From contig JAKAKL010000122.1 of assembly GCA_021824565.1 (NCBI GenBank), forward strand, positions 1 through 64,000: a stretch of DNA of 64,000 bases, in the 5' to 3' direction. Within the stretch, counting starts at the first letter, position 1, and the number at the start of each line of letters is the position of its first letter. This DNA is from Bacteroidota bacterium (GTDB lineage Bacteria > Bacteroidota > Ignavibacteria > Ignavibacteriales > Ignavibacteriaceae). A program made the position numbers and the translations under genes. Positions 1 through 64,000 of the stretch are shown in pieces. The notes beneath the pieces were generated by a model that made no database searches, had not been told where the DNA came from, and saw only the letters and a program-made list of their open reading frames with translations.

Positions 1-287
1 TAACTCCAGTCGGGCTACGCCCTCCTTACGTTACCCGAATGCAGTACTTTAACTAACATATTTATTAACTTTATTACTGACATTTCTAAAGAGTTTTGTA
101 TACTGACATTTTTAAAGAGTTAATACAGGTAATAATTTATCAATAAAACTGATAATGATTAAAAACAAATCTCAAAATCTTCTTTAAATTCAAACAATTT
201 TGATAACCCATTCTCATTTAGTTATTTTTGCAATTCAAAATTACTGCCCGCCGCTGTTAGGCGGATAAAAAATATATTGGATTAATT
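1..287. repeat. Intergenic region with a 20-bp direct repeat
   Basis: No gene is visible. The first bases hold a short hairpin-prone motif (CGGGC-TAC-GCCC), and a near-identical 20-bp direct repeat (ACTGACATTT, then C or T, then TAAAGAGTT) occurs at 76-95 and 102-121 with a 26-bp period. The rest is AT-rich leader of proS. A CCGCC...GGCGG imperfect hairpin lies just before the proS start, at about 248-266. No clear function can be assigned. Confidence 0.4.
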
Positions 288-1979
288 ATGCGTTTAAGTA
301 AATCTTTTGTCCCAACTTTAAAAGAAGTTCCAAACGATGCTGTAGTTGCAAGCCATGTATACATGCTTCGTGCTGGAATGATCAGAATGCTGTCTGCCGG
401 AATTTATTCTTTTCTGCCACTCGGTTATAGAGTGATAAAAAAAGTTTCCCAAATAATAAGAGAAGAGATGGACGCAATCGGCGGTCAGGAGTTTCACCTG
501 CCCGGATTGAACCCAAGAGAAATCTGGGAAGAATCAAACCGGGTTGAAGCGTTCGGTGATACTATGTTTCATGTAAAGAACCGCGATTATATTTTGGCGC
601 CGACACATGAAGAGATAATGACATTTCACGCAAGGAACGTTTTAAAATCTTATAAAGATTTGCCGCAGATTTGGTATCAGATTCAAACTAAGTTTAGAAA
701 CGAAGCGCGCCCAAGAAGCGGGGTTATTCGCGGCAGGCAATTCTTAATGAAAGATTCTTATTCATTTGATGCGACATGGCAGGAGCTGGATAAGTCGTAT
801 AAACTTCATGATGAAGCTTATCGAAAAATTTTCGACCGCTGTGACTTGAAATATTTTGTTGTCGGAGCGTCAAGCGGTGCGATGGGCGGAACCGGTTCGG
901 AAGAATTTATGGTTAAATCTGATGCCGGGGAAGATACGGTTGCTCATTGCGACAAATGCGGCTACGCAGCAAATGTTGAAGTTGCGCAGTCAAAAATTCA
1001 ACAAAAAAACCGTGCTGAAAAAAGTTTAGACTTAAAAGAAATTTCAACGCCGAATGTAAAATCAATTGATGAGCTTTGCGCTTTCTTGAAGATTGATGAG
1101 ACTGAATGCGCAAAATCCAGAGTTTATATTAATGACGATAAGCCGGTTTTAATTCTGATGTGCGGCAACGATGAAGTTAACGAAACAAAATTAGAAAAAG
1201 TTCTTGGAGGGAAAATTCGTCCGGCGCATACCGACGAGCTAAAAGAAATTACCGGCGCTGATGCAGGTTCTATTGGACCAATTAATTTCAGAGGAAGAAT
1301 AATAGCAGATAATCGGCTTCATGATGCGAATAATTTATACAGCGGTGCAAACAAAAATGATTTTCACATCGGCGGAATAGATTTGAAAAGAGATGTAAAA
1401 AATCTTGAATACGCTGACTTAAGAATTGTGAGATCAGGAGAAAGCTGCCCGACCTGCGGCGGGAAGTTAGAGGTTTTCAGCGCAATCGAGCTTGGACATA
1501 TTTTTAAATTAGGTACAAAATATTCAGATTCAATGGGCGCAAATTTTCTTGATGAGTCCGGCAAAGAAAACCCAATCATCATGGGAAGCTACGGCATTGG
1601 CGTCGAGCGCGTTATGGCTTGCTACATTGAACAGCATCACGATGACAACGGAATTGTTTGGGATAAAACTCTTGCGCCTTTCCAAATATCTTTGATCAGT
1701 CTAAACATGAAAAAGCAAGAAGTAATAGATGCTTCAGAAAAAATTTATAGCGATTTGACCGCCAGCGGATTAGAAGTTCTTTTTGATGACAGAGTTGATG
1801 CTCAAGCAGGCTTTAAGTTTAAAGATGCAGACTTGTTAGGAATGCCTATCCAAATTATAGTCGGCGACAAAAAGCTTAAAGAAAACAAAGTCGAAGTTAA
1901 AATTAGAAAAACAAATGAAAGATTTGATTCTAACTTAAGCGAACTGTCCGGCAAAGTTACAGAAATCTTAAATCGTTAG
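288..1979 (+). CDS. proS: Prolyl-tRNA synthetase, bacterial type with editing insertion
   Basis: Charges tRNA-Pro with proline in the cytosol. The 563-aa length fits the bacterial class II ProRS. Class II motif 2 is seen around residues 135-160 (TKFRNEARPRSGVIRGRQF, then MKDSYSFD), and motif 3 near residue 430 (GSYGIGVERVMACYIEQHHDD). Between them, at about residues 220-390, lies the YbaK-like editing insertion that hydrolyses mischarged Ala-tRNA-Pro (PVLILMCGNDEVNETKLEKV, then GADAGSIGP). The C-terminal anticodon-binding domain begins at about residue 460. It stands alone, followed on the opposite strand by the TolC gene only five bases away; a T-run after the stop may end transcription. Confidence 0.97.
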   Translation: MRLSKSFVPTLKEVPNDAVVASHVYMLRAGMIRMLSAGIYSFLPLGYRVIKKVSQIIREEMDAIGGQEFHLPGLNPREIWEESNRVEAFGDTMFHVKNRDYILAPTHEEIMTFHARNVLKSYKDLPQIWYQIQTKFRNEARPRSGVIRGRQFLMKDSYSFDATWQELDKSYKLHDEAYRKIFDRCDLKYFVVGASSGAMGGTGSEEFMVKSDAGEDTVAHCDKCGYAANVEVAQSKIQQKNRAEKSLDLKEISTPNVKSIDELCAFLKIDETECAKSRVYINDDKPVLILMCGNDEVNETKLEKVLGGKIRPAHTDELKEITGADAGSIGPINFRGRIIADNRLHDANNLYSGANKNDFHIGGIDLKRDVKNLEYADLRIVRSGESCPTCGGKLEVFSAIELGHIFKLGTKYSDSMGANFLDESGKENPIIMGSYGIGVERVMACYIEQHHDDNGIVWDKTLAPFQISLISLNMKKQEVIDASEKIYSDLTASGLEVLFDDRVDAQAGFKFKDADLLGMPIQIIVGDKKLKENKVEVKIRKTNERFDSNLSELSGKVTEILNR

Positions 1980-1984
1980 TTTTT

Positions 1985-3277
1985 TTATTTCAATACTCCC
2001 ATCGCTCTTCGCAAGCGTACGAAAGTTACCTGATAATTATAAAGCGATTGAATGTAGGAAGCGCTTGCGTTTGCCATTCCAACGCGTGCATCAGTTATTT
2101 CAATCGGACTTCCAACGCCTTCGCGATATCTTGCGTCTGCAAGCTTTAAAGTTTCTTCCGCTTGAATTACTAGAGTCTTTGTAGCTGCGATTTGTTCCTT
2201 TGCCTGCTGTAAATTTGAATACTGCTGCTGTACGTCAAGATTAACCGCCTGGATTGTAGCATCGCTTGCGGCTTGTGTTGTTTCAAGATTTGCTTTAGCC
2301 TGTTCAATGCCGGCGTCAAGCGCAAAGCCTTGAAAAATCGGAAGTGAAAATGTTACACCAACATTCCATGAATATAAAAATTGCTGATCAATCGTGTAGC
2401 TCCGCCAGTTATATCCTGCTGTCGCATTTATTGAAGGCAGGTTTGCCGTCCATGCGGAAGTTAATAAAGATTGGCTGGCGCTTACTTTATATTTATCAGA
2501 TAATATTTCCGGGCGGTTGCTTATAGCTGTTTGATACGCATAATTGTAACTAATGCTGTCCTGATTTAATTCTAAAATATCTTTTAATTGAAAATTTTCG
2601 GGAAGCTTCGTGTTTAAAATATTTTCAAGCTGAATTTTAGATAACCGTAAATTATTTTCAGCAGCAATTAAATTAACTTTTGCGTTTGCTGCATCAGTCT
2701 TTGCAGTAAGAACATCATATTCGGGATGAGTGCCGGCTTTATAGAAAGCCTCCGCTTGAACAAGATGCTCATTCGCTTGAGCGAGAGTCTGCGCATAAAC
2801 GCTGTCCATTCTTAATGCCTGGAGATAATTAAAAAACGCAATGTTAGCTGCAAGAATTAAATCCTGCTTTGCGCTTATGAAGTCTTGATGAGAAGCATCC
2901 TGAAGATCTGAGTAAGCTGAAATTCGAGAGTAAGTTTTTCCGAAATCAAAAATTTGCTGCTGCAGTTGAAACCCCGCTGCAAAATTCTGGTAGTCCGAAG
3001 TCCGTGCTGTTGGACCCAGAAACGTAGTTCCCTCGTTATTACTCCAGCTTGATTGAAAAATAAGTTGAGGGAAAATTGCTGATCTTGTAAGTTTCAAATT
3101 TGCTGAATTTATATTGTAATTGCCTTCAGCAATTTTAATCTGCGGATTATTTTTCAACGCTAAATCAACGCATTCCTTAAGAGTTAGAGTATCGCTTTGG
3201 CTAAACGATAATTCCGAGAAGGCTAAAATCCAAAATAAAAGTTTTAAACAATTCTTAAGCATTAATCTCATCTCCAT
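1985..3277 (-). CDS. TolC-family outer-membrane efflux protein
   Basis: Outer-membrane channel of a tripartite efflux system. The protein is 430 aa. It opens with a signal peptide (LLFWILAFSELSFSQS) followed by the typical TolC start DTLTLKECVDLALKNNPQIKIAEG. Two long alpha-helical repeats with Ala/Gln-rich coiled coils and the family ending (ADARYREGVGSPIEITDARV) are present. It is the last gene of the adaptor-pump-channel operon, and its start overlaps the end of the pump gene by about 23 bases. Internal ATGs at residues 3 and 6 are possible starts, and the one at residue 6 reduces the overlap. Substrate unknown. Confidence 0.93.
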   Translation of the reverse strand: MEMRLMLKNCLKLLFWILAFSELSFSQSDTLTLKECVDLALKNNPQIKIAEGNYNINSANLKLTRSAIFPQLIFQSSWSNNEGTTFLGPTARTSDYQNFAAGFQLQQQIFDFGKTYSRISAYSDLQDASHQDFISAKQDLILAANIAFFNYLQALRMDSVYAQTLAQANEHLVQAEAFYKAGTHPEYDVLTAKTDAANAKVNLIAAENNLRLSKIQLENILNTKLPENFQLKDILELNQDSISYNYAYQTAISNRPEILSDKYKVSASQSLLTSAWTANLPSINATAGYNWRSYTIDQQFLYSWNVGVTFSLPIFQGFALDAGIEQAKANLETTQAASDATIQAVNLDVQQQYSNLQQAKEQIAATKTLVIQAEETLKLADARYREGVGSPIEITDARVGMANASASYIQSLYNYQVTFVRLRRAMGVLK

Positions 3278-6200
3278 TTTCAGTAATCATTTTTTTTCTG
3301 AATCTTTCTTCAAATAGAGTATAAAGAGTCGGAATAAAAAGTAAAGTCAGGAATGTTGAAACTGTTAATCCGCCGATAACAGCGATAGCTAGCGGTCCCT
3401 GGGAAGTTTCTCCGCCAACGCCGAGTGCTAATGGAATCAATCCTAAAACAGTAGCTAATGAAGTCATCAAAATCGGGCGAAGTCTTGTTGTTCCACCTTT
3501 AACCACAGCCTCGTGCAGTTCCATTCCTGTTTTCCTAAGTTTATTTGTATAATCAACAAGCAGAATTCCATTTGAAACAACAATACCTATCATAACAATT
3601 ACGCCTTCAAAAGAAGTAACAGATAAAGTTGTATCTGTAAGGAATAAAGCCCACACGACACCGACCATTCCCAGAGGAACAGTAAACATAATTATAAATG
3701 GATCAATAAGTGATTGAAATTGAGAAGCCATAACCATATAGACAAGAATAATTGCAAGTCCTAAAGCAAGCATTAAGTCGCTAAAGGTTTGCTGCTGTTG
3801 TTCAACGTTGCCGCTTTGCTGAATTGTAAATCCAGAAGGAACCTGGATTTTATCTAACTTGGTTTGAATTTCCTTTGCTACGCTTCCAAGATCTCTTCCG
3901 GTAACATTTGCGGTAACTTCTACAATTCTTTCTTCATATTTTCTGTCAATTTGAACTGGAGATGTTGATTGAACAATCTTAACTAAGTTGCTTAGTTTGA
4001 TAAGATCGCCCTGCGAATTCTGAACGGTTAGATTCTCCAGATCTTCAATTTTATCGCGGTAATCCTGGGAAAGTCTAACAAGAATATTATACTGGTTGCC
4101 GTTTGAAGGCTCCGTATATTGCGATGCTACGGTTCCATTTATTGCTGTTGTTATAGTGTTTGATATTTGTTGAACGCTTATTCCTAAAGCGCCTGCTTTT
4201 TCTCTATCAATAACAACCTGTAGTTCGGGGAGATTATTATCGCGGGAGATTAAAACATCTGTGGCACCAGGAGTCGAACTGACAGCATTCGATACTTCTT
4301 GCGCTAATTTATTTGATGTATTAAAATCTTCTCCGCTAATTACAACATCGATAGGCGCTGATGAGCCAAAGTTTAATAAGAATCTTAAGAAACCGCTTGG
4401 ATTAAGATAAATTTTCGCTCCTGGAAGCCGTGTAAGCATTGGACGGAGTTTATTCATAATTTCAAATACGCTTCTTGATCTGTCAGATGGAGGAACAAGC
4501 TGAATACTTAGGTTTGCAGCGTGGCTTCCCGGATTAGAGCCAAATAAATTTCCGCTTCTCTGAGAAGGAACTCCAATATCCGAGATCATTGTTCTAACTT
4601 CAGGAACATTTTTCTTAATAATGTTCTCAACCCTTTCAACAAACTTGGTTGTTTCTTCTATCCTTGTACCAACCGGCAGTCTTATCAAAATACTAAATTG
4701 ACTTTCATCAGTATCCGGGAAAAATTCAGTTCCAATAAATTTGAATAACAAAAATGATAATACGGCAAACCCGACTACACCGAAAATAACTATCCTGCGG
4801 TGCCTCAACGCCGACTGCAAAATATTTCTATAGGTATTATCAATTTTATCAAGCATGTTTTTGGCTTTAATCTGCATCCGGTGCGAAAGCTTTGTAGAAT
4901 TCGGATCAGCTTCTCTTTCAGCGTGAAGAAACTTATAACATAAAAGCGGCGTAACAGTTCTTGATACAAAGAAGGACGCGAATAAGGCAACCGCTATTGT
5001 AATAACGAGAGGCGCAAATAAAAGTTTTGCAATACCGGTCAAGAATATTACAGGAAGAAAAACTATAACAGTAGTTAGCGTTGAAATAAAAATTGGCGCA
5101 GCGACTTCAAGTGCCGCATCAAGAGTAGATTGCATTTTCCCGATTTTTGTTTCAGCCATTACGCTATAATGACGGGATATTGCTTCAAGCTCGACGATGG
5201 AATCGTCCACAAGTCGCCCGATTCCGAGGGCAAGTCCGCCGAAGGTCATTATATTAAGTGTTGTGCCGCTGAAACGGAAAAAAATAAACGTAACTAGAAT
5301 TGAAAGCGGTATTGCAACGAAGATTATTAAAGCGCTTCTTGAGTTTCTTAAAAAGATAATTATAACTATCATTGCAAGCATAGCGCCGAGAATTGCTTCC
5401 TGCTTTAAGCCGGCAATCGATTGGCTTATATACAAGCTTTGATCTGAAGCTAAAGTTGCCGTTACGGATTTAGGAACGTCTCTCAGGTGTTTTAATTCTT
5501 CTATTACGCTTTGAACAACCTGCACCGTATTTGCGCCGGAAGTTTTTTGAACCCTGAGAATTACACCAGGCTTCTGATTGGTTCTTATTATTTCTGTTTG
5601 CTCCTGGTAGGAGTCCTCAACTTTAGCAATGTCTTTAATTCTAATTGGAACGCCATTAACGGTTTTAATTACGATGTTGCCCATCGGTTCTACAACGCTA
5701 AACTCGCTTTCAGTTTTAAGAGAGTAATCATAGACACCGGATTTCAAATCTCCAGATGGAAGAATAAGATTTGAATTAGCAACAGCTTGAATTACATCGG
5801 AGAGAGGAATGTTTAACGCTTCAATTCTATTTCTATCGACTGTTATATGGATTTCTCTAATTTTTCCGCCCACTACGGATGCTGATGCAACTCCGGAAAT
5901 ATGTTCGAGCTGCGGCTCAATAACATTGTAAGCTAAGTCGTACATTGCCCGCTCATCAAGATTGCCGCTAAGTGCAACAGTACAAACCGGAACATTGGTA
6001 ATATCAAATCTTAAAACCAGAGGTTGAGAGACAGCGGTCGGAAGCAGATTTAAAATTCTATTTATTTTTTGAATAACATCTATAAGTTCAACATCGGTAT
6101 TAGCGTCCCAGTTAAAATTAACACGAACCTGAGAAATTCCTTCACGCGTAGATGATTGAACATAGCTGACATCATTTGCAGAGCTTACTGCACGTTCGAT

Positions 6201-6398
6201 CGGCACAGTTACTGTTTGTTCCATATCCGTCGGACTGGCGCCGTTGTAAAATGTAATAACGCTTACTACAGGAATCTGAATATTCGGCAGCATATCTATC
6301 GGAAGCTGTGTAAATGAAACAAACCCAAGAACGAAAATGGCTAAAGCTGCCATCAAAGTAGTAATTGGATATTTTAGTGCGAGGCGGGTTAACCACAT
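3255..6398 (-). CDS. RND-family efflux pump, inner-membrane subunit (AcrB/MdtB type)
   Basis: Proton-driven export pump of 1047 aa, the usual length for HAE1-type RND transporters. The N-terminus (LALKYPITTLMAALAIFVLGFVS) is TM1 and is followed by the periplasmic porter domain. The TM2-TM6 block is at about residues 335-540, with the conserved region GRLVDDSIVELEAISRHY. A second periplasmic half and TM8-12 follow, with a GIVVSNGILLVDYTNKLRKTG motif near residue 955. It sits between the adaptor (6-bp gap) and TolC genes and forms a complete efflux operon with them. No TetR- or MarR-type regulator lies next to it. Confidence 0.95.
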   Translation of the reverse strand: MWLTRLALKYPITTLMAALAIFVLGFVSFTQLPIDMLPNIQIPVVSVITFYNGASPTDMEQTVTVPIERAVSSANDVSYVQSSTREGISQVRVNFNWDANTDVELIDVIQKINRILNLLPTAVSQPLVLRFDITNVPVCTVALSGNLDERAMYDLAYNVIEPQLEHISGVASASVVGGKIREIHITVDRNRIEALNIPLSDVIQAVANSNLILPSGDLKSGVYDYSLKTESEFSVVEPMGNIVIKTVNGVPIRIKDIAKVEDSYQEQTEIIRTNQKPGVILRVQKTSGANTVQVVQSVIEELKHLRDVPKSVTATLASDQSLYISQSIAGLKQEAILGAMLAMIVIIIFLRNSRSALIIFVAIPLSILVTFIFFRFSGTTLNIMTFGGLALGIGRLVDDSIVELEAISRHYSVMAETKIGKMQSTLDAALEVAAPIFISTLTTVIVFLPVIFLTGIAKLLFAPLVITIAVALFASFFVSRTVTPLLCYKFLHAEREADPNSTKLSHRMQIKAKNMLDKIDNTYRNILQSALRHRRIVIFGVVGFAVLSFLLFKFIGTEFFPDTDESQFSILIRLPVGTRIEETTKFVERVENIIKKNVPEVRTMISDIGVPSQRSGNLFGSNPGSHAANLSIQLVPPSDRSRSVFEIMNKLRPMLTRLPGAKIYLNPSGFLRFLLNFGSSAPIDVVISGEDFNTSNKLAQEVSNAVSSTPGATDVLISRDNNLPELQVVIDREKAGALGISVQQISNTITTAINGTVASQYTEPSNGNQYNILVRLSQDYRDKIEDLENLTVQNSQGDLIKLSNLVKIVQSTSPVQIDRKYEERIVEVTANVTGRDLGSVAKEIQTKLDKIQVPSGFTIQQSGNVEQQQQTFSDLMLALGLAIILVYMVMASQFQSLIDPFIIMFTVPLGMVGVVWALFLTDTTLSVTSFEGVIVMIGIVVSNGILLVDYTNKLRKTGMELHEAVVKGGTTRLRPILMTSLATVLGLIPLALGVGGETSQGPLAIAVIGGLTVSTFLTLLFIPTLYTLFEERFRKKMITENGDEINA

Positions 6399-6403
6399 AA
6401 ACT

Positions 6404-7510
6404 TTACTCTGTAGGTTTAACTTTCATATTATCTTTAATTAAGTTTTGTCCGACAAAAACAATCTTGTCGCTTTCGGTAATACCGGATAGAATTTCATCT
6501 TTATTATCCTGCTGGATTCCAAGGGTTACATACTTTCTATGAACCACATTATCATGGCTTACTACAAAAACAAAATTTCCATTGTCGTTGTTAAGCACAA
6601 CCTGGTTTGGCAGGATTAAAGTGTTTTCCTTTTTGTCCATCACCAAAGTTATAGTTGCAAACATTCCCGGCTTTAGCTGGTTATTAAAATTATCAATATC
6701 AATTTCAACAGCCATGGTACGTGTTGAAAGATCTACCGCTTCGCTGATTTTTTTTATTTTTGCTTTGTAAAAAGAATTCGGCAAAGCGTCGGCAGTAACT
6801 CGTATCTCCAAAATTTTTGAAATATCCGGAACATCTTTCTCAGGAATATTTATAATTGATTTCAAGGAACTTACATCCATCAGTGTAAATAGAACTGCTC
6901 CAGATGGATTGGAGGAAGAGACGTAAGCGCCGGCATCTAAAAATCTTTTTGTAATATAACCTGAGAAAGTAGCGGTTACCTTGCAGTAACCCAGTTGGAT
7001 CAATGCATTATTATAATTAGCGAAAGCGGCTTCCTTTTGTGTAGAAGCAACGTCGTAAGCCGTTTTGGAATTATCAAGATCTTGCTTGGCTACAAGATTT
7101 TGAGCGAACAAAGATTTATTTCTCTCATAATTTAACTTTGTGTTTTCAAGGTTTGCCATTGCTTGAAGATAATTAGCACGAGCTTGTTTTGCATTCTGCG
7201 AGTATATTGTTGTGTCGATCAAAGCAAGGAGCTGATTTTTTTTAACTCTGTCTCCAATGTCGACATACATTTTTTCAATGTTTCCGGTTACTTTTGAGTA
7301 AACGCTTGCTTGCTGTATCGGCAAAATGTCTCCAGTCAAACTTTCGCTTCTTACTATTTCTCCGCGCTTTGCTGTGGAGACAACGACTGTCGGAACTGCT
7401 ACTGGTCTTCTTGAGGCTTCCGTTATAGATCTGACTACTTTTAAGACAACTAAGGCTAAAAGGATTATTCCGATTATGGATAGTGAAATGTAAAACTTTT
7501 TCTTTTGCAT
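6404..7510 (-). CDS. RND efflux periplasmic adaptor subunit (HlyD/MFP family)
   Basis: Membrane-fusion protein that couples the RND pump to TolC in the periplasm. It has 368 aa: one N-terminal membrane anchor (residues 7-26), then a lipoyl half-motif (VYSKVTGNIEKMYVDIGDRV), a coiled-coil hairpin (about 95-165), the second lipoyl half (QLGYCKVTATFSGYITKRFL) and beta-barrel plus membrane-proximal domains. First gene of the efflux operon; the 257-bp region before it is shared with the divergent PP2C gene and should hold promoters for both. Confidence 0.93.
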   Translation of the reverse strand: MQKKKFYISLSIIGIILLALVVLKVVRSITEASRRPVAVPTVVVSTAKRGEIVRSESLTGDILPIQQASVYSKVTGNIEKMYVDIGDRVKKNQLLALIDTTIYSQNAKQARANYLQAMANLENTKLNYERNKSLFAQNLVAKQDLDNSKTAYDVASTQKEAAFANYNNALIQLGYCKVTATFSGYITKRFLDAGAYVSSSNPSGAVLFTLMDVSSLKSIINIPEKDVPDISKILEIRVTADALPNSFYKAKIKKISEAVDLSTRTMAVEIDIDNFNNQLKPGMFATITLVMDKKENTLILPNQVVLNNDNGNFVFVVSHDNVVHRKYVTLGIQQDNKDEILSGITESDKIVFVGQNLIKDNMKVKPTE

Positions 7511-7767
7511 TAATTCTCCGGTTGAGATAAGCTAATTTTTTTTCCTAATTAAAATAATAAGACAATGATTTTGAATTTTCGGTTTAATGAAAAAGCAGCA
7601 AAAAACTTCTCTTTTAAAATTAATTATTTTTCAAGTAAATCTTATAATTCTCTTATTAAAATTTCTCAAGCAACCCATTACAATAAATAGTTATTGTAGG
7701 CACAGCATATAGTGTTTCAGTTATTTTCCTTATTTTTGGTTTCACAAAAAAGGAAAAAATAATTTAT

Positions 7768-8991
7768 ATGACTGAACCAAAAACTTTCTACAGAAAGTTA
7801 GATTTTTTACTGAATAAGATAGGACATGCTAAAACGGGTAAAGATTTTCTTTTTCTTATTGTGAAGGAATTGGAAAATACTTTCGCGCAGGATTTAAACA
7901 TAGGAAGAGGGCGCATTTATGAAGAGGAAGAAAATGATTTTGTATTAATTTCTCCGAAAGAGAATTTTAAAAACATGAAGATTACTTCTTCAATATCCAA
8001 AGATTCGGAGCCGGTTGAAGCCTTAATTAAGACTAAGAGCTATATCTTTGATAATCCATCTTTCAGTATTGATCCCGCGATAAATTTCAACAGAAAAGAA
8101 TATTCTATTCCGGCTGCATTTACGATAAGAGGTACGGAAAATTTTTGGATCATAATTTTTGAATTACGCAGCGGTTGGATTAGAGAAGAAATAGAGTTTT
8201 GTTTTAATGCTGTCCGATCTGCAATAAACTCAAAGTTATATTCGGAAGCTGTAAAAAATGAGATGGAGCAAGCCGGGCTTATACAGCAAAGTTTGCTTCC
8301 AACAGCGGCGCCGGTGATCCCCGGCTATCAGGTAAGCGGCTTTTCACAGCCGGCAGAGGTTGTCGGCGGAGATTTATATGACTATTTTAAATTTGATGAT
8401 ACAAGTTTTGGATTTTGTATCGGCGATGCAAGCGGACACGGAATACCGGCAGCACTTCTTGTAAGAGATGTTGTAACCGGCTTAAGGATGGGTCTCGAAA
8501 AAGAAATGAAGACGGTTTACACTTTAAAAAAATTAAACCGTGTAATAAATAAAAGCGTTTACTCATCATTGTTTGTCTCTCTTTTTTACGCCGATCTTGA
8601 AGTAGGCGGAAATTTATTTTATGTAAATGCCGGACACCCGCTGCCTTTTCTCGTTTCAGGAAAAGAAGTAACCGAGTTAAAATCTACCGGCTTAGTTTTC
8701 GGTGCTTTACCGGAAGTGTCAATTCATCAGACATATATTTATATAAAGCCGGGATCTGTGCTGGTTTTATACAGCGATGGGATTATAGAAAGGCAAAACC
8801 GGCATAAAGAAGAATATGGATTGGAGAGGCTTAAGGAAGTTGTGATAAAAAATCAGAAAAAAAATGCCGCTGAAATTTTAAACGAAATTTTTAACAGTGC
8901 AAAAAAATTCGGTAACAGTAATAAATGGGAAGACGATGCTACCGTAATAGTAATTAAGCGAGAAGAATTAGCAGTTACAAAAGAAAAGTAA
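7768..8991 (+). CDS. SpoIIE/RsbU-type PP2C serine phosphatase with N-terminal GAF-like region
   Basis: Protein serine/threonine phosphatase probably acting in a partner-switching signalling pathway. Of its 407 aa, residues 1-155 resemble a GAF-type sensor fold; the linker around 160-175 (EMEQAGLIQQSLLP) is the usual helix before the SpoIIE domain. Metal-binding residues are present: VVGGDLYDYF, GDASGHGIPAA, LYSDGIIE and WEDDAT. No anti-sigma factor or STAS antagonist gene lies nearby, so the target is unknown. A GGAAAAAAT stretch precedes the ATG. Forty bases separate it from the carbamate kinase gene. Confidence 0.9.
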   Translation: MTEPKTFYRKLDFLLNKIGHAKTGKDFLFLIVKELENTFAQDLNIGRGRIYEEEENDFVLISPKENFKNMKITSSISKDSEPVEALIKTKSYIFDNPSFSIDPAINFNRKEYSIPAAFTIRGTENFWIIIFELRSGWIREEIEFCFNAVRSAINSKLYSEAVKNEMEQAGLIQQSLLPTAAPVIPGYQVSGFSQPAEVVGGDLYDYFKFDDTSFGFCIGDASGHGIPAALLVRDVVTGLRMGLEKEMKTVYTLKKLNRVINKSVYSSLFVSLFYADLEVGGNLFYVNAGHPLPFLVSGKEVTELKSTGLVFGALPEVSIHQTYIYIKPGSVLVLYSDGIIERQNRHKEEYGLERLKEVVIKNQKKNAAEILNEIFNSAKKFGNSNKWEDDATVIVIKREELAVTKEK

Positions 8992-9030
8992 ACAATCAAT
9001 TCTAATAATAAAAGTTTCAAAAGAATTTTT

Positions 9031-10122
9031 ATGAAAAAGCGACTCAAAATATTTGCGCTTGGAGGGAATGAACTTTCTCCTGCCGGTTTAAAAGAAACTT
9101 CCGCTGGAAAAGTAACTGTTCAAAGTATTGAAGAACAGTGGAGAAGAACTTCATTTACGTGCAACCTTCTTGCAAATATAATTAAAGAAAATCCTGATGA
9201 CTATTACATTCTAACTCACGGCAACGGTCCGCAAGTAGGCGAATTAATTATGAACGGAAATTCCGCCCCGATCGAACTAGACGTTTGCGATGCAGATACA
9301 CAAGGGTCAATGGGATATATGCTCTCCCAACTAACAAACTCTCTTAGTATTTTGGGAATCAATAAAATAGCAGCAGAGACTATAACAAAAGTTGTTGTTG
9401 ATGAATACGATATTGCATTCCATTCACCTTCAAAATTTATCGGGCCTTCTTTTTCCAAGGAGACAGCACTTAAGAAACAGAGCAACGAAAATCATCCGTT
9501 TAGGTTTTATAAAAAAGATGAAAATGGAAATGAATTATGGCGCTGGGTTGTTGCTTCACCGGATCCGGTAGAGATTGTTGAAATAGAATTAATAGAAGCT
9601 AACCTTCGTGCAGGAATAATTCCTATCGCAGTTGGCGGCGGCGGAATACCTGTAAAAATAGTTAAGCCTATAATTTTGAATGGCGAGGAAATTTATAATT
9701 GCAAATTTGGGATTGACTACCGTAGAAAATTTAAATCCGGCAATCCGCCTGTTAGAATTTATTCCGGTGTTGAGGCAGTGATAGATAAAGACCTGGCTTC
9801 AAGCCTATTGGGAACAACTTTAATTCAACGAGCCGCGCAAAGCGGCGATGAGTTAGAAGCCGAACTAACTATTTTTACCGACATAGATGGAGTAAAATTA
9901 AATTATCAGCAGCAAGATCAAATCGATCTTAGGTATCTTACTTTAGCAGAAATAAAAAATTTTTATGGGGAAAAAATTTTCCCCGAGGGCAGTATGGGAC
10001 CTAAAATTAAAGCAGCTATTAATTTTTTAGAAGGCGGCGGCAAAAGAGTATTTATTACCAGATCAGATTTTTACAAAGAAACTCTGAAAGGCAGAAGAGG
10101 CACTCTTATAGAAAATAAATAA
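9031..10122 (+). CDS. Carbamate kinase family protein
   Basis: Predicted to transfer phosphate between carbamoyl phosphate and ADP, giving ATP, carbamate and ADP/ATP exchange. Amino-acid kinase motifs are seen: ALGGNELSP at the N-terminus, HGNGPQVG near residue 65, AVGGGGIPV near 200, GVEAVIDKDLASSLL near 247, and EGSMGPKIKAA near 323. At 363 aa it is about 50 residues longer than usual carbamate kinases; the extra length lies around residues 140-190 and 210-245. No arginine deiminase or ornithine carbamoyltransferase gene is nearby, so the pathway is open. It may act in purine or cyanate-type carbamoyl phosphate use. Confidence 0.85.
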   Translation: MKKRLKIFALGGNELSPAGLKETSAGKVTVQSIEEQWRRTSFTCNLLANIIKENPDDYYILTHGNGPQVGELIMNGNSAPIELDVCDADTQGSMGYMLSQLTNSLSILGINKIAAETITKVVVDEYDIAFHSPSKFIGPSFSKETALKKQSNENHPFRFYKKDENGNELWRWVVASPDPVEIVEIELIEANLRAGIIPIAVGGGGIPVKIVKPIILNGEEIYNCKFGIDYRRKFKSGNPPVRIYSGVEAVIDKDLASSLLGTTLIQRAAQSGDELEAELTIFTDIDGVKLNYQQQDQIDLRYLTLAEIKNFYGEKIFPEGSMGPKIKAAINFLEGGGKRVFITRSDFYKETLKGRRGTLIENK

Positions 10123-10213
10123 TACAAACAAAATTTTACACGCATATTATTCAAATAAATATTTTATATTTGATCGAAAAATTTTTATTGTTAGGGGAAA
10201 AAGAAAGCTCTGA

Positions 10214-12469
10214 ATGAAAATAAAAACAGGCGAGAGATTCGGTTATTTAATACAAATTCTAATTCTTGTCCTATTGAGTACGGCTATGCTGCATGGACAG
10301 GGAAGAGGGACAATAAGAGGACTTGTTACCGATTCTACAAACGGTGAACCTCTTGCTTTCTGTAATGCCGTAATAAATGAATTAGGTGCAGGCGCCTCGA
10401 CAGACCAGCATGGTCTCTATATTATAGCTTCGGTTCCAGCAGGCAAACATTATACCTTGACAATTTCCTACGTGGGCTACCAAACAAAAATTATTCGTTT
10501 TACAGTAAACAGAAACTCTATAAAGGAAATAGACGTATCATTAGTTCCTGTGGGAATCAAAATAGGAGCGGTAGAAACTGTCGGGAAAAAAACAATAGAA
10601 AAGAATGCTACCGATATAGGGCTGCAAAGAATATCTTTAAAGGATATTGAAATGACACCGAAGGGAGTAGAATCTGATGTATTCCGGTCCCTTCAATATT
10701 TACCTGGTGTCAGGTCTACCGGTGATGTTTCGGCAAGGTATTATGTGCGTGGAAGTTCAAGCAATGAAAATCTTGTCACTTTAAACGGAATAACTATTTA
10801 TAATCCTTTTCATGCTTTCGGAATGTTTAGTGTAATTGATCCGGACATGATTAACAGCGTTGAATTTTATAAGGGCGGATTCACTGCTGAAGAAGGCGAT
10901 AGGCTATCCTCGGTAATGAATATTATAACCAAAGACGGCAACAAAAATAACTACGACGGCTCAGTTACAACAAGTTTTTTAACGGCAAAAACTCTGATTG
11001 AAGGACCGATTCCATACGGCTCATTTATTGTTACTGGCAGAAAAAGTTATTCGACAGCAATCCTAAAAAAGTTTTTAAATGATCAAAGCGCTCCGATTAA
11101 TTTTTATGATTTGTCCTTTAAGTTAAACTATGATAACCCGAACTTTATAAAAGGTTCTAAGTTTATAATTACTAGTTTTATCAGCGGAGATGAGCTTAAT
11201 AATAATAGCCCATATATTGAAAATATGAACTGGTCAAATAAAATACTTGGACTCGATTGGTTTCAATTAACGGACTCGCCTTTATATTATGAACTTGGTG
11301 TTTCGTGGAGCAGCTTTAGTGGAAATGTTGATCCAAAGCTTAGCAGCGCCAAACCTCGAAATAATCAGCTTGATGATATTACATTGAAAATGGATTTCAA
11401 TTATATTTTTGAAAGCAAAGACGAGTTTAGTTTAGGTGCTGAAATAAAAAATTTAAATACTACTCTTTTCCTCGAAAATTCTTTCGGTGTGGTTAGCAAC
11501 CTTGGAGGACAGGGAACTAATATTAGCGTATACGGCAAATACAAATTTATGAGATATAATAATTTTGGTGCAGATGTTGGTGTAAGAGTAGTTGCAGCGA
11601 GTCTTACTTCGTCGGATAGCAATCCATTTTTTCTGCAGCCCAGAGTAAACCTGACTTATAGAGTTTTTCCAGCTGTTGCGTTGAAAGCATCGTGGGGAAT
11701 TTACGAGCAGGAAGTAACAACGCTTTCAGACGAGAATGAAGTTATCTCGCTCTTTGAGCCGTGGGCAATTATACCAAGTTATTTAAAGCCCGCCGGCTCG
11801 ATTCAGTATTCTGCAGGAGTAACGACCGATTTTACGCAAGATATTTCTCTTGACATTCAGGGCTATTATAAAACGATGCAGAACATTCCAACGCTGAATG
11901 ATTATAAAATAGTTTCTACGGATCCTGATCTAATCTCTGCAACGGGTGAATCGTACGGCTGGGAATTTTTGTTCCGCTTGAATAAAAATCCTGTTGCTTT
12001 CACGGCTTCATATACGTTAAGCTGGGCATACAAAGATGTCAACGGCTGGCTTTATTATCCACGCTACGATTCGCGCAACTCGGTTGATTTAACGCTCGGT
12101 TATAATTTCGGCAACGGCTGGCAGGCAAGTGCAGTTTGGATATACAGTACCGGTTTGCCGTTTACTCAGTCTCTTGGCTTTTATAATAAATTATATTTCG
12201 GAGATTTATATTCTGCCTGGCCCATTTATGAAAACTACTTGCCCTTTCAGGTTCTTTCAGATAAGGATTTGGGCAGGCTGCCTGATTATCACCGGCTTGA
12301 TTTAAGCCTTTCTAAGTCGTTTAATATTTCTTCGGTTAAATTTCAATTTGATGCGAGCATAATTAATGTTTATAATAGAGCAAATATATTTTATTTCAAG
12401 CGCGACACAGGCGAAAGGGTAAATATGTTGCCGTTTCTTCCAACAGCTACTCTTAAGATTGAATTATGA
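10214..12469 (+). CDS. TonB-dependent receptor with carboxypeptidase-regulatory-like N-domain
   Basis: Outer-membrane beta-barrel importer of 751 aa, with a signal peptide (LIQILILVLLSTAMLHGQG) and an N-terminal CarboxypepD_reg-like/CNA-B domain (residues 34-115: GTIRGLVTDSTNGEPLAFCN). A plug domain follows (SLQYLPGVRSTGDVSARYYVRGSSS, about 155-260), then the barrel. It overlaps the next gene by four bases (ATGA), a DUF4249-like lipoprotein, the usual SusCD-like partner arrangement in this phylum. The substrate cannot be told from sequence. Confidence 0.9.
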   Translation: MKIKTGERFGYLIQILILVLLSTAMLHGQGRGTIRGLVTDSTNGEPLAFCNAVINELGAGASTDQHGLYIIASVPAGKHYTLTISYVGYQTKIIRFTVNRNSIKEIDVSLVPVGIKIGAVETVGKKTIEKNATDIGLQRISLKDIEMTPKGVESDVFRSLQYLPGVRSTGDVSARYYVRGSSSNENLVTLNGITIYNPFHAFGMFSVIDPDMINSVEFYKGGFTAEEGDRLSSVMNIITKDGNKNNYDGSVTTSFLTAKTLIEGPIPYGSFIVTGRKSYSTAILKKFLNDQSAPINFYDLSFKLNYDNPNFIKGSKFIITSFISGDELNNNSPYIENMNWSNKILGLDWFQLTDSPLYYELGVSWSSFSGNVDPKLSSAKPRNNQLDDITLKMDFNYIFESKDEFSLGAEIKNLNTTLFLENSFGVVSNLGGQGTNISVYGKYKFMRYNNFGADVGVRVVAASLTSSDSNPFFLQPRVNLTYRVFPAVALKASWGIYEQEVTTLSDENEVISLFEPWAIIPSYLKPAGSIQYSAGVTTDFTQDISLDIQGYYKTMQNIPTLNDYKIVSTDPDLISATGESYGWEFLFRLNKNPVAFTASYTLSWAYKDVNGWLYYPRYDSRNSVDLTLGYNFGNGWQASAVWIYSTGLPFTQSLGFYNKLYFGDLYSAWPIYENYLPFQVLSDKDLGRLPDYHRLDLSLSKSFNISSVKFQFDASIINVYNRANIFYFKRDTGERVNMLPFLPTATLKIEL

Positions 12470-13413
12470 AAAAAATTTTAATTATTATCGTAACGATTTT
12501 TTCAATTCTATTTCTTGATTCATGCAGCAACACTCTAAATCCATATGCACCTTTCAGACAGAGATTTGTTTTAAGCGGCATTATCAGAAGCGATACATCC
12601 TATCAAGTTATTACGATTTCCAAAAGTTACCAGCCTGCTAACTATAATCCTAGTACTGATACCGAAAATGTAGCTGTGTTAGGAGTCGAAGTTAATATGT
12701 GGTGCAACGATACTTTGTACGCTCTGAGAGATACTTCAATTCCCAGGACAGATACATCGAAGTATAAATCTAACGTCAGCTTTTATTATTGTAATAATTT
12801 TAGACCGCCTGCAAACAGCTACATTGAAATTCAGGCGCTGCTTCCGAACGGATTATTATTGAGTTCTACAACTACAACTCCTGACGCCGGGTTTGGTTTT
12901 TTTGACATTGCCAGTAATAATACATTCGATCCAGCTGTGAATTCTCAAATTTATATGGGCTGGAAAGATTTAGGTAATGTTTATTATGTTCCGCGAATTT
13001 CGATTGTTTATTATCAGAAAGGAGATACAACCGCGAAAGAATTTTTAGTGCCTCTTTCTTATATAAATCAAAATAATAGCCTATCGCCGAATTATCCGCA
13101 GCCGACTAAAATTAATTTCTTCACAATTGATCAATCAACACTTGATGAAGCGATGAGGGAAATCTCAGGAAACGATCCGAACAAAAAGGATTTCACAATT
13201 TCTAAAATGATTGTTTATATAATTGTTTATGATGAGAATCTCTCGACATACTATTCTTCGCTTCAGCACTCAATAAATGATTACACTGTTATTCTGGATG
13301 CGGGAGATTACTCCAATATTTCAGGCGGTTTCGGAATTTTTGGTTCTTATTATAAAGCTTCCTGGAGAATAGATCTCAGCAGGTTATACATAAATTCATT
13401 CGGATATAATTGA
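12466..13413 (+). CDS. Lipoprotein, DUF4249-like partner of the TonB receptor
   Basis: A 315-aa predicted lipoprotein. The signal peptide ends in the lipobox-like FLDSC (Cys 20), so the protein should be anchored to a membrane, probably the outer one. The body is beta-rich (VLSGIIRSDTSYQVITISKSYQP) as in DUF4249 proteins, which usually sit next to TonB-dependent receptors. Start overlaps the receptor stop (ATGA), implying translational coupling. The precise role is unknown; it may help capture the receptor's ligand. Confidence 0.75.
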   Translation: MKKILIIIVTIFSILFLDSCSNTLNPYAPFRQRFVLSGIIRSDTSYQVITISKSYQPANYNPSTDTENVAVLGVEVNMWCNDTLYALRDTSIPRTDTSKYKSNVSFYYCNNFRPPANSYIEIQALLPNGLLLSSTTTTPDAGFGFFDIASNNTFDPAVNSQIYMGWKDLGNVYYVPRISIVYYQKGDTTAKEFLVPLSYINQNNSLSPNYPQPTKINFFTIDQSTLDEAMREISGNDPNKKDFTISKMIVYIIVYDENLSTYYSSLQHSINDYTVILDAGDYSNISGGFGIFGSYYKASWRIDLSRLYINSFGYN

Positions 13414-13417
13414 TAAA

Positions 13418-14902
13418 ATGATTTTGAAAAAAACACATAAAGATATATTAAAACTGTGTTTAATTTTGGCGGCAGCATTCTTAAGCACTTTTTCGTCATG
13501 CACAAAAGATGTATCAGTAAGCCCTCCAGATGCACCTCCGCCCAATGGTTATGTTTATATTGATTCATATCCACAAGGCTTTCATATATATCTTAACGGT
13601 CTTCCAAGAAGAAGAGTTACGCCGGATAGTTTGACATGGCTGTCTACAAATACATATTCTATTTTACTGAAAAAAGACCTGTTTAGAGACACATCTTTCA
13701 CTGTAAATATTGTAGAAGGTGTGAAGAAAAAAATATTTATAGACTTTTCTCAAAATCCTTTGATGCTTGGCAGTATTTCATTGACAAGCAATCCAACCAA
13801 TGCTTCGGTTTTTATTAATGATTCAAATACAAATAAAAAAACTCCCGTTACTTTTACAGGTCTTCTGCCTGGATTTTATACTATAAAACTTCATGCAGAC
13901 AATCATAGAGACGACACGTTACAAGTAACAGTGAGCAGTAGTAATGTTACCTTGGCAGAAAAGACACTGGTAGATACAACCCTCTGGAATAATTATGATA
14001 CCGGGAATTCTCAAATAGCAACCAACCAGCTAACTTGTCTTGCAGTAGATAAAGATAATATAATCTGGCTTGGTGATCCTGGTAACGGATTGTTAAAATT
14101 TGATGGAAGGACGTGGGAAAATTTTGGAGACAAAATTCCTTCCGGACCAGCTCAAGACACGATCAACTGTATCTACGTTGATAATAATAATCATAAATGG
14201 GTGGGAACTGAATTTGGCGGCGTTGTCGAAATATACAATAACAATGTTTCGGTTTATGGTTATCGCTCATCAGGCTTGCCTGATTTTAGAGTAATGTCTG
14301 TAACAGGCGATGATAATGGAAATATTTATATCGGAACCCAAGATGGTTTAACAAGGACATGGATAAGTAATGGTTATAGAAATTGGTATACATATACACT
14401 TGAAGAACTGCCTTTTCCTCAAGAGGTTAGCTGGTTTACTGCCCTAGCTATAGATGCCAATCATAATTTATGGATTGGAACTCAATCTTCAGGAATTGGT
14501 GTTCTACCAGCCGGTCTTTATACAACTTCAAACTCATCTATAATAAGTGATGAAATAACCGCGCTTGTTGTATCAGGTACAAAAGTATGGGCGGGGCATC
14601 CCGCAGGTCAGGTTTTTGGCACCGGCATTTCATATTATAACGGCTCTAGCTGGCAAGCTACATATCCGCTGCCTACTGGAAGTTTTGCACAATGCATCTT
14701 TGTTGATCACCTGGGAAATCAGTGGTTTGGAACAAATAATGAATTGGTTAAGCAAACTGTTTCTGGCGGCACTACAGTTTTTAATTCTCAATCTACAGGA
14801 TTAAACCTTGTTGATATTCGCGGAATTGGAGAAGATCAATCCGGAAATATTTGGATCGCAACATACGGCAGCGGCTTAATCGAATATAAAGGAAATCATT
14901 AA
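13418..14902 (+). CDS. Lipoprotein with PEGA-like domains and a beta-propeller
   Basis: A 494-aa exported protein with a lipobox-like FSSC at Cys 28. Residues 40-105 and 115-185 are two PEGA-like repeats (GYVYIDSYPQGFHIYLNG; GSISLTSNPTNASVFIND). The rest is built of about 40-aa propeller blades of the two-component-regulator-propeller kind (IIWLGDPGNGLLKFDGRTWENF; HKWVGTEFGGVVEIYNNN; NLWIGTQSSGIGVL). No transmembrane signalling domain follows, so this is a free surface propeller. It lies four bases after the DUF4249-like gene and probably belongs to the same operon. Function unknown. Confidence 0.8.
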   Translation: MILKKTHKDILKLCLILAAAFLSTFSSCTKDVSVSPPDAPPPNGYVYIDSYPQGFHIYLNGLPRRRVTPDSLTWLSTNTYSILLKKDLFRDTSFTVNIVEGVKKKIFIDFSQNPLMLGSISLTSNPTNASVFINDSNTNKKTPVTFTGLLPGFYTIKLHADNHRDDTLQVTVSSSNVTLAEKTLVDTTLWNNYDTGNSQIATNQLTCLAVDKDNIIWLGDPGNGLLKFDGRTWENFGDKIPSGPAQDTINCIYVDNNNHKWVGTEFGGVVEIYNNNVSVYGYRSSGLPDFRVMSVTGDDNGNIYIGTQDGLTRTWISNGYRNWYTYTLEELPFPQEVSWFTALAIDANHNLWIGTQSSGIGVLPAGLYTTSNSSIISDEITALVVSGTKVWAGHPAGQVFGTGISYYNGSSWQATYPLPTGSFAQCIFVDHLGNQWFGTNNELVKQTVSGGTTVFNSQSTGLNLVDIRGIGEDQSGNIWIATYGSGLIEYKGNH

Positions 14903-14910
14903 TCCCATGT

Positions 14911-17382
14911 TCAATTTTGCTGTGAATATTTTTTAATTACTTCATCCAGGTAAGAGTGAAATTTAACAGGAAGATTTTTGTACTTTGATTGCAAGTTATT
15001 CTTCACAAAAATAAAATCTTTACCTGATAAATCTTTTACGTCGGTTTCGATATTCTTTATAAATGTTTGGAGTTTTGAGTTTACACGCTCTAACATTTCT
15101 TCATCATTGCTGGCTGCAATCAAGGAAGAAGTTTTTTCAACATCAAAATTATTTTCTACTAAAATTTTTAATGCAAAACCTCTGTAATTTTCAGAGATGA
15201 CGGTTCTATTTACATTTCCAAGTTCTTTTGCGGTTTCGGTGATCGAAGAGTGAGAAAACTTTTTATGACGTAAAGATTCAATTACAACTTCATCAAAACT
15301 AAATTTGCTGTCTCTGACAATTTCTTCCGGAAGATCGGCAAGCTGAATTAAATTTCTGCCGGAGCTTTTCGCAAAGATGGCGGCACGCTTAATAACTGCT
15401 TCAAGCTCGCGGACATTGCCTCTCCATTCGTACTTTATCAAAGATTCAAGCGCAGCTTTTGAAAACATGAATCCGTTTGATTCCCGTTCGAGAAAATACT
15501 TTGCTAAAATTTCGATATCATCTTTTCTTTCTCTTAAAGGAGGAAGCTCGATCTTAATTATATTTAACCGGTAGAATAAGTCCTCTCTAAATTTTTTTTC
15601 ACGCACGGCAGTTTCGATATTCTTATTTGTGGCTGCTACTATTCTAACATTAGTGTGAAAAGTTTTAGATGAGCCGACTTTTTCAAAATCACCGGACTGA
15701 ATTACTCGTAACAGTTTTATCTGAAAATTTTCAGTAGTTTCGGCAATCTCATCAAGAAAAATTGTGCCGTCATTTGCTGCTTCAAACCTTCCAACTTTAT
15801 CATTTATTGCCCCGGTAAATGCGCCTTTAACATGACCGAACAATTCGCTCTCAAGCAATGTATCCGACAGTGCGCCGCAGTTTACGGCAACAAAATTATT
15901 GCCGCTTCTTTTGCTCAATGAATGTATAGCTTTGGCGACAAGCTCTTTGCCTGTGCCGCTTTCTCCAAGAATTAAAATACCGGCATCTTCAGGAGCAGCT
16001 TTCTTTATCAGATTAACTACATTATTCATTACTCTCGAACGATAAATAATTCCATGAAACTCGCGCAGCTCATTATCAGAAACCGTCTCAGTTGCGCTTT
16101 TATCGTCTTCATTTTCTTTAAGCCGATCAATATCCGACTTAAGTGATTTAATTTTTTCAATGAGTTTATAAGAGCCGCTTTCGCCGGATATATTCAGTTC
16201 TTTTTGAAGTTTGGAAAGTTCTTGTTCTTTTACGGTAAGCAGAGATTTTAAAATTTGACTTTCATCTATTGCCCCTTCAAGAAGAATTTTCTTTTCTAAA
16301 ATATAAAACAAAATATCGCATAGAAGCGATGCAATCATAGGGACGAAAAAAAACAAATATCCAAGCTGGAGATAGAAGAAGGAATACAAAATAAATGTTA
16401 TTACTAAAAAAGCGCCAAACGAGTAAGCGTAAAATCTGAATTGATGTTTATTAAAAAATTTTGTTTGCAGAAATAATAATGCAAAAGCAATTAGTATAAA
16501 CAGGATTCCTGATGACGCTAAAAAGTTGTCGTTCAAAAATCTATTATGAATGATGTTATCAAGAGCAAAAGCATGCAAAGCCTCGCCAGGAAGATCAGAA
16601 TCAAAATTGGTTTTTAGAACAGGAGCAATATCGGGATCGCTGATGCCGATAATAACAGTTTTATTTTTCAGCATGCCGAGCGAATCGCTGCCGCTATTTA
16701 CAAGCTGAAAATAATGAAGCAAAGTTAGCTGCCTAAATTTTTTCCACGAGGATATGCAATTTACTTTAATGCTTGTGCCTTGCGGAAATTTAAAACTATT
16801 TCCTGCAAGCTGCAGCGAGAAAGCTTTTTCAACAGGGCTGTCGCTGAATAAATAAAGAGGAATAGTGATACCGTCGTTATTAATATAATTCAAATGACCG
16901 GTTACAAAACTTGAATCAAGCAGTTTAGGGCTTGGATAACTCAAAGAGTCGGTATAAAATTTCCCTTCTGAAAAATAAACACCGCCCGCAACAGAACTTA
17001 AAACCACATTGCCGGACTTTTCAATTTCCTTAGTCAGTAAATTATCATAAATAGTTTGAGTAACAAATTTAGCGCTCAGAAAAACTTCAAGCCCGATTTT
17101 TCTTACGCCGTAGTTTGAAAGACTTTTCACAAGCAGCGCGTAGTAGCTTCTTTTTATGGGCCAATGTCCAAGATTATTTATGTCGTCCGAAGAGATATTT
17201 ATAAGGATAATATTTGTATCGGGCAGAACTTGACCCCTTATATGGGAATAAATATTTTCTACTCCGCTGTTGAAGTTATTTTTTAAGCCGGTGAATAAAA
17301 AAGGAATTATCAAAACGGCAATAGCGAGGCTTCGTTTGATAACATTTTTATTTTTTAAAATAGATTTTAAATCCGGCATCAC
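14911..17382 (-). CDS. CHASE2-domain sigma-54-dependent transcription activator
   Basis: A membrane-bound bacterial enhancer-binding protein of 823 aa. An N-terminal TM (residues 15-35) leads into an extracytoplasmic CHASE2 sensor (about 40-275). Three further TMs (about 285-365) and a coiled coil (380-440) follow. The AAA+ sigma-54 interaction domain spans about 455-690, with Walker A GESGTGKE, the sigma-54-contact loop GAFTGA, Walker B TIFLDEI and an arginine-finger-like region FREDLFYRLN. The C-terminus is a divergent Fis-type region (SSITETAKELGNVNRTVISENYRG) plus an alpha-helical tail of about 75 residues. It is the last gene of the rpoN-hslVU run, so activator and sigma factor are genetically linked. 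Confidence 0.9.
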   Translation of the reverse strand: MMPDLKSILKNKNVIKRSLAIAVLIIPFLFTGLKNNFNSGVENIYSHIRGQVLPDTNIILINISSDDINNLGHWPIKRSYYALLVKSLSNYGVRKIGLEVFLSAKFVTQTIYDNLLTKEIEKSGNVVLSSVAGGVYFSEGKFYTDSLSYPSPKLLDSSFVTGHLNYINNDGITIPLYLFSDSPVEKAFSLQLAGNSFKFPQGTSIKVNCISSWKKFRQLTLLHYFQLVNSGSDSLGMLKNKTVIIGISDPDIAPVLKTNFDSDLPGEALHAFALDNIIHNRFLNDNFLASSGILFILIAFALLFLQTKFFNKHQFRFYAYSFGAFLVITFILYSFFYLQLGYLFFFVPMIASLLCDILFYILEKKILLEGAIDESQILKSLLTVKEQELSKLQKELNISGESGSYKLIEKIKSLKSDIDRLKENEDDKSATETVSDNELREFHGIIYRSRVMNNVVNLIKKAAPEDAGILILGESGTGKELVAKAIHSLSKRSGNNFVAVNCGALSDTLLESELFGHVKGAFTGAINDKVGRFEAANDGTIFLDEIAETTENFQIKLLRVIQSGDFEKVGSSKTFHTNVRIVAATNKNIETAVREKKFREDLFYRLNIIKIELPPLRERKDDIEILAKYFLERESNGFMFSKAALESLIKYEWRGNVRELEAVIKRAAIFAKSSGRNLIQLADLPEEIVRDSKFSFDEVVIESLRHKKFSHSSITETAKELGNVNRTVISENYRGFALKILVENNFDVEKTSSLIAASNDEEMLERVNSKLQTFIKNIETDVKDLSGKDFIFVKNNLQSKYKNLPVKFHSYLDEVIKKYSQQN

Positions 17383-17415
17383 TGTAAAAAAGTTTATGCT
17401 GCTTATAATTTTAAA

Positions 17416-18792
17416 TTATAGTATGAACTTGCTTAAGTCACGGTCTTTAACAATGCTGTCCAGTTTTTGCTTAACGAACTTTGCGTTTATTTTAACGGTC
17501 GAAGTAGGAATTTTATCGGGCACGTTAAACAAGATCTCATCAAGCAAAGTTGTTAATATTGTATGAAGCCTGCGGGCGCCGATATTTTCAACCTGCTCAT
17601 TTACTTCCGAAGCTATCCGCGCAATTTCTTTTATTCCGTCGTTAGTGAATTCTAATTTTACTCCTTCTGTTTCGAGCAGAGCATTATACTGCTTTAACAA
17701 AGCATTTTCGGGAGTCGTTAAAATTTTTACAAAGTCTTCCTGGGTTAGACTTTTTAATTCAACGCGAATAGGAAAACGCCCCTGCAGTTCAGGAATTAGG
17801 TCAGACGGTTTTGAAACATGGAATGCGCCAGAGGCTATGAACAAAATATGATCTGTTTTTACCACGCCGTATTTTGTATTTACATTCGAGCCTTCAACTA
17901 TTGGGAGAAGATCGCGTTGTACGCCTTCACGCGAAACATCCGGACCGGTGCCTTTGCCGCCGCCGGCTACTTTGTCAATTTCATCTATGAAAATAATCCC
18001 GGAATTTTGCACGCGTTCTATGGCTTCTTTCTGAACGGTATCCATATCTATTAATTTTTGAGCTTCTTCCTGCGCTATTACGGTGCGAGCCTCTGCAATT
18101 GTTGTCTTTCTTTTCTTTTTCTTCTTCGGCATTATATTGCCCATAATTTCCTGGAAATTAATGCCGAGATCATCTATTCCAAAAGGACCGAGCACCTGCA
18201 TTCCCAAACCGTTCTGAACGTTAACATCGAACTCGATCATTTTTTTATCGAGTTCACCGTTCTTTAATTTTTCGCGCATCCACTCGCGTGTCTTTTTATT
18301 CTGAATGAATTCGTTGTTCTCATCTGACTCGGAATTTTCAGCGGCGTTTGAATTACGCCTAACAGGAGGAATAAGAATATCAAGTATTTTATCTTCAGCA
18401 AGATTTTCCGCTTTTTCCTGCACCTGCATTGTCATTTCGGATTTCACAAGAGTTACCGCATAATCAACAAGATCACGGACCATTGACTCAACGTCTCTTC
18501 CGACATAACCAACTTCTGTAAATTTAGACGCTTCCACTTTTACAAAAGGAGCTTCAGCAAGTTTTGCAAGTCGACGCGCAATCTCGGTTTTACCAACGCC
18601 TGTGGGTCCAATCAAAATAATATTATTAGGAAGAATTTCCTCCCGTAAATTTTCGGCAACCTGCTGTCTTCTCCATCTATTTCTAAGCGCAATGGCAACG
18701 GCGCGCTTAGCTTCTGTCTGACCGATAATATATTTGTCTAATTCAGTTACAATTTGCGAAGGAGTAAGAGTGTGTGGTGATTTTGATTTCAT
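17416..18792 (-). CDS. hslU: HslU, ATPase of the HslUV protease
   Basis: AAA+ unfoldase that feeds substrates to HslV. It has 458 aa. Walker A is [18 protein letters not shown], the pore-loop segment is [16 protein letters not shown], Walker B is [13 protein letters not shown], and sensor regions follow. The intermediate I-domain lies at about residues 120-230. The C-terminus DRDLSKFIL matches the tail that docks into HslV. It begins three bases after hslV, as expected for the conserved pair. Confidence 0.97.
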
Positions 18793-18795
18793 ATT

Positions 18796-19338
18796 TTAAT
18801 CTTTTATTACTTCAACATTAATTTTATCGTTTGTGTATATGCAAATTTCGGAAGCTGTTTTTAAAGCTTCGGCTACAATTTCTTTAGCAGAAAGATTGCT
18901 GTATTTTTTCAGCATTCGTGCAGCTGCTAGAGCGTACATTCCTCCGGAACCGATTGCGACGATTTGGTCGTCTGGCTCAATTACATCTCCGTTGCCTGAA
19001 ATTATTAAAGCTTTTCCATCTGCAACGACAGCTAACATTGCTTCGAGTTTGCGAAGATATTTATCCGTGCGCCAATCTTTTGCTAATTCTACAGCGGCTC
19101 GACTAACATTGCCGCGGTATTGTTCAAGCTTGTCTTCAAATTTTTCAACTAATGTAAATGCATCTGCTGAAGCGCCTGCAAAGCCGCATAAAACTTTTCC
19201 GTTTGAAATCTTTCTGATCTTTACGGCGTTGTGTTTCATAACTGTATTTCCAAGAGTAACCTGACCGTCGCCGCCGATTGCAGATTCACCGTTATGAACA
19301 ACGCCGATTATAGTTGTCGCGTGCATTTTAATTTCCAT
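18796..19338 (-). CDS. hslV: HslV, proteolytic subunit of the HslUV protease
   Basis: Threonine protease of 180 aa forming the dodecameric core. The predicted N-terminus is [17 protein letters not shown]; a second ATG at residue 5 is equally good. The catalytic Thr would be exposed only after removal of a short MHA (or MEIKMHA) propeptide, an arrangement resembling CodW of Bacillus rather than the bare Met-Thr of E. coli. The motif [22 protein letters not shown] and [13 protein letters not shown] are standard. Operon partner of hslU. Confidence 0.96.
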
Positions 19339-19394
19339 TAAGAATTTCCTTTTTCTTTATAAACTTTTTACACTTAAATTTATTATCATAAAAA

Positions 19395-20042
19395 TCATTT
19401 TACAAATCTTGTTTTTAGACTCTTAAAGAAAAACGGGAAAATCCGCGGAGTATTTTTTTGATATTTAACGTACTCATCTCCAAACTTTTCCGTGAGTTTT
19501 TTTTCCTCATAAATTGACCCAATGTAAAAATAAGCAATAATGCATATCAAAAAGTTGAGATAAAATAAATCCATTTCCGGTCTAAACAGCAAGAAGATGA
19601 TAGAAAAAAAATACAGCGGATGCCTGCAGAATTTATACGGACCTTCTATGCGAAAATAAAGCTCTTCGTCGAGGTCAGCGGTATTATATTCTTTGCTGCG
19701 CCAGCGAACGATCTGGTTGATTCCTAAAAATTCTTTAGAAGAAAAATATTTCAGCGTCCAAAGAAAGCCTGCAAGCCCCAGAAATTGAGGAACTAAAATC
19801 AGGAAATCAAAAGGAAACGGCAGATCGTAAATTATTAAATCTTCATGCGGCGCAAAATTATAAATCATCCAGAAAGAAATTATAGCAAACAACACATAAG
19901 CAAACCTGTAAAACGCGATCAAGTCACCAAATTTATTTGCAAAAGATTTTTTTATTCTGTTGGAAGCGAGCAGCGAATGTAAAAAAGCAAAGACTCCGAA
20001 TATGAGGAATGTAATTAAAACATCAACGGAATATTTTATCAT
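19395..20042 (-). CDS. Integral-membrane methyltransferase, isoprenylcysteine carboxyl methyltransferase-like
   Basis: A 215-aa protein with five or six transmembrane segments. The C-terminal signature of the ICMT/PEMT fold is clear: GPYKFCRHPLYFFSI followed 40 residues later by EEKKLTEKFGDEYVKYQKNTPRIFPFF, which form the S-adenosylmethionine site. Such proteins methylate lipids or thiols; the substrate is unknown here. The start overlaps the end of rpoN by four bases, so it should be translationally coupled to it, though a functional link to sigma-54 is not known. Confidence 0.8.
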   Translation of the reverse strand: MIKYSVDVLITFLIFGVFAFLHSLLASNRIKKSFANKFGDLIAFYRFAYVLFAIISFWMIYNFAPHEDLIIYDLPFPFDFLILVPQFLGLAGFLWTLKYFSSKEFLGINQIVRWRSKEYNTADLDEELYFRIEGPYKFCRHPLYFFSIIFLLFRPEMDLFYLNFLICIIAYFYIGSIYEEKKLTEKFGDEYVKYQKNTPRIFPFFFKSLKTRFVK

Positions 20043-21502
20043 AGACCTCTGCGGAGCCTTGCAATAGGCAGCCTGAGTTGTTCTCTATATTTTGCAACGG
20101 TTCGCCTTGCGATGTGAATTCCTTCATCGTTTAATATCTCTGCAAGCCTATCGTCGCTGTAAGGAGAATTTTTTTCTTCAGAATCGATGATCTCTTTGAG
20201 TCTTTCTTTAATATGTTTGTTGGAGACTTCCTCGCCTGAATCGGTGCTTAGCCCTTCGCTGAAGAAATATTTCAACTCGTGAATTCCCACCGGGCTTTGA
20301 ACATACTTGCCGTTTACCACGCGGCTTATTGTGGAAATATCCATGTTAATATCTTCGGCGATGTCTTTGTAAATCATTGGCTTTAAAAACTTCGGACCTT
20401 TGTCAAAGAACTCGTATTGTTTTTCTACGATTGCCTGCATTATTTTCATCAATGTTTCCCGGCGCTGCTGTATGCAGGCTATAAACCATTTTGCGGATTC
20501 AAATTTTTCTCTTAAAAATTTATAAGTGTTCTTATCCCGCTCGGAAGATTTTTTTGTTTTTTTATTCGAATCAATTAATTCCAGATAAGTTTTGCTTAAC
20601 GTTACCGACGGTACGCTGCGGTCATTCAATGTAATTATAAAATCATCGTCTACTTTTTCAATTAAGAAATCAGGAGTTATCTGGTTCATCTCAACTGATT
20701 CAATATTTCCTTCTCCGGGCTTTGGATTAAGGCTTTGAATAAGATCAGTTGTAATTTTTAAGCTGTCGTCTGTCAAATTCATCTTTTGTTTTATGGCGTC
20801 AAATCTTCGCTGGGTAAAATCATGAAAATGTTTTTCCAGCATTTCCTCGGCAAGGAATTTATAATACGGATCGTGAGATGAATTTCTCAATTGTACAAGC
20901 AGGCATTCCTGCAAATTTCTCGAAGCGATGCCCACCGGATCAAATATCTGGATTTTTTTTAGAAGTTCTTCCGCTGCTTCAGAAGTTATCGTAACATGCT
21001 CGAACATTTCGAGTTCTTTTAGGATATCTTCCAGACCTGTTTTCAAGTATCCGTCTGAATCAAGATTGCCGATAATTTCCTCGCCGAGGATAAATAAATC
21101 ATCGTCAAGGTTAAGCATTCTCAATTGTTCTAAAAGATGCTCGCTTATAGTTTCTCTTGCCGGCGCAAGCGGCTGGTACACTTCGTCGTCTTTGCTTCGG
21201 TTGGAGCGATCGCCTTCAAAGTCTATATCGTTCATAAAATCTTCAAGCTCAAATTCCTCATCGGAATTGCTTTCAAATTCTTCTTCGGCTTCGTCTGCTG
21301 ATTCGCTTTTCTCTTTTTCGTCAGTGTCCTGAACAAGTTCCATCTCGCCGTCTAAGACTTCTTCAAGAATTGGATTTAGCTCAAGCTCTGTTTTAATTCT
21401 TTGCTCAAGCGCCATTGTATTTAGCTGAAGAAGCTTCTGATATTGGATTTGCTGGGGCGACAGTCTTTGCTGCTGCGATAGTTTTTGACTTAACGTTAAC
21501 AT
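20039..21502 (-). CDS. rpoN: RNA polymerase sigma-54 factor
   Basis: Directs RNA polymerase to -24/-12 promoters that need an activator ATPase. The protein has 487 aa. Region I is Gln- and Leu-rich (LSQKLSQQQRLSPQQIQYQKLLQLNTMALEQRI), followed by a long acidic region II (about 50-110), core-binding domain, HTH (ISTISRVVNGKYVQSP) and the RpoN box ARRTVAKYRE near the C-terminus. It lies four bases after the DUF3109 gene and upstream of the ICMT-like, hslVU and CHASE2-activator genes on the same strand. Confidence 0.97.
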   Translation of the reverse strand: MLTLSQKLSQQQRLSPQQIQYQKLLQLNTMALEQRIKTELELNPILEEVLDGEMELVQDTDEKEKSESADEAEEEFESNSDEEFELEDFMNDIDFEGDRSNRSKDDEVYQPLAPARETISEHLLEQLRMLNLDDDLFILGEEIIGNLDSDGYLKTGLEDILKELEMFEHVTITSEAAEELLKKIQIFDPVGIASRNLQECLLVQLRNSSHDPYYKFLAEEMLEKHFHDFTQRRFDAIKQKMNLTDDSLKITTDLIQSLNPKPGEGNIESVEMNQITPDFLIEKVDDDFIITLNDRSVPSVTLSKTYLELIDSNKKTKKSSERDKNTYKFLREKFESAKWFIACIQQRRETLMKIMQAIVEKQYEFFDKGPKFLKPMIYKDIAEDINMDISTISRVVNGKYVQSPVGIHELKYFFSEGLSTDSGEEVSNKHIKERLKEIIDSEEKNSPYSDDRLAEILNDEGIHIARRTVAKYREQLRLPIARLRRGL

Positions 21503-21506
21503 ATTT

Positions 21507-22073
21507 CTATCCGATCATTTCCTTGAAAGTTGTAAACCATTTCTTGCCATATAATCTTATTAATGAATCCTTACAAAAATCAAAAAGTTTAATATTTTTT
21601 TGTTTTCCATTTTCTAAAGCCGTTTCGCAGTCTTTAAATTTTTCATATCTCAAAACATCTCCGCCGAATTTTGAAACTCGAATCGGAAAGAGATGACACG
21701 AGATCGGTTTTCTAAAATCTGTTCCTTCTTCAAAATAGACTCTTTCGATGCTGCATTTCGCAATTTTATTTTCATAATAAACGAAGACGCAGTCTTTATC
21801 GTCAATACTGCGGGTTAAGAACTCGCCGTCTTTTCTTTCATAGAATCCTTCTGATTCGATGATCTTAATGCTTTTCTCACCGAGATATTTTTTTACGCTG
21901 TTAAGAACATCGGAAATCTTTTTTAATTCATCTTCGCGAAGTGGAGCGCCGTATTCGCTTTCCAGAGTGCAGCAGGCCCCCTTGCATTTTTCTACGTCGC
22001 AGGCAAATCTGATTTCTGCTATTTCCGGTCGAATTATTACATCTTCTACGCGAATAAAATTACTTTCGAACAT
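21507..22073 (-). CDS. DUF3109 family cysteine-rich protein
   Basis: A 188-aa protein recognised by its opening VEDVIIRPEIAEIRFACDV and its Cys clusters: CDVEKCKGACC near residue 28, then C-x(12-14)-C around CVFVYYENKIAKCSIE and ISCHLFPIRV, with a late Cys pair. The pattern suggests bound metal, probably an Fe-S or zinc centre, as in the related YkgJ group. The function is unknown. It is the first gene of the rpoN run. Confidence 0.8.
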   Translation of the reverse strand: MFESNFIRVEDVIIRPEIAEIRFACDVEKCKGACCTLESEYGAPLREDELKKISDVLNSVKKYLGEKSIKIIESEGFYERKDGEFLTRSIDDKDCVFVYYENKIAKCSIERVYFEEGTDFRKPISCHLFPIRVSKFGGDVLRYEKFKDCETALENGKQKNIKLFDFCKDSLIRLYGKKWFTTFKEMIG

Positions 22074-22193
22074 TGGAATAATTTTTGACGATAAGATAAC
22101 AATTTGTTTCTAATTTGGAAAGCCCGCTTTAATGAAATTGTATTTTAATAAACTTTTTTTATGTTATATTTTGCTTCAAAAAGTGTGTGAAAA

Positions 22194-22952
22194 ATGCTTA
22201 GCTTAAAAAATAAAAATATAATTTTAGCAGGCGCTTCAAGCGGGATAGGTCTTGAATTAGCGAAACTGCTTGCAAAAGAAAATAGTAATCTGGCGCTTTT
22301 AAGCAGACGGAAAGAAGTTATGGATGAACAGGCTAAAGATTTTGAAAACTTAAGCGGCAAGATAATTTCAATAAAATGTGATGTTAGAAAAAAACAAGAA
22401 GTTAGTTCAGCAGTAAAGGAAGCAAAAGAATTTTTCGGCGCGGTTGATATGCTAATTTATAATTCCGGCGTCAGCATTCCGCAAAGCTTAAAAAAATTTG
22501 ACAGCAGTTCGGCAGAAGAAACTTTTAAAACAAATGTTACGGGGTTCTTTTATTTCTGCGAGGAGTTAATTCCGGTAATGATTGCAAATCAAAAAGGAAT
22601 AATTGCAGGCGTATCAAGCTTAGCTGACGGCAGAGGCTTCCCCGGAAGCGGAACATATTGTGCAAGCAAAGCCGCGATGACAATTTTTCTCGAAAGTTTG
22701 AGAAGCGGATTAAAAAAGTACGGAATAAAAGTGATCACAATAAAACCTGGTTTTGTAAAAACGCCGATGACGGATAAAAATAATTTTAAAATGCCCTTTA
22801 TCATGCCTGTCGAAAAAGCGGCGGAAATAATTTTAAATGGAATTAAAAAGGAAAAAAGAATAATTCAATTCCCGCTTAGAACAGCAATCGGCTCTAAGCT
22901 TTTAAGAATTATTCCGAATTCAATTTTTGAAATGATGGCAAAATCTTATTGA
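22194..22952 (+). CDS. Short-chain dehydrogenase/reductase
   Basis: Classical SDR of 252 aa with NAD(P)-binding AGASSGIGLELAKLL at residue 13, the NSG motif (YNSGVSIP), catalytic Ser in GVSSLADG and Tyr-x-x-x-Lys in YCASKAA. The arginines LLSRRKE after beta-2 suggest NADPH preference. The C-terminus (KRIIQFPLRTAIGSKLLRIIPNSIFEMM) resembles the membrane-associated DltE/YqjQ branch. Single gene; substrate unknown. Confidence 0.9.
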   Translation: MLSLKNKNIILAGASSGIGLELAKLLAKENSNLALLSRRKEVMDEQAKDFENLSGKIISIKCDVRKKQEVSSAVKEAKEFFGAVDMLIYNSGVSIPQSLKKFDSSSAEETFKTNVTGFFYFCEELIPVMIANQKGIIAGVSSLADGRGFPGSGTYCASKAAMTIFLESLRSGLKKYGIKVITIKPGFVKTPMTDKNNFKMPFIMPVEKAAEIILNGIKKEKRIIQFPLRTAIGSKLLRIIPNSIFEMMAKSY

Positions 22953-23035
22953 GATTATTTTAGATAAAACTTTTCCAATTCAAATAATATTGTTATTATA
23001 GAATTGTATTTTTAAAATTTTTGCGAGGGGATCGC

Positions 23036-25252
23036 ATGAAGAAGGCGCTTTTCATTTTTATTACAGTGGCTGCTGTAAATTTATTCTCTCAAACTTCCAG
23101 CCCAATAATTCTCAGCGAAGTTATGTTTATCCCGCTCTCCGGCAATAATGAATTTGTTGAAGTCTATAACTTAAGCGAATCGGACTCTATCGATCTTAAT
23201 AATTATAAGATTAAGTATTATTCTTCGCAGCCGAACACAATAATTTCAGCCGGGTTTGGTACTATACTTCCGCCAAAATCGTACGCAGTTATTTTTGAAG
23301 GCGATTATGATTTATCAAACGGAATTTACCATTTACTTGTCCCGCATAATGCATTAATATTGAAACTACAGGAAAATTCTTTCGGCTCCAACGGAATGTC
23401 AAACACGACAGACCGCCCGGTATGGCTTCTGGATGCTGCTGGCGACACGATTGATTCATATATTTATTCTGCGGACAACGACAAAGGAATTTCCGACGAA
23501 AAAATTGTAATGTCTGCCGACAGCTCGAAATCAAACTGGAAAAACTCATTGCACATAAATGGAACGCCCGGATTTATAAATTCTGTTACCCAGCGTGAAT
23601 CCGATTTAGCGGTTAAGGATATTATTTTTTCTCCAGCTTCGCCGGACGGTGGTCAGGACGAAAGCGTACAAATAAAAATTCAAAACTGCGGCGTGAGGAA
23701 TGAAGTTTTTTCTTTACAGCTTTTTGAAGATACCGATCTCGATTCAATTCCAAACACCCTTCTTGCTTCAAAAGAAAGTTTAGAAATTGCCGCCGGCGAT
23801 TCTATGATAATTGATATGAATTATTCGATAAAGAATATCCAGAGCAAAAAAGCGTACTATGCAAACTTAATTTGCAGCAGTGATCAGGATACTTCCAACA
23901 ATCATTTTTATAAAATCATTTCGCCGGGCTTTCAGAAGGGCGCTGTTCTGCTTAATGAAATAATGTACGATCCGCAAAACGGCGAGCCGGAGTGGATTGA
24001 AATTTATAATTCTCAGGAAGATTCGATAAATTTAAATCAATGGACTATCTCCGACGTTCTCACAACTCCAGCCGCTGTGTCAATTAATCAAAATGTTGTT
24101 GTTCCACCTAAGTCTTATTTTGTTTTTGCTAAGGATTCATCGATCAGTTCTTATCACCAAAATTTAACTTCAAAATATTTTGTAATTGAACTGCCCGTTC
24201 TGAATAACGATAAAGACGGCGTAGTCTTAAAAGACAACAATGGCTCTGCAATTGATTCCGTCTTCTATAATTCTTCATGGGGAGGAACAAACGGTTTTTC
24301 ACTTGAACGAGTTTCTTTTACCAATAATTCAAATGACAGCACGAACTGGATAACCTGCATAAGCGAAAACAAAAGCACACCGGGCGAGGAGAATTCTGTT
24401 TTGAATATTCCATCTTATGAAAGAGCCGACATTTCAATAAATGAAATTATGTACGACCCGGATATCGACAACTGCGAGTTCATTGAACTTTATAATAACA
24501 GCAGCAAGTATATAAATCTTGCCGGGTGGAAAGTTGAAGATGAAAAACAAAACATTAATAAAGTTTCTGAGACCGGTTTGATAATTCCTCCCGCTTCGTA
24601 TTTTGTGTTAAGCGCAGACTCTTCCATTCTAAAAAAATATTCTCTGGAAAATTTTCAGTATAAAAATATTTTAAATAAGGCTTCGCTGGGCTTAACAAGC
24701 AGCGGCAAATTAATTTTACTCAAGGATATGCACGGCAATTCGATTGATTCGGTTTGGTATTCTCCGGCGTGGCATAATAAGAATTTTGTAAGCACAAAGA
24801 ATATTTCACTCGAAAGAATAAACCCGAAGCTGAATGGAAATGATCCGTACAATTGGAGCAGTTCGACGGATAAAAGCGGCGCAACACCTTCAAAGCAAAA
24901 CAGTATTTTTTCAATCAACTCAAACTTCAGTTCAAAGATTTCAGTGTCGCCAAATCCTTTTTCGCCTGACAACGACGGCTTTGAAGATTTCACAATTATT
25001 AATTACAGCTTATCTCAGAAAATTTCTCAAGTCAGAATTAAGATATTCGACAGCCATGGAAGGCTTGTCAGAACGTTATTAAATAATCAGCCGAGCGGTT
25101 CAAGCGGCTCCGTTATTTTTAACGGGCTAGATGATTCCGGCAATCCTCTGCGAATTGGAATTTACATTATTTATCTCGAAGCTTTAAACTCAAATTTCGG
25201 AACGATAGAAAATTTAAAGACTGCGGTTGTAGTTGCGAGGAAATTTAACTGA
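23036..25252 (+). CDS. Secreted lamin-tail-domain protein with gliding/T9SS-type C-terminus
   Basis: About 738 aa from the ATG chosen here, preceded by GAGGGGATC as the ribosome site; an in-frame TTG lies 15 bases upstream. A signal peptide (ALFIFITVAAVNLFSQ) is followed by three lamin-tail domains beginning ILSEVMFIPLSGNNEFVEVYN, LLNEIMYDPQNGEPEWIEIYN and SINEIMYDPDIDNCEFIELYN (about residues 22, 305 and 472). The last 110 residues (VSPNPFSPDNDGFEDF, then RLVRTLLNN) form the FlgD-like/C-terminal sorting-type beta domain common in surface proteins of this phylum. Probably a cell-surface or extracellular structural or nuclease-associated protein. Confidence 0.85.
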   Translation: MKKALFIFITVAAVNLFSQTSSPIILSEVMFIPLSGNNEFVEVYNLSESDSIDLNNYKIKYYSSQPNTIISAGFGTILPPKSYAVIFEGDYDLSNGIYHLLVPHNALILKLQENSFGSNGMSNTTDRPVWLLDAAGDTIDSYIYSADNDKGISDEKIVMSADSSKSNWKNSLHINGTPGFINSVTQRESDLAVKDIIFSPASPDGGQDESVQIKIQNCGVRNEVFSLQLFEDTDLDSIPNTLLASKESLEIAAGDSMIIDMNYSIKNIQSKKAYYANLICSSDQDTSNNHFYKIISPGFQKGAVLLNEIMYDPQNGEPEWIEIYNSQEDSINLNQWTISDVLTTPAAVSINQNVVVPPKSYFVFAKDSSISSYHQNLTSKYFVIELPVLNNDKDGVVLKDNNGSAIDSVFYNSSWGGTNGFSLERVSFTNNSNDSTNWITCISENKSTPGEENSVLNIPSYERADISINEIMYDPDIDNCEFIELYNNSSKYINLAGWKVEDEKQNINKVSETGLIIPPASYFVLSADSSILKKYSLENFQYKNILNKASLGLTSSGKLILLKDMHGNSIDSVWYSPAWHNKNFVSTKNISLERINPKLNGNDPYNWSSSTDKSGATPSKQNSIFSINSNFSSKISVSPNPFSPDNDGFEDFTIINYSLSQKISQVRIKIFDSHGRLVRTLLNNQPSGSSGSVIFNGLDDSGNPLRIGIYIIYLEALNSNFGTIENLKTAVVVARKFN

Positions 25253-25408
25253 ACTTAACGCCGCTTGATGCCAAACACAGAAAAGCTTAAACCCTTTTGA
25301 GCTATCCTAAGTCTAATCCCAAAAAAGATGATTCTTGATTTGATGATTAGAAGAAGAAAATGTTGAATACGCAAGAGTGGCTATAAAAGGATAAAACAGA
25401 ATCATTTT

Positions 25409-25439
25409 AAAAGCTGTTCAATTATACTGAACAGCTTTT
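25409..25439. terminator. Bidirectional terminator hairpin
   Basis: Perfect 12-bp stem AAAAGCTGTTCA / TGAACAGCTTTT with a 7-base loop, A-run on one side and T-run on the other. It lies between the converging lamin-tail gene and the LOG gene, whose stop codon falls inside the right edge of the hairpin. Confidence 0.85.
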
Positions 25440-26028
25440 ATTTTTTTCTAAGCGTTGCAAAGTTTCTTGCCTCCGAAAACCAGCTCGATGAATTTGTTAT
25501 TGCCGGCAGAACTTCATTTACTTCGCTTACTACTTTCCACATAAGCATATTTCTTTCGTCCATGAATTTTTCTTTCACCGCATCTTCCAGCAACTGAATA
25601 CACGGATTGAAAAAATTTTTTATGTTCACCATTATGATCGGGCTTAAATAAACGCCGAGTCTTTTTAAAGTAATAGTTTCAAATAATTCTTCAAGTGTTC
25701 CTGAGCCGCCGGGCAGCGCAATTGCCGCGTCCGTTTCTTTTATCATCATCTCTTTTCTTTCGCTTAGAGACTCGACTATTTTAAGTTCGGTTATACTTTC
25801 ATGTCCCCATTCGAGGTCGTACATAAATTTTGGAATTACGCCGAAAACTTTTCCGCCCTTTGCCAGAGCGCCGTTTGCAAGCATTCCCATACAGCCCGCG
25901 GAACCTCCGCCGTAAATGATCTCAATTGAATTTTCCGCAAGCGTCTCACCAAGCTTATATGCCGCATCTAAATATATCCTGTCGGATAGATCGCTTGAAG
26001 CGCAGAATACACAAACTCTATTTATCAT
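25438..26028 (-). CDS. TIGR00730/LOG family Rossmann-fold protein
   Basis: Predicted cytokinin-riboside-5'-monophosphate phosphoribohydrolase-like enzyme (LOG family). Motifs: VCVFCASSD at the start, IYGGGSAGCMGMLANGAL, and the signature PGGSGTLEELFETI. I start it at the ATG giving MINRVCVF (about 196 aa), preceded on its strand by AAAGGAAAAAG; an upstream in-frame start would add an unlikely Lys-rich 28-residue leader. In bacteria the members are nucleotide-5'-monophosphate hydrolases of uncertain role. Confidence 0.88.
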   Translation of the reverse strand: MINRVCVFCASSDLSDRIYLDAAYKLGETLAENSIEIIYGGGSAGCMGMLANGALAKGGKVFGVIPKFMYDLEWGHESITELKIVESLSERKEMMIKETDAAIALPGGSGTLEELFETITLKRLGVYLSPIIMVNIKNFFNPCIQLLEDAVKEKFMDERNMLMWKVVSEVNEVLPAITNSSSWFSEARNFATLRKK

Positions 26029-26150
26029 TCTTTTTCCTTTTAATTGCCTAATCAAAAATAATATTTTTGACAAATTTATTTTTAAATGAAAGAACTTTAT
26101 TTTACGCTTCAATTTATTAAATTTTTACCGGCACTTACAAGAAATTTTTT

Positions 26151-26465
26151 ATGAAATTATTAATCGTTGCATTTATTGTTTTTATTTTTAACCTACCGTT
26201 CGGCTATTGGCGCGCGAATGTAAAAAAATTTTCTCTTCAATGGGCGCTGGCAATTCATCTGCCGGTTCCTTTCGTAGTCCTTCTGCGGTTTACTTCAGGG
26301 ATCGGGTTTGCTTTTATAACTTATCCTATATTAGTAACAGCCTTTTTCCTTGGACAATTTCTCGGAGGAAGATTTTATCTCTTAATTAAAAATAAAAACG
26401 AACTCGTTTCGTCATGTATGCCGTGCGATTTGATAAAAATGTTTTTTGCCTTTGCAAAGAAATAA
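26151..26465 (+). CDS. Small integral membrane protein of unknown function
   Basis: 104 aa with about three hydrophobic segments (LLIVAFIVFIFNLPFGYW; LAIHLPVPFVVLLRF; ILVTAFFLGQFLGGRFYLL) and a basic tail. I do not recognise the family with certainty. It lies 35 bases before the MlaF-like ATPase on the same strand, so it could be a co-transcribed membrane partner, but it is too short to be a permease of that family. Confidence 0.65.
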   Translation: MKLLIVAFIVFIFNLPFGYWRANVKKFSLQWALAIHLPVPFVVLLRFTSGIGFAFITYPILVTAFFLGQFLGGRFYLLIKNKNELVSSCMPCDLIKMFFAFAKK

Positions 26466-26500
26466 CAAATGATCTCTGAACTTAAATCAAAAATATTTTC

Positions 26501-27232
26501 ATGATCGAAATCTCCGAACTATATAAAAGCTTCCGGAACAATAAAGTTCTCAACGGCGTTAATCTTACGATCAACAAAGGAGAAACTCTGGTTATAATCG
26601 GCAGAAGCGGCTGCGGCAAGAGTGTTCTTATAAAGCATATTGTAGGACTTCTTCAGCCCGACAGCGGTTTTGTTAAAGTCGAGGATCAAATCGTAAGCGA
26701 ATTAAATCAAAAAGATTTATACCGGCTTAGAAAGAAGTTCGGATTTCTTTTCCAGGGAGCCGCGCTCTTTGATTCTATGACGGTGCAGGAAAATGTTTCG
26801 CTCCCGCTGGATGAATCTAATTTAAATTATTCCAGGAAAGAGATAGAAGATATTGTTAATGAAAAACTCGATCTTGTCGGATTGAAAGATATGAATAACT
26901 TAAAGCCTGCCGAACTTTCCGGCGGGATGAAAAAACGCGTAGGGCTTGCCAGGGCGCTCGTTACTAATCCCGATTATATTTTATACGACGAGCCTACTAC
27001 CGGGCTTGATCCGATTATGTCCGATTCAATCGACGCATTAATAAAAGAACTTAGCGAAAAAATAAAAGTTACTTCGGTGGTTGTTACCCACGATATGTAC
27101 AGCGTAAAAAACGTTGCTGCAAAAGTTGCAATGATGCACGAAGGCAAAATCCATTTTACCGGCACTACCGATGAGCTTCTTAATTCCAACGATGAAGTTA
27201 TAAATGATTTTATTAAGCGAACCTACGTTTAA
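26501..27232 (+). CDS. ABC transporter ATP-binding protein, MlaF-like
   Basis: Cytoplasmic ATPase of 243 aa of the lipid-transport (Mla/Mkl) type. Walker A IGRSGCGKSVLIKHI, signature LSGGMKKRVGLARAL, Walker B YILYDEPTTGLDPI, and the H-loop THDMYSVKNVA. The KSVLIKHIVGLL and GGMKKRV wording is typical of MlaF. The usual MlaE permease and MlaD substrate-binding genes are absent here, so it must work with partners encoded elsewhere. Confidence 0.88.
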   Translation: MIEISELYKSFRNNKVLNGVNLTINKGETLVIIGRSGCGKSVLIKHIVGLLQPDSGFVKVEDQIVSELNQKDLYRLRKKFGFLFQGAALFDSMTVQENVSLPLDESNLNYSRKEIEDIVNEKLDLVGLKDMNNLKPAELSGGMKKRVGLARALVTNPDYILYDEPTTGLDPIMSDSIDALIKELSEKIKVTSVVVTHDMYSVKNVAAKVAMMHEGKIHFTGTTDELLNSNDEVINDFIKRTYV

Positions 27233-27340
27233 CCTGCGAGTTAAATTAATTCAAGTTTGAATTCTTCTGCAAAAAAGCCGCCGCTTATATTCTTTATTTT
27301 GTAAATTTAAAATGAATTTAAAAATATTATTGAGATAACT

Positions 27341-27820
27341 ATGTCGGAAAATATATCTATTGTCCAGGTAATACAATTAATGCTTGCGCCCGGTTTGATG
27401 ATCTCCGCATGCGGTCTGCTTCTGCTTGGAATGAATAATAAATATTCGCTCGTGGTTAACCGCATTAGACTTTTGAACGAGGAAAGAAGAAAGCTTTTCA
27501 AAAGCGCCAACGACAAGGAATTTAATTACCAGGAAAACGTTAGAATAGAAAGCATCTCTTTGCAGCTTTCTCAGCTTGAACACCGCGTAATGCTTGTGCG
27601 CAACGCTGTTCTCTCCTATACTATCGCCGTTGCTTTTTTCGTGCTTACTTCTTTATTCATAGGCGCGCAGTATTTTACCGGGCTGCAGAACATGAATAAC
27701 TTCGTTACAATTTTTTTCCTTTTCGGAATGATCTTAGTTTTGGCGGGAGTAATATTTGCAGCTTATGAAACTATTAAAGGATACGAGATAATTCATCTTG
27801 AAGTAAAAGTCGACGAATAA
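27341..27820 (+). CDS. DUF2721 family membrane protein
   Basis: 159 aa with an N-terminal hydrophobic segment (LMLAPGLMISACGLLLLGMN), a charged central stretch (RIRLLNEERRKLFKSAND) and a pair of C-terminal transmembrane helices. The pattern, particularly PGLMISACGLLLLGMNNKYSLVVNRIR, is that of DUF2721 proteins, whose role is unknown. It lies nine bases before aat and may share its transcript. Confidence 0.8.
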   Translation: MSENISIVQVIQLMLAPGLMISACGLLLLGMNNKYSLVVNRIRLLNEERRKLFKSANDKEFNYQENVRIESISLQLSQLEHRVMLVRNAVLSYTIAVAFFVLTSLFIGAQYFTGLQNMNNFVTIFFLFGMILVLAGVIFAAYETIKGYEIIHLEVKVDE

Positions 27821-27829
27821 AGATCATCG

Positions 27830-28429
27830 ATGAAAGATCAAAATCAATACGGATCTAATTTATTAAGAGACCCGGAAGAAATGCTGTCAATGTACGCCCG
27901 CGGAGCATTTCCTATGGCGGATGAAAACGGCGTTGTTGATTGGTACTTCCCGAAAGTCAGGACAATTATCCCGCTCCAAAGTTATAATTTCCCGCGCTCG
28001 CTTAGAAAAATAATTCCTTCGTTAAATTATGAAGTCAGGTTTGATACCGATTTCAGGTCCGTCGTTAATTCTTGTGCGGATAGAAAAGAGACGTGGATTT
28101 CCGGTGAGATCATAGATGCGTATATGCGGCTTGAAAAGCTTGGTCATGTTCATACTGTTGAAACCTGGAACGAAAATAAATTAGTCGGAGGATTATACGG
28201 AATAACATTCCGCGGCGCGTTCTTCGGCGAGTCTATGTTTTCACGGCTGCCGCAGGCTTCAAAGTTCGCTTTAATAAAATTGATTGAGCATCTTAACGAA
28301 AAAAAATATTCTTTGCTCGATGTTCAATTCCTTACCGAGCATTTAAAAATGTTCGGCGCAAAAGAAATTCCGCTCGACGAATATCAGGCGCTTCTCCGCG
28401 AATCCTATTTTAACAATTGCAAGTTTTAA
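27830..28429 (+). CDS. aat: Leucyl/phenylalanyl-tRNA--protein transferase
   Basis: Attaches Leu or Phe to proteins beginning with Lys or Arg, marking them for ClpAP (N-end rule). 199 aa. Characteristic segments: ARGAFPMADENGVVDWYFP near the start, GGLYGITFRGAFFGESMFSR in the middle, and LLDVQFLTEHLKMFGAKEIP near the end, with the family's GESMFSR motif intact. It is cytosolic and usually near clp genes, but not here. Confidence 0.95.
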   Translation: MKDQNQYGSNLLRDPEEMLSMYARGAFPMADENGVVDWYFPKVRTIIPLQSYNFPRSLRKIIPSLNYEVRFDTDFRSVVNSCADRKETWISGEIIDAYMRLEKLGHVHTVETWNENKLVGGLYGITFRGAFFGESMFSRLPQASKFALIKLIEHLNEKKYSLLDVQFLTEHLKMFGAKEIPLDEYQALLRESYFNNCKF

Positions 28430-28984
28430 ATGATCTCAGCCGCAAATACAATTTCTCTTTTGTACTATCAAGGACGCTTCTTCACATTTTTTTTTCTTAC
28501 ACGGTCAGCTAAAAAGTTCTCGCAAAGAGTCTCTGTGGAACTTTGTGAGTACTCAGTGTACCTCTGTGTAATGAGAAAGACTGACACAGAGCTGCACACA
28601 TAGGCGTCAACTTAATTTTTCTTACGAATCTTCTAACTTCTATAATCATTTGACCTTAACGTGATAAAAATATTTATTTATCCTCTACGAGGATATCCTA
28701 TCTTTTGGATTTATTTGTTTCTACAATAATTAAAACATCTACGATGTTTTTTAACCTCGTAGAGGTCAAATTGTTGTAGGAAAGAGTTCAATCTTTATTG
28801 CTAAATCCTCGTAGAGGATTAACAAATTCATGGGTATTCGTTAGAATTTTTTATAATTTTATTCTCAATATTGTAAATCTGCAAATCCTTAAGTTGACGC
28901 TTATGAGAGCTGCAGAGAGAAGGCAAGTATCAGTCGGTAATGACGAAACGGACATCATATTGTTTGCCGTCTATCGGAATAAGA
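28430..28984. other. Intergenic region with decayed repeats, no gene
   Basis: No convincing coding sequence. The left part has degenerate copies of a CTCAGTGTACCTCTGTGT-type dispersed element (about 28520-28595), and the centre holds a cluster of short palindromes listed separately. The remainder is AT-rich. Confidence 0.5.
28680..28820. repeat. Cluster of four short palindromes with TAC/GTA centres (REP/MITE-like)
   Basis: Four near-perfect palindromes lie in 141 bp: ATCCTC-TAC-GAGGAT (28680-28694), AAAACATC-TAC-GATGTTTT (28732-28750), ACCTC-GTA-GAGGT (28754-28766) and AATCCTC-GTA-GAGGATT (28804-28820). The first and last are reverse complements of each other, so the whole stretch reads as an element bounded by inverted ends. 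No transposase is encoded inside. The likely identity is a REP- or MITE-like dispersed element. Confidence 0.7.
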
Positions 28985-29371
28985 TCAGCTTATGTTAATA
29001 AAAATATTATTGCTGAAATCAAAATTAAAACACAACTGGAACAGCAAGCCTACGATCAACGGCTGAATCTTGTTCATGCTTTTTATAACCTTCATCATTT
29101 TCAATTTAAATGCGCGCCTGTCCTGTTCATTTAGGTTTGCGCAGATGAAACACATTTCCAATTCGCGTGCTGATTTGCTTTCATCGGGGAGGAACAACTG
29201 CTTGCCGGTGAGGCTGCATATTTTGAAAAATAATTTTCTGGATGGAACAACCTTGCCTGCTTCGAGCCTTGAATAATACTCGCGGCTGATGCCCAGCTTA
29301 TCCGCCATTTGTTTCTGCGCCAGGTTATTATCCGTACGAAATTCTTTTAACACCTTTTTATAAGTACCCAT
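28985..29371 (-). CDS. XRE-family HTH regulator
   Basis: 128 aa with an N-terminal Xre/Cro helix-turn-helix at residues 5-58 (LAQKQMADKLGISREYYSRLEAGKVVPS), a middle charged region with two Cys, and a hydrophobic C-terminus (IVGLLFQLCFNFDF) that might touch the membrane. It points away from the 21-bp array that begins 275 bases upstream of its start. A role as regulator of that locus is an inference from position only. Confidence 0.75.
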   Translation of the reverse strand: MGTYKKVLKEFRTDNNLAQKQMADKLGISREYYSRLEAGKVVPSRKLFFKICSLTGKQLFLPDESKSARELEMCFICANLNEQDRRAFKLKMMKVIKSMNKIQPLIVGLLFQLCFNFDFSNNIFINIS

Positions 29372-29645
29372 AAAAAGCTCCGCCTTAAAATTTATTTTTT
29401 CTCTTTCCTTTTCCGTTTAACGATGTGACATTTTTAGTTCACAAAATAGTTTAGTAAAAAGCTATGATGAAAAAAAGCATTTCAATATTATTGTACAAGT
29501 CAAAGTTATATCCGAAGAATAACTTAAAAAAGTCAGAAGAAATAAAAAAGTTTTATCCTTATCATGGATAATTGTTCTTATAAAAAATTGAAGACAGAAT
29601 ATTAGAAGAAGAAATCGGCGCTTAAATACTTTTATTAATCCTGCC

Positions 29646-30086
29646 GCAAGAATTTATCATCAACCGGAAAGAATAAATGCCGGCAGAAATATCTGAAGTA
29701 TTTAAATAGATAGATTTTATGTCTGCAAGAAAAGAATAGATGTTCTTTTAAATATCTGGATCAGATGGAAATAAAGAATTTATGTTTATATAGATATCTG
29801 AAGCGAAAAAATTAATAGAATAAATGACAGCATGAATAGTTAAACTGTTCTCATAAAAAGAATGAATGATGGCATAAATATCTGGGATGGGTGCATAAAA
29901 AGAATTTATGTTAATGCGGATAGTTGAAAGATGAACATAAAAAGAATAAATGCTTACATAAATACTTAAGATGCTTTCATAAAAAGAATAAACGTTGATA
30001 TAAATATCTGAAATGTGAGAGTAAAAAGAATAAATACCGGCATAAATATCTGAAATGTGCACGTAAATAGTATTTATGTCGACATT
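29646..30086. repeat. Phased 21-bp tandem array, 21 units (array 1)
   Basis: The 441 bases divide without a single insertion or deletion into 21 units of exactly 21 bp. Units differ in sequence but, over much of the array, tend to alternate between two types: AAAAGAATAAATG-N4-CATA and AATATCTGAAATG-N4-CATA, giving a 42-bp higher period. Each unit carries an ATG-N4-CAT dyad; in the last unit this becomes the perfect palindrome ATGTCGACAT. Because 21 is a multiple of three, a minus-strand frame stays open across most of it with heptads such as xIYSFYx/xISDIYx, but it has no ATG start. The array sits 123 bp upstream of the helical/FN3-like gene. 21 bp equals two DNA turns. Confidence 0.9.
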
Positions 30087-30209
30087 TTGACAATAAATTT
30101 ACGAATTTCGCAGTTTTTTCGTTTAGAGACGGCATTTTTCCTAAGAATAACATCTCTGAACACAACAAATAAATAAACAACATAAAAGAGAAAGGTTAAG
30201 GGTAACAAA

Positions 30210-30824
30210 ATGACTCAATATCTTTTGAATATAATAAACCGTTTAACAAATATTCTAAACGGTATGCTTCAAAGTCCTGAGCTATGGACAAAGGAAGGAG
30301 AAACAGCGGATGTAGTTCAGCGTATGATAACTAATCTTACTACTGCCGGTAAAGTTGTAAGCGATGCAAAAGACGCTTTACTTACTGCGCAGACAAATGC
30401 GAGAAACATTCAGACCAGCATGACAAAATTTGCCGACGATCTTGAAAACTCCGCCATCGCATATGAAAAGAGCGATCCGGATAAACTTATCCATTACGGC
30501 ATAACTTTACGCAAAGAGAAGGTAAAAAAACCCGTACCTGCTTCAATACTTCACCCTTCGCTGGAGGATGATATAGACGGCATCGGTTTTATTGTTTCAT
30601 GTAATACTGATTCTGTTGCTGATCAGTACGAATGGTATAAAGGCAACGGAACCGATCCTACAAAGACAGACGTTACACCGGAAATGAAGCTTTACAAAAC
30701 AACAACCAAAACATCTTTTGTAGACGACGACGTATTAAAAGGCGTAAGATACTTTTATAAAGTTCGTCCGATAAACGCGACAGGCGAGGGACCGTGGAGC
30801 GAAGCTGTCAGCCGTGTGCAGTAA
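30210..30824 (+). CDS. Helical/FN3-like two-domain protein, paralogue 1
   Basis: 204 aa, no signal peptide and no membrane segment. Residues 1-95 are predicted helical with a coiled-coil flavour (VVQRMITNLTTAGKVVSDAKDALLTAQ); residues 110-204 look like a fibronectin-III-type beta domain ending in FYKVRPINATGEGPWSEAVSRVQ. A paralogue 16 kb to the right has the same length and the shared segments SFVDDDV and TTTKTSF. Both are single genes with an array in front and a strong terminator behind. AAAGGTTAAGGG precedes the ATG. Function unknown; such helical-FN3 proteins recur in Bacteroidota. Confidence 0.75.
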   Translation: MTQYLLNIINRLTNILNGMLQSPELWTKEGETADVVQRMITNLTTAGKVVSDAKDALLTAQTNARNIQTSMTKFADDLENSAIAYEKSDPDKLIHYGITLRKEKVKKPVPASILHPSLEDDIDGIGFIVSCNTDSVADQYEWYKGNGTDPTKTDVTPEMKLYKTTTKTSFVDDDVLKGVRYFYKVRPINATGEGPWSEAVSRVQ

Positions 30825-30856
30825 ATAGTTAGTGGTTTGTTGTTTGTGGAACAGTG

Positions 30857-31038
30857 ACCTTCGAGGTTACAGATATAGAATATTAATATAGAAAAATTGT
30901 CATTCTATTTTTGCAACCTCGAAGGTCGCAGTTTACAACGAAGCATCTACGGGGTTACAGATATAGAATATTAATATAGAAAAATTGTCATTCTATTTTT
31001 GCAACTTCGAAGGTCGCAGTTTACAACGAACCATCTAC
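30857..31038. repeat. 88-bp tandem duplication with inverted 13-bp ends
   Basis: Two nearly identical 88-bp copies (from GGTTACAGATATAG to ACGAA-CATCTAC) start at 30865 and 30953. The arms GACCTTCGAGGTT (30857-30869) and AACCTCGAAGGTC (30915-30927) are exact inverted repeats, and each copy holds a second palindrome ATATTAATAT. This looks like a small dispersed palindromic element that has duplicated in place. It lies inside the 3' region between the FN3-like gene and its terminator. Confidence 0.8.
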
Positions 31039-31053
31039 ATACAACAACCAGCG

Positions 31054-31085
31054 AGGCGCATCATAAACGGTGCGCCTTTTTTTAT
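31054..31085 (+). terminator. Rho-independent terminator of the first FN3-like gene
   Basis: Stem AGGCGCA / TGCGCCT around a 10-base loop, directly followed by a T-run (TTTTTTT). It would end a transcript starting before the FN3-like gene and including the 88-bp duplication. Confidence 0.85.
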
Positions 31086-31489
31086 TAGTATGCTTTATTA
31101 ACTTTGTGCCTTAGTGTCTTGGCGGCGAAAGGGAAATTCCACAAAGTCACTAAGACACGAAGGAAAAAGATTTATGATTTTAGTTTGGGAATTGGTTAAG
31201 TTGGATAGGAGAAAAGTTAGTTAGAAGAAAAAATAAATAGTGCTGACATTCTTATTTAGTATTGTTTCAATATTAGTAAGTAAAAATGATAGAAAATAAG
31301 GTGAGAATAATTCGACTGTTCGATGCTGGCAGCAAAAATTATATAAGCGAGAAATAAAAATTAAATGAGAACTAAGACGGTGATAAGTTTTTACATTTCC
31401 TTGGTAGTAGCACTTAAGGCATTTAACAAAAGATTGAATAATAGATACGGCAGAGTTATATTTATTTTAATAAGAAATAGGTATTAACT
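31086..31489. other. Intergenic region with an inverted pair of CTTAGTG-type repeats
   Basis: No gene seen. At 31101-31163 two copies of a CTTTGTG/TTAGTGTCTT dispersed motif lie in opposite orientation, a type of interspersed repeat often seen in this phylum. The remainder, AT-rich, is the upstream region of the toxin-antitoxin pair. Confidence 0.4.
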
Positions 31490-31723
31490 ATGAATAAACC
31501 GGATAGCTATAACTCGATACAAGAGATAAAAAAATTAAGCGTTGCAGAACGCATTTTATTAGTTGAAGATATTTGGGATAGTATTATTTCATCCGGAGAA
31601 GATCTTCTATTATCAGACGAGCAAAAGAGGGAATTGGATTCTCGCCTGGATGCATATTATAAAAATCCAAAAGAGGGAAAGTCATGGGAAGAAGTTAGAA
31701 AGAATATAAAATCCAAACTATGA
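31490..31723 (+). CDS. Antitoxin, addiction-module component (TIGR02574 type)
   Basis: 77-aa antitoxin. The wording IKKLSVAERILLVEDIWDSI and LSDEQKRELDSRLDAYYKNPKEGKSWEEV is that of the putative addiction-module component family, which partners RelE/ParE toxins. Its stop overlaps the toxin start (ATGA), so the two are translationally coupled. It should neutralise the toxin and repress the operon. Confidence 0.88.
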   Translation: MNKPDSYNSIQEIKKLSVAERILLVEDIWDSIISSGEDLLLSDEQKRELDSRLDAYYKNPKEGKSWEEVRKNIKSKL

Positions 31724-32019
31724 AATATGAATTAATAATTAGACCTGAAGCGGAATCAGAATTATTAGACGCAGTAAAATGGTATGAGGAAAAGGTAAAA
31801 GGATTAGGAGCAGACTTTCTATTAAATGTGGAACCCGCAATTGAATCTATTTTACGAATACCTGATGCGTATACACCAATTTATAAGAATACAAGAAGAG
31901 CATTAGTTAGAAGATTTCCTTTTGGTGTCCATTATATAATTGATAAAGAAAAAATAGTGATATTGGCAATATTCCATGCACGAAGGAATCCTAAGGACTG
32001 GAAGAAGCGTATGTTGTAA
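31720..32019 (+). CDS. RelE/ParE-family toxin
   Basis: 99 aa with the fold-defining segments RPEAESELLDAVKWYEEKVKGLG, IPDAYTPIYKNTRRALVRRFPFGVHYIID and the terminal VILAIFHARRNPKDWKKR. ParE-type members attack gyrase and RelE-type members cut ribosome-bound mRNA; this one cannot be assigned to either from sequence alone. Together with the preceding gene it makes an intact type II module. Confidence 0.9.
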   Translation: MKYELIIRPEAESELLDAVKWYEEKVKGLGADFLLNVEPAIESILRIPDAYTPIYKNTRRALVRRFPFGVHYIIDKEKIVILAIFHARRNPKDWKKRML

Positions 32020-32227
32020 AATTATTTTTGAAAAAGGATTATCAACACTTCAGAATATCTAACATTGTGCAGGGAATAAGGTAAAATGCCTATCAGCTTT
32101 AATTTAGCTTTCGGTAGACAAGCTTTAAAACAAATTATAAATCATGTGCTCAATGCAAACCGGGATTATTTCTATGCGGTAGTATTGCAGTCTAAAATAT
32201 GAATCTTATGTGCAAAGGAAATAATAA

Positions 32228-33028
32228 ATGAAAGATTGGACTTCAGCAATCTGCGAAGCAAATGGAATTAACATACATTATACAAGAATCGGTGGGGATA
32301 AGCCGCCAATAATTTTGCTGCATGGATTAATGACTAATGGTTTGTGCTGGACAAGCCTGGCGCGCGTTCTGGAAAATGATTATGACGTAATTATGCCGGA
32401 TGCAAGAGGGCATGGTAAGTCGAGTGCGCCTGAATATGGCTACGGTTACGAAGATCATGCGAACGATGTTGCCGGTCTTATAAAAGCTTTAAGACTTTCA
32501 CCGCCGATTCTTCTTGGACATTCTATGGGAGGAATGACTGCTGCCGTTGCGGCAAGTCGTAAACTGGATATACTTCGGGGTTTGGTTTTGGCTGATCCAA
32601 CGTTTTTAAGTCCAAAAGTTCAACGCGAAGTTCGCGATAGTGACGTTGCCGATCAGCACCGGAAAATTCTTAGTATGTCATTGGATCAGGTAATAGCGGA
32701 AGCGCGGACAAGGCACCCAAACCGGTCACAGGAAACAATAGAACTATTTGCGAATGCCCGTCTTCAAACAAGCATGGCTGCTTTTGATGTACTAACGCCG
32801 CCTAATCCCGATTATAAAAAGTTAGTAAGTACAATAGATGTTCCTTGCTTATTAATATTTGGCGATAAAGGCGTGGTTTCATCTTCCGCGGCTGAAGAAC
32901 TGCGGCTTATTAATCCGAAACTTCAGATAGAACAAATCCGGGAAGCCGGTCATGCGCTTCACATAGACCAGCCTGAGCGCTTTGCGGCTGCAGTCAAATC
33001 ATTTTTACTTTCAATAGATAAAAGCTAA
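32228..33028 (+). CDS. Alpha/beta-hydrolase fold enzyme
   Basis: 266 aa. The oxyanion-hole motif HGLMTNG is near residue 32, the nucleophile elbow GHSMGG near 97, the acid Asp in IFGDKGVVSS near 217, and the catalytic His in AGHALHIDQPERF near 243. Substrate unknown; hydrolases of this general type act on esters, lactones or haloalkanes. The 208 bp before it hold no visible gene. The next gene, a YgiT-type zinc finger, follows after 13 bases. Confidence 0.88.
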   Translation: MKDWTSAICEANGINIHYTRIGGDKPPIILLHGLMTNGLCWTSLARVLENDYDVIMPDARGHGKSSAPEYGYGYEDHANDVAGLIKALRLSPPILLGHSMGGMTAAVAASRKLDILRGLVLADPTFLSPKVQREVRDSDVADQHRKILSMSLDQVIAEARTRHPNRSQETIELFANARLQTSMAAFDVLTPPNPDYKKLVSTIDVPCLLIFGDKGVVSSSAAEELRLINPKLQIEQIREAGHALHIDQPERFAAAVKSFLLSIDKS

Positions 33029-33041
33029 TGAGAAAAAAGAA

Positions 33042-33287
33042 ATGAAAAGAGAAATCTGTCCAATTTGTGGTGGTAAGAAAATTAAATCAACAACAAGTTT
33101 TACAGTTGATTATAACACTGGCGTAGTTGTAGTTAGAGATGTACCGGCAAAAGTTTGTATGCAATGCGGAGAGGAATGGATTTCAGATGATATTGCATCA
33201 AAGCTTGAAGAGATTGTTTCTATTTCAAAGAAACAAAATCAAGAATTATTTATAGCCAATTTCAATAACTATTCCTTAGCATCATAA
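33042..33287 (+). CDS. YgiT-type zinc-finger antitoxin-like protein
   Basis: 81 aa with two Cys pairs (CPICGG and CMQCGEEW) that would hold one zinc, and the family ending WISDDIASKLEEIVS. Proteins of this type are MqsA-like antitoxins, normally preceded by a small DUF4258 or MqsR-type toxin gene. Here the upstream neighbour is a hydrolase and no toxin is visible, so it is an orphan, or its role is different. Confidence 0.8.
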   Translation: MKREICPICGGKKIKSTTSFTVDYNTGVVVVRDVPAKVCMQCGEEWISDDIASKLEEIVSISKKQNQELFIANFNNYSLAS

Positions 33288-33376
33288 TTTTCCAAAGCAG
33301 ACGAATTAAAAGTATTATAAGCCGACAGGCTTAGTAGGGGTTTCAGCATTCAAACAAAGAGAAAAAAAATTAAGGA

Positions 33377-33407
33377 GATAACATCCCGATACATTCAGGA
33401 TATTATC
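33377..33407. terminator. Hairpin between converging genes
   Basis: Stem GATAACATCC / GGATATTATC with one mismatch and an 11-base loop, between the zinc-finger gene and the M24 peptidase gene on the opposite strand. A-rich on one side and weakly T-rich when read leftward; probably a weak terminator. Confidence 0.45.
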
Positions 33408-33422
33408 TCAAAATCAAAAAGA

Positions 33423-34610
33423 TCAAATCAGAATTAATTCTTTCTGCGGATTGGAAATAAATTCGCAGCCGTTCTTCGTAACAAATACTTCTTCTTCAAT
33501 TGTTGCAGTGCCGTAGCCTTTAACGTAAAGCCGCGGCTCGATGGTGTAGATTTGATTTTCTTCTACCGGTATGAAAGGCGTCTGCCCATACTTTTCCCAG
33601 CGCGGCAGCAGACCGCCTCCGCCGTCGTGAGCTTCTCTGCCTACCTGATGCCCAAGCCCGTGCGGGAATTCATCGTAGCCCTGCGAGATAATATAATTCC
33701 TTGCGATGTCATCCATCTCGCAGCCTTTAACTCCCGGCTTCAAATTGTCCGCGACTTTTTGAATAGCATCTCTGATTACAACAAAACCTTTTTCAACTTC
33801 TTGCGGCGCAGTTTTCTCGCCGTCCTTTAGAATGTACCATGTCCTTTGCAGGTCAGAACAATATCCTTTATACTTTATTCCGAAGTCCACGTTAACAAAA
33901 TGACCTTTCTCAACTTTTCTTTCTGTAGGACCAGCATGAGCGCTCACAGCTTCCGGTCCGGTAAACACTGCGGGGCAATGATCTTCTTCCCAGGCTAATC
34001 CAAAATTATTTTTCGCGGCGGCATCTTTAATAAAATTCGCAATTTCAATTTCGCTTTTTCCAGGTTTTATAAATTTCGTCATCATATCGAATATTTCCAG
34101 GGTCTTATTTACAGCCTCTGTCATTATTGTTAATTCTGCTTTCGATTTTCTTCCTCTTAATGCGGAAATAATTTCTTCGGAAGAAATTAATCTTTTGGCG
34201 AAAGATGTACCTTCTAAAATATCCATTAGTATTAAATACATTCCGTGTGTTAAGCCGTCGGCAAGATTGGAATTTTTAGAAAAGTTGACGGCGATAGTGC
34301 TTGGATTTTTTCTATTTAAATAATCGAGCAGAGGCTCTTTCACGGATTTGACATATCCGGCAACATTTTTGTACAATCCTTTTGTTTGAAAATTTTCTAC
34401 TTCAAGAGTTCCGACGATTGCGGTTGTTTCACCGTCTTTAGAAATCATTAAAGCCGATTGCCATGTGCAGCCTGTTCCGGCAATCATATCTAAGGCAGGA
34501 TCTTTAATATTGCCGCTTTCACGTACGAAAGTAAGCCACATGTCAATATTTTTTTCTTTTAGAATTTGAACTGCCTGTTCAATCTTTTCTTTTAATATTT
34601 CATTTTGCAT
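33423..34610 (-). CDS. M24-family aminopeptidase (Xaa-Pro peptidase-like)
   Basis: 395-aa metallopeptidase with creatinase-type N-domain (1-165) and pita-bread catalytic domain. The five metal ligands are visible: the Asp pair in VDFGIKYKGYCSDLQ, His in GLGHQVG, Glu in YTIEPRLYV and Glu in TIEEEVFV. It probably removes N-terminal residues before proline in the cytosol. It runs divergently from the dehydrogenase cassette. The ATG follows ATTATGC and there is an internal ribosome-site-like GAGGT. Confidence 0.88.
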   Translation of the reverse strand: MQNEILKEKIEQAVQILKEKNIDMWLTFVRESGNIKDPALDMIAGTGCTWQSALMISKDGETTAIVGTLEVENFQTKGLYKNVAGYVKSVKEPLLDYLNRKNPSTIAVNFSKNSNLADGLTHGMYLILMDILEGTSFAKRLISSEEIISALRGRKSKAELTIMTEAVNKTLEIFDMMTKFIKPGKSEIEIANFIKDAAAKNNFGLAWEEDHCPAVFTGPEAVSAHAGPTERKVEKGHFVNVDFGIKYKGYCSDLQRTWYILKDGEKTAPQEVEKGFVVIRDAIQKVADNLKPGVKGCEMDDIARNYIISQGYDEFPHGLGHQVGREAHDGGGGLLPRWEKYGQTPFIPVEENQIYTIEPRLYVKGYGTATIEEEVFVTKNGCEFISNPQKELILI

Positions 34611-34961
34611 AATAACCTCGACAAAAAAATTAGAGTTTTTTAGATAATTTATTACTAATTTAGGAATAGAAAAATTCTCTCGGAAGAGATAAAGAAAAAT
34701 TTATGATTATTCTTCCGTTTATAAGACAAAACGGTTTGTTAAGGGGATTCAGCTTTATGCCGGTAGATTATTTTACCGCTTGCCATGAATATTGCTTATT
34801 CTCTTACCCAAAACCCCAGCAGAGTCTCGTTAAAAAAACTAAAGTAAGACAAAATTTTATTTTATCGAAATTACATCCGCAATTTCAAATTAATGACGGC
34901 GAAGCAAAAATCTTAATCAACAATTTATTTTTAACCTATTCAAAAAAATAGTGAGTTATTT
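34611..34961. other. Upstream region between the M24 gene and the dehydrogenase cassette
   Basis: 351 bases, AT-rich, expected to carry divergent promoters. One 82-codon reading frame (34703-34951) is open on the plus strand but has unconvincing composition and no recognisable fold, so I do not call it a gene. The gdh start is preceded by AAAATAGTGAGTTATTT, without a strong ribosome site. Confidence 0.4.
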
Positions 34962-36302
34962 ATGTCAGAGTACGTTGCTAAATTAATTTCCGAAGTGAAA
35001 ACAAAAAATCCTAATGAGCCTGAATTCCATCAAGCGGTTCAGGAAATCGTAGAATCGCTTGAAGTGGTTCTCGACCGTCATCCCGAATATCGTTCCGCAA
35101 AAATATTGGAACGAATGGTTGAACCGGAGCGTGTTATTACATTCCGCGTTCCCTGGATGGACGATCAAGGTGAAATCCACATCAACCGCGGTTTTAGGAT
35201 TGATATGAACAGCGCTATTGGTCCTTACAAAGGCGGGCTGCGATTCCACCCTTCGGTTAATCTTGGAATTTTAAAGTTCTTAGCATTTGAACAAGTTTTA
35301 AAAAATAGTTTAACGACGCTTCCTATGGGCGGCGGCAAAGGCGGATCAGACTTTGATCCGAAAGGAAAAAGCGATCACGAAGTTATGCGCTTCTGCCAAA
35401 GTTTTATGACAGAGTTGTTCCGTCATATTGGACCAAACACAGATGTTCCTGCCGGCGACATCGGCGTGGGAACAAGAGAAATTGGCTTCCTGTTCGGGCA
35501 ATACAAAAGATTGAAAAATGAATTTACCGGAGTTCTTACCGGCAAAGGATTAAACTGGGGTGGCTCTCTTATTCGCCCCGAAGCAACAGGTTTCGGCGCA
35601 GTTTATTTCGCGCACGAAATGCTGAAGACTAAAGGAATGGACATAGAAGGAAAAACATTTGCAGTTTCCGGATTTGGAAATGTTGCCTGGGGCGTAGTTC
35701 AAAAAATTAATCAGCTCGGAGGAAGAGTTCTTACACTTTCAGGTCCCGACGGATTTGTTTATGATAAGTTCGGCATCAAAGGCGAAAAGGTTGAATACAT
35801 GCTCCAGATGCGCGCCAGCGCCAATGACCGAGTCCAGGATTACGCCGATAAATTCAAAGCTGAATTTTTCCCGGGTAAAAGACCGTGGGAAATTAAAGTT
35901 GATGTCGCAATGCCCTGCGCAACTCAAAATGAAATTTTTGTTGAAGATGCAAAAATGCTTTTGAAGAACGGCTGCGTTTGTGTCTGCGAGGCGGCAAATA
36001 TGCCTACTACTCTTGACGCTTACAAAATATTTAAAGATGCAGGAATTCTCTTTGCGCCTGGCAAAGCCGCTAATGCAGGCGGAGTTGCAGTGTCGGGATT
36101 GGAAATGTCGCAGAACAGCATGCGCCTCCCCTGGCCTAAAGATGAAGTAGATCATCGCTTGAACCAGATTATGCGCCAGATTCACGATACTTGTATTTCT
36201 ACCGCTGAAAGATTTGGAACGCCTGGAAATTATGTTAACGGTGCAAACATCGCAGGCTTCTTAAAAGTTGCCGATGCAATGCTCGATCAGGGTCTCGTTT
36301 AG
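34962..36302 (+). CDS. gdhA: Glutamate dehydrogenase, GdhA type, paralogue 1
   Basis: Interconverts 2-oxoglutarate plus ammonia and glutamate; 446 aa, the length of the small hexameric NADP-type enzymes. Substrate-binding KGGLRFHPS, catalytic Lys in LPMGGGKGGSDFDPKGKS, catalytic Asp in PAGDIGVG, dinucleotide-binding GFGNVAWG (near residue 230), and AANMPTTLDAYK and GGVAVSGLEMSQN at the C-terminus are all present. First gene of a six-gene same-strand cassette; a receiver/ATP-grasp gene follows after 81 bases. Confidence 0.93.
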   Translation: MSEYVAKLISEVKTKNPNEPEFHQAVQEIVESLEVVLDRHPEYRSAKILERMVEPERVITFRVPWMDDQGEIHINRGFRIDMNSAIGPYKGGLRFHPSVNLGILKFLAFEQVLKNSLTTLPMGGGKGGSDFDPKGKSDHEVMRFCQSFMTELFRHIGPNTDVPAGDIGVGTREIGFLFGQYKRLKNEFTGVLTGKGLNWGGSLIRPEATGFGAVYFAHEMLKTKGMDIEGKTFAVSGFGNVAWGVVQKINQLGGRVLTLSGPDGFVYDKFGIKGEKVEYMLQMRASANDRVQDYADKFKAEFFPGKRPWEIKVDVAMPCATQNEIFVEDAKMLLKNGCVCVCEAANMPTTLDAYKIFKDAGILFAPGKAANAGGVAVSGLEMSQNSMRLPWPKDEVDHRLNQIMRQIHDTCISTAERFGTPGNYVNGANIAGFLKVADAMLDQGLV

Positions 36303-36383
36303 AAAATTTTTTATTCCGGATAATATGAAATAAATCCTTCAGATATTTTTTGAAGGTAAAATAAAAACGATTCTGTTCACTTT

Positions 36384-39300
36384 GTGGAAAGAAATTTAGT
36401 GACTGATAAAACGGTTATATCAGCGATGGATAAATTTAATATCATAGATATTGAAGATATTTTTAGCACTCGCATTAAAGAATTTCAAAAATTAATGCGG
36501 TATAAAATCCGCGAGATTCTGCTCGTTTCCAGTCTCTATGATTATTATCTTTTTGAAGAGGACGGAAGATTGTACGAATTAATCCGTCAGGATTACCAGC
36601 TTCTTAATTTAAGCCAGGCGCCCGAAATAACTCACGTTACTACCGGCGCCGAAGCGCTTGAACTCGCCCTGGATGACAACCGCTACGATTTGATCATCAC
36701 TACTCTTCACATCGAAGATATGCACGTAATTAAATTTGCTCAGATGATGCACGATGCAGGCATCAGAACCCCGATTATTCTTCTTGCGTACGATAACCGC
36801 GAGCGCAAAGAGCTTACCGCAAACTACGATACTTCAATCTTCGATAGAATCTTTATCTGGCAAGGCGATTACAGGCTGCTTATCGGCATAATTAAATACG
36901 CAGAGGATAGAATTAATGTTGATAACGATACTTCTGTTGTCGGAGTTCAGGTAATCATTTTAGTTGAAGACAACGTAAAATTCTATTCGGCTTACCTGCC
37001 TTTAATTTACACCGAGATTTTCGATCAGTCGCAGCGGCTGCTTTCAGAGGGAGTTAATCTTACCCATAAGTTTTTAAGAATGCGCGCACGTCCCAAAATT
37101 CTTCTTTGCACGACTTATGAAGAAGCCTGGGAATATTACACGCGGTATGAAGAACACATCCTTGGAATTATTACCGACAGCAACTTCCGGCACTTCGGTG
37201 TACGCGACCCCGAAGCAGGCATTAAATTTACAAAAAATGTTAAAGCTAATCATAAAGATATTCCGATACTGCTTCAATCTAGCAACGCCGAGTTTGCCGG
37301 GAAAGCTAAAGAAGCAGGCGCCGACTTCTTGCTCAAAGGCTCTCCAAAGCTTCTGCATGAGCTTCGCAATTTTATCATGAACAATTTGGGATTCGGCGAT
37401 TTTATTTTTCAAACCGCGGACGGCAAAGAAGTCGGGCGCGCTCATAACTTAAAATCGCTTGAAGAAAATTTAAAAACTGTTCCCGACGAAAGCATCTTTT
37501 ACCACGCCGAAAGAAATGATTATTCAAAATGGCTTAAAGCAAGAACAGAATTTTGGCTGGCGCATAAGCTGAGACCAAGAACAGTCTCTGATTTTAAAAA
37601 TGCGTCTGAATTAAGAAACGAACTGATCACATCTATCCATCAATACCAGGAGATCAGATTAAAAGGAATCATTGCCGATTTCAACAAAGAATCGTTCGAC
37701 GATAAAAACAGCTTTGCAAGAATCGGCGGCGGTTCGCTTGGGGGAAAGGCGCGCGGGCTTGGCTTTATCAATACTTTAATCAATAATGATAGAGTTAAAA
37801 ATAAATTTGAAGGAATAGAAATTTCAGTTCCTTCTGCTATTGTTATAGCTACCGACGTCTTCGATCATTTTCTCGAAGATAACCGGCTTGATATTTTTGT
37901 GCTTGGCGGTTTGTCCGATGAAGAAATTACCCGCCGCTTTCTTGATGCAAAAATCTTTCCGCTTGATATTGTAAAAAAGCTTATTGATTTTCTCAGTGTT
38001 ATTCACGAGCCGCTTGCAGTGCGTTCGTCAAGCCTTCTCGAAGATTCGCAGTTCCAGCCTTTCGCCGGAGTCTATCAAACTTATATGATACCGAATAATG
38101 ATCCTGATCCCAAAGTCCGTCTCGAACAGCTTCTTCAGAGTATTAAAGGAGTTTATGCTTCTACGTTTTATAAGAAGGCTCAGGATTATATGAAGGCTAC
38201 GACATACCGCCTTGAGGAAGAAAAAATGGCGGTTATCGTGCAGCGCCTTGTTGGAGCGCCGAGGCGGGAAAAATTCTATCCGAATTTTTCCGGCGTTGCC
38301 AAGTCGTATAATTTTTATCCCGTACCGCCGCAAAAATCTACTGATGGGATTGCAATGGTTGCTCTCGGCTTAGGCAAACAGGTTGTTGATGGTGGAAATG
38401 CAGTAAGGTTCTGCCCGCGGTATCCCAGACACATGATACAATTTTTTTCAACGAAAGAAACTATTCGCAATGCGCAGCAGGAATTTTTCGCTCTTGAACT
38501 AAATAATGCTTCGCAGAATAAATTGACCGGAACTCCCGATTATTACATCAAGCGCTATGATCTAAAGCAGGCAGAAGAAGATCAAACTTTGTTTCACGTT
38601 GGATCAACATATTCTGTTGAGAACGATGCAGTGTACGACGGCATTTCCCGCCCGGGCAAAAGAGTCGTTACATTTGCGCCGATGCTGAAGCATAAAATTT
38701 TTCCTCTTGCAGATATTTTAGATATGCTTCTCGATCTCGGCTCATGGGGAATGGGCGTGCCTGTTGAGATTGAGTTTGCTGTAAACATGGATGTTCCTGA
38801 GAATAGTCCCAAAGAATTTGCAATGCTTCAGATGAGACCTCTGGTAATCAGCCATGAGCTTGAAGAACTCGACGTTGATTCATCAAGTACTGAAGATTTA
38901 ATCTGTCAAAGCCAGCAGGTTCTCGGCAACGGCGCAACAACGGATATTCACGATATAATTTTTGTCGACATACAAAAGTTTGATAGATCAAAAACAAGAG
39001 ACACCGCGTTTGAAGTGAGCTATTTTAATTCTAAACTTGTTGAGCAAAAGAGACCGTATGTTTTAATAGGCGTTGGAAGATGGGGAAGCCTTGATCACTG
39101 GCTTGGAATTCCAGTTACATGGGATCAAATTTCAGGCGCATCGGTAATTGTTGAATCAGGATTTAAGGATCTTAATGTTTCTCCTTCGCAAGGCTCGCAT
39201 TTCTTCCAGAATCTGACTTCATTTAAAGTCGGCTACTTTACGGTGAACTCTTTCAACAATTTAGGATTTATAGATTGGGAGTGGCTGCTTGCGCAAAAGC

Positions 39301-39413
39301 CCAAAGAAGAATTAATTTATACCAGACACATTCGGTTTGAAGATTCAATTACAGTAAAAATTAACGGACACAAGAACAAAGGAGTTATTTTAAAGCCTGG
39401 AAAAATAATATGA
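36384..39413 (+). CDS. Pseudo-receiver / receiver / PPDK-type ATP-grasp protein, paralogue 1
   Basis: 1009 aa, annotated by family as PEP/pyruvate-binding. Residues 43-175 resemble a receiver, but the phosphoacceptor Asp is replaced (DLIITTLHI). Residues 186-335 look like a working receiver: acidic VEDN, Asp265 in GIITDSNF, Ser in LLQSSN and Lys318 in LLKGSP. Residues 445-845 match the nucleotide-binding part of PPDK and PEP synthase (GGGSLGGKARGLGF; AVRSSSLLEDSQFQPFAG; FAMLQMRPL). No phosphohistidine swivel or PEP domain follows. Instead, the last 165 residues (IGVGRWGSLDHWLG; SQGSHFFQN) are of unknown fold. The reported start is GTG; a downstream GTG or ATG (near 36426) are options. Confidence 0.8.
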   Translation: MERNLVTDKTVISAMDKFNIIDIEDIFSTRIKEFQKLMRYKIREILLVSSLYDYYLFEEDGRLYELIRQDYQLLNLSQAPEITHVTTGAEALELALDDNRYDLIITTLHIEDMHVIKFAQMMHDAGIRTPIILLAYDNRERKELTANYDTSIFDRIFIWQGDYRLLIGIIKYAEDRINVDNDTSVVGVQVIILVEDNVKFYSAYLPLIYTEIFDQSQRLLSEGVNLTHKFLRMRARPKILLCTTYEEAWEYYTRYEEHILGIITDSNFRHFGVRDPEAGIKFTKNVKANHKDIPILLQSSNAEFAGKAKEAGADFLLKGSPKLLHELRNFIMNNLGFGDFIFQTADGKEVGRAHNLKSLEENLKTVPDESIFYHAERNDYSKWLKARTEFWLAHKLRPRTVSDFKNASELRNELITSIHQYQEIRLKGIIADFNKESFDDKNSFARIGGGSLGGKARGLGFINTLINNDRVKNKFEGIEISVPSAIVIATDVFDHFLEDNRLDIFVLGGLSDEEITRRFLDAKIFPLDIVKKLIDFLSVIHEPLAVRSSSLLEDSQFQPFAGVYQTYMIPNNDPDPKVRLEQLLQSIKGVYASTFYKKAQDYMKATTYRLEEEKMAVIVQRLVGAPRREKFYPNFSGVAKSYNFYPVPPQKSTDGIAMVALGLGKQVVDGGNAVRFCPRYPRHMIQFFSTKETIRNAQQEFFALELNNASQNKLTGTPDYYIKRYDLKQAEEDQTLFHVGSTYSVENDAVYDGISRPGKRVVTFAPMLKHKIFPLADILDMLLDLGSWGMGVPVEIEFAVNMDVPENSPKEFAMLQMRPLVISHELEELDVDSSSTEDLICQSQQVLGNGATTDIHDIIFVDIQKFDRSKTRDTAFEVSYFNSKLVEQKRPYVLIGVGRWGSLDHWLGIPVTWDQISGASVIVESGFKDLNVSPSQGSHFFQNLTSFKVGYFTVNSFNNLGFIDWEWLLAQKPKEELIYTRHIRFEDSITVKINGHKNKGVILKPGKII

Positions 39414-39479
39414 GAGTTTTTAAGCGCCGTTCCAAAAGAATAGGTGTATTAAACAACATAACAAAAAAGGAGGACCATA

Positions 39480-40841
39480 ATGTCCAACTACGTGAAAGAT
39501 CTCATAGCAGATGTGAAGGCGAAAAATCCAGCTCAACCGGAATTCCACCAGGCGGTGGAAGAAGTAGCTGAGTCTATCGCGATTGTTCTTGACAGACATC
39601 CCGAGTACCGTGCTGCAAAAGTTCTGGAAAGAATAATAGAGCCGGAAAGAGTAATTACTTTCCGCGTTTCCTGGGTTGATGATCAAGGCGAAGTAAACAT
39701 CAACCGCGGTTACCGTATTGAAATGAACAGTGCAATAGGACCGTATAAAGGCGGCTTGCGCTTTCACCCTTCCGTGAACCTGGGAATTCTAAAATTCTTA
39801 GCGTTCGAACAAGTGTTCAAAAACAGTCTCACTACACTGCCGATGGGCGGCGGCAAAGGCGGTTCCGATTTCGATCCGAAAGGCAAAAGCGATTTGAAGA
39901 TAATGCGTTTCTGCCAGGCATTCATGAGCGAGTTGTTCCGCCACATTGGTCCAAATACCGATGTGCCTGCTGGAGACATCGGTGTCGGCGGCAGAGAAAT
40001 AGGGTACCTGTTTGGTCAATATAAAAAACTTAGAAATGAATTTACCGGCGTATTAACCGGCAAAGGATTGAATTGGGGCGGCTCTTTAATTCGTCCCGAA
40101 GCTACCGGCTACGGCTCGGTTTATTTTGCCGCAGAGATGCTGGCTTCAAAGGGAAAAACACTTGATAGAAAAATTTGTCTCGTTTCCGGCAGCGGAAATG
40201 TTGCTCAATATACAGTTGAAAAAATTAATCAGCTCGGCGGCAGGGTTGTTACGCTCTCGGATTCCAACGGCTATATCTATGATGAAGAAGGAATCAATCA
40301 GGAGAAGCTTGCTTTCATTATGGATATTAAAAATGTTCGCCGCGGGAGAATCAAAGAATATACGGATAAATATAAATATGCTGTTTACACTCCTTTTGAT
40401 TCAAAGCTTGATTATAATCCTCTCTGGAACCATAAAGCCGACTGCGCATTCCCAAGTGCAACTCAAAATGAAATTAACGGAAAAGATGCACAGAATCTTC
40501 TTAGAAACGGCGTAACGGTTGTAAGCGAAGGTGCCAATATGCCAACGACAATAGAAGGAGTAAAAATATTCCTCGATGCGAAAATTCTTTATGGTCCTGG
40601 CAAAGCGGCAAATGCAGGCGGAGTAGCAGTCTCCGGTCTGGAAATGACGCAGAACAGCATGCGCCTTCCGTGGTCGCGCGAAGAAGTAGATAATAGACTG
40701 CGGATGATAATGAAAGACATTCATTCTACATGCGTTCAAATGGCTGATAGATTCGGAACGCCCGGTAATTATGTTAACGGCGCAAACATCGGCGGATTCT
40801 TGAAAGTTGCAGATGCCATGATCGATCAAGGCGTTGTTTAA
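39480..40841 (+). CDS. Glutamate dehydrogenase, GdhA type, paralogue 2
   Basis: 453 aa, close to the first paralogue across the N-terminus and core (LPMGGGKGGSDFDPKGKSD; PAGDIGVGGREIGYLFGQ), with the catalytic Lys and Asp present. The Rossmann motif GSGNVAQYTV has Ser for Phe. A strong AAAGGAGGACC ribosome site precedes the ATG. It differs most in the dinucleotide half, which suggests divergence in cofactor or regulation. It sits between the two receiver/ATP-grasp genes. Confidence 0.92.
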   Translation: MSNYVKDLIADVKAKNPAQPEFHQAVEEVAESIAIVLDRHPEYRAAKVLERIIEPERVITFRVSWVDDQGEVNINRGYRIEMNSAIGPYKGGLRFHPSVNLGILKFLAFEQVFKNSLTTLPMGGGKGGSDFDPKGKSDLKIMRFCQAFMSELFRHIGPNTDVPAGDIGVGGREIGYLFGQYKKLRNEFTGVLTGKGLNWGGSLIRPEATGYGSVYFAAEMLASKGKTLDRKICLVSGSGNVAQYTVEKINQLGGRVVTLSDSNGYIYDEEGINQEKLAFIMDIKNVRRGRIKEYTDKYKYAVYTPFDSKLDYNPLWNHKADCAFPSATQNEINGKDAQNLLRNGVTVVSEGANMPTTIEGVKIFLDAKILYGPGKAANAGGVAVSGLEMTQNSMRLPWSREEVDNRLRMIMKDIHSTCVQMADRFGTPGNYVNGANIGGFLKVADAMIDQGVV

Positions 40842-40873
40842 TTTCATTATCTTGATGCTTTAATTCAAATAAA

Positions 40874-40902
40874 ATCCGTCCCGGTTTTTTATCGGGACGG
40901 AT
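40874..40902 (+). terminator. Perfect intra-cassette hairpin (possible attenuator)
   Basis: A 10-bp perfect stem ATCCGTCCCG / CGGGACGGAT with the loop GTTTTTTAT lies between gdh paralogue 2 and the second receiver/ATP-grasp gene. There is no T-run after it, only in the loop. It could lower readthrough, protect the 3' end of the upstream message, or be a remnant dispersed palindrome. Confidence 0.6.
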
Positions 40903-40927
40903 AAATTCATTTTAACTATGTTCTGTT

Positions 40928-43900
40928 ATGAAAAGTAATTTTGAGCATGTTAAAGATAACTTTGACGCCCTGTGGATTGAACACGGCTACGGCAACCGCT
41001 TCCAGGGCTTTCAAAATTTAATGCGGCTTAGAATACGGGATATTCTTCTCGTCTCCAGTTTGTATGATCTTTATTTATTCGAGGAAGACGGAAGACTTTA
41101 TGAATTGATCAGGAATGAATACCAAGGATTAAACCTAAGCCACTCGCCGGAACTAACGCGCGTTTCAAGCGGCATGGATGCAATCGCTCTTGCAAAAGAA
41201 GAGCGACGCTTCGATCTTATAATTACTACTCTCCACATTGAAGATATGCACCCGATTAATTTTGCAAAGCTGGTAAAAGAATCCGGCTTAAATATTCCCG
41301 TCGTTCTTCTTGCGCACGACAATAAGGAGCTTAACCAACTGCTGCTTAACAAAAATATTTCAGTCTTTGATAATATTTTTGTCTGGCAGGGCGACTTTAG
41401 AATTATAATTGCAATTATAAAATCTCTTGAAGACCGCCTTAACGTTGATCATGATACAAGAATTGTCGGAGTGCAGACAATAATAGTTATTGAAGACAAC
41501 GTTAGATACTATTCTTCAATCCTCCCGATGGTTTATACCGAGATGCTGAAGCAGTCGCAGGGATTAATTTCCGAAGGGATAAATCTTACTCATAAATATC
41601 TCAGGATGCGCGCGCGACCTAAAATTCTTCTCTGCACAAATTATGAAGATGCGTGGGAATATTATCAGAAATACAGCGAATATATGCTCGGCGTAATTTC
41701 GGATATTGATTTTCCGCGCGGCGGCGAGCAGGACCCGAAGGCGGGAATTATTTTCGCAAAGAACATTAAGCATGAGCAATCAGACATTCCAATCCTTCTT
41801 CTTTCAAATATGATCGAGAATAAAAACGAAGCCGAGCAGGCAGGCGCGACTTTCGTGCTAAAAGATTCTCCGATGCTGCTGAACGAGCTTCGCCAGTTTA
41901 TGAATAATTATTTCAGCTTCGGAGATTTTATCTTTAGAACTTCGGGCGGAATGGAAGTCGGTCGAGCCGCGGATTTAAAATCACTCGAAGAGCAGTTAAA
42001 GATTGTTCCCGAAGAAAGCATTTTATTTCATGGAGAGAAGAATCATTTTTCAAACTGGCTGAAAGCACGCACAGAATTCTGGCTCGCGCATCAATTAAGA
42101 CCGAGAAAAGTTTCCGACTACGCGTCCGTTCAAGATCTCCGCAAAGATTTGATAGACTCGCTAAACGCGTACCGCAATCTAAGGCAGCGCGGTTTAATCA
42201 CCGATTTTTCAAAAGAAACTTTTGATCCCGAAAGCAGCTTTGCAAGAATCGGCGGCGGCTCGCTTGGAGGAAAGGCGCGCGGATTGGGCTTTGTTAATAC
42301 TTTGATAAATGATTACAACGTCAGGGATAGATTCGGCAATGTACAAATTTATGTTCCGCCTGCGGTTGTTCTCGGTACGGATGTCTTCGACCAATTTATT
42401 GACGAGAACAACCTAAGAGATTTTGCTCTAAACTGTACAGATGATAAAGAAATTACAAAAAGATTTTTAGAAGCCGAAAAATTCCCGGAAGAAATTTTAG
42501 GAGAGCTTGCAGGATTTTTAGATATAATTCATTCGCCGCTTGCAGTGCGCTCGTCAAGCCTGCTTGAAGATTCGCAGTACCATCCTTTCGCCGGAGTTTA
42601 TGAAACTTACATGCTTCCAAACAACCAGGTAAATCCTTTGATCCGGCTGAACAATCTTTTAAATACTATCAAGAGAGTTTACGCGTCCACCTTTTATCAG
42701 GGAACCAAGGATTATATAAAAATAACTTCATACAGGCTTGAAGAAGAAAAGATGGCGGTAATAATTCAGAAGATGATCGGCAACAAACATGAGAACAGGT
42801 TTTACCCGGACATTTCAGGCGTAGCAAAATCTTATAATTTCTATCCGCTTCCGCCGCAGAAATCTTTTGACGGGATAGCTTCTGTTGCGCTGGGGCTTGG
42901 CAAGACGGTTGTTGACGGCGGCAATACCGTTAGATTCTGTCCTAAGTATCCAACAGACTTAATTCAATTTTATTCCGTTCTGGAAACGCTTGACAGCAGC
43001 CAGCGGGAGTTCTTTGCTCTTCAGCTTGATGCAAGCGAAGATTTCGGCTACACAACGCATGATATGATGCTGAAGCTTTATCCGCTTGATACCGCCGAGA
43101 AAGACGGCACACTAATTTATGCCGGCTCAACTTATATAAAAGATAACGATTCAATTGCCGACGGATTAGCGCGGAGCGGAATGCGCGTAGTTACATTCAG
43201 CCCGATACTAAAGAATAAAGTTTTCCGGCTGCCCGAGATACTCGACCTGCTTCTTGATATGGGGACATGGGGAATGGGAACTCCAGTTGAAATAGAATTC
43301 GCTGTTAATATTTCTTCAAATAAAAATAAGCCGAATGAATTCGGACTTCTGCAGATGCGACCGCTCGTAATTCACCGCGAATTGGATGAACTGAATATAG
43401 AGGACTTTGAGCTGGATGAAATAATTTGCCAGAGCGATCAAACGCTCGGCAACGGAGTATTGAACGATATCTTTGACGTTGTCTTTGTTGATTATCATAA
43501 TTTCGATAGATCAAAAAGCCGCGAGGTAGCGCTTGAAGTAAGCTACTTCAACTCGAAATTAATTTCAGAGAAAAAGCCGTACTTATTAATCGGAGTCGGA
43601 AGATGGGGAACATTAGACCCGTGGCTCGGCATACCGGTTAACTGGGAACAAATTGCGGGAGCAAAGGCAATCGTAGAAACAAGCTTTAAAGAGATGAGCG
43701 TTACTCCTTCGCAAGGCTCGCACTTTTTCCAGAACATAACTTCATTCATGGTAGGATATTTTACAGTCAATCCTCATAACGGCAAAGGATATTTAAACTG
43801 GGATTGGCTTTTCAAACAGGAGCCGGTCGAAGAAAAAATTTTTACAAAGCATCTTCGATTTGAAAAGCCTATTATAATTAAGATGAACGGGCATCAGAAC

Positions 43901-43930
43901 AAAGGGGTTATTTTAAAACCTGATTTTTAA
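40928..43930 (+). CDS. Pseudo-receiver / receiver / PPDK-type ATP-grasp protein, paralogue 2
   Basis: 1000 aa with the same architecture as its paralogue 4.5 kb upstream. First receiver lacks its Asp (DLIITTLHI again, so the loss predates the duplication). The second retains VIEDN, GVISDIDF and VLKDSP. The ATP-grasp block shows GGGSLGGKARGLGF and AVRSSSLLEDSQYHPFAG, and ends with LLQMRPL. C-terminal extension GVGRWGTLDPWLG is conserved. Starts at a clean ATG with a shorter N-terminus. Eighty-six bases after gdh paralogue 2. No partner sensor kinase is nearby. Confidence 0.82.
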   Translation: MKSNFEHVKDNFDALWIEHGYGNRFQGFQNLMRLRIRDILLVSSLYDLYLFEEDGRLYELIRNEYQGLNLSHSPELTRVSSGMDAIALAKEERRFDLIITTLHIEDMHPINFAKLVKESGLNIPVVLLAHDNKELNQLLLNKNISVFDNIFVWQGDFRIIIAIIKSLEDRLNVDHDTRIVGVQTIIVIEDNVRYYSSILPMVYTEMLKQSQGLISEGINLTHKYLRMRARPKILLCTNYEDAWEYYQKYSEYMLGVISDIDFPRGGEQDPKAGIIFAKNIKHEQSDIPILLLSNMIENKNEAEQAGATFVLKDSPMLLNELRQFMNNYFSFGDFIFRTSGGMEVGRAADLKSLEEQLKIVPEESILFHGEKNHFSNWLKARTEFWLAHQLRPRKVSDYASVQDLRKDLIDSLNAYRNLRQRGLITDFSKETFDPESSFARIGGGSLGGKARGLGFVNTLINDYNVRDRFGNVQIYVPPAVVLGTDVFDQFIDENNLRDFALNCTDDKEITKRFLEAEKFPEEILGELAGFLDIIHSPLAVRSSSLLEDSQYHPFAGVYETYMLPNNQVNPLIRLNNLLNTIKRVYASTFYQGTKDYIKITSYRLEEEKMAVIIQKMIGNKHENRFYPDISGVAKSYNFYPLPPQKSFDGIASVALGLGKTVVDGGNTVRFCPKYPTDLIQFYSVLETLDSSQREFFALQLDASEDFGYTTHDMMLKLYPLDTAEKDGTLIYAGSTYIKDNDSIADGLARSGMRVVTFSPILKNKVFRLPEILDLLLDMGTWGMGTPVEIEFAVNISSNKNKPNEFGLLQMRPLVIHRELDELNIEDFELDEIICQSDQTLGNGVLNDIFDVVFVDYHNFDRSKSREVALEVSYFNSKLISEKKPYLLIGVGRWGTLDPWLGIPVNWEQIAGAKAIVETSFKEMSVTPSQGSHFFQNITSFMVGYFTVNPHNGKGYLNWDWLFKQEPVEEKIFTKHLRFEKPIIIKMNGHQNKGVILKPDF

Positions 43931-43963
43931 CTTTTACAAAAAATTAAATGACCGGGAAAGGAT

Positions 43964-44179
43964 ATGAATGAATCAAACGACAATTTAGAAAAGAAGACGA
44001 GCGTACCGGAGGCATGCCCGCACTGCGGGCACAAGCTTAGTCCCTGGCAGCAAGTACTTCTCAGCGTTGACAGGGCTTTGACATGCAAGAACTGCTGGTA
44101 CAGAATAATCATCGACGTTTATGAAAAGAAACCGGACATACCGAAGCCAAAAGACAAAAATAAAACCGGAGGAAATTAA
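43964..44179 (+). CDS. Small zinc-ribbon protein in the dehydrogenase cassette
   Basis: 71 aa with two Cys-x2-Cys pairs (CPHC near 18 and CKNC near 48) and a basic tail (KPKDKNKTGGN). The spacing fits one structural zinc. A ribosome-site-like GGGAAAGGAT precedes it, and it ends two bases before the third dehydrogenase gene, so it belongs to that operon. Function unknown; it might bind a dehydrogenase or RNA. Confidence 0.7.
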   Translation: MNESNDNLEKKTSVPEACPHCGHKLSPWQQVLLSVDRALTCKNCWYRIIIDVYEKKPDIPKPKDKNKTGGN

Positions 44180-44181
44180 TA

Positions 44182-45429
44182 ATGGAATCTTATAATTCAT
44201 TTACAACTGCGAAAAGGCAGATAAGCGAAGCGGCAAAAATATTAAACCTTGACGAAGCAACCCTTCAGCTTTTGAGCGAGCCTCAAAGGGAATTTACATT
44301 TTCTCTTCACGTGAAAATGGATAACGGCAAGACAAAAATTTTCAGAGGATACAGAATCCAGTACAACTTTGCAAGAGGTCCGGCTAAGGGAGGAATTAGA
44401 TTTCATCCCGATGAGACAATTGATACTATCCGGGCGTTAGCCTGCTGGATGACCTGGAAAACTGCTGTTGTAGATTTGCCTTTAGGCGGCGGCAAAGGCG
44501 GCATAAGATGCGATCCGAAAACTTTATCTCAAAGAGAGCTGGAGAATTTATCGAGAGAATATATTAGAGCGGCGGCGCCGTTCATCGGGGTTGACAAAGA
44601 TATTCCCGCGCCGGATGTTTATACCAACCCTCAGACGATGGCGTGGATGATGGATGAATACGAGACCATTGTAAACAATCATCAGCCGGGAGTTTTGACC
44701 GATAAGCCTACGCAAGTCGGCGGCACTTTGGGAAGACGCGACGCAACCGCCCGCGGAGGAGTTATAACTGTCCGAGAAGCCTGCAAGAATCTCGGCGTCG
44801 ATCCGCTTAGTAAATTCGCTGTGCAGGGATTTGGTAATGCAGGTCAGCGCGCCGCGCTTCTGCATCATGAAATATTGGGTGGAGGAAAATTAATTGCGGT
44901 CAGCGATTCGCGCGGAGCTATTTATAATCCCGAAGGCTTTGACTCCAACGAGCTTGTTACGCATAAACTGAAGACAGGCACCGTGCTCGGATTTCCAAAG
45001 TCAAAACAAATCGCACACGAGGATTTATTGGAGCTTGACGTTGATATACTTTATCCCGCCGCGCTTGAGAATGCGATATCAAAAGACAATGCGTCAAGGA
45101 TAAAGGCGAAAATTATCTGCGAGCTTGCAAACGGTCCTACTACACCCGAAGCCGATATTATCTTAAATCAAAAAGGCATTTACGTAATCCCTGATATACT
45201 TGCCAGTGCGGGCGGAGTAACTGTTTCGTATTTTGAAATGGTTCAGGATAAGTATTCTTTCTTCTGGGATGAATCAACTGTGAACCAGCGGCTTGATCAA
45301 AAGCTTACCACAGCATACAGCCGCGTTCACGAAGCGATAAAAGAAAAGAAAATACATCCGAGATTAGCCGCTATGGTCGTCGGCGTAGCGCGCGTAGCAG
45401 AGGCGTGTAAATTAAGAGGGTGGGTTTGA
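44182..45429 (+). CDS. Glu/Leu/Phe/Val dehydrogenase, paralogue 3
   Basis: 415 aa and clearly a different branch from the other two: shorter, with KGGIRFHPDETIDTIRALACWMTWKTAVVDLPLGGGKGGI and PAPDVYTNPQTMAWMMDEYE typical of the NAD-type or archaeal-type glutamate dehydrogenases. Catalytic Lys (GGGKGG) and Asp (APDVYT) are present, Rossmann motif VQGFGNAGQRAA. Two bases after the zinc-ribbon gene; the last gene of the cassette. Three glutamate dehydrogenases in one operon imply opposed or differently regulated directions. Confidence 0.92.
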   Translation: MESYNSFTTAKRQISEAAKILNLDEATLQLLSEPQREFTFSLHVKMDNGKTKIFRGYRIQYNFARGPAKGGIRFHPDETIDTIRALACWMTWKTAVVDLPLGGGKGGIRCDPKTLSQRELENLSREYIRAAAPFIGVDKDIPAPDVYTNPQTMAWMMDEYETIVNNHQPGVLTDKPTQVGGTLGRRDATARGGVITVREACKNLGVDPLSKFAVQGFGNAGQRAALLHHEILGGGKLIAVSDSRGAIYNPEGFDSNELVTHKLKTGTVLGFPKSKQIAHEDLLELDVDILYPAALENAISKDNASRIKAKIICELANGPTTPEADIILNQKGIYVIPDILASAGGVTVSYFEMVQDKYSFFWDESTVNQRLDQKLTTAYSRVHEAIKEKKIHPRLAAMVVGVARVAEACKLRGWV

Positions 45430-45618
45430 AATTATTTTTTTATTCATCTGAAAAATTGTTTTATAAAATTTAATCACCGCCGCATTGGATCAATTTTTTT
45501 TCAGCCGTGACAATAGTTTCTTTCTTTTTGATTAAATTAAAATCAAGATTACGAAAGTTTTATAAAAAGTATTAGATACATCATTTATAGAATTATCTAA
45601 CTAAGGAGGATTCTTCGC

Positions 45619-45882
45619 ATGAGGAGAACAGAAAAGAACATCGCTGCACCCCGGTTTACGCCGAGAGAAAAAGAAATACTCAACTGTATAAGCAAAGGGC
45701 TGAAGAATAAGGAGATCGCCGAGGAGCTGTTTATCGATGTGAAAACGGTGGAGGCTCACAAATCTAATTTAATCAGGAAACTCTCTCTCAAAAACACAAG
45801 CTCACTGATTATATACTCCATAATACACATTGCAAACTTAATTGCTATAGTAATTGCCTTGCTGCCCCAGGATATTTTCTAA
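45619..45882 (+). CDS. LuxR/GerE-type HTH regulator
   Basis: 87 aa, almost a bare HTH: FTPREKEILNCISKGLKNKEIAEELFIDVKTVEAHKSNLIRKLSLKN is the full GerE motif (residues 12-60). No receiver domain. The C-terminus is a hydrophobic helix (LIIYSIIHIANLIAIVIALL), possibly a membrane anchor. The start follows a strong AAGGAGGATT site. It lies 110 bases before the second 21-bp array and could control the locus. Confidence 0.85.
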   Translation: MRRTEKNIAAPRFTPREKEILNCISKGLKNKEIAEELFIDVKTVEAHKSNLIRKLSLKNTSSLIIYSIIHIANLIAIVIALLPQDIF

Positions 45883-45900
45883 AAAAATTTTTTTAGAAAA
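45875..45900. terminator. 26-bp perfect palindrome at the LuxR gene end
   Basis: TTTTCTAAAAAAA followed by TTTTTTTAGAAAA is perfectly self-complementary and contains the stop codon of the LuxR-type gene. It could be a weak terminator or an AT-rich binding site. Confidence 0.55.
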
Positions 45901-45991
45901 ATAAGGGAATTACCTATAGAATTGAATAATATAATTCCTTAGGTTATCTACGGCTAATGAAGCAGGAATTTATAAGTTTCTAATTGGTTTC

Positions 45992-46495
45992 CGGCTATCG
46001 TTAAATGCGTTTTGTAAAATGTAAATCGCATTTGAAAAATCTTTAATGCGTTTTTTAAAAAATGCTTAACCGGATTTTAAATTGAAAAGCGCAGATAAAG
46101 AAACAAAATATTCATTCCTGGAAACTTCTAATGTAAGGAGGAAAACTTACAAGGCATTCTGAGAAACTCCGTCTGCATTATAAGAAACTTCAAACGCTGT
46201 TAAAGAAACACGAATCGCTGTGTAAGTAACTTTGAAGGCATTTAAAGAAACACGAAACACGGCATAAGAAACATGAACTATATTCAAAGAAACACAAATC
46301 GCGATGTAAGAAACATAAACCGTATTTAAAGAAACACGAAAAGCAATATAAGAAACTCTAACAGCATATAAAGAAATACGAAACGCGATAAAAGAAACAT
46401 AAACAGCATTTAAAGAAACACAAAACGTATTTCGTAATTCATAAATCGTCTTAAAAGAAATTGAAAATGAGATATTAAATTCACAGAATGCGAAA
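45992..46495. repeat. Phased 21-bp tandem array, about 24 units (array 2)
   Basis: The stretch divides into 24 units of 21 bp with no apparent indels. The best-kept part is 46097-46474 (18 units), in which many units carry AAAGAAACACGAAA and often alternate with TAAGAAACATAAAC, giving a 42-bp two-step pattern. The units before about 46097 keep the register but hold AAATGCGTTT or AAATCGCATTT instead. The minus-strand reading is open with heptads such as FRVSLNA and FEVSYNA, again without a convincing start. Sequence differs from array 1, but period, alternation and position upstream of the paralogous gene agree. Confidence 0.85.
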
Positions 46496-46556
46496 TTGGC
46501 AAAAAATCGCACAAATTCTGAATTAATCACAAGCAGCCGGAAAGGAGGAAAAAGCA

Positions 46557-47171
46557 ATGATAAAGTACTTATCGGATTCGTCCAATCGCTTAAAGTCATT
46601 GAAAAGCGGGATGGAAAAGAATGCCGCAGTGTGGGAAAACCAAACGGATAAGCCGGATATGGTTCAGCTAAAGATAGACGCGTTAGCATCGAAAGAAAGA
46701 GAAATAGACGATCTGAAGACAAGTCTTTCGGTGAAGCAGAGCGAAGCGCATGCGCTTAGCGGCGATGCCGAAGCTTATGCAGACAGGATCGAATCTTTAG
46801 CCGTAGGTCTGGAAAACGGAAATACTGATAAGCTGAATGAATACGGAATAAAGCTGCGTAAGGCAATATCAAAGAAACCCGCACCTACGCAGGTTCTAAT
46901 CCCGATTATTGAAGACGACAGCGACGGAGTGGGCTTTGTTGTTTCCACGCAGTTCGATGCCAATGCAGATATATACGAATGGCAGAAGGGAAGCGGAACA
47001 GATGCATCCAGGACAGATGTAGTTCCCGAGATGAAGCTGTTTAAAACTACAACGAAGACATCATTCGTCGACGACGATGTTCCCAAAGGCGTTAGAATAT
47101 TTTATCGAGTAAGATCGGTAAACAGCGTTGGTCAGGGACCGTGGAGCCAGGCAGCCAGCAAGGTGCAATAA
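46557..47171 (+). CDS. Helical/FN3-like two-domain protein, paralogue 2
   Basis: 204 aa, identical in length to the copy at 30 kb. The helical N-terminal domain (residues 1-100) is charged (EREIDDLKTSLSVKQSEAHAL); the C-terminal half is FN3-like (GVRIFYRVRSVNSVGQGPWSQAASKVQ). The two proteins share FN3 wording such as TTTKTSFVDDDV. No signal peptide. Strong ribosome site AAAGGAGGAAAAAG. Array 2 ends about 60 bases before the start. Function unknown. Confidence 0.75.
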   Translation: MIKYLSDSSNRLKSLKSGMEKNAAVWENQTDKPDMVQLKIDALASKEREIDDLKTSLSVKQSEAHALSGDAEAYADRIESLAVGLENGNTDKLNEYGIKLRKAISKKPAPTQVLIPIIEDDSDGVGFVVSTQFDANADIYEWQKGSGTDASRTDVVPEMKLFKTTTKTSFVDDDVPKGVRIFYRVRSVNSVGQGPWSQAASKVQ

Positions 47172-47218
47172 GTCCATAAGGATAAATTGCGCTTGCAAAG
47201 ACAGCCCGACAAAACATA

Positions 47219-47257
47219 ATGCGGCGCGGCTTAAAGCTGATGCCGCATTTTTTTTTT
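47219..47257 (+). terminator. Rho-independent terminator of the second FN3-like gene
   Basis: Stem ATGCGGC / GCCGCAT, with an inner AGCTT...AGCT hairpin, followed directly by a ten-base T-run. Together with the terminator of the first copy it shows both genes are transcribed alone. Confidence 0.9.
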
Positions 47258-47325
47258 GTGGAAAAGAAAATATAAATGATTAAGTTAGCCGTAGAAAAAA
47301 TTATCGATTACTTAATAGCGTATAA

Positions 47326-48225
47326 ATGAGTTCTCTAACAGAAGATTTACAGAAAGCAAAAGGCGATATTCATCAGTTCAGAGATATAACTGTTCGAGTA
47401 CTAAACTATTTACCTGATGTTATCAATGAAGAAACGAAATTCGGCGGTTATCAAATATGTTCTTCAAATATTGCAGGCATAAGAAAGTCTGTACGTCCTT
47501 TTAGAAATGATTTGTTTATCCGAAGCGGGAATAGATTTATCGACAGCTATATTACCTTCGAAAAAATATTAAACCGTTTGAAAAATGAAGAAAGAAATTT
47601 TAAACAGGGAGAATATCTTTTAGTAGACAGCGTTATATACACAATGCAGCAATCAATGGGGATTGGCTTTGATTTAATGGTACAGGCTAACAGCGCAAGG
47701 AAGCATGTTGGAAACAGATTTGAAGAATTGATAAGGACGTTGCTGAACACTTTGGAAATTCCAATGAAGAAAGTAGTGTTGAGCATTCCTTATGATACCG
47801 ATGAAGGAAATAAATACTATTGTTGTGAAACCGACGTAATAATTTCACCGTATAAAAGTGTAAGATCAGATTCAACGAGCATAAATCCTAATGAAATAGT
47901 TATATCGCTAAAGACTACAACTAAAGACCGCATGCCCAAAATATTTATTGATAAAGTGCTAATGGAAAAATTCGTCGGTCATCCTGTCCGTGTCGTAGGC
48001 ATTTCACAGAATGATATTCAAAGAAAAGAAGACACAGATGAGATTAAAATAAGTTATACTTTTGTATCAAATTTATTTATGGTTTACACGCGCTTTTTAG
48101 CTCAGTTAGAAGGTTATTATTATCTCGATTTACCTGCAAAGGCATTACAAAAGCCATTCAACCAATACATCTTTCCGTTTTCAAAATTCTTATTGAAAGA
48201 TGTTTGGGAAATGTTAGGCTCGTAA
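47326..48225 (+). CDS. Probable type II restriction endonuclease
   Basis: 299 aa, not recognised as any named enzyme. It converges with, and overlaps by 12 bases, a DNA methyltransferase gene, the standard restriction-modification arrangement. A PD-(D/E)xK-like core is suggested by CCETDVIISP followed after about 20 residues by NEIVISLKTTTKDRMPKIF (Asp ... Ser-x-Lys). The start at ATG lacks a ribosome site. The recognition sequence cannot be inferred. A DNA-repair or other nuclease is the alternative. Confidence 0.65.
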   Translation: MSSLTEDLQKAKGDIHQFRDITVRVLNYLPDVINEETKFGGYQICSSNIAGIRKSVRPFRNDLFIRSGNRFIDSYITFEKILNRLKNEERNFKQGEYLLVDSVIYTMQQSMGIGFDLMVQANSARKHVGNRFEELIRTLLNTLEIPMKKVVLSIPYDTDEGNKYYCCETDVIISPYKSVRSDSTSINPNEIVISLKTTTKDRMPKIFIDKVLMEKFVGHPVRVVGISQNDIQRKEDTDEIKISYTFVSNLFMVYTRFLAQLEGYYYLDLPAKALQKPFNQYIFPFSKFLLKDVWEMLGS

Positions 48226-49278
48226 TTTTTTTCTTCTTTGTATAGATTCAATTTCATCTTTGCCGGAAGCTATTCTTGAAATCAATTCTTTATTTGACAT
48301 TCTGTCCTTAATAATCTGGCAGTACTTAGGATTGTTTTCCGTTCCAATCCATTTTCTATTAAAAGCTTCTGCAACAGCGTATGTTGTTCCTGAGCCTCCA
48401 AAGGGATCAGCCACGAGATGCCCGGGTATAGAAGATGCAAGAATAATTTTTTTAACCAGCTCAATAGGCTTTTGCGTTTGATGCTCTGTCTTTTCCCATG
48501 AGCCGTTTGATAGAGTAGGTATTTCGAGAACATCTTTGGGCTTTGCTCCAAGGGGATTTGGTTCCCAGATGTAGGCTTTACCATTTCCATTGTTGTATTG
48601 AGAACTTTCCGCCTGAGGTCTGGTTGGATACTTTAAAGTATGAGCATTATAAGGTATTCTTGCTTCGTCAATATTAAAAATAAAATTTTTACTCTTTCTA
48701 AAATGCAGTATACTTTCATGCGATCTTCCCCAATCATTGCCAAGATTGGCTTTATTCCTGTAATACCATACTAGCCATTTGCAGCCGGTGAATAAGTAGC
48801 TTGCAGCCCACTTTATGTCGGCAAGAATCTCAGAGAACCCGCAGACAAATAGGGAGCCGTGGGGTTTTAAAACTCTTTGCGCCTCTTGAATCCAAAGGAT
48901 GCTCCAGTCTACATATTGTTTTTGAGATTGAAAAGAATCCCATTCAGCTTTTTTAATATTATACGGAGGATCGGCAAAGATAAGGTCAACAGATTCATTT
49001 TCAATGTTCTTAAGAAAATGAATCGCATCTATGTTATAAAGCGATCCCGACTCGTTTTTATAAAACGGCACCGGAAGCTTTTTTATCTTTTGTTCAGTGT
49101 AAAATTCAAGCTGAAGTTCTTTGACAAGCTGGTTTACTTTAGTTGAAGAATACACTCTGTATTTATTTATCGGATGTCTTGAGGAATTGAACTTTCCGCT
49201 TTTATCCCAGCGTCTCAATGTTTCCTTATTTACGCCGATAATCTTGGCTGCTTCGCTTATGCTATAAAATTTTTCCAT
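48214..49278 (-). CDS. Adenine-N6/cytosine-N4 DNA methyltransferase with N-terminal MerR-type HTH
   Basis: 354 aa from the ATG chosen (a TTG 36 bases upstream is possible). Residues 1-50 form a MerR-like HTH (YSISEAAKIIGVNKETLRRWDKSG, then HPINKYRVYS). The methyltransferase shows motif IV ADPPYNIKKAEWDSF (about 105-120) before motif I ADPFGGSGTTYAVAEAFNRKWIG (about 320), a beta-class order with the target-recognition region in between. The HTH could repress the R-M genes. The partner is the converging nuclease gene. Confidence 0.85.
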   Translation of the reverse strand: MEKFYSISEAAKIIGVNKETLRRWDKSGKFNSSRHPINKYRVYSSTKVNQLVKELQLEFYTEQKIKKLPVPFYKNESGSLYNIDAIHFLKNIENESVDLIFADPPYNIKKAEWDSFQSQKQYVDWSILWIQEAQRVLKPHGSLFVCGFSEILADIKWAASYLFTGCKWLVWYYRNKANLGNDWGRSHESILHFRKSKNFIFNIDEARIPYNAHTLKYPTRPQAESSQYNNGNGKAYIWEPNPLGAKPKDVLEIPTLSNGSWEKTEHQTQKPIELVKKIILASSIPGHLVADPFGGSGTTYAVAEAFNRKWIGTENNPKYCQIIKDRMSNKELISRIASGKDEIESIQRRKKLRA

Positions 49279-49491
49279 ATTAAATTTTGAAATGTGTTGA
49301 ATAACCTTATACAACTATACACAAATATAAAATTATTTTTAAAAGGTTAAAACAAGCGGAGTTATCTTTTAAATATTCAATCAAATTTATAATGCGAAAT
49401 GAGATTCAATTTTCTTGACAAAAAGGTTGTACATAATTAAATTTAATTTAAAATTATTTATACTGATTATACTAATAACTTGGATTTGAGA
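49279..49491. promoter_or_regulatory. Upstream region of the R-M methyltransferase and ABC exporter genes
   Basis: AT-rich divergent region of about 213 bases. A TTGACA followed 17 bases later by TAAATT (near 49419) is a possible -35/-10 pair for rightward transcription of the small ORF and exporter. No experimental sign is available from sequence. Confidence 0.35.
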
Positions 49492-49629
49492 ATGGGAGAT
49501 GATATTGCTATTATTGCTTCTATCCGGCTTGCCGGTGTCGAAAGCGGTGAAATAAATTTAATTAGGGAGTGTCCTGCATGTTTGCATACCTCCTTTTTAT
49601 CTTTAAAATATTTTGTAAGCGGGAATTAA
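49492..49629 (+). CDS. Possible 45-aa small protein before the ABC exporter
   Basis: An ATG opens a 45-residue frame beginning MGDDIAIIASIRL, with a Cys-x2-Cys (CPAC) near residue 27 and a hydrophobic tail. It ends one base before the TTG start of the exporter permease, so it may be a leader that couples translation. Its own ribosome site is weak (TTGAGA). It may be a real small protein or only a leader ORF. Confidence 0.45.
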   Translation: MGDDIAIIASIRLAGVESGEINLIRECPACLHTSFLSLKYFVSGN

Positions 49630-49630
49630 A

Positions 49631-51208
49631 TTGTTTCCATTATTTTACTTATACTGGCGGATTGCAGCTAATGATCTCAAAGAAAAATTTTTCTCAAAAA
49701 GTACTTTCGCGGGCGCAATTGTTCTAATTATCCTTTCAATATTTTTTATCGCCTTCGGATATTCTTTAGGCTACGGGATTATATATTCGTATTATCATCA
49801 TGAATTTAAAATGGGGGTTTCCGTAAATTATGCAGTAAAGCTTTTCTTAATGATGAGCGTATTTTTTATTATGGCTAATGCTCTTGCTCCGCTAAAGTTT
49901 ATGAAGCAGCTAAATTATCACGTACTTAAAATCTTTCCTATAAATACTGCGGCTATTTTTACCTTTGATTTAATTATCGGCTTCATTGATTTAAGGCTGG
50001 TTCTTTTATTTGAGGTGCTGATTTCTTTAACGGCGGGAACAGGCGGCTTTTCATTTTCAATTTTACATAGCTTATCATTATTAATAATGTCGGTCAGCTT
50101 AATTTATTTGATTCATCTTACAACAGAACTGATAAGAAGCTTTGTAAAAGTATTAACCTCGCTGCTCACATATAAAATAATTGGGGCGATAATTGCAACG
50201 GCAATTCTTGCTTACTTCTTTATCTTAAAAAATATTCCATTGAAATACTTTCTTAGGAATAATCCTATCGCATGGAATATTAATTCAATTTTCTCTTATG
50301 TACTTTTTAAGGATGTTCATTGGATTTATAATAGTATTATGATAAACCTTGTTTGCTCGGTGGGTCTGTTTGCCGCAATAATTGCCGTGAGGATGCTGCA
50401 TAATAATTTAGTATCACAAAGATTGATTCATGAAAATCAGGCTTTTAAAGAGAAGAAAAAAAGAATAACATTTCCGATTTCTATATTCCCGGATAATATA
50501 AGAATGTATCTAATGAAAGATATGAGATACATAAGCAGGAGCAACCGTGTTTTAACTGCTGTGTTTGTTGAGATCATAATTATATGCGTTGTATTTTACT
50601 TCCACTTTACTCACTCAAGAATTTATGATCATTTTTTAGTTGCTATGGGTTTTATAATAATCGGGCCTGTAATGCTCTGGGATTTTTATCTTAGCAACTA
50701 CTGGGGCTTTGAGAAAATAGGATTCGGCTTTTATTTGTTCTCGCCTGCCGAGATGCGTTATGCAATTCTTTCCAAGAACATCAGCTTTATTTTTGTCAAA
50801 TCTATTTTGATTTTATTGATGAGCCTGACAGTCAGCCTTTTATACTCGTTCAAATATTTTATGCCGGTGTTGATAATAAATTTTATTTTAGTCTTAATCA
50901 TGATTATGTTCTCAAACATTATAGCAGTAAGGAATCCTTATCCTGTCGACTTGAAAGAAGATACTTTCTCGCAGACGCAGCCTGGAAAGTTCTCCTTAGC
51001 CGGCTTCATAGGGCTGCTCTTATATTTAATACTGCCGTGCTTACTGATATTTGTTATTTATAAAAGCGGGGCGGGAATAATTTTTTATGCGTCTTCACTT
51101 TTGATATTATCCCTTTGCGCTGCGCTTTACTTTTTTATGCTAGCATACAGCTCTTCGCTGCTTAATGAGGAAAAAGAAACTATTTATAAAACTTTAATAA
51201 AGATATGA
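49631..51208 (+). CDS. ABC exporter membrane subunit (polytopic permease)
   Basis: 525 aa with at least ten hydrophobic segments (e.g. AGAIVLIILSIFFIAFGYSLGYGI; LFLMMSVFFIMANALAPL; LLLYLILPCLLIFVIY). No standard-start ATG exists before residue 60, so TTG is used, in line with the coupled leader before it. No family signature beyond an ABC-2-type permease. The ATPase gene follows with an ATGA overlap; the two make a complete exporter of unknown substrate. Confidence 0.75.
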   Translation: MFPLFYLYWRIAANDLKEKFFSKSTFAGAIVLIILSIFFIAFGYSLGYGIIYSYYHHEFKMGVSVNYAVKLFLMMSVFFIMANALAPLKFMKQLNYHVLKIFPINTAAIFTFDLIIGFIDLRLVLLFEVLISLTAGTGGFSFSILHSLSLLIMSVSLIYLIHLTTELIRSFVKVLTSLLTYKIIGAIIATAILAYFFILKNIPLKYFLRNNPIAWNINSIFSYVLFKDVHWIYNSIMINLVCSVGLFAAIIAVRMLHNNLVSQRLIHENQAFKEKKKRITFPISIFPDNIRMYLMKDMRYISRSNRVLTAVFVEIIIICVVFYFHFTHSRIYDHFLVAMGFIIIGPVMLWDFYLSNYWGFEKIGFGFYLFSPAEMRYAILSKNISFIFVKSILILLMSLTVSLLYSFKYFMPVLIINFILVLIMIMFSNIIAVRNPYPVDLKEDTFSQTQPGKFSLAGFIGLLLYLILPCLLIFVIYKSGAGIIFYASSLLILSLCAALYFFMLAYSSSLLNEEKETIYKTLIKI

Positions 51209-51981
51209 TTGAAATAAAAGAGCTTTCAAAAAATTTTGCCGGGGTGCAGGCGTTAGATAAAATAAATTTATCAATTCATGATAAATCAATTTTCGGATTT
51301 GTAGGACCGAACGGCGCAGGCAAATCAACCACGATAAATATTTTAACGGGAATAGTTCCGCCTTCTGAAGGAAGCGTTAAAATTCTTGGATATGATTTAA
51401 AAGAAAACCCTGTTGAAATAAAAAGGAGAATCGGAGTTATACCTGAAAGACTTGCTTTATTTGACGGGCTTACGGGGGAAGAGCATCTTACTTTTGTCGG
51501 AAAGATTTACGGGCTGGAACAAAAAATTTTAACCAACCGGATAAATGAGCTGCTGTATTTTTTCGAATTAACTTCAGCGAGAGACCGCTTGATAGAAACC
51601 TATTCGCAAGGGATGAGAAAGAAACTTGCATTTGCTTCGGCAATAATTCATGCTCCGGATATTTTATTTCTTGATGAGCCGTTTGAAAATGTAGATCCTA
51701 TTTTTCGCAAAAAGATGAGAGATATTTTAATCCGGATGAGAAATAACGGGAAAACGATATTAATTACTTCTCATGCATTAATAGAGCTTGAAGATATCTG
51801 CGATGAAGTGGCAATAATAAACAAAGGTAAGATAGTTTACCAGAGCAGAACGGAAGACATCCGAAAAAAAATAAAGGATGAGATCAGCCGCGAAACGTAC
51901 CAGTCGTTGGAAGAAATATTCTTGGATGTAGTAGGCGGTTCAGATGAAGAAGAAAAAGATAATAAATTATCCTGGCTTTGA
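51205..51981 (+). CDS. ABC transporter ATP-binding protein
   Basis: 258-aa ATPase for the preceding permease. Walker A GPNGAGKSTTINIL, signature region YSQGMRKKLAFASAI (YSQGM variant), Walker B ILFLDEPFENVDPI, and H-loop SHALIELEDICDE. The ABC-A/DrrA-like wording suggests export of a small molecule or membrane-protein complex assembly. Overlaps the permease stop by four bases. Confidence 0.9.
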   Translation: MIEIKELSKNFAGVQALDKINLSIHDKSIFGFVGPNGAGKSTTINILTGIVPPSEGSVKILGYDLKENPVEIKRRIGVIPERLALFDGLTGEEHLTFVGKIYGLEQKILTNRINELLYFFELTSARDRLIETYSQGMRKKLAFASAIIHAPDILFLDEPFENVDPIFRKKMRDILIRMRNNGKTILITSHALIELEDICDEVAIINKGKIVYQSRTEDIRKKIKDEISRETYQSLEEIFLDVVGGSDEEEKDNKLSWL

Positions 51982-52086
51982 ACGTAAAGATAGTGACAAA
52001 GATATTTTAAACATCCTAATTTTTGAGACTGCACATATATCAAATATTTCTTTGAACTTGAAAAATAAGACAAATGGATAAGTAAG

Positions 52087-52230
52087 TTATTTCATCTTTT
52101 GAATGTTTGAGAAAAGAAATGCGGCGGCAATGCCGATGGCAATTCCCAGCGCCAGATGTCTGGTTGCAAGCCCCAGGATAACTCCGAAAACAACTCCGAG
52201 ACCGAGCATGTTTCTATCTTTTTTCTTCAT
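52087..52230 (-). CDS. 47-aa small membrane protein
   Basis: A 47-residue frame (MKKKDRNMLGLG, then an uninterrupted hydrophobic stretch to AAAFLFSN and a basic QKMK end) with one long or two short transmembrane segments. A strong AAGGAGAGTATT ribosome site precedes the ATG. It lies 26 bases after hemH ends on the same strand. Family not recognised, but the ribosome site and composition support a real small protein. Confidence 0.7.
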   Translation of the reverse strand: MKKKDRNMLGLGVVFGVILGLATRHLALGIAIGIAAAFLFSNIQKMK

Positions 52231-52255
52231 AATACTCTCCTTTCATTTTGCAAAA

Positions 52256-53275
52256 TTAATTAGAATGTTTCAGCACAATTTTCTTCAGTGTTTCAATCCA
52301 CAAAGGATGATCGTTCAAACTTTCAACTAACTGTAGTTTCTCCCCGCCGTGTTCGAGGAATAATTTGTTATAGTCTATGCCGATCTCGACAATAGTTTCA
52401 AGACAATCAGCTACGAACGCAGGACTAAATACTAAAATTTTTTTCACGCCTTCATTAGCCTTCTTGATTATTACTTTGTCTGCAAAAGGCTCAAGCCATT
52501 TCTTATCCAGCCTCGATTGAAAACAGACGGTATATTTTCCTTTTGGAATATTTAGCTTCTCGACGAGCAGCCTTGTAGTTGCATAGCAGGCAGCCTTGTA
52601 GCAGTATTTATTGTCGTCATTAATTTCATTCTCACAGTTATGATCTGAACATGGTTTGCCGTCGGTATAAACCTTATCAACCTGTCTTACCGGCAGTCCG
52701 TGATAACTGAAGATAAAATGATCGTATTCATTTAGATTATATTTTTTTGCCCGCTCTGCAATTGTATTAATGAAACCATCATCGTCATAAAATTGACTGA
52801 TAATTTTAATCTCCGGTATAACCCACCACCTGCTGATGATCTTCATTGCTTTATCAACTGCGCTTCCCGTGCTGGCAGAAGCGTATTGAGGAAATAAGGG
52901 TATAATAATTATTTTATCGTAAGATTTTTTTCTCATCCGCTCAAGCACGTCAATCATACCTGGATTTTGGTAGCGCATAGCAAGCTCAACTTCAAAATTA
53001 TCTCCAAGCAAGCTCTGCAATTTTTCCTTTACGCTGTTGCCGTAAATAATAATCGGCGATCCTTTCGCGGTCCACAGCAGCTTGTAAATCTTTGCCGACT
53101 TTGGCGCGCGGAATGGAACTATAATTAAATTGACAAGAATCTTTCTAAGCAGCCAGGGAATATCTATTACACGGGGATCATTTAAAAACTCGAAAAGATA
53201 CTTTCTTACGTCAGCGGTAGAAGGGCTGTCAGGTGTGCCAAGGTTTATTAATAGTACTCCGGTTTTTTTATTCAT
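52256..53275 (-). CDS. hemH: Ferrochelatase
   Basis: Inserts iron into the porphyrin in the final haem step. 339 aa, opening GVLLINLGTPDSPSTADVRKYL. The catalytic His lies in FSYHGLPVRQV, and the metal-guiding Glu in CLETIVEIG. A Cys-rich run (CSDHNCENEI then YCYKAACYATT) may bind an Fe-S cluster. hemL is 6 kb away, so haem genes are scattered in the region. Followed by the 47-aa protein and preceded by the DinB-fold gene, all leftward. Confidence 0.96.
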   Translation of the reverse strand: MNKKTGVLLINLGTPDSPSTADVRKYLFEFLNDPRVIDIPWLLRKILVNLIIVPFRAPKSAKIYKLLWTAKGSPIIIYGNSVKEKLQSLLGDNFEVELAMRYQNPGMIDVLERMRKKSYDKIIIIPLFPQYASASTGSAVDKAMKIISRWWVIPEIKIISQFYDDDGFINTIAERAKKYNLNEYDHFIFSYHGLPVRQVDKVYTDGKPCSDHNCENEINDDNKYCYKAACYATTRLLVEKLNIPKGKYTVCFQSRLDKKWLEPFADKVIIKKANEGVKKILVFSPAFVADCLETIVEIGIDYNKLFLEHGGEKLQLVESLNDHPLWIETLKKIVLKHSN

Positions 53276-53294
53276 AAATAAAATTCTTGTTAGT

Positions 53295-53840
53295 TTACCA
53301 ATTCATTCTATTTCGCAAAGAAATTATCTGAGCGACATGATGTTTCCCATGCCATGCGTATACGCCGATATTTCTTTCAAGCGCAACTAGACCAAGCTCC
53401 GGATGAATGAACGTTTTCTTGAAATCATCGAGCGGCACGGCTCTTAATAAAGCCGCAAATCTTTTCTGCAGCGCCTCAAATAAATCAAGCGATACGGAGA
53501 CCGGTGTATTAATTGTATCGGGCAGTTTAGCCCAAAGTTTTTCATCGTAGGATTTAATGATCGGCTGTTTTTCAGTTAAGGTGAGCTTAAACCTTATGAA
53601 AGAATTCATATGACTGTCGGGCAGATGGTGAACTACCTGCTTGACTGTCCAGCCGTCAGGTCTGTATTGAGTGTTTAACTGCTCTTCATTGAGGTCTTCA
53701 ACTGCGTTTCTTAGCAGCGACGGCGCCTCTTCATAATCTTTGATGTATTTATTTTTCAATTCCTCCGTCAGCTCTCCTTCAAATTTAAACTTGCCGATCG
53801 GATATTTTAGTTCTTCAAGGTTTGTTTCCTGCATTGTCAT
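53295..53840 (-). CDS. DinB/YfiT-type metal-dependent transferase-like protein
   Basis: 181 aa of the DinB four-helix fold. Wording ELTEELKNKYIKDYEEAPSLLRNAVEDLNEEQLNTQYRPDGWTVKQVVHHLPDSHMNS is that of the YfiT/bacillithiol S-transferase branch. The three metal His are in VVHHLPDSHMN and HGKHHVAQI. Thiol transfer is the family's activity; the cellular thiol here is not known. Lies between hemH and the isoaspartyl peptidase gene. Confidence 0.88.
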   Translation of the reverse strand: MTMQETNLEELKYPIGKFKFEGELTEELKNKYIKDYEEAPSLLRNAVEDLNEEQLNTQYRPDGWTVKQVVHHLPDSHMNSFIRFKLTLTEKQPIIKSYDEKLWAKLPDTINTPVSVSLDLFEALQKRFAALLRAVPLDDFKKTFIHPELGLVALERNIGVYAWHGKHHVAQIISLRNRMNW

Positions 53841-53850
53841 TATTTTTAAT

Positions 53851-54858
53851 TTATCCTTTTATTAAATAATCTGAATCAGTTAATTTATTTTCTCCGTCTG
53901 CATAAACTGCATATTGAAATCCTTTTTGGATAGCATAAGCGCCAACCTCACCGTCTTTATTCAACGCGATGAATCCGACTTGAAAATCTTTATAATTTTT
54001 TTGCATTTCTGCAATCCTCTCAACCGCCGCAACGCAAGCTTCCTTTGGAGATTTCCCGAGCCTCATTTGCTCGACTACTGTATGACTGCCGGCTATCTTT
54101 ATAACAGATTCGCCCAGCCCGGTTGCTGCCGCTGCGCCGACGTTATTATCGGAAAAAAGTCCCGCTCCAATTATAGCAGAATCCGCAACACGCCCGTGCA
54201 TTTTAAAAGCTATTCCGCTGGTCGTGCATACTCCGGCAATATTCCCAGACGAATCGAGCGCGAGCATTCCAATTGTATCATGATTGTGTTCGTCGATTTT
54301 CATTGGAGTATAATTATTTTGCTTAAGCCATTTTTCCCATTGTTCTTTTGATTCATTCGTAAGAAGATTTACTTTCTTAAATCCATTTGCAAGCGCGAAT
54401 TCCAGAGCGCCGCTGCCAACAATCATAACATGCGGAGTCTTTTCCATAATCTTCCTCGCAACCGATGACGCATGAACTATATCCTGAAGAAACGCAACCG
54501 AGCCTGCATTTCCGAATTCATCCATAATGCAAGAATCGAGCGTAACATAGCCGTCCCTATCCGGCAAGCCGCCGTAGCCTACTGTATTAATTTTAGGATC
54601 AGCTTCAATTACATTAACGCCTTTTTCTACGGCATCAAGACATCTTCCGTTTGAGCTTAAAATTTTCCACGCTGCTTCGTTTGCGGGTATTCCAAAGTTC
54701 CAAGTAGATATTACTATAGGCTTTGTAATTTTATTTTTTCTTCTGCTTAGCTTTTCAATCTTACTCGAAATTTTTTCAGACGGCAAAGCAGCCTTTGTTA
54801 ATGCCGCCGCCGAAGTCAGCGTAATGGTGTTCAAAATAAATTTTCTTCTGGAAGTCAT
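53851..54858 (-). CDS. Isoaspartyl peptidase / N4-glucosaminyl-asparaginase-like Ntn hydrolase
   Basis: 335 aa. The start has a twin-arginine-like export signal (MTSRRKFILNTITLTSAAALTKAALP). The autocleavage site is seen as HDTIGMLALDSSGNIAG (Thr becomes the nucleophile), with downstream GRVADSAIIGAGLFSDNN and AAAATGLGESVIKI as in the plant-type asparaginase family. Probably cleaves beta-aspartyl or glycosyl-Asn links outside the cytoplasm. Just upstream of its gene lies an inverted repeat shared with the S8 gene. Confidence 0.9.
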   Translation of the reverse strand: MTSRRKFILNTITLTSAAALTKAALPSEKISSKIEKLSRRKNKITKPIVISTWNFGIPANEAAWKILSSNGRCLDAVEKGVNVIEADPKINTVGYGGLPDRDGYVTLDSCIMDEFGNAGSVAFLQDIVHASSVARKIMEKTPHVMIVGSGALEFALANGFKKVNLLTNESKEQWEKWLKQNNYTPMKIDEHNHDTIGMLALDSSGNIAGVCTTSGIAFKMHGRVADSAIIGAGLFSDNNVGAAAATGLGESVIKIAGSHTVVEQMRLGKSPKEACVAAVERIAEMQKNYKDFQVGFIALNKDGEVGAYAIQKGFQYAVYADGENKLTDSDYLIKG

Positions 54859-54897
54859 GCACTATCCTCCGTGTTGAATTCATTTTTACAATTCTTA

Positions 54898-54966
54898 AAC
54901 TTACACTTGAGCTTGAACTCTAAAATAGTTCAGGTACAAGATCAAGTTCAAGCGTAAGTTCAAGTT
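54898..54966. repeat. Inverted repeat downstream of the S8 protease gene
   Basis: Two 22-base arms (AACTTACACTTGAGCTTGAACT and AGTTCAAGCGTAAGTTCAAGTT) pair over 18 of 22 positions with a 25-base loop. The same AACTTGAGCTT / CAAGTTTAAGC motif recurs at 58009-58047, on the other side of the protease gene. A leftward terminator for the protease or a dispersed repeat. Confidence 0.65.
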
Positions 54967-54978
54967 TTGAAAATATTG

Positions 54979-57873
54979 CTACTTCAAATAAATCATTTTT
55001 TTTGTTTCATCAAAACCGGGCGCGATAAGTCTGTAAAAATAAATCCCGCTTGAGAACTTACTTGCGCCGGGATAAAATCGAACCGAATACTTTCCCGCTT
55101 CTTTGTTTTCATTGACAAGATCGGCAACCTGATTTCCCAGCACATCGTAAACTTTTAAAGAAACATATCCGCTTTTTGCAAGCTGAAACTTTATTGTTGT
55201 TTCGGGATTAAACGGATTAGGATAATTCTGTGAAAGCTCATAAACATATGGAACTGCGGGTTTATCGTTTACGGCGGTAATTATGTCCTGATATTTTGTG
55301 CGGGCTTCGCCGACGGCAGTCCGCAAATCATTGAGGCTGTATCCTCCTGCCACCGCGAAGGCAACATCAATTGTATCATAAGCAGGAATATTAAACGGAC
55401 CTCCGGAAGTTACTTCGGAAATATCGCCCGGTCCGGCATTGGCTTTTCCAATTCCGCTTGACAGCGCCTGCCATTTTTCCGCGAATGAAAAGCCGTCATA
55501 AATCGAGAAACCGTTGTCGCCGCCGGGATTTAAAATTCCCCAATAGCCGTAATTGTTTGATGAGATCAAAGCAGTAGCCATCATTTTAGGCTGGCTGTTG
55601 TTTGCGTGGTAAGCGTAGCCAAGGTTTCCGGTATAATCGTAATAAGTGTAATCGCTGTCGCCGTTCACTAAATCCCAGTCGAAAAATAACCCGGTATATA
55701 AATTTGAGATTGCATTGGAGTTATTATTTACAATGCTGTATCGAAGGATTATATAATTATTGTCCGGCGTATTTACAAAGCTGTAAGAGCGAAGCCTTAC
55801 GGTAACTCCTAATTTAGTTGAGCCTGCGCCGTCGTCGTTAAAAACAGTTGTGCCTTCCTGGTAGCCAGAAGCAGTAAGAATAGAAAATGGCTGAAGAGGA
55901 ACGAAAGCAGTATCCTGATTTTGTCCCTGGTTATTGTCTCTTGCTTCATCAGAAATATTCGTTGCGGAAGTTCCGAGCATAAGCGCACCTTCAAAAGCCA
56001 GATTAGCTCCGCCATTGTATGTAATACCGTTCCCCTGGATATTGTTTGGATAATCATTAAAGACCAGCGCGCCTTTGCTCGTGATAGTTAATGCGAGATT
56101 ACCGGCAGACTGCGTTAGGTAAGACGGATTAACCTGCATATCGAAAAGCTGGAAGTCATTATACGTTCCTCCGCTGAAGTTAAGAATAAATTGCAGCATT
56201 CCGTCCATTGGCAATGTGTTTGAGAGTTTTATAGAAAACATTGCGGAATAATTATCTGTTGAATCAAGCGTGCCTAAATGCGTAATTGTATAGCTCCCAT
56301 TAACAACAGATGCATAAGGACAATTGCTTTGCAGCGATACGTTAATATTATCGACCGGTTTAAGATAATTTCTAAACATTACTCCAATGTTTATAGTTTC
56401 ACCGGGTTCAAAGATTCCATTGTTGTTGTCGCCCGCAGCGTTATCATAAAAGCTGATATTATCGGCGCGGACAGCTTGAGAATTTGTATCGGCTAAAGTT
56501 TTGTACGCATTAATTCTTCCGCCTCCAAGCTGATGGATGTAAGCGGGATTTTGCGCATCAATGTTATCTGCGTTTACTCTAATCTGCTGCGCTATTTGAA
56601 GCGGAGAATAATTTGGGAATCTCGAAAAGGCAAGCCCGGCAAGTCCCGCAACAAGCGGCGAAGCGAATGAAGTACCGTAACCTACATCATAATATGTATT
56701 AGGCTGCCAGGTCGAGGTAATCGCATCGCCAGGAGCTGCAACAGCAATGTTAGTCCCATAATTTGAATAGGAAGATTTTTGATCAGTTTGATTTGTAGCT
56801 GCAACAGAAACAACTCCTTTGTAAGAAGCCGGATAAAAGTATTCATTGTTTCCATCGTTACCGGCTGCCGCAACAATTAAAACTCCTTTTGAAATTGCGT
56901 AGTCAATTACTTCCTGTTCAGCATTTGAATATCCGCCTCCGCCCCAGCTGCAGTTGATAACTTTCGCGCCATGATCAACAGCGTATTTAATGCCGTCAAA
57001 TCCGAAAACAATTAATGGTTCGCCATTAGAAGTAATATCTCCTTCGGCTACTTTCACAGGCATAAGTTTGCAGTTGTATCCAATGCCTGCAACACCAATT
57101 TTGTTATTCGTAACAGCAGAAGCGACGCCAGCTACAAAAGTTCCATGATAAAAATGGGCTGGATCCGAAGAGTAGTCTTCGATAGGATTGTTATCAGGTG
57201 TTGCATTTCCAAATCCGTCTCCAGCGCCGCCGAAGTCCCAGCCGATAGAATCTCCGGGAAAATTTGTATCTGTCTGCCAGTTAGGATTGTGCCATATATT
57301 TCCGTATAAATCAGGATGAGACCAATCCACGCCGGTATCAACAATACCAATAATAATATTAGGACTGCCGGTTGAGATATTCCATGCATCGACTGCATCA
57401 ATCAATGCCAAATTATACTGCTGCGAGAACAAGGAATCATCCGGAGTTGAATTAACACTTACCGGAATATAAGCTGGCTTGCGTAAAAATCTCGGCTCTG
57501 CCCATTCAACGTCATTCATACTTTCAACTTTTGCCGCAACTGTTACCGGATCGGTGTTATCATCATATTTTATTGAATAGATTCGATTCAATCCTATATT
57601 GGTTCCATTACTTTTTTCTCCAAAGACTGATTGAGTGGAATAGAACTTATATTTTTTGAAAGCATTATTTAATTCCGAAGTGTAATCAGGACGCTTAAGC
57701 ATTCCTAAAGGCTGACCTTTGAACTTAACTATCAACGTATTTGATAGATAATAAACATTGCCGTGTTTGATGACTACGCCGCCGCTTTTTTTTTGCGTCA
57801 TTCCCAGGCTTATTATTATCATAACGAAGACAGAGAATATTTTATAAAAACTTTTTGAGTTTAATTTTTTCAT
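54979..57873 (-). CDS. Secreted S8 (subtilisin) protease with T9SS C-terminal sorting domain
   Basis: 964 aa. Signal-like N-terminus (FYKIFSVFVMIIISLGMTQ) and inhibitor-type propeptide (residues 30-130). The catalytic triad is complete: Asp in IVDTGVDWSHPDL, His in YHGTFVAGVAS, and Ser in GTSFASPLVAG. A beta-rich region (about 480-870) holds CARDB-like stretches. The last 90 residues (SQNYPNPFNPETTIKFQL ... SSGIYFYRLIA) are a type-A sorting domain, so the protease is exported by the type IX system and is probably bound to or released from the cell surface. Monocistronic. Confidence 0.95.
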   Translation of the reverse strand: MKKLNSKSFYKIFSVFVMIIISLGMTQKKSGGVVIKHGNVYYLSNTLIVKFKGQPLGMLKRPDYTSELNNAFKKYKFYSTQSVFGEKSNGTNIGLNRIYSIKYDDNTDPVTVAAKVESMNDVEWAEPRFLRKPAYIPVSVNSTPDDSLFSQQYNLALIDAVDAWNISTGSPNIIIGIVDTGVDWSHPDLYGNIWHNPNWQTDTNFPGDSIGWDFGGAGDGFGNATPDNNPIEDYSSDPAHFYHGTFVAGVASAVTNNKIGVAGIGYNCKLMPVKVAEGDITSNGEPLIVFGFDGIKYAVDHGAKVINCSWGGGGYSNAEQEVIDYAISKGVLIVAAAGNDGNNEYFYPASYKGVVSVAATNQTDQKSSYSNYGTNIAVAAPGDAITSTWQPNTYYDVGYGTSFASPLVAGLAGLAFSRFPNYSPLQIAQQIRVNADNIDAQNPAYIHQLGGGRINAYKTLADTNSQAVRADNISFYDNAAGDNNNGIFEPGETINIGVMFRNYLKPVDNINVSLQSNCPYASVVNGSYTITHLGTLDSTDNYSAMFSIKLSNTLPMDGMLQFILNFSGGTYNDFQLFDMQVNPSYLTQSAGNLALTITSKGALVFNDYPNNIQGNGITYNGGANLAFEGALMLGTSATNISDEARDNNQGQNQDTAFVPLQPFSILTASGYQEGTTVFNDDGAGSTKLGVTVRLRSYSFVNTPDNNYIILRYSIVNNNSNAISNLYTGLFFDWDLVNGDSDYTYYDYTGNLGYAYHANNSQPKMMATALISSNNYGYWGILNPGGDNGFSIYDGFSFAEKWQALSSGIGKANAGPGDISEVTSGGPFNIPAYDTIDVAFAVAGGYSLNDLRTAVGEARTKYQDIITAVNDKPAVPYVYELSQNYPNPFNPETTIKFQLAKSGYVSLKVYDVLGNQVADLVNENKEAGKYSVRFYPGASKFSSGIYFYRLIAPGFDETKKMIYLK

Positions 57874-58008
57874 ATGAAGCCAGAGACCCTTATAATAGTT
57901 GATAACTGCAAAACAATATTAATAAAACTTGAAATAATAACAACGGCTATTGTGATAGTAAGAAAGAAAATAAGACGCCGGGCACTCCATTTAAAGTTAT
58001 TTTTTAAT

Positions 58009-58047
58009 CGCTTAAACTTGAGCTTTATTCAGGCCCAAGTTTAAGCG
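58009..58047. repeat. Perfect inverted repeat upstream of the S8 protease gene
   Basis: CGCTTAAACTTG (58009-58020) and CAAGTTTAAGCG (58036-58047) form a perfect 12-bp stem around a 15-base loop. It shares its motif with the inverted repeat at the other end of the protease gene. It may end the beta-barrel gene transcript leftward or be a dispersed element. Confidence 0.75.
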
Positions 58048-58073
58048 CATATAGTTATAATGATTAGAATAAT

Positions 58074-58706
58074 TTAAAAAGTATATCCGGCAACTAAGGC
58101 AAAGACGCCGTTAGTAATAGTTAAGTTGTTGCCGGAATTGTCGATAGTATTTAATCCGAGAGTATAGCGGAGGGAGAAATCAAGCAAAGAACTGGCAATT
58201 TTAAATCCAACTCCACCGCCAAACGCAAGCCCCAAATCGAATCCTTTAGTTTGGTCTTTTATATCGGTTGTCAGAGTTTGGTTGCCTTGAGTGACGTCAT
58301 TGCTTGCAGCAATATTAAACGCAAAGGAAGGTCCGGCATAAATGTCCGGCAGAATATTTTCAGAGCCTGAAATCGGGATATAATATTTTACAAGGACAGG
58401 TATTTCAATATAGTTATATGTCCAAGTTTCATTTACGCCGCCGCCGGATCTTGTAGCTCCTTTCATTGTAAAAGCTAATTCCGGCTGTATAGCAAACATT
58501 TCATTCAGCGGATAATTTACAAATCCGCCTATGTACAACCCATTTTTAGAGCTTAAATTACTGCCAAGTGCAGAAGCGTCTTTCCCGTTTAGGGTAGAGA
58601 AATTCAGACCGACAGTAGCCCCGAACCTTAAGTCTGTCTGTGCGCTGGCAGTAACAGTTAATCCCATAAGAACAAAACAAAAACATGCGAGCATCGAGTT
58701 TTTCAT
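58074..58706 (-). CDS. Outer-membrane beta-barrel protein
   Basis: 210 aa with a signal peptide (MLACFCFVLMGLTVTASA) and a barrel of alternating strands typical of PorT/OmpX-like Bacteroidota proteins: RFGATVGLNFSTLNG at the mature start, IGGFVNYPLNEMFAIQPELAFTMKG, YNYIEIPVLVKYYIPISG, and the closing FALVAGYTF. Function unknown; single gene. Confidence 0.85.
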   Translation of the reverse strand: MKNSMLACFCFVLMGLTVTASAQTDLRFGATVGLNFSTLNGKDASALGSNLSSKNGLYIGGFVNYPLNEMFAIQPELAFTMKGATRSGGGVNETWTYNYIEIPVLVKYYIPISGSENILPDIYAGPSFAFNIAASNDVTQGNQTLTTDIKDQTKGFDLGLAFGGGVGFKIASSLLDFSLRYTLGLNTIDNSGNNLTITNGVFALVAGYTF

Positions 58707-58885
58707 AACTTACTCCTATAATTTTACATACAAAAATAATTTTGGGAATTCTGGGGTAATTAGAAAGCCAGAAGTGCACAATTTTTTCGCTTTGTTAGCG
58801 GCATCAAACAACCGGTTTTGGGGCTTCAAAATTTGAGTAAAATGTTTATCGTATTTATATATTAAAAGAAGATTAAAGAAATAAG

Positions 58886-58913
58886 AAGAAGCTGTTTCAT
58901 AAAACAGCTTCTT
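58886..58913 (-). terminator. Terminator hairpin after hemL
   Basis: 12-bp stem AAGAAGCTGTTT / AAACAGCTTCTT with a 4-base loop, just downstream of the leftward hemL gene; a modest T-rich run follows in the direction of transcription. Confidence 0.7.
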
Positions 58914-58935
58914 AAGAATATCGAGGAAATACTTT

Positions 58936-60231
58936 TTATTTTTTGTCTAAAATAGATAATGCCTCAAAGTTTGCTTTGATAGTTTTATCAAGATCATCTT
59001 TACTGTGAGCGGTTGAAACGAAAGCAGCTTCAAACTGAGCCGGTGCAAGGTATATTCCGCGAATCAGCATTTCATGAAAATATTTTCCATAGAGTTTTGT
59101 ATCGGATTTAACCGCATCTTTAAAACTATTGACTTTGCCTTCTGTAAAAAATAATGTCGACATTGAACCAACCCGGTTAAGCGCATAGTTTTTCTTCAGC
59201 GATTTGAAATTTTCTTTTATTCCTTTTTCAAGGTATAATGATTTTTCTTCAAGAAGATTATAAACCTCTGGATGATTTTTAATATGATTAAGCGCAGCAT
59301 ATCCTGCAGCCATTGCCAGCGGGTTTCCGCTTAAAGTTCCCGCTTGATAAATCGGTCCGCTGGGTGCTATCATTTCCATAATTTCTTTTTTGCCGCCGAA
59401 TGCACCTACCGGCAAGCCTCCCCCAATTATTTTTCCAAATGTTGTCAGATCGGGCGTAATTCCTAAAATTTCTTGAGCGCCGCCTTTTGCCACTCTAAAA
59501 CCGGTCATTACTTCATCGAATATCAGGACTATTTTTTCTTCGTCGCAAATTTGACGCAGCTCTTTTATGAATGCATCTGCTGCTTTAACCACGCCCATAT
59601 TGCCTGCGACCGGCTCTATAATAACAGCGGCAATTTCATTTTTGTTTTTACTGATTAAACTTTTTACTGAATCAATGTCGTTGTAATCGGCAAGCAAAGT
59701 ATCGGCGGCATTTCCTTTTGTAACGCCAGGGCTTGTCGGAATTCCTAAAGTTAATGCGCCCGAACCTGCCTTTATAAGAAAATAATCCGCATGACCGTGA
59801 TAGCACCCTTCAAACTTTATAAATTTTTCTTTGCCGGTATAGCCGCGCGCTGCCCGTACCGCGCTCATCGTTGCCTCTGTGCCGCTGTTTACCATCCTTA
59901 CCATTTCTACGGACGGAACAAGTTCAGAAATTAACTTTGCCATTTTTATTTCAAGTTCAGTAGGAGCGCCGAAGCTTGTTCCGTTTTCAATTACCTGAAT
60001 TAAAGCTTCTTTTATAAAAGAAGGATTATGCCCAAATAAATGAGGCCCCCAGCTTCCTATATATTCTATAAATTCATTTCCATCGACATCATATATTTTT
60101 GAGCCGTCACCTCTGTTAATAAATAATGGAATTCCTCCAACAGATTTAAAAGCTCTTACCGGTGAATTTACTCCGCACGGTATATATTTTATAGCTTCGT
60201 TATATAGAGCATCGCTTTTTAATGTTTTCAT
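58936..60231 (-). CDS. hemL: Glutamate-1-semialdehyde 2,1-aminomutase
   Basis: PLP enzyme making 5-aminolevulinate for haem from glutamate semialdehyde. 431 aa. PLP-lysine region FGKIIGGGLPVGAFGG, substrate-channel start YIPCGVNSPVRAFKSVGG, and MVNSGTEATMSAVRAARG are standard. It indicates the C5 (glutamate) route to tetrapyrroles. Monocistronic, ending with the hairpin just downstream. Confidence 0.97.
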   Translation of the reverse strand: MKTLKSDALYNEAIKYIPCGVNSPVRAFKSVGGIPLFINRGDGSKIYDVDGNEFIEYIGSWGPHLFGHNPSFIKEALIQVIENGTSFGAPTELEIKMAKLISELVPSVEMVRMVNSGTEATMSAVRAARGYTGKEKFIKFEGCYHGHADYFLIKAGSGALTLGIPTSPGVTKGNAADTLLADYNDIDSVKSLISKNKNEIAAVIIEPVAGNMGVVKAADAFIKELRQICDEEKIVLIFDEVMTGFRVAKGGAQEILGITPDLTTFGKIIGGGLPVGAFGGKKEIMEMIAPSGPIYQAGTLSGNPLAMAAGYAALNHIKNHPEVYNLLEEKSLYLEKGIKENFKSLKKNYALNRVGSMSTLFFTEGKVNSFKDAVKSDTKLYGKYFHEMLIRGIYLAPAQFEAAFVSTAHSKDDLDKTIKANFEALSILDKK

Positions 60232-60561
60232 TCTTCATATCCTATTTTCATTCAAAAAATTCGATGTGAAATTTAATAATAAAATCAATATGTGTTTAAT
60301 ACGATGAATAATTTTCAAATTTTTATTTCCTTTTTAAAGGCACTTTTGAAGCCGGTCGGAACAGGTAATAATTACTAATTGTCAGATCAAACGACAGATA
60401 ATTTTTTCCAGCCTTTGTAACATATCGATACGAAAAAAGATTTATAATCAAAATGAGGCTATTTTTGAACTCAAAATATTATAAATTACTTGGTATAAAT
60501 TATGTGCTTTGTTTTAGTTAGGTTTACCAATAATTTAGTACAGACACACTAATATTATATA
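60232..60561. promoter_or_regulatory. Divergent upstream region of hemL and the pilin-like genes
   Basis: 330 AT-rich bases without a gene, expected to hold promoters in both directions. A GG-N10-GC pair at 60339-60352 superficially resembles a sigma-54 promoter but the surrounding bases fit poorly, so I do not call it. Confidence 0.35.
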
Positions 60562-61056
60562 ATGAATACAGGTCAAGGTTTAATTACAATCGCGGCGATG
60601 ATGCTGCTTTCAATTTTGGTTTTAAGGATCAACAGCATGGCTTTAAATACCGGCAAGGCATTGTATGATTCTAAATTTGGGCTGCTTGCTACATCCATAG
60701 CTACCTCAATGATGGAAGAAATAAACAGCAAAGCGTTCGATGCAAATACAGACTCAGTTAGTGTAACCAGTTTGAGTCAATTGACTGCTCCCAACAAATT
60801 AGGTCCTGAAAGCGGCGAAGTATATCCAAACTACGATGATGTTGATGACTATAACGGTTATACAAGAACCGATTCGTCAATGCCATCAGCAGTATTTAAT
60901 GTTTCGTGCAAAGTAGTATATGTAAATGCTGCTTCACCCGACAGCCCATCGACATCTGCAACGTGGAATAAAAAAATTACGGTTACTGTTTCCAGTCCAT
61001 CTATGCAGGACACAGTTCGTTTATCGACAATTTTTAGTTATTGGTATTTTAGGTAA
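60562..61056 (+). CDS. Pilin/pseudopilin-like protein (first of three)
   Basis: 164 aa. N-terminal hydrophobic helix (GLITIAAMMLLSILVLRI) followed by a helical stalk (GLLATSIATSMMEEINSKAF) like minor pilins of the MshD/PilV kind; the rest is a beta-rich body. It lacks the canonical G-[FM]-T-L-[IVL]-E prepilin site and starts at GQGLITIAA, so processing is doubtful. Three bases from the next gene. Confidence 0.6.
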   Translation: MNTGQGLITIAAMMLLSILVLRINSMALNTGKALYDSKFGLLATSIATSMMEEINSKAFDANTDSVSVTSLSQLTAPNKLGPESGEVYPNYDDVDDYNGYTRTDSSMPSAVFNVSCKVVYVNAASPDSPSTSATWNKKITVTVSSPSMQDTVRLSTIFSYWYFR

Positions 61057-61059
61057 AGT

Positions 61060-61701
61060 ATGGGTTATGCAACGATATTAGATATTGTCGGTTCGGTTAT
61101 TACAGGTGGTATCCTGTTGCTAATTTTAGCGCGCACTAATGCTTCTGCAGTGCAGAATACATACAATAGCAATTCTGATTTAATTACTCAGGAGAATCTC
61201 GCCCAGGTAGTTTATGTGCTTGAGAATGATTTTAGGAAGATTGGTTTTATGGGAGATTACCTAAAAGCAGCACAACTTGATCCAACAAAAGCAATATTAT
61301 ATGCGGACACATCAAGTATAAGATTTCTCGCGGATACTCGAGATCACGGTGTAATGGATACTGTTTATTATTATTTGGGACCGACAAGCGAACAATCAAA
61401 TACACCAAACCCGAATGATAGATTATTATACAGGTCAGTTACATCCGTAAATGATTCGGATATCTCTTTCACTAGAAGCGGTAGCTTAGGCATAACACAA
61501 TTTTATTTGACATATTTTGATGATTTTGGAAACCAGCTCAGCACGCCGGTTTCTGCTCCAGGTGCGATTCATGAAATACAGATTACTCTGCAGGTGCAAA
61601 ACCTTGAAGGTTATAAAGGACAATATGATTCAACTACCCAATATGTTACTTCATACTGGAGACAAATTAGATTAGCAACAAGAAATTTAAGAGACAGATA
61701 G
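61060..61701 (+). CDS. PilW-like minor pilin-type protein (second of three)
   Basis: 213 aa, one N-terminal hydrophobic helix (ILDIVGSVITGGILLLIL) followed by the stalk ENLAQVVYVLENDFRKIGFMGDY, which resembles PilW/MshO minor pilins. Beta-rich C-terminus. No G-FTLIE site. Twelve bases from the next gene; the three genes are clearly co-transcribed. Confidence 0.6.
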   Translation: MGYATILDIVGSVITGGILLLILARTNASAVQNTYNSNSDLITQENLAQVVYVLENDFRKIGFMGDYLKAAQLDPTKAILYADTSSIRFLADTRDHGVMDTVYYYLGPTSEQSNTPNPNDRLLYRSVTSVNDSDISFTRSGSLGITQFYLTYFDDFGNQLSTPVSAPGAIHEIQITLQVQNLEGYKGQYDSTTQYVTSYWRQIRLATRNLRDR

Positions 61702-61713
61702 GAGGTTTAAGAC

Positions 61714-62949
61714 ATGGGCGGCAAAGCAATATTATATGTTGTAGTAGGTTTTGGAATAATTTTTACTTTGATGAGTTTTAAATTAGGACAAGTGTCTGCA
61801 ATAACAACAGGTAATTTTATAGGATATTATAATGTAACTAAAGCACATAACATTGCAGTAAGCGGAGCAAACATGGCTGCTAATGCCATCTTTCTTGATT
61901 CTACATGGACGTCAGGCTACAACAATTTAAGTTTTGATGGAGGCACAATAAATGTCAACGTTCAGACACTTGATCCAGTTAGGAACATAAGACAAATAAC
62001 ATCAACTGCAACCTACAACGATTCAGATTACGTTGTTAAGGTAACACTTCAGCCGAGCCAGTTTTCAAAGTTTGGCTATTACTCAGTTTATGAAAACGGA
62101 ATATACTTTGTTACAGGAGATACAGTTTGGGGACCCTTACATACACAGGATTATTTATACGTTTCAGGCAGTCCTGTGTTTAATGGAAAAGTTACTACTT
62201 TAAAAGGAATCAGTAAGTACAATCGAAGAGATAAACCAATTTTTAACGGCGGATACCAGCAAGGTGTTAGCTTAACAATTCCGCCTACAAGCACTTCTAC
62301 TTTGGAGACAAGTGCTAATAGCAACGGGCACACTTTTACGGGACATGATACAGTGTATTTAACATTTGCTAACGACAGTGTTAGATATAAGTATACATAC
62401 AATGGAACGCAGACAAGTGTGCTAACATCAAGTTTTGCACCGAATGGAACTATCTTTGCCGATAACGCTGTCTTAAGACTTCAGGGTACAGTTCAGGGAC
62501 AAGTTACTGTAGGTGCTAGTTCTAGCGGCTCAAGCGGGAAAGGCACAATTTATCTTGACGGAGATATTACTTACAAAACAGATCCACTTACAAATCCTAG
62601 TTCAACTGATCTATTGGGTATTGTCGCTCAAAACAATGTATACATTACACACAATACTGCCAACCAGGACGGAATTAATATTGATGCAGCAATCTTTGCT
62701 CAGAATGGTGGCTTTGGAGCGCAAGATTATGATACATGGGTTACCGGGAGCGGAGGGAATCCCGCCTATATTCATTTGCTTGGCGGAGTCACACAATATA
62801 CAAGATTACCTGTTGGTACTTTTGGCGGATGGTACGGGATGACGGGCTTTTATAAGGATTACCGGTACGACAATCGTTTTATGGCTGTTGCTCCACCAAA
62901 TTATCCTGCGACAGGCGGTTTTGAAATTATTTCCTGGTACGAACAATAA
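61714..62949 (+). CDS. PilX-like pilus-associated protein (third of three)
   Basis: 411 aa. AGGAGG ribosome site. N-terminal helix (AILYVVVGFGIIFTLMSFKL) then a stalk typical of PilX-type proteins (NVTKAHNIAVSGANMAANAIF), followed by a large beta-rich body (residues 90-411). No cleavage motif. Together with the two preceding genes it makes a minor-pilin-like set; pilB, pilC or pilD are not in the window, so the machine must be elsewhere. Confidence 0.6.
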   Translation: MGGKAILYVVVGFGIIFTLMSFKLGQVSAITTGNFIGYYNVTKAHNIAVSGANMAANAIFLDSTWTSGYNNLSFDGGTINVNVQTLDPVRNIRQITSTATYNDSDYVVKVTLQPSQFSKFGYYSVYENGIYFVTGDTVWGPLHTQDYLYVSGSPVFNGKVTTLKGISKYNRRDKPIFNGGYQQGVSLTIPPTSTSTLETSANSNGHTFTGHDTVYLTFANDSVRYKYTYNGTQTSVLTSSFAPNGTIFADNAVLRLQGTVQGQVTVGASSSGSSGKGTIYLDGDITYKTDPLTNPSSTDLLGIVAQNNVYITHNTANQDGINIDAAIFAQNGGFGAQDYDTWVTGSGGNPAYIHLLGGVTQYTRLPVGTFGGWYGMTGFYKDYRYDNRFMAVAPPNYPATGGFEIISWYEQ

Positions 62950-63019
62950 ATTTCCATTTATTGTTTGGGTATGCAAAATATAGGAAAGGAATTTTGCAAT
63001 TATAAAAATTTTTAAGGAA

Positions 63020-64000
63020 CTATCTAATTTTTATATGTAATTCTTTAAGCTGATTTTCATCAACGGTAGAAGGAGCGTCGTCCATTAGGGAAATGGCGCT
63101 TGCAGTTTTAGGAAACGCAATTACTTCCCGGATTGAATTTTCGCCGGCAAAAATCATAGCCATTCTATCAAAACCAAACGCGATTCCTCCATGCGGAGGC
63201 GCACCGAATTTAAAAGCGTTCATCAAGAATCCGAATTTATATTCTGCTTCATCGTCGGATATTCCGAGCGCTTTAAACATTTTTGCTTGAAGTACGGCAT
63301 CGTGAATTCTAATGCTTCCTCCCGCAATCTCGCTTCCGTTTAGGACAAGATCATATGCGCGGGCTTTCACTCTTGCAGGATCGGCTTGCATATATTGAAC
63401 ATCTTCCAACCGCGGCGATGTAAATGGATGATGCATTGCATAGAATCGCTTTGTTTGTTCGTCCCATTCAAATAGAGGGAAATCCGTAACCCATAAAAGT
63501 TTTGGTTCAGCATCAGGCTTTATTAGTTCAAGTCGCCGAGCCATTTCTAATCTAAGCTGACCCATCAAGGAGAGTGTTTTTAATTTTGCTCCGGTAAGTA
63601 TAAAAAGTAAATCTCCTGGCTTAGCTTTTAAGCTGGTGATAATATTTTTCTTTTCCTCATCGGATAAAAATTTTGCAATAGGCGCTTCAAGTTCAACGCC
63701 CGCAGCCAATTCTTTTACACGCATCCAGATAAGTCCGCCGGCGCCGAGTTTTTTAACAAAGTCGGTTAAAACATCAAGCTGGTTTCTTGTATACTCTCCG
63801 CAGCCCGGCGCAAGCAAGCCCGAAATAATGCCGTAGTTGTTTATGCTGTCTTTAAAAACTTTGAATTCGGTTTTTTCGAAGACGTGGTTGAGTGTTGTCA
63901 TTTCAAGATCAAATCGAAGATCTGGTTTGTCGCTGCCGTATTTTTCCATGGCTTCATCGAAAGTAAGCTTTGGGATCAGCGGCAAATCTTTGTTCCAAAT
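63020..64000 (-). CDS. aspS: Aspartyl-tRNA synthetase, C-terminal part (cut by the window edge)
   Basis: The frame runs on past the right edge, so the first half is missing; reading to the edge gives DLPLIPKLTFDEAMEKYGSDKPDLRFDLE, the bacterial AspRS core, with no true start here. The catalytic class II part shows FKFGAPPHGGIAFGFDRMAMIFAG and the ending DAPSTVDENQLKELHIKIR, with the bacterial GAD insertion (LLAPGCGEYTRNQLDVLTDF) before it. Charges tRNA-Asp (or Asn in bacteria lacking AsnRS). Confidence 0.95.
   Translation of the reverse strand: MWNKDLPLIPKLTFDEAMEKYGSDKPDLRFDLEMTTLNHVFEKTEFKVFKDSINNYGIISGLLAPGCGEYTRNQLDVLTDFVKKLGAGGLIWMRVKELAAGVELEAPIAKFLSDEEKKNIITSLKAKPGDLLFILTGAKLKTLSLMGQLRLEMARRLELIKPDAEPKLLWVTDFPLFEWDEQTKRFYAMHHPFTSPRLEDVQYMQADPARVKARAYDLVLNGSEIAGGSIRIHDAVLQAKMFKALGISDDEAEYKFGFLMNAFKFGAPPHGGIAFGFDRMAMIFAGENSIREVIAFPKTASAISLMDDAPSTVDENQLKELHIKIR

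Follow-up and report, generated by a model that had tools for sequence, protein, structure and literature searches.

The window analysed here is a stretch of 64,000 nucleotides from a bacterium of the Ignavibacteriaceae, whose genome is called G000 below. Within it, only array 1 and the region of array 2 exceeded our threshold for a period of 21 bp, and each of these arrays lies upstream of one of two paralogous genes encoding proteins of 204 amino acids (Table 1). In array 1, the per-column information at period 21 was 0.83 bits, compared to 0.31 ± 0.02 bits in 500 dinucleotide shuffles. An initial annotation had described this array as 21 units of exactly 21 bp. When each unit was scored against the profile of the other 20, offset 0 was best in 20 of the 21 units, and a gapped profile alignment contained no indel across 420 bases; the first unit claimed does not fit. 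Two units scored low but were still in register (29793, +1.0; 29751, -8.4). Single bases vary as widely as had been stated, with a mean unit identity of 0.53. We could also confirm the alternation of two unit types in a 42-bp step, since identity was 0.57 between units two apart versus 0.44 between neighbours (p=0.001, 5,000 shuffles of unit order). Array 2 alternates likewise (p=0.0006, unit-order shuffles), and a weaker periodicity around it reaches to about 46090-46493. The dyad ATG-N4-CAT, which had been called fixed, is present in 6 of the 21 units, and array 1 fails a general dyad test (p=0.27); the term was an overstatement.

Table 1. Coordinates of the arrays, the adjoining genes and the array-end motifs in the window
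Feature	Position	Strand	Description
Non-matching first unit claimed earlier	29646..29666	.	In-register score -10.1, best offset +4
Array 1	29667..30086	.	20 in-register 21-bp units of two alternating types, AAAAGAATAAATGnnnnCATA / AATATCTGAAATGnnnnCATA
Array-end motif, array 1	30105..30118	+	ATTTCGCAGTTTTT
204-aa protein gene adjoining array 1	30210..30824	+	Helical hairpin (about residues 1-104) and FN3-like domain (about residues 105-204)
Array 2	46180..46431	.	12 clear 21-bp units, alternating; unit sequence differs from that of array 1
Array-end motif, array 2	46504..46517	+	AAATCGCACAAATT
Paralogous 204-aa gene adjoining array 2	46557..47171	+	Product 48% identical to that of the gene at 30210..30824

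The structure predicted for the window protein (mean pLDDT 90) consists of helices at residues 3-21, 33-85 and 90-96, followed by an FN3-like sandwich. By this predicted model the C-terminal half has an FN3 fold: it matched five PDB chains in Foldseek at E<=0.001, two of which are named FN3 or Fn3-like. Pfam gave nothing above cut-off for the protein, with FN3 matches below cut-off. For the helical half, Foldseek returned nothing at E<=0.001 and no known DNA-binding fold was found; a structure look-up gave ties among long helices (best Z 7.5), in a list from which the absence of a family excludes nothing. Both window paralogues matched minor tail protein in PHROGs (0.0065 and 2e-07) over stretches that include the FN3 part, and we take these matches as FN3 similarity. 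Named relatives of the locus were mostly metagenome genomes of Bacteroidetes or Ignavibacteria. We found nine matches to the FN3-type family in G000, two of them partial at contig ends. With the own genome counted, matches were detected in 13 of 146 relatives, in 11 of 395 phylum genomes and in 22 of 391 class genomes, counts that include fragments and FN3-domain matches in unrelated long proteins. At the ends of contigs C126 and C28, the FN3-type genes L008 and L009 are cut inside the gene, as if near-identical copies had broken the assembly.

Other features surround array 1. An 88-bp tandem duplication (97% match) with a AACCTCGAAGGTC-type repeat lies at 30865-31038, and similar copies of this repeat are found upstream of the paralogue L003. 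Two overlapping small genes at 31490-32019 resemble a toxin-antitoxin pair, presumably of the addiction-module/RelE type. An XRE protein is encoded at 28985-29371 on the minus strand; the 14 shared-neighbour groups that we listed over 39 loci, named by eye from one member each, contain no XRE group. Apart from the gene itself, the widest of these groups are proteins with a secretion-type C-terminal domain (11 loci) and a LuxR-type HTH/response-regulator group, seen in the flanks of 6 of the 39 loci; both are large families, and the counts stand without a background rate.

We then looked at the linkage between arrays and FN3-type genes at the 30 non-redundant loci of the family that have upstream DNA. 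The upstream array was strong at 22 loci and weak at 6 (L010, L011, L017, L019, L022 and L045), and none was found at L003 and L020, whose genes are intact; the threshold of 0.16 between strong and weak was chosen after the first arrays had been seen. The weak arrays showed an excess of 0.107-0.160, whereas the best other position in these loci reached 0.070-0.111. No usable upstream DNA exists for L013, L016, L008 and L009, and a further FN3-type copy in genome G640 also has an array. Over the 40 loci scanned, the threshold was passed, besides by the gene arrays, only by a heptamer repeat at L015 and a remnant at L061. The latter is a broken FN3-type gene of G640; a short remnant of a 21-bp array lies within the stretch that belongs to its N-terminal half. 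In this family, about 50 to 450 bp separate array and gene. Five loci that encode the helical half only (L062-L066) have no array; at a sixth, which encodes L196 (121 aa), an array lies about 300 bp upstream of the gene.

Array similarity was correlated more strongly with sequence identity in the N-terminal helical half (Mantel r 0.41) than in the FN3 half (r 0.17) over 26 loci, the partial genes L045 and L072 being left out. This correlation would fit recognition of the array by the helical half; it would arise equally from physical closeness and recombination. Moreover, a motif with the consensus AAtTtGCAcATTTT is present at the gene-proximal array end of FN3-family loci. The motif set scored 210, versus 130 at the other array end, and 26 of 28 loci exceeded 4 bits; four shuffles gave 106-115 with 60 starts versus 400 for the real set, and the fair control is the other array end. 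In 20 arrays of PQLLE-type (see below) and other helical-protein genes, the mean was 3.5, versus 1.2 at the other end and 1.5 in shuffles. Only a few of these 20 scored high, and the motif is thus chiefly a feature of the FN3 family. A promoter-like motif, AAGTGTGGAGTATA, common to L005, L006 and L010 has three copies in the genome, one of them about 4.5 kb from the L006 gene, and no array was found at that copy.

Arrays also adjoin genes of other small helical proteins, one of which (L137/L205) belongs to the PQLLE family, NCBIfam NF052641 (108 bits vs a cut-off of 80). In G000 there are six PQLLE matches, two of them above cut-off (L137/L205 and L204), and all six genes have a 21-bp array upstream that ends 94-570 bp before the start codon. 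With G000 counted, the family was matched in 10 of 395 phylum genomes. Outside G000, 17 PQLLE loci gave 12 strong arrays, 11 of which lie within about 0.6 kb upstream and one (L225) about 1 kb upstream, 2 weak ones (L218, and L223, which has little upstream DNA) and none at L212, L217 and L224. All strong arrays at FN3-family and PQLLE loci have period 21. The 204-aa proteins of the window do not match NF052641 at its 80-bit cut-off. Comparison of the FN3-type helical half with the PQLLE profile aligned the two at the expected motif, PxxLxxxGIxxRK, with a probability of 16%, which is no more than suggestive of homology. BLAST sorted the array-linked proteins compared into six groups, and many of the proteins, not all, have Pro-rich or basic tails. 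In genome G376, the PQLLE-type gene L221 and the FN3-type gene L056 carry nearly the same array unit (consensus, by eye); one unit therefore does not mean one protein. By eye, the PQLLE-like protein L223 (genome G166) seems to run on into a C-terminal part that is FN3-like, possibly a second FN3 fusion. A phage or plasmid origin and a defence system were considered and rejected: tblastn of one window protein found no phage relative, a single weak viral contig was matched, two PQLLE-type proteins had no tblastn match in plasmids, and 8 array-linked proteins had no match to a defence system in PADLOC.

In a further step, we surveyed 705 kb of G000, in 40 stretches away from FN3-type genes. At periods of 17 to 30, this yielded 28 regions, 22 at period 21 and 6 at other periods. 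Two of the 22 (L128/L129) are one array cut by a stretch boundary and one (L101) lies in a coding ORF, which leaves about 20 arrays; extrapolation to the whole genome gives on the order of 130. The arrays are about 8-26 units long, and their unit sequences are mostly unrelated, with the step fixed at 21 bp. Other genomes with the FN3-type gene gave 1 period-21 region in 100 kb (G001), none in 91 kb (G086), 3 in 100 kb with one at threshold (G376), 4 in 106 kb with three at FN3-type genes or gene fragments (G640), and 1 in 66 kb, beside L196 (G081). With the same filter, none was found in 987 kb of seven genomes that have no FN3-type gene (G005, G009, G013, G017, G018, G020 and G030), four of which (G013, G018, G020 and G030) were also listed without a PQLLE match; two of the seven are congeneric with the window's genome, and the two congeners had no arrays in 305 kb. 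Of the six sampled genomes with the gene, five had arrays away from FN3-type gene loci, as against none of the seven without it (Fisher p=0.005 over 13 genomes, kinship uncorrected). A strong array of period 22 in G018 (L123:6658-7020) indicates that regular arrays near 21 bp are not wholly confined to genomes with the gene. A looser scan of G018 flagged two heptamer repeats at period 21. Heptamer satellites, of the GTAGGCA type at L015 (about -1960 to -1600 from the gene) and the CAATTCA type at L115 (G018), also give signal at lag 21 and need to be filtered out of such scans. Array 1 is thus one of a genome-wide class of helically phased 21-bp arrays.

About 5 of the roughly 20 array sites in G000 have a gene for a small helical protein of this kind facing them, by our reading, and four orphan arrays (L100, L127, L141 and L143) lie between convergent genes. 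No protein remnants were found at E<=0.05 in 19 flanks of arrays without a linked gene, four of these flanks being from other genomes. Some orphan arrays use the unit of a gene-linked one. The unit of L127 is that of the FN3-gene array L002 (similarity 0.95), and the unit of L141 matches that of L139 (0.97), whose array adjoins a helical-protein gene; this unit type occurs at three places of G000 (L139:18949-19497, L141:5155-5622 and L138:3394-3729; 0.82-0.97), once inverted. Two similar pairs of small PIN-like and RHH-like genes were noticed by eye at L131:6697-7336 and L140:5737-6370, no more than about 2.5 kb from two arrays.

The annotation had attributed the constant unit length to selection on spacing, and comparison of the arrays supports such selection. 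In a gapped profile alignment of 28 gene-linked arrays (360 units), array 1 among them, we counted 2,112 substitutions versus 4 indels. A uniform pipeline detected 8 indels in the real arrays, versus 29, 46 and 67 in arrays simulated at 0.02, 0.05 and 0.1 indels per substitution; indel detection is imperfect, and these figures are comparisons, not rates. In ten chosen pairs of related loci, the arrays matched in all ten (z 3.4-48), the spacer between array and gene matched in one (z > 2), and the 300 bp before the array matched strongly in two, with one more at z 2.6. This conservation test is supportive and not decisive, because the repeat nature of the arrays aids local alignment. The annotation had named irregular unit lengths in relatives, or loss of the array beside a normally behaving gene, as evidence against a functional spacing. 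Unit length was regular in relatives; the second point came true in part, as the array was missing at the intact homologues L003 and L020 mentioned above. From locus to locus the units are for the most part unrelated, close relatives excepted, and similarities between arrays of the own genome were 0.18-0.48 in 14 of 15 pairs. Within one array, L059, the units are near-identical (0.91). Twenty-one base pairs correspond to two turns of B-DNA, so that all units face one side of the helix. The annotation's suggestion of a ladder of protein-binding sites on that side would be compatible with array 1.

We next asked at which level the arrays carry their signal, and it appears to lie in the DNA rather than in RNA or protein. 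Dyad symmetry was significant in 19 of the 28 gene-linked arrays, array 1 not among them, and in 6 of 29 other arrays; L101, which lies inside a coding ORF, was excluded from this and the following count. Since 21 bp equal seven codons, the units could encode the seven-residue repeats of a coiled-coil protein, and some arrays do contain open frames, a few of them plausible as heptads, with a clean frame in L047. However, codon-position (mod-3) bias was significant in none of the 28 gene-linked arrays (Fisher p 0.98) and reached p<0.05 in only 2 of 29 others (L183 and L081), and the open frames vary in strand and frame among arrays. The coding reading is thus largely refuted, and we consider it very improbable. 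Still less credit can be given to an intrinsically curved element that works through its shape, which the annotation had put forward. A few arrays scored high (L047, L011, L018 and L059; z > 3), but wedge-model curvature of the 28 arrays did not exceed that of shuffles (mean z 0.3, p=0.54) or of column-permuted periodic controls (0.1); the absolute curvature values obtained with the wedge parameters used are approximate.

Alternatively, the array could be transcribed, as a leader or a separate RNA that binds the protein in the way of ToxI with ToxN. The layout is alike, a tandem array with locus-specific repeats upstream of a single gene, as in the type III toxin-antitoxin systems ToxIN and CptIN, whose repeats are reported to act as RNA on an endoribonuclease. 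RNA of either strand folded better than shuffles on average (z -2.7 and -3.1 over 28 arrays), as the dyads require. Against transcription, RNA stability did not favour either strand (in 15 of 28 arrays the sense strand had the lower value, p=0.49), and the sense strand of L059 folded worse than shuffles (z +3.4). A search of the array ends did not reveal a conserved hairpin (mean z -0.6), array 1 matched neither promoters nor terminators, and Rfam at gathering scores gave nothing in the window. Furthermore, a 21-bp step suits two turns of B-DNA rather than A-form RNA. The protein, unlike that of the type III systems, is a predicted helical hairpin, and no ToxN/TenpN/CptN endoribonuclease was matched in Pfam, NCBIfam or PADLOC among the proteins scanned. 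An RNA-based explanation is therefore improbable in our view.

Arrays of fixed step near genes for small, rod-like proteins point to an undescribed pairing of DNA array and protein. We tentatively prefer the reading that the arrays are a phased DNA platform, probably bound by the neighbouring helical protein. In its favour we count the linkage to two gene families, the fixed step with few indels, the conservation of arrays whose spacers are not conserved, the closer tie to the helical half of the protein, the units that orphan and gene-linked arrays have in common, and the co-occurrence of arrays with the FN3-type gene. A dimeric helical protein, most simply the product of the neighbouring gene, would assemble cooperatively along one face of the DNA, and the predicted 53-residue helix (about 80 Å), near the 71-Å repeat of 21 bp, may dictate the step length. 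Such assembly would give autogenous control of the neighbouring gene, and binding to orphan arrays with the same unit may mark or organise other places on the chromosome. Against this platform stand the charge of the FN3-type proteins, which are mostly near neutral or acidic, the failure to find a known DNA-binding fold in the helical half, and the FN3-type loci L003 and L020 and three PQLLE loci that have no array. The same holds for the small share of sites in G000 that a helical-protein gene faces, the near-identical unit at genes of two families in G376, the dyads that are not significant in array 1 and most of the other arrays outside the gene-linked set, the variable distance to the gene in the FN3 family, and the period-22 array of G018.

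The strongest rival, and a serious one, is that the arrays have no function and merely result from duplication or copying in 21-bp steps, for example by slippage past a protein bound every two turns, and that the linked genes accompany or perform this process. Near-identical units, as in L059, suggest recent amplification, and numerous orphan arrays are found in ordinary intergenic regions or between convergent genes. Such a process would also explain why 705 kb of G000 contain about 20 sites, whose units mostly differ, when 305 kb from two congeners contain none, and why some loci have a unit in common. On the other hand, exact length is kept in heavily diverged arrays, the units but not the spacer are recognisably conserved between species, and the arrays are strongly linked to positions upstream of particular gene families; we consider this origin somewhat unlikely. 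A regulator that is general, nucleoid-associated or encoded nearby, in place of the array-linked protein, might instead read the sites and control the gene. The dyads in 19 of 28 gene-linked arrays, the common motif at the gene-proximal array end and the near-identity of units at two protein families in G376 speak for such operators, as does the LuxR-type group in the flanks of six loci, within the limits given above for this count. In the flanks examined at the remaining 33 loci, however, that group is missing, and orphan arrays lie between convergent genes. Moreover, one sequence-specific factor cannot easily read all arrays, because the units are mostly unrelated within the genome (14 of the 15 own-genome pairs). 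Control by such a regulator is unlikely.

The platform reading can be extended to the chromosome as a whole. On the order of a hundred arrays would share one 21-bp step and differ in their sequence addresses, and diversified coiled-coil proteins encoded beside arrays would polymerise on the matching ones, thereby anchoring, clustering or silencing those places. This extension is speculative and we hold it to be rather unlikely; if true, it would give bacteria an equivalent of satellite DNA, together with proteins dedicated to binding it.

Among known systems, the proposed platform comes close to the ParMRC plasmid centromeres, in which tandem repeats of about 10-20 bp lie upstream of the partition operon, and each system has parC repeats of its own sequence that its cognate protein recognises (PMC5016525, PMC9426499). 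One of these papers (PMC9426499) cites repeats of 10, 11 and 20 bp for three plasmids and of 17 bp for pCW3. The likeness lies in a small protein that reads locus-specific repeats upstream of its own operon, a reading that is only proposed here. In contrast to ParMRC, the arrays are found on contigs of the chromosome, number about 20 in 705 kb and keep period 21 throughout. No ribbon-helix-helix (ParR-type) model of Pfam or NCBIfam matched the array-linked proteins scanned, and the fold predicted for the window protein is a helical hairpin with FN3; no actin-like or tubulin-like motor gene was recognised by eye among the 14 recurrent-neighbour groups listed over 39 loci. The TAACTGA heptamer arrays of Beggiatoaceae, Cyanobacteria and some Bacteroidetes, which lie in large numbers between genes and upstream of ORFs within a single genome, have one fixed heptamer sequence (PMC4679880), whereas here the period is fixed and the sequence changes. 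CRISPR arrays alternate near-constant repeats with unrelated spacers of about 30 bp; here the 21-bp units are all diverged and have no spacer, and the annotation was right to set CRISPR aside. It was equally right about microsatellites: in micro- and minisatellites period and sequence are free at each locus, whereas period 21 recurs at the strong loci despite their differing sequences and accounts for 22 of the 28 regions in 705 kb. Among the open-licence PMC papers searched we found no description of arrays with fixed period and free sequence that are paired with these proteins.

Tandem arrays are usually recognised by their sequence. In the arrays described here, the sequence is free and the helical step is fixed, across mostly unrelated arrays, at least two protein families and several bacterial families. 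This is a strong hint that a physical rule is under selection, namely that sites lie on one face of the DNA and two turns apart, and the rule goes together with uncharacterised proteins. Should the arrays come from copying, this would reveal a duplication mechanism of a new type, one that advances by a fixed step; should the proteins bind them, the pairing would represent a new kind of bacterial chromosome organisation.
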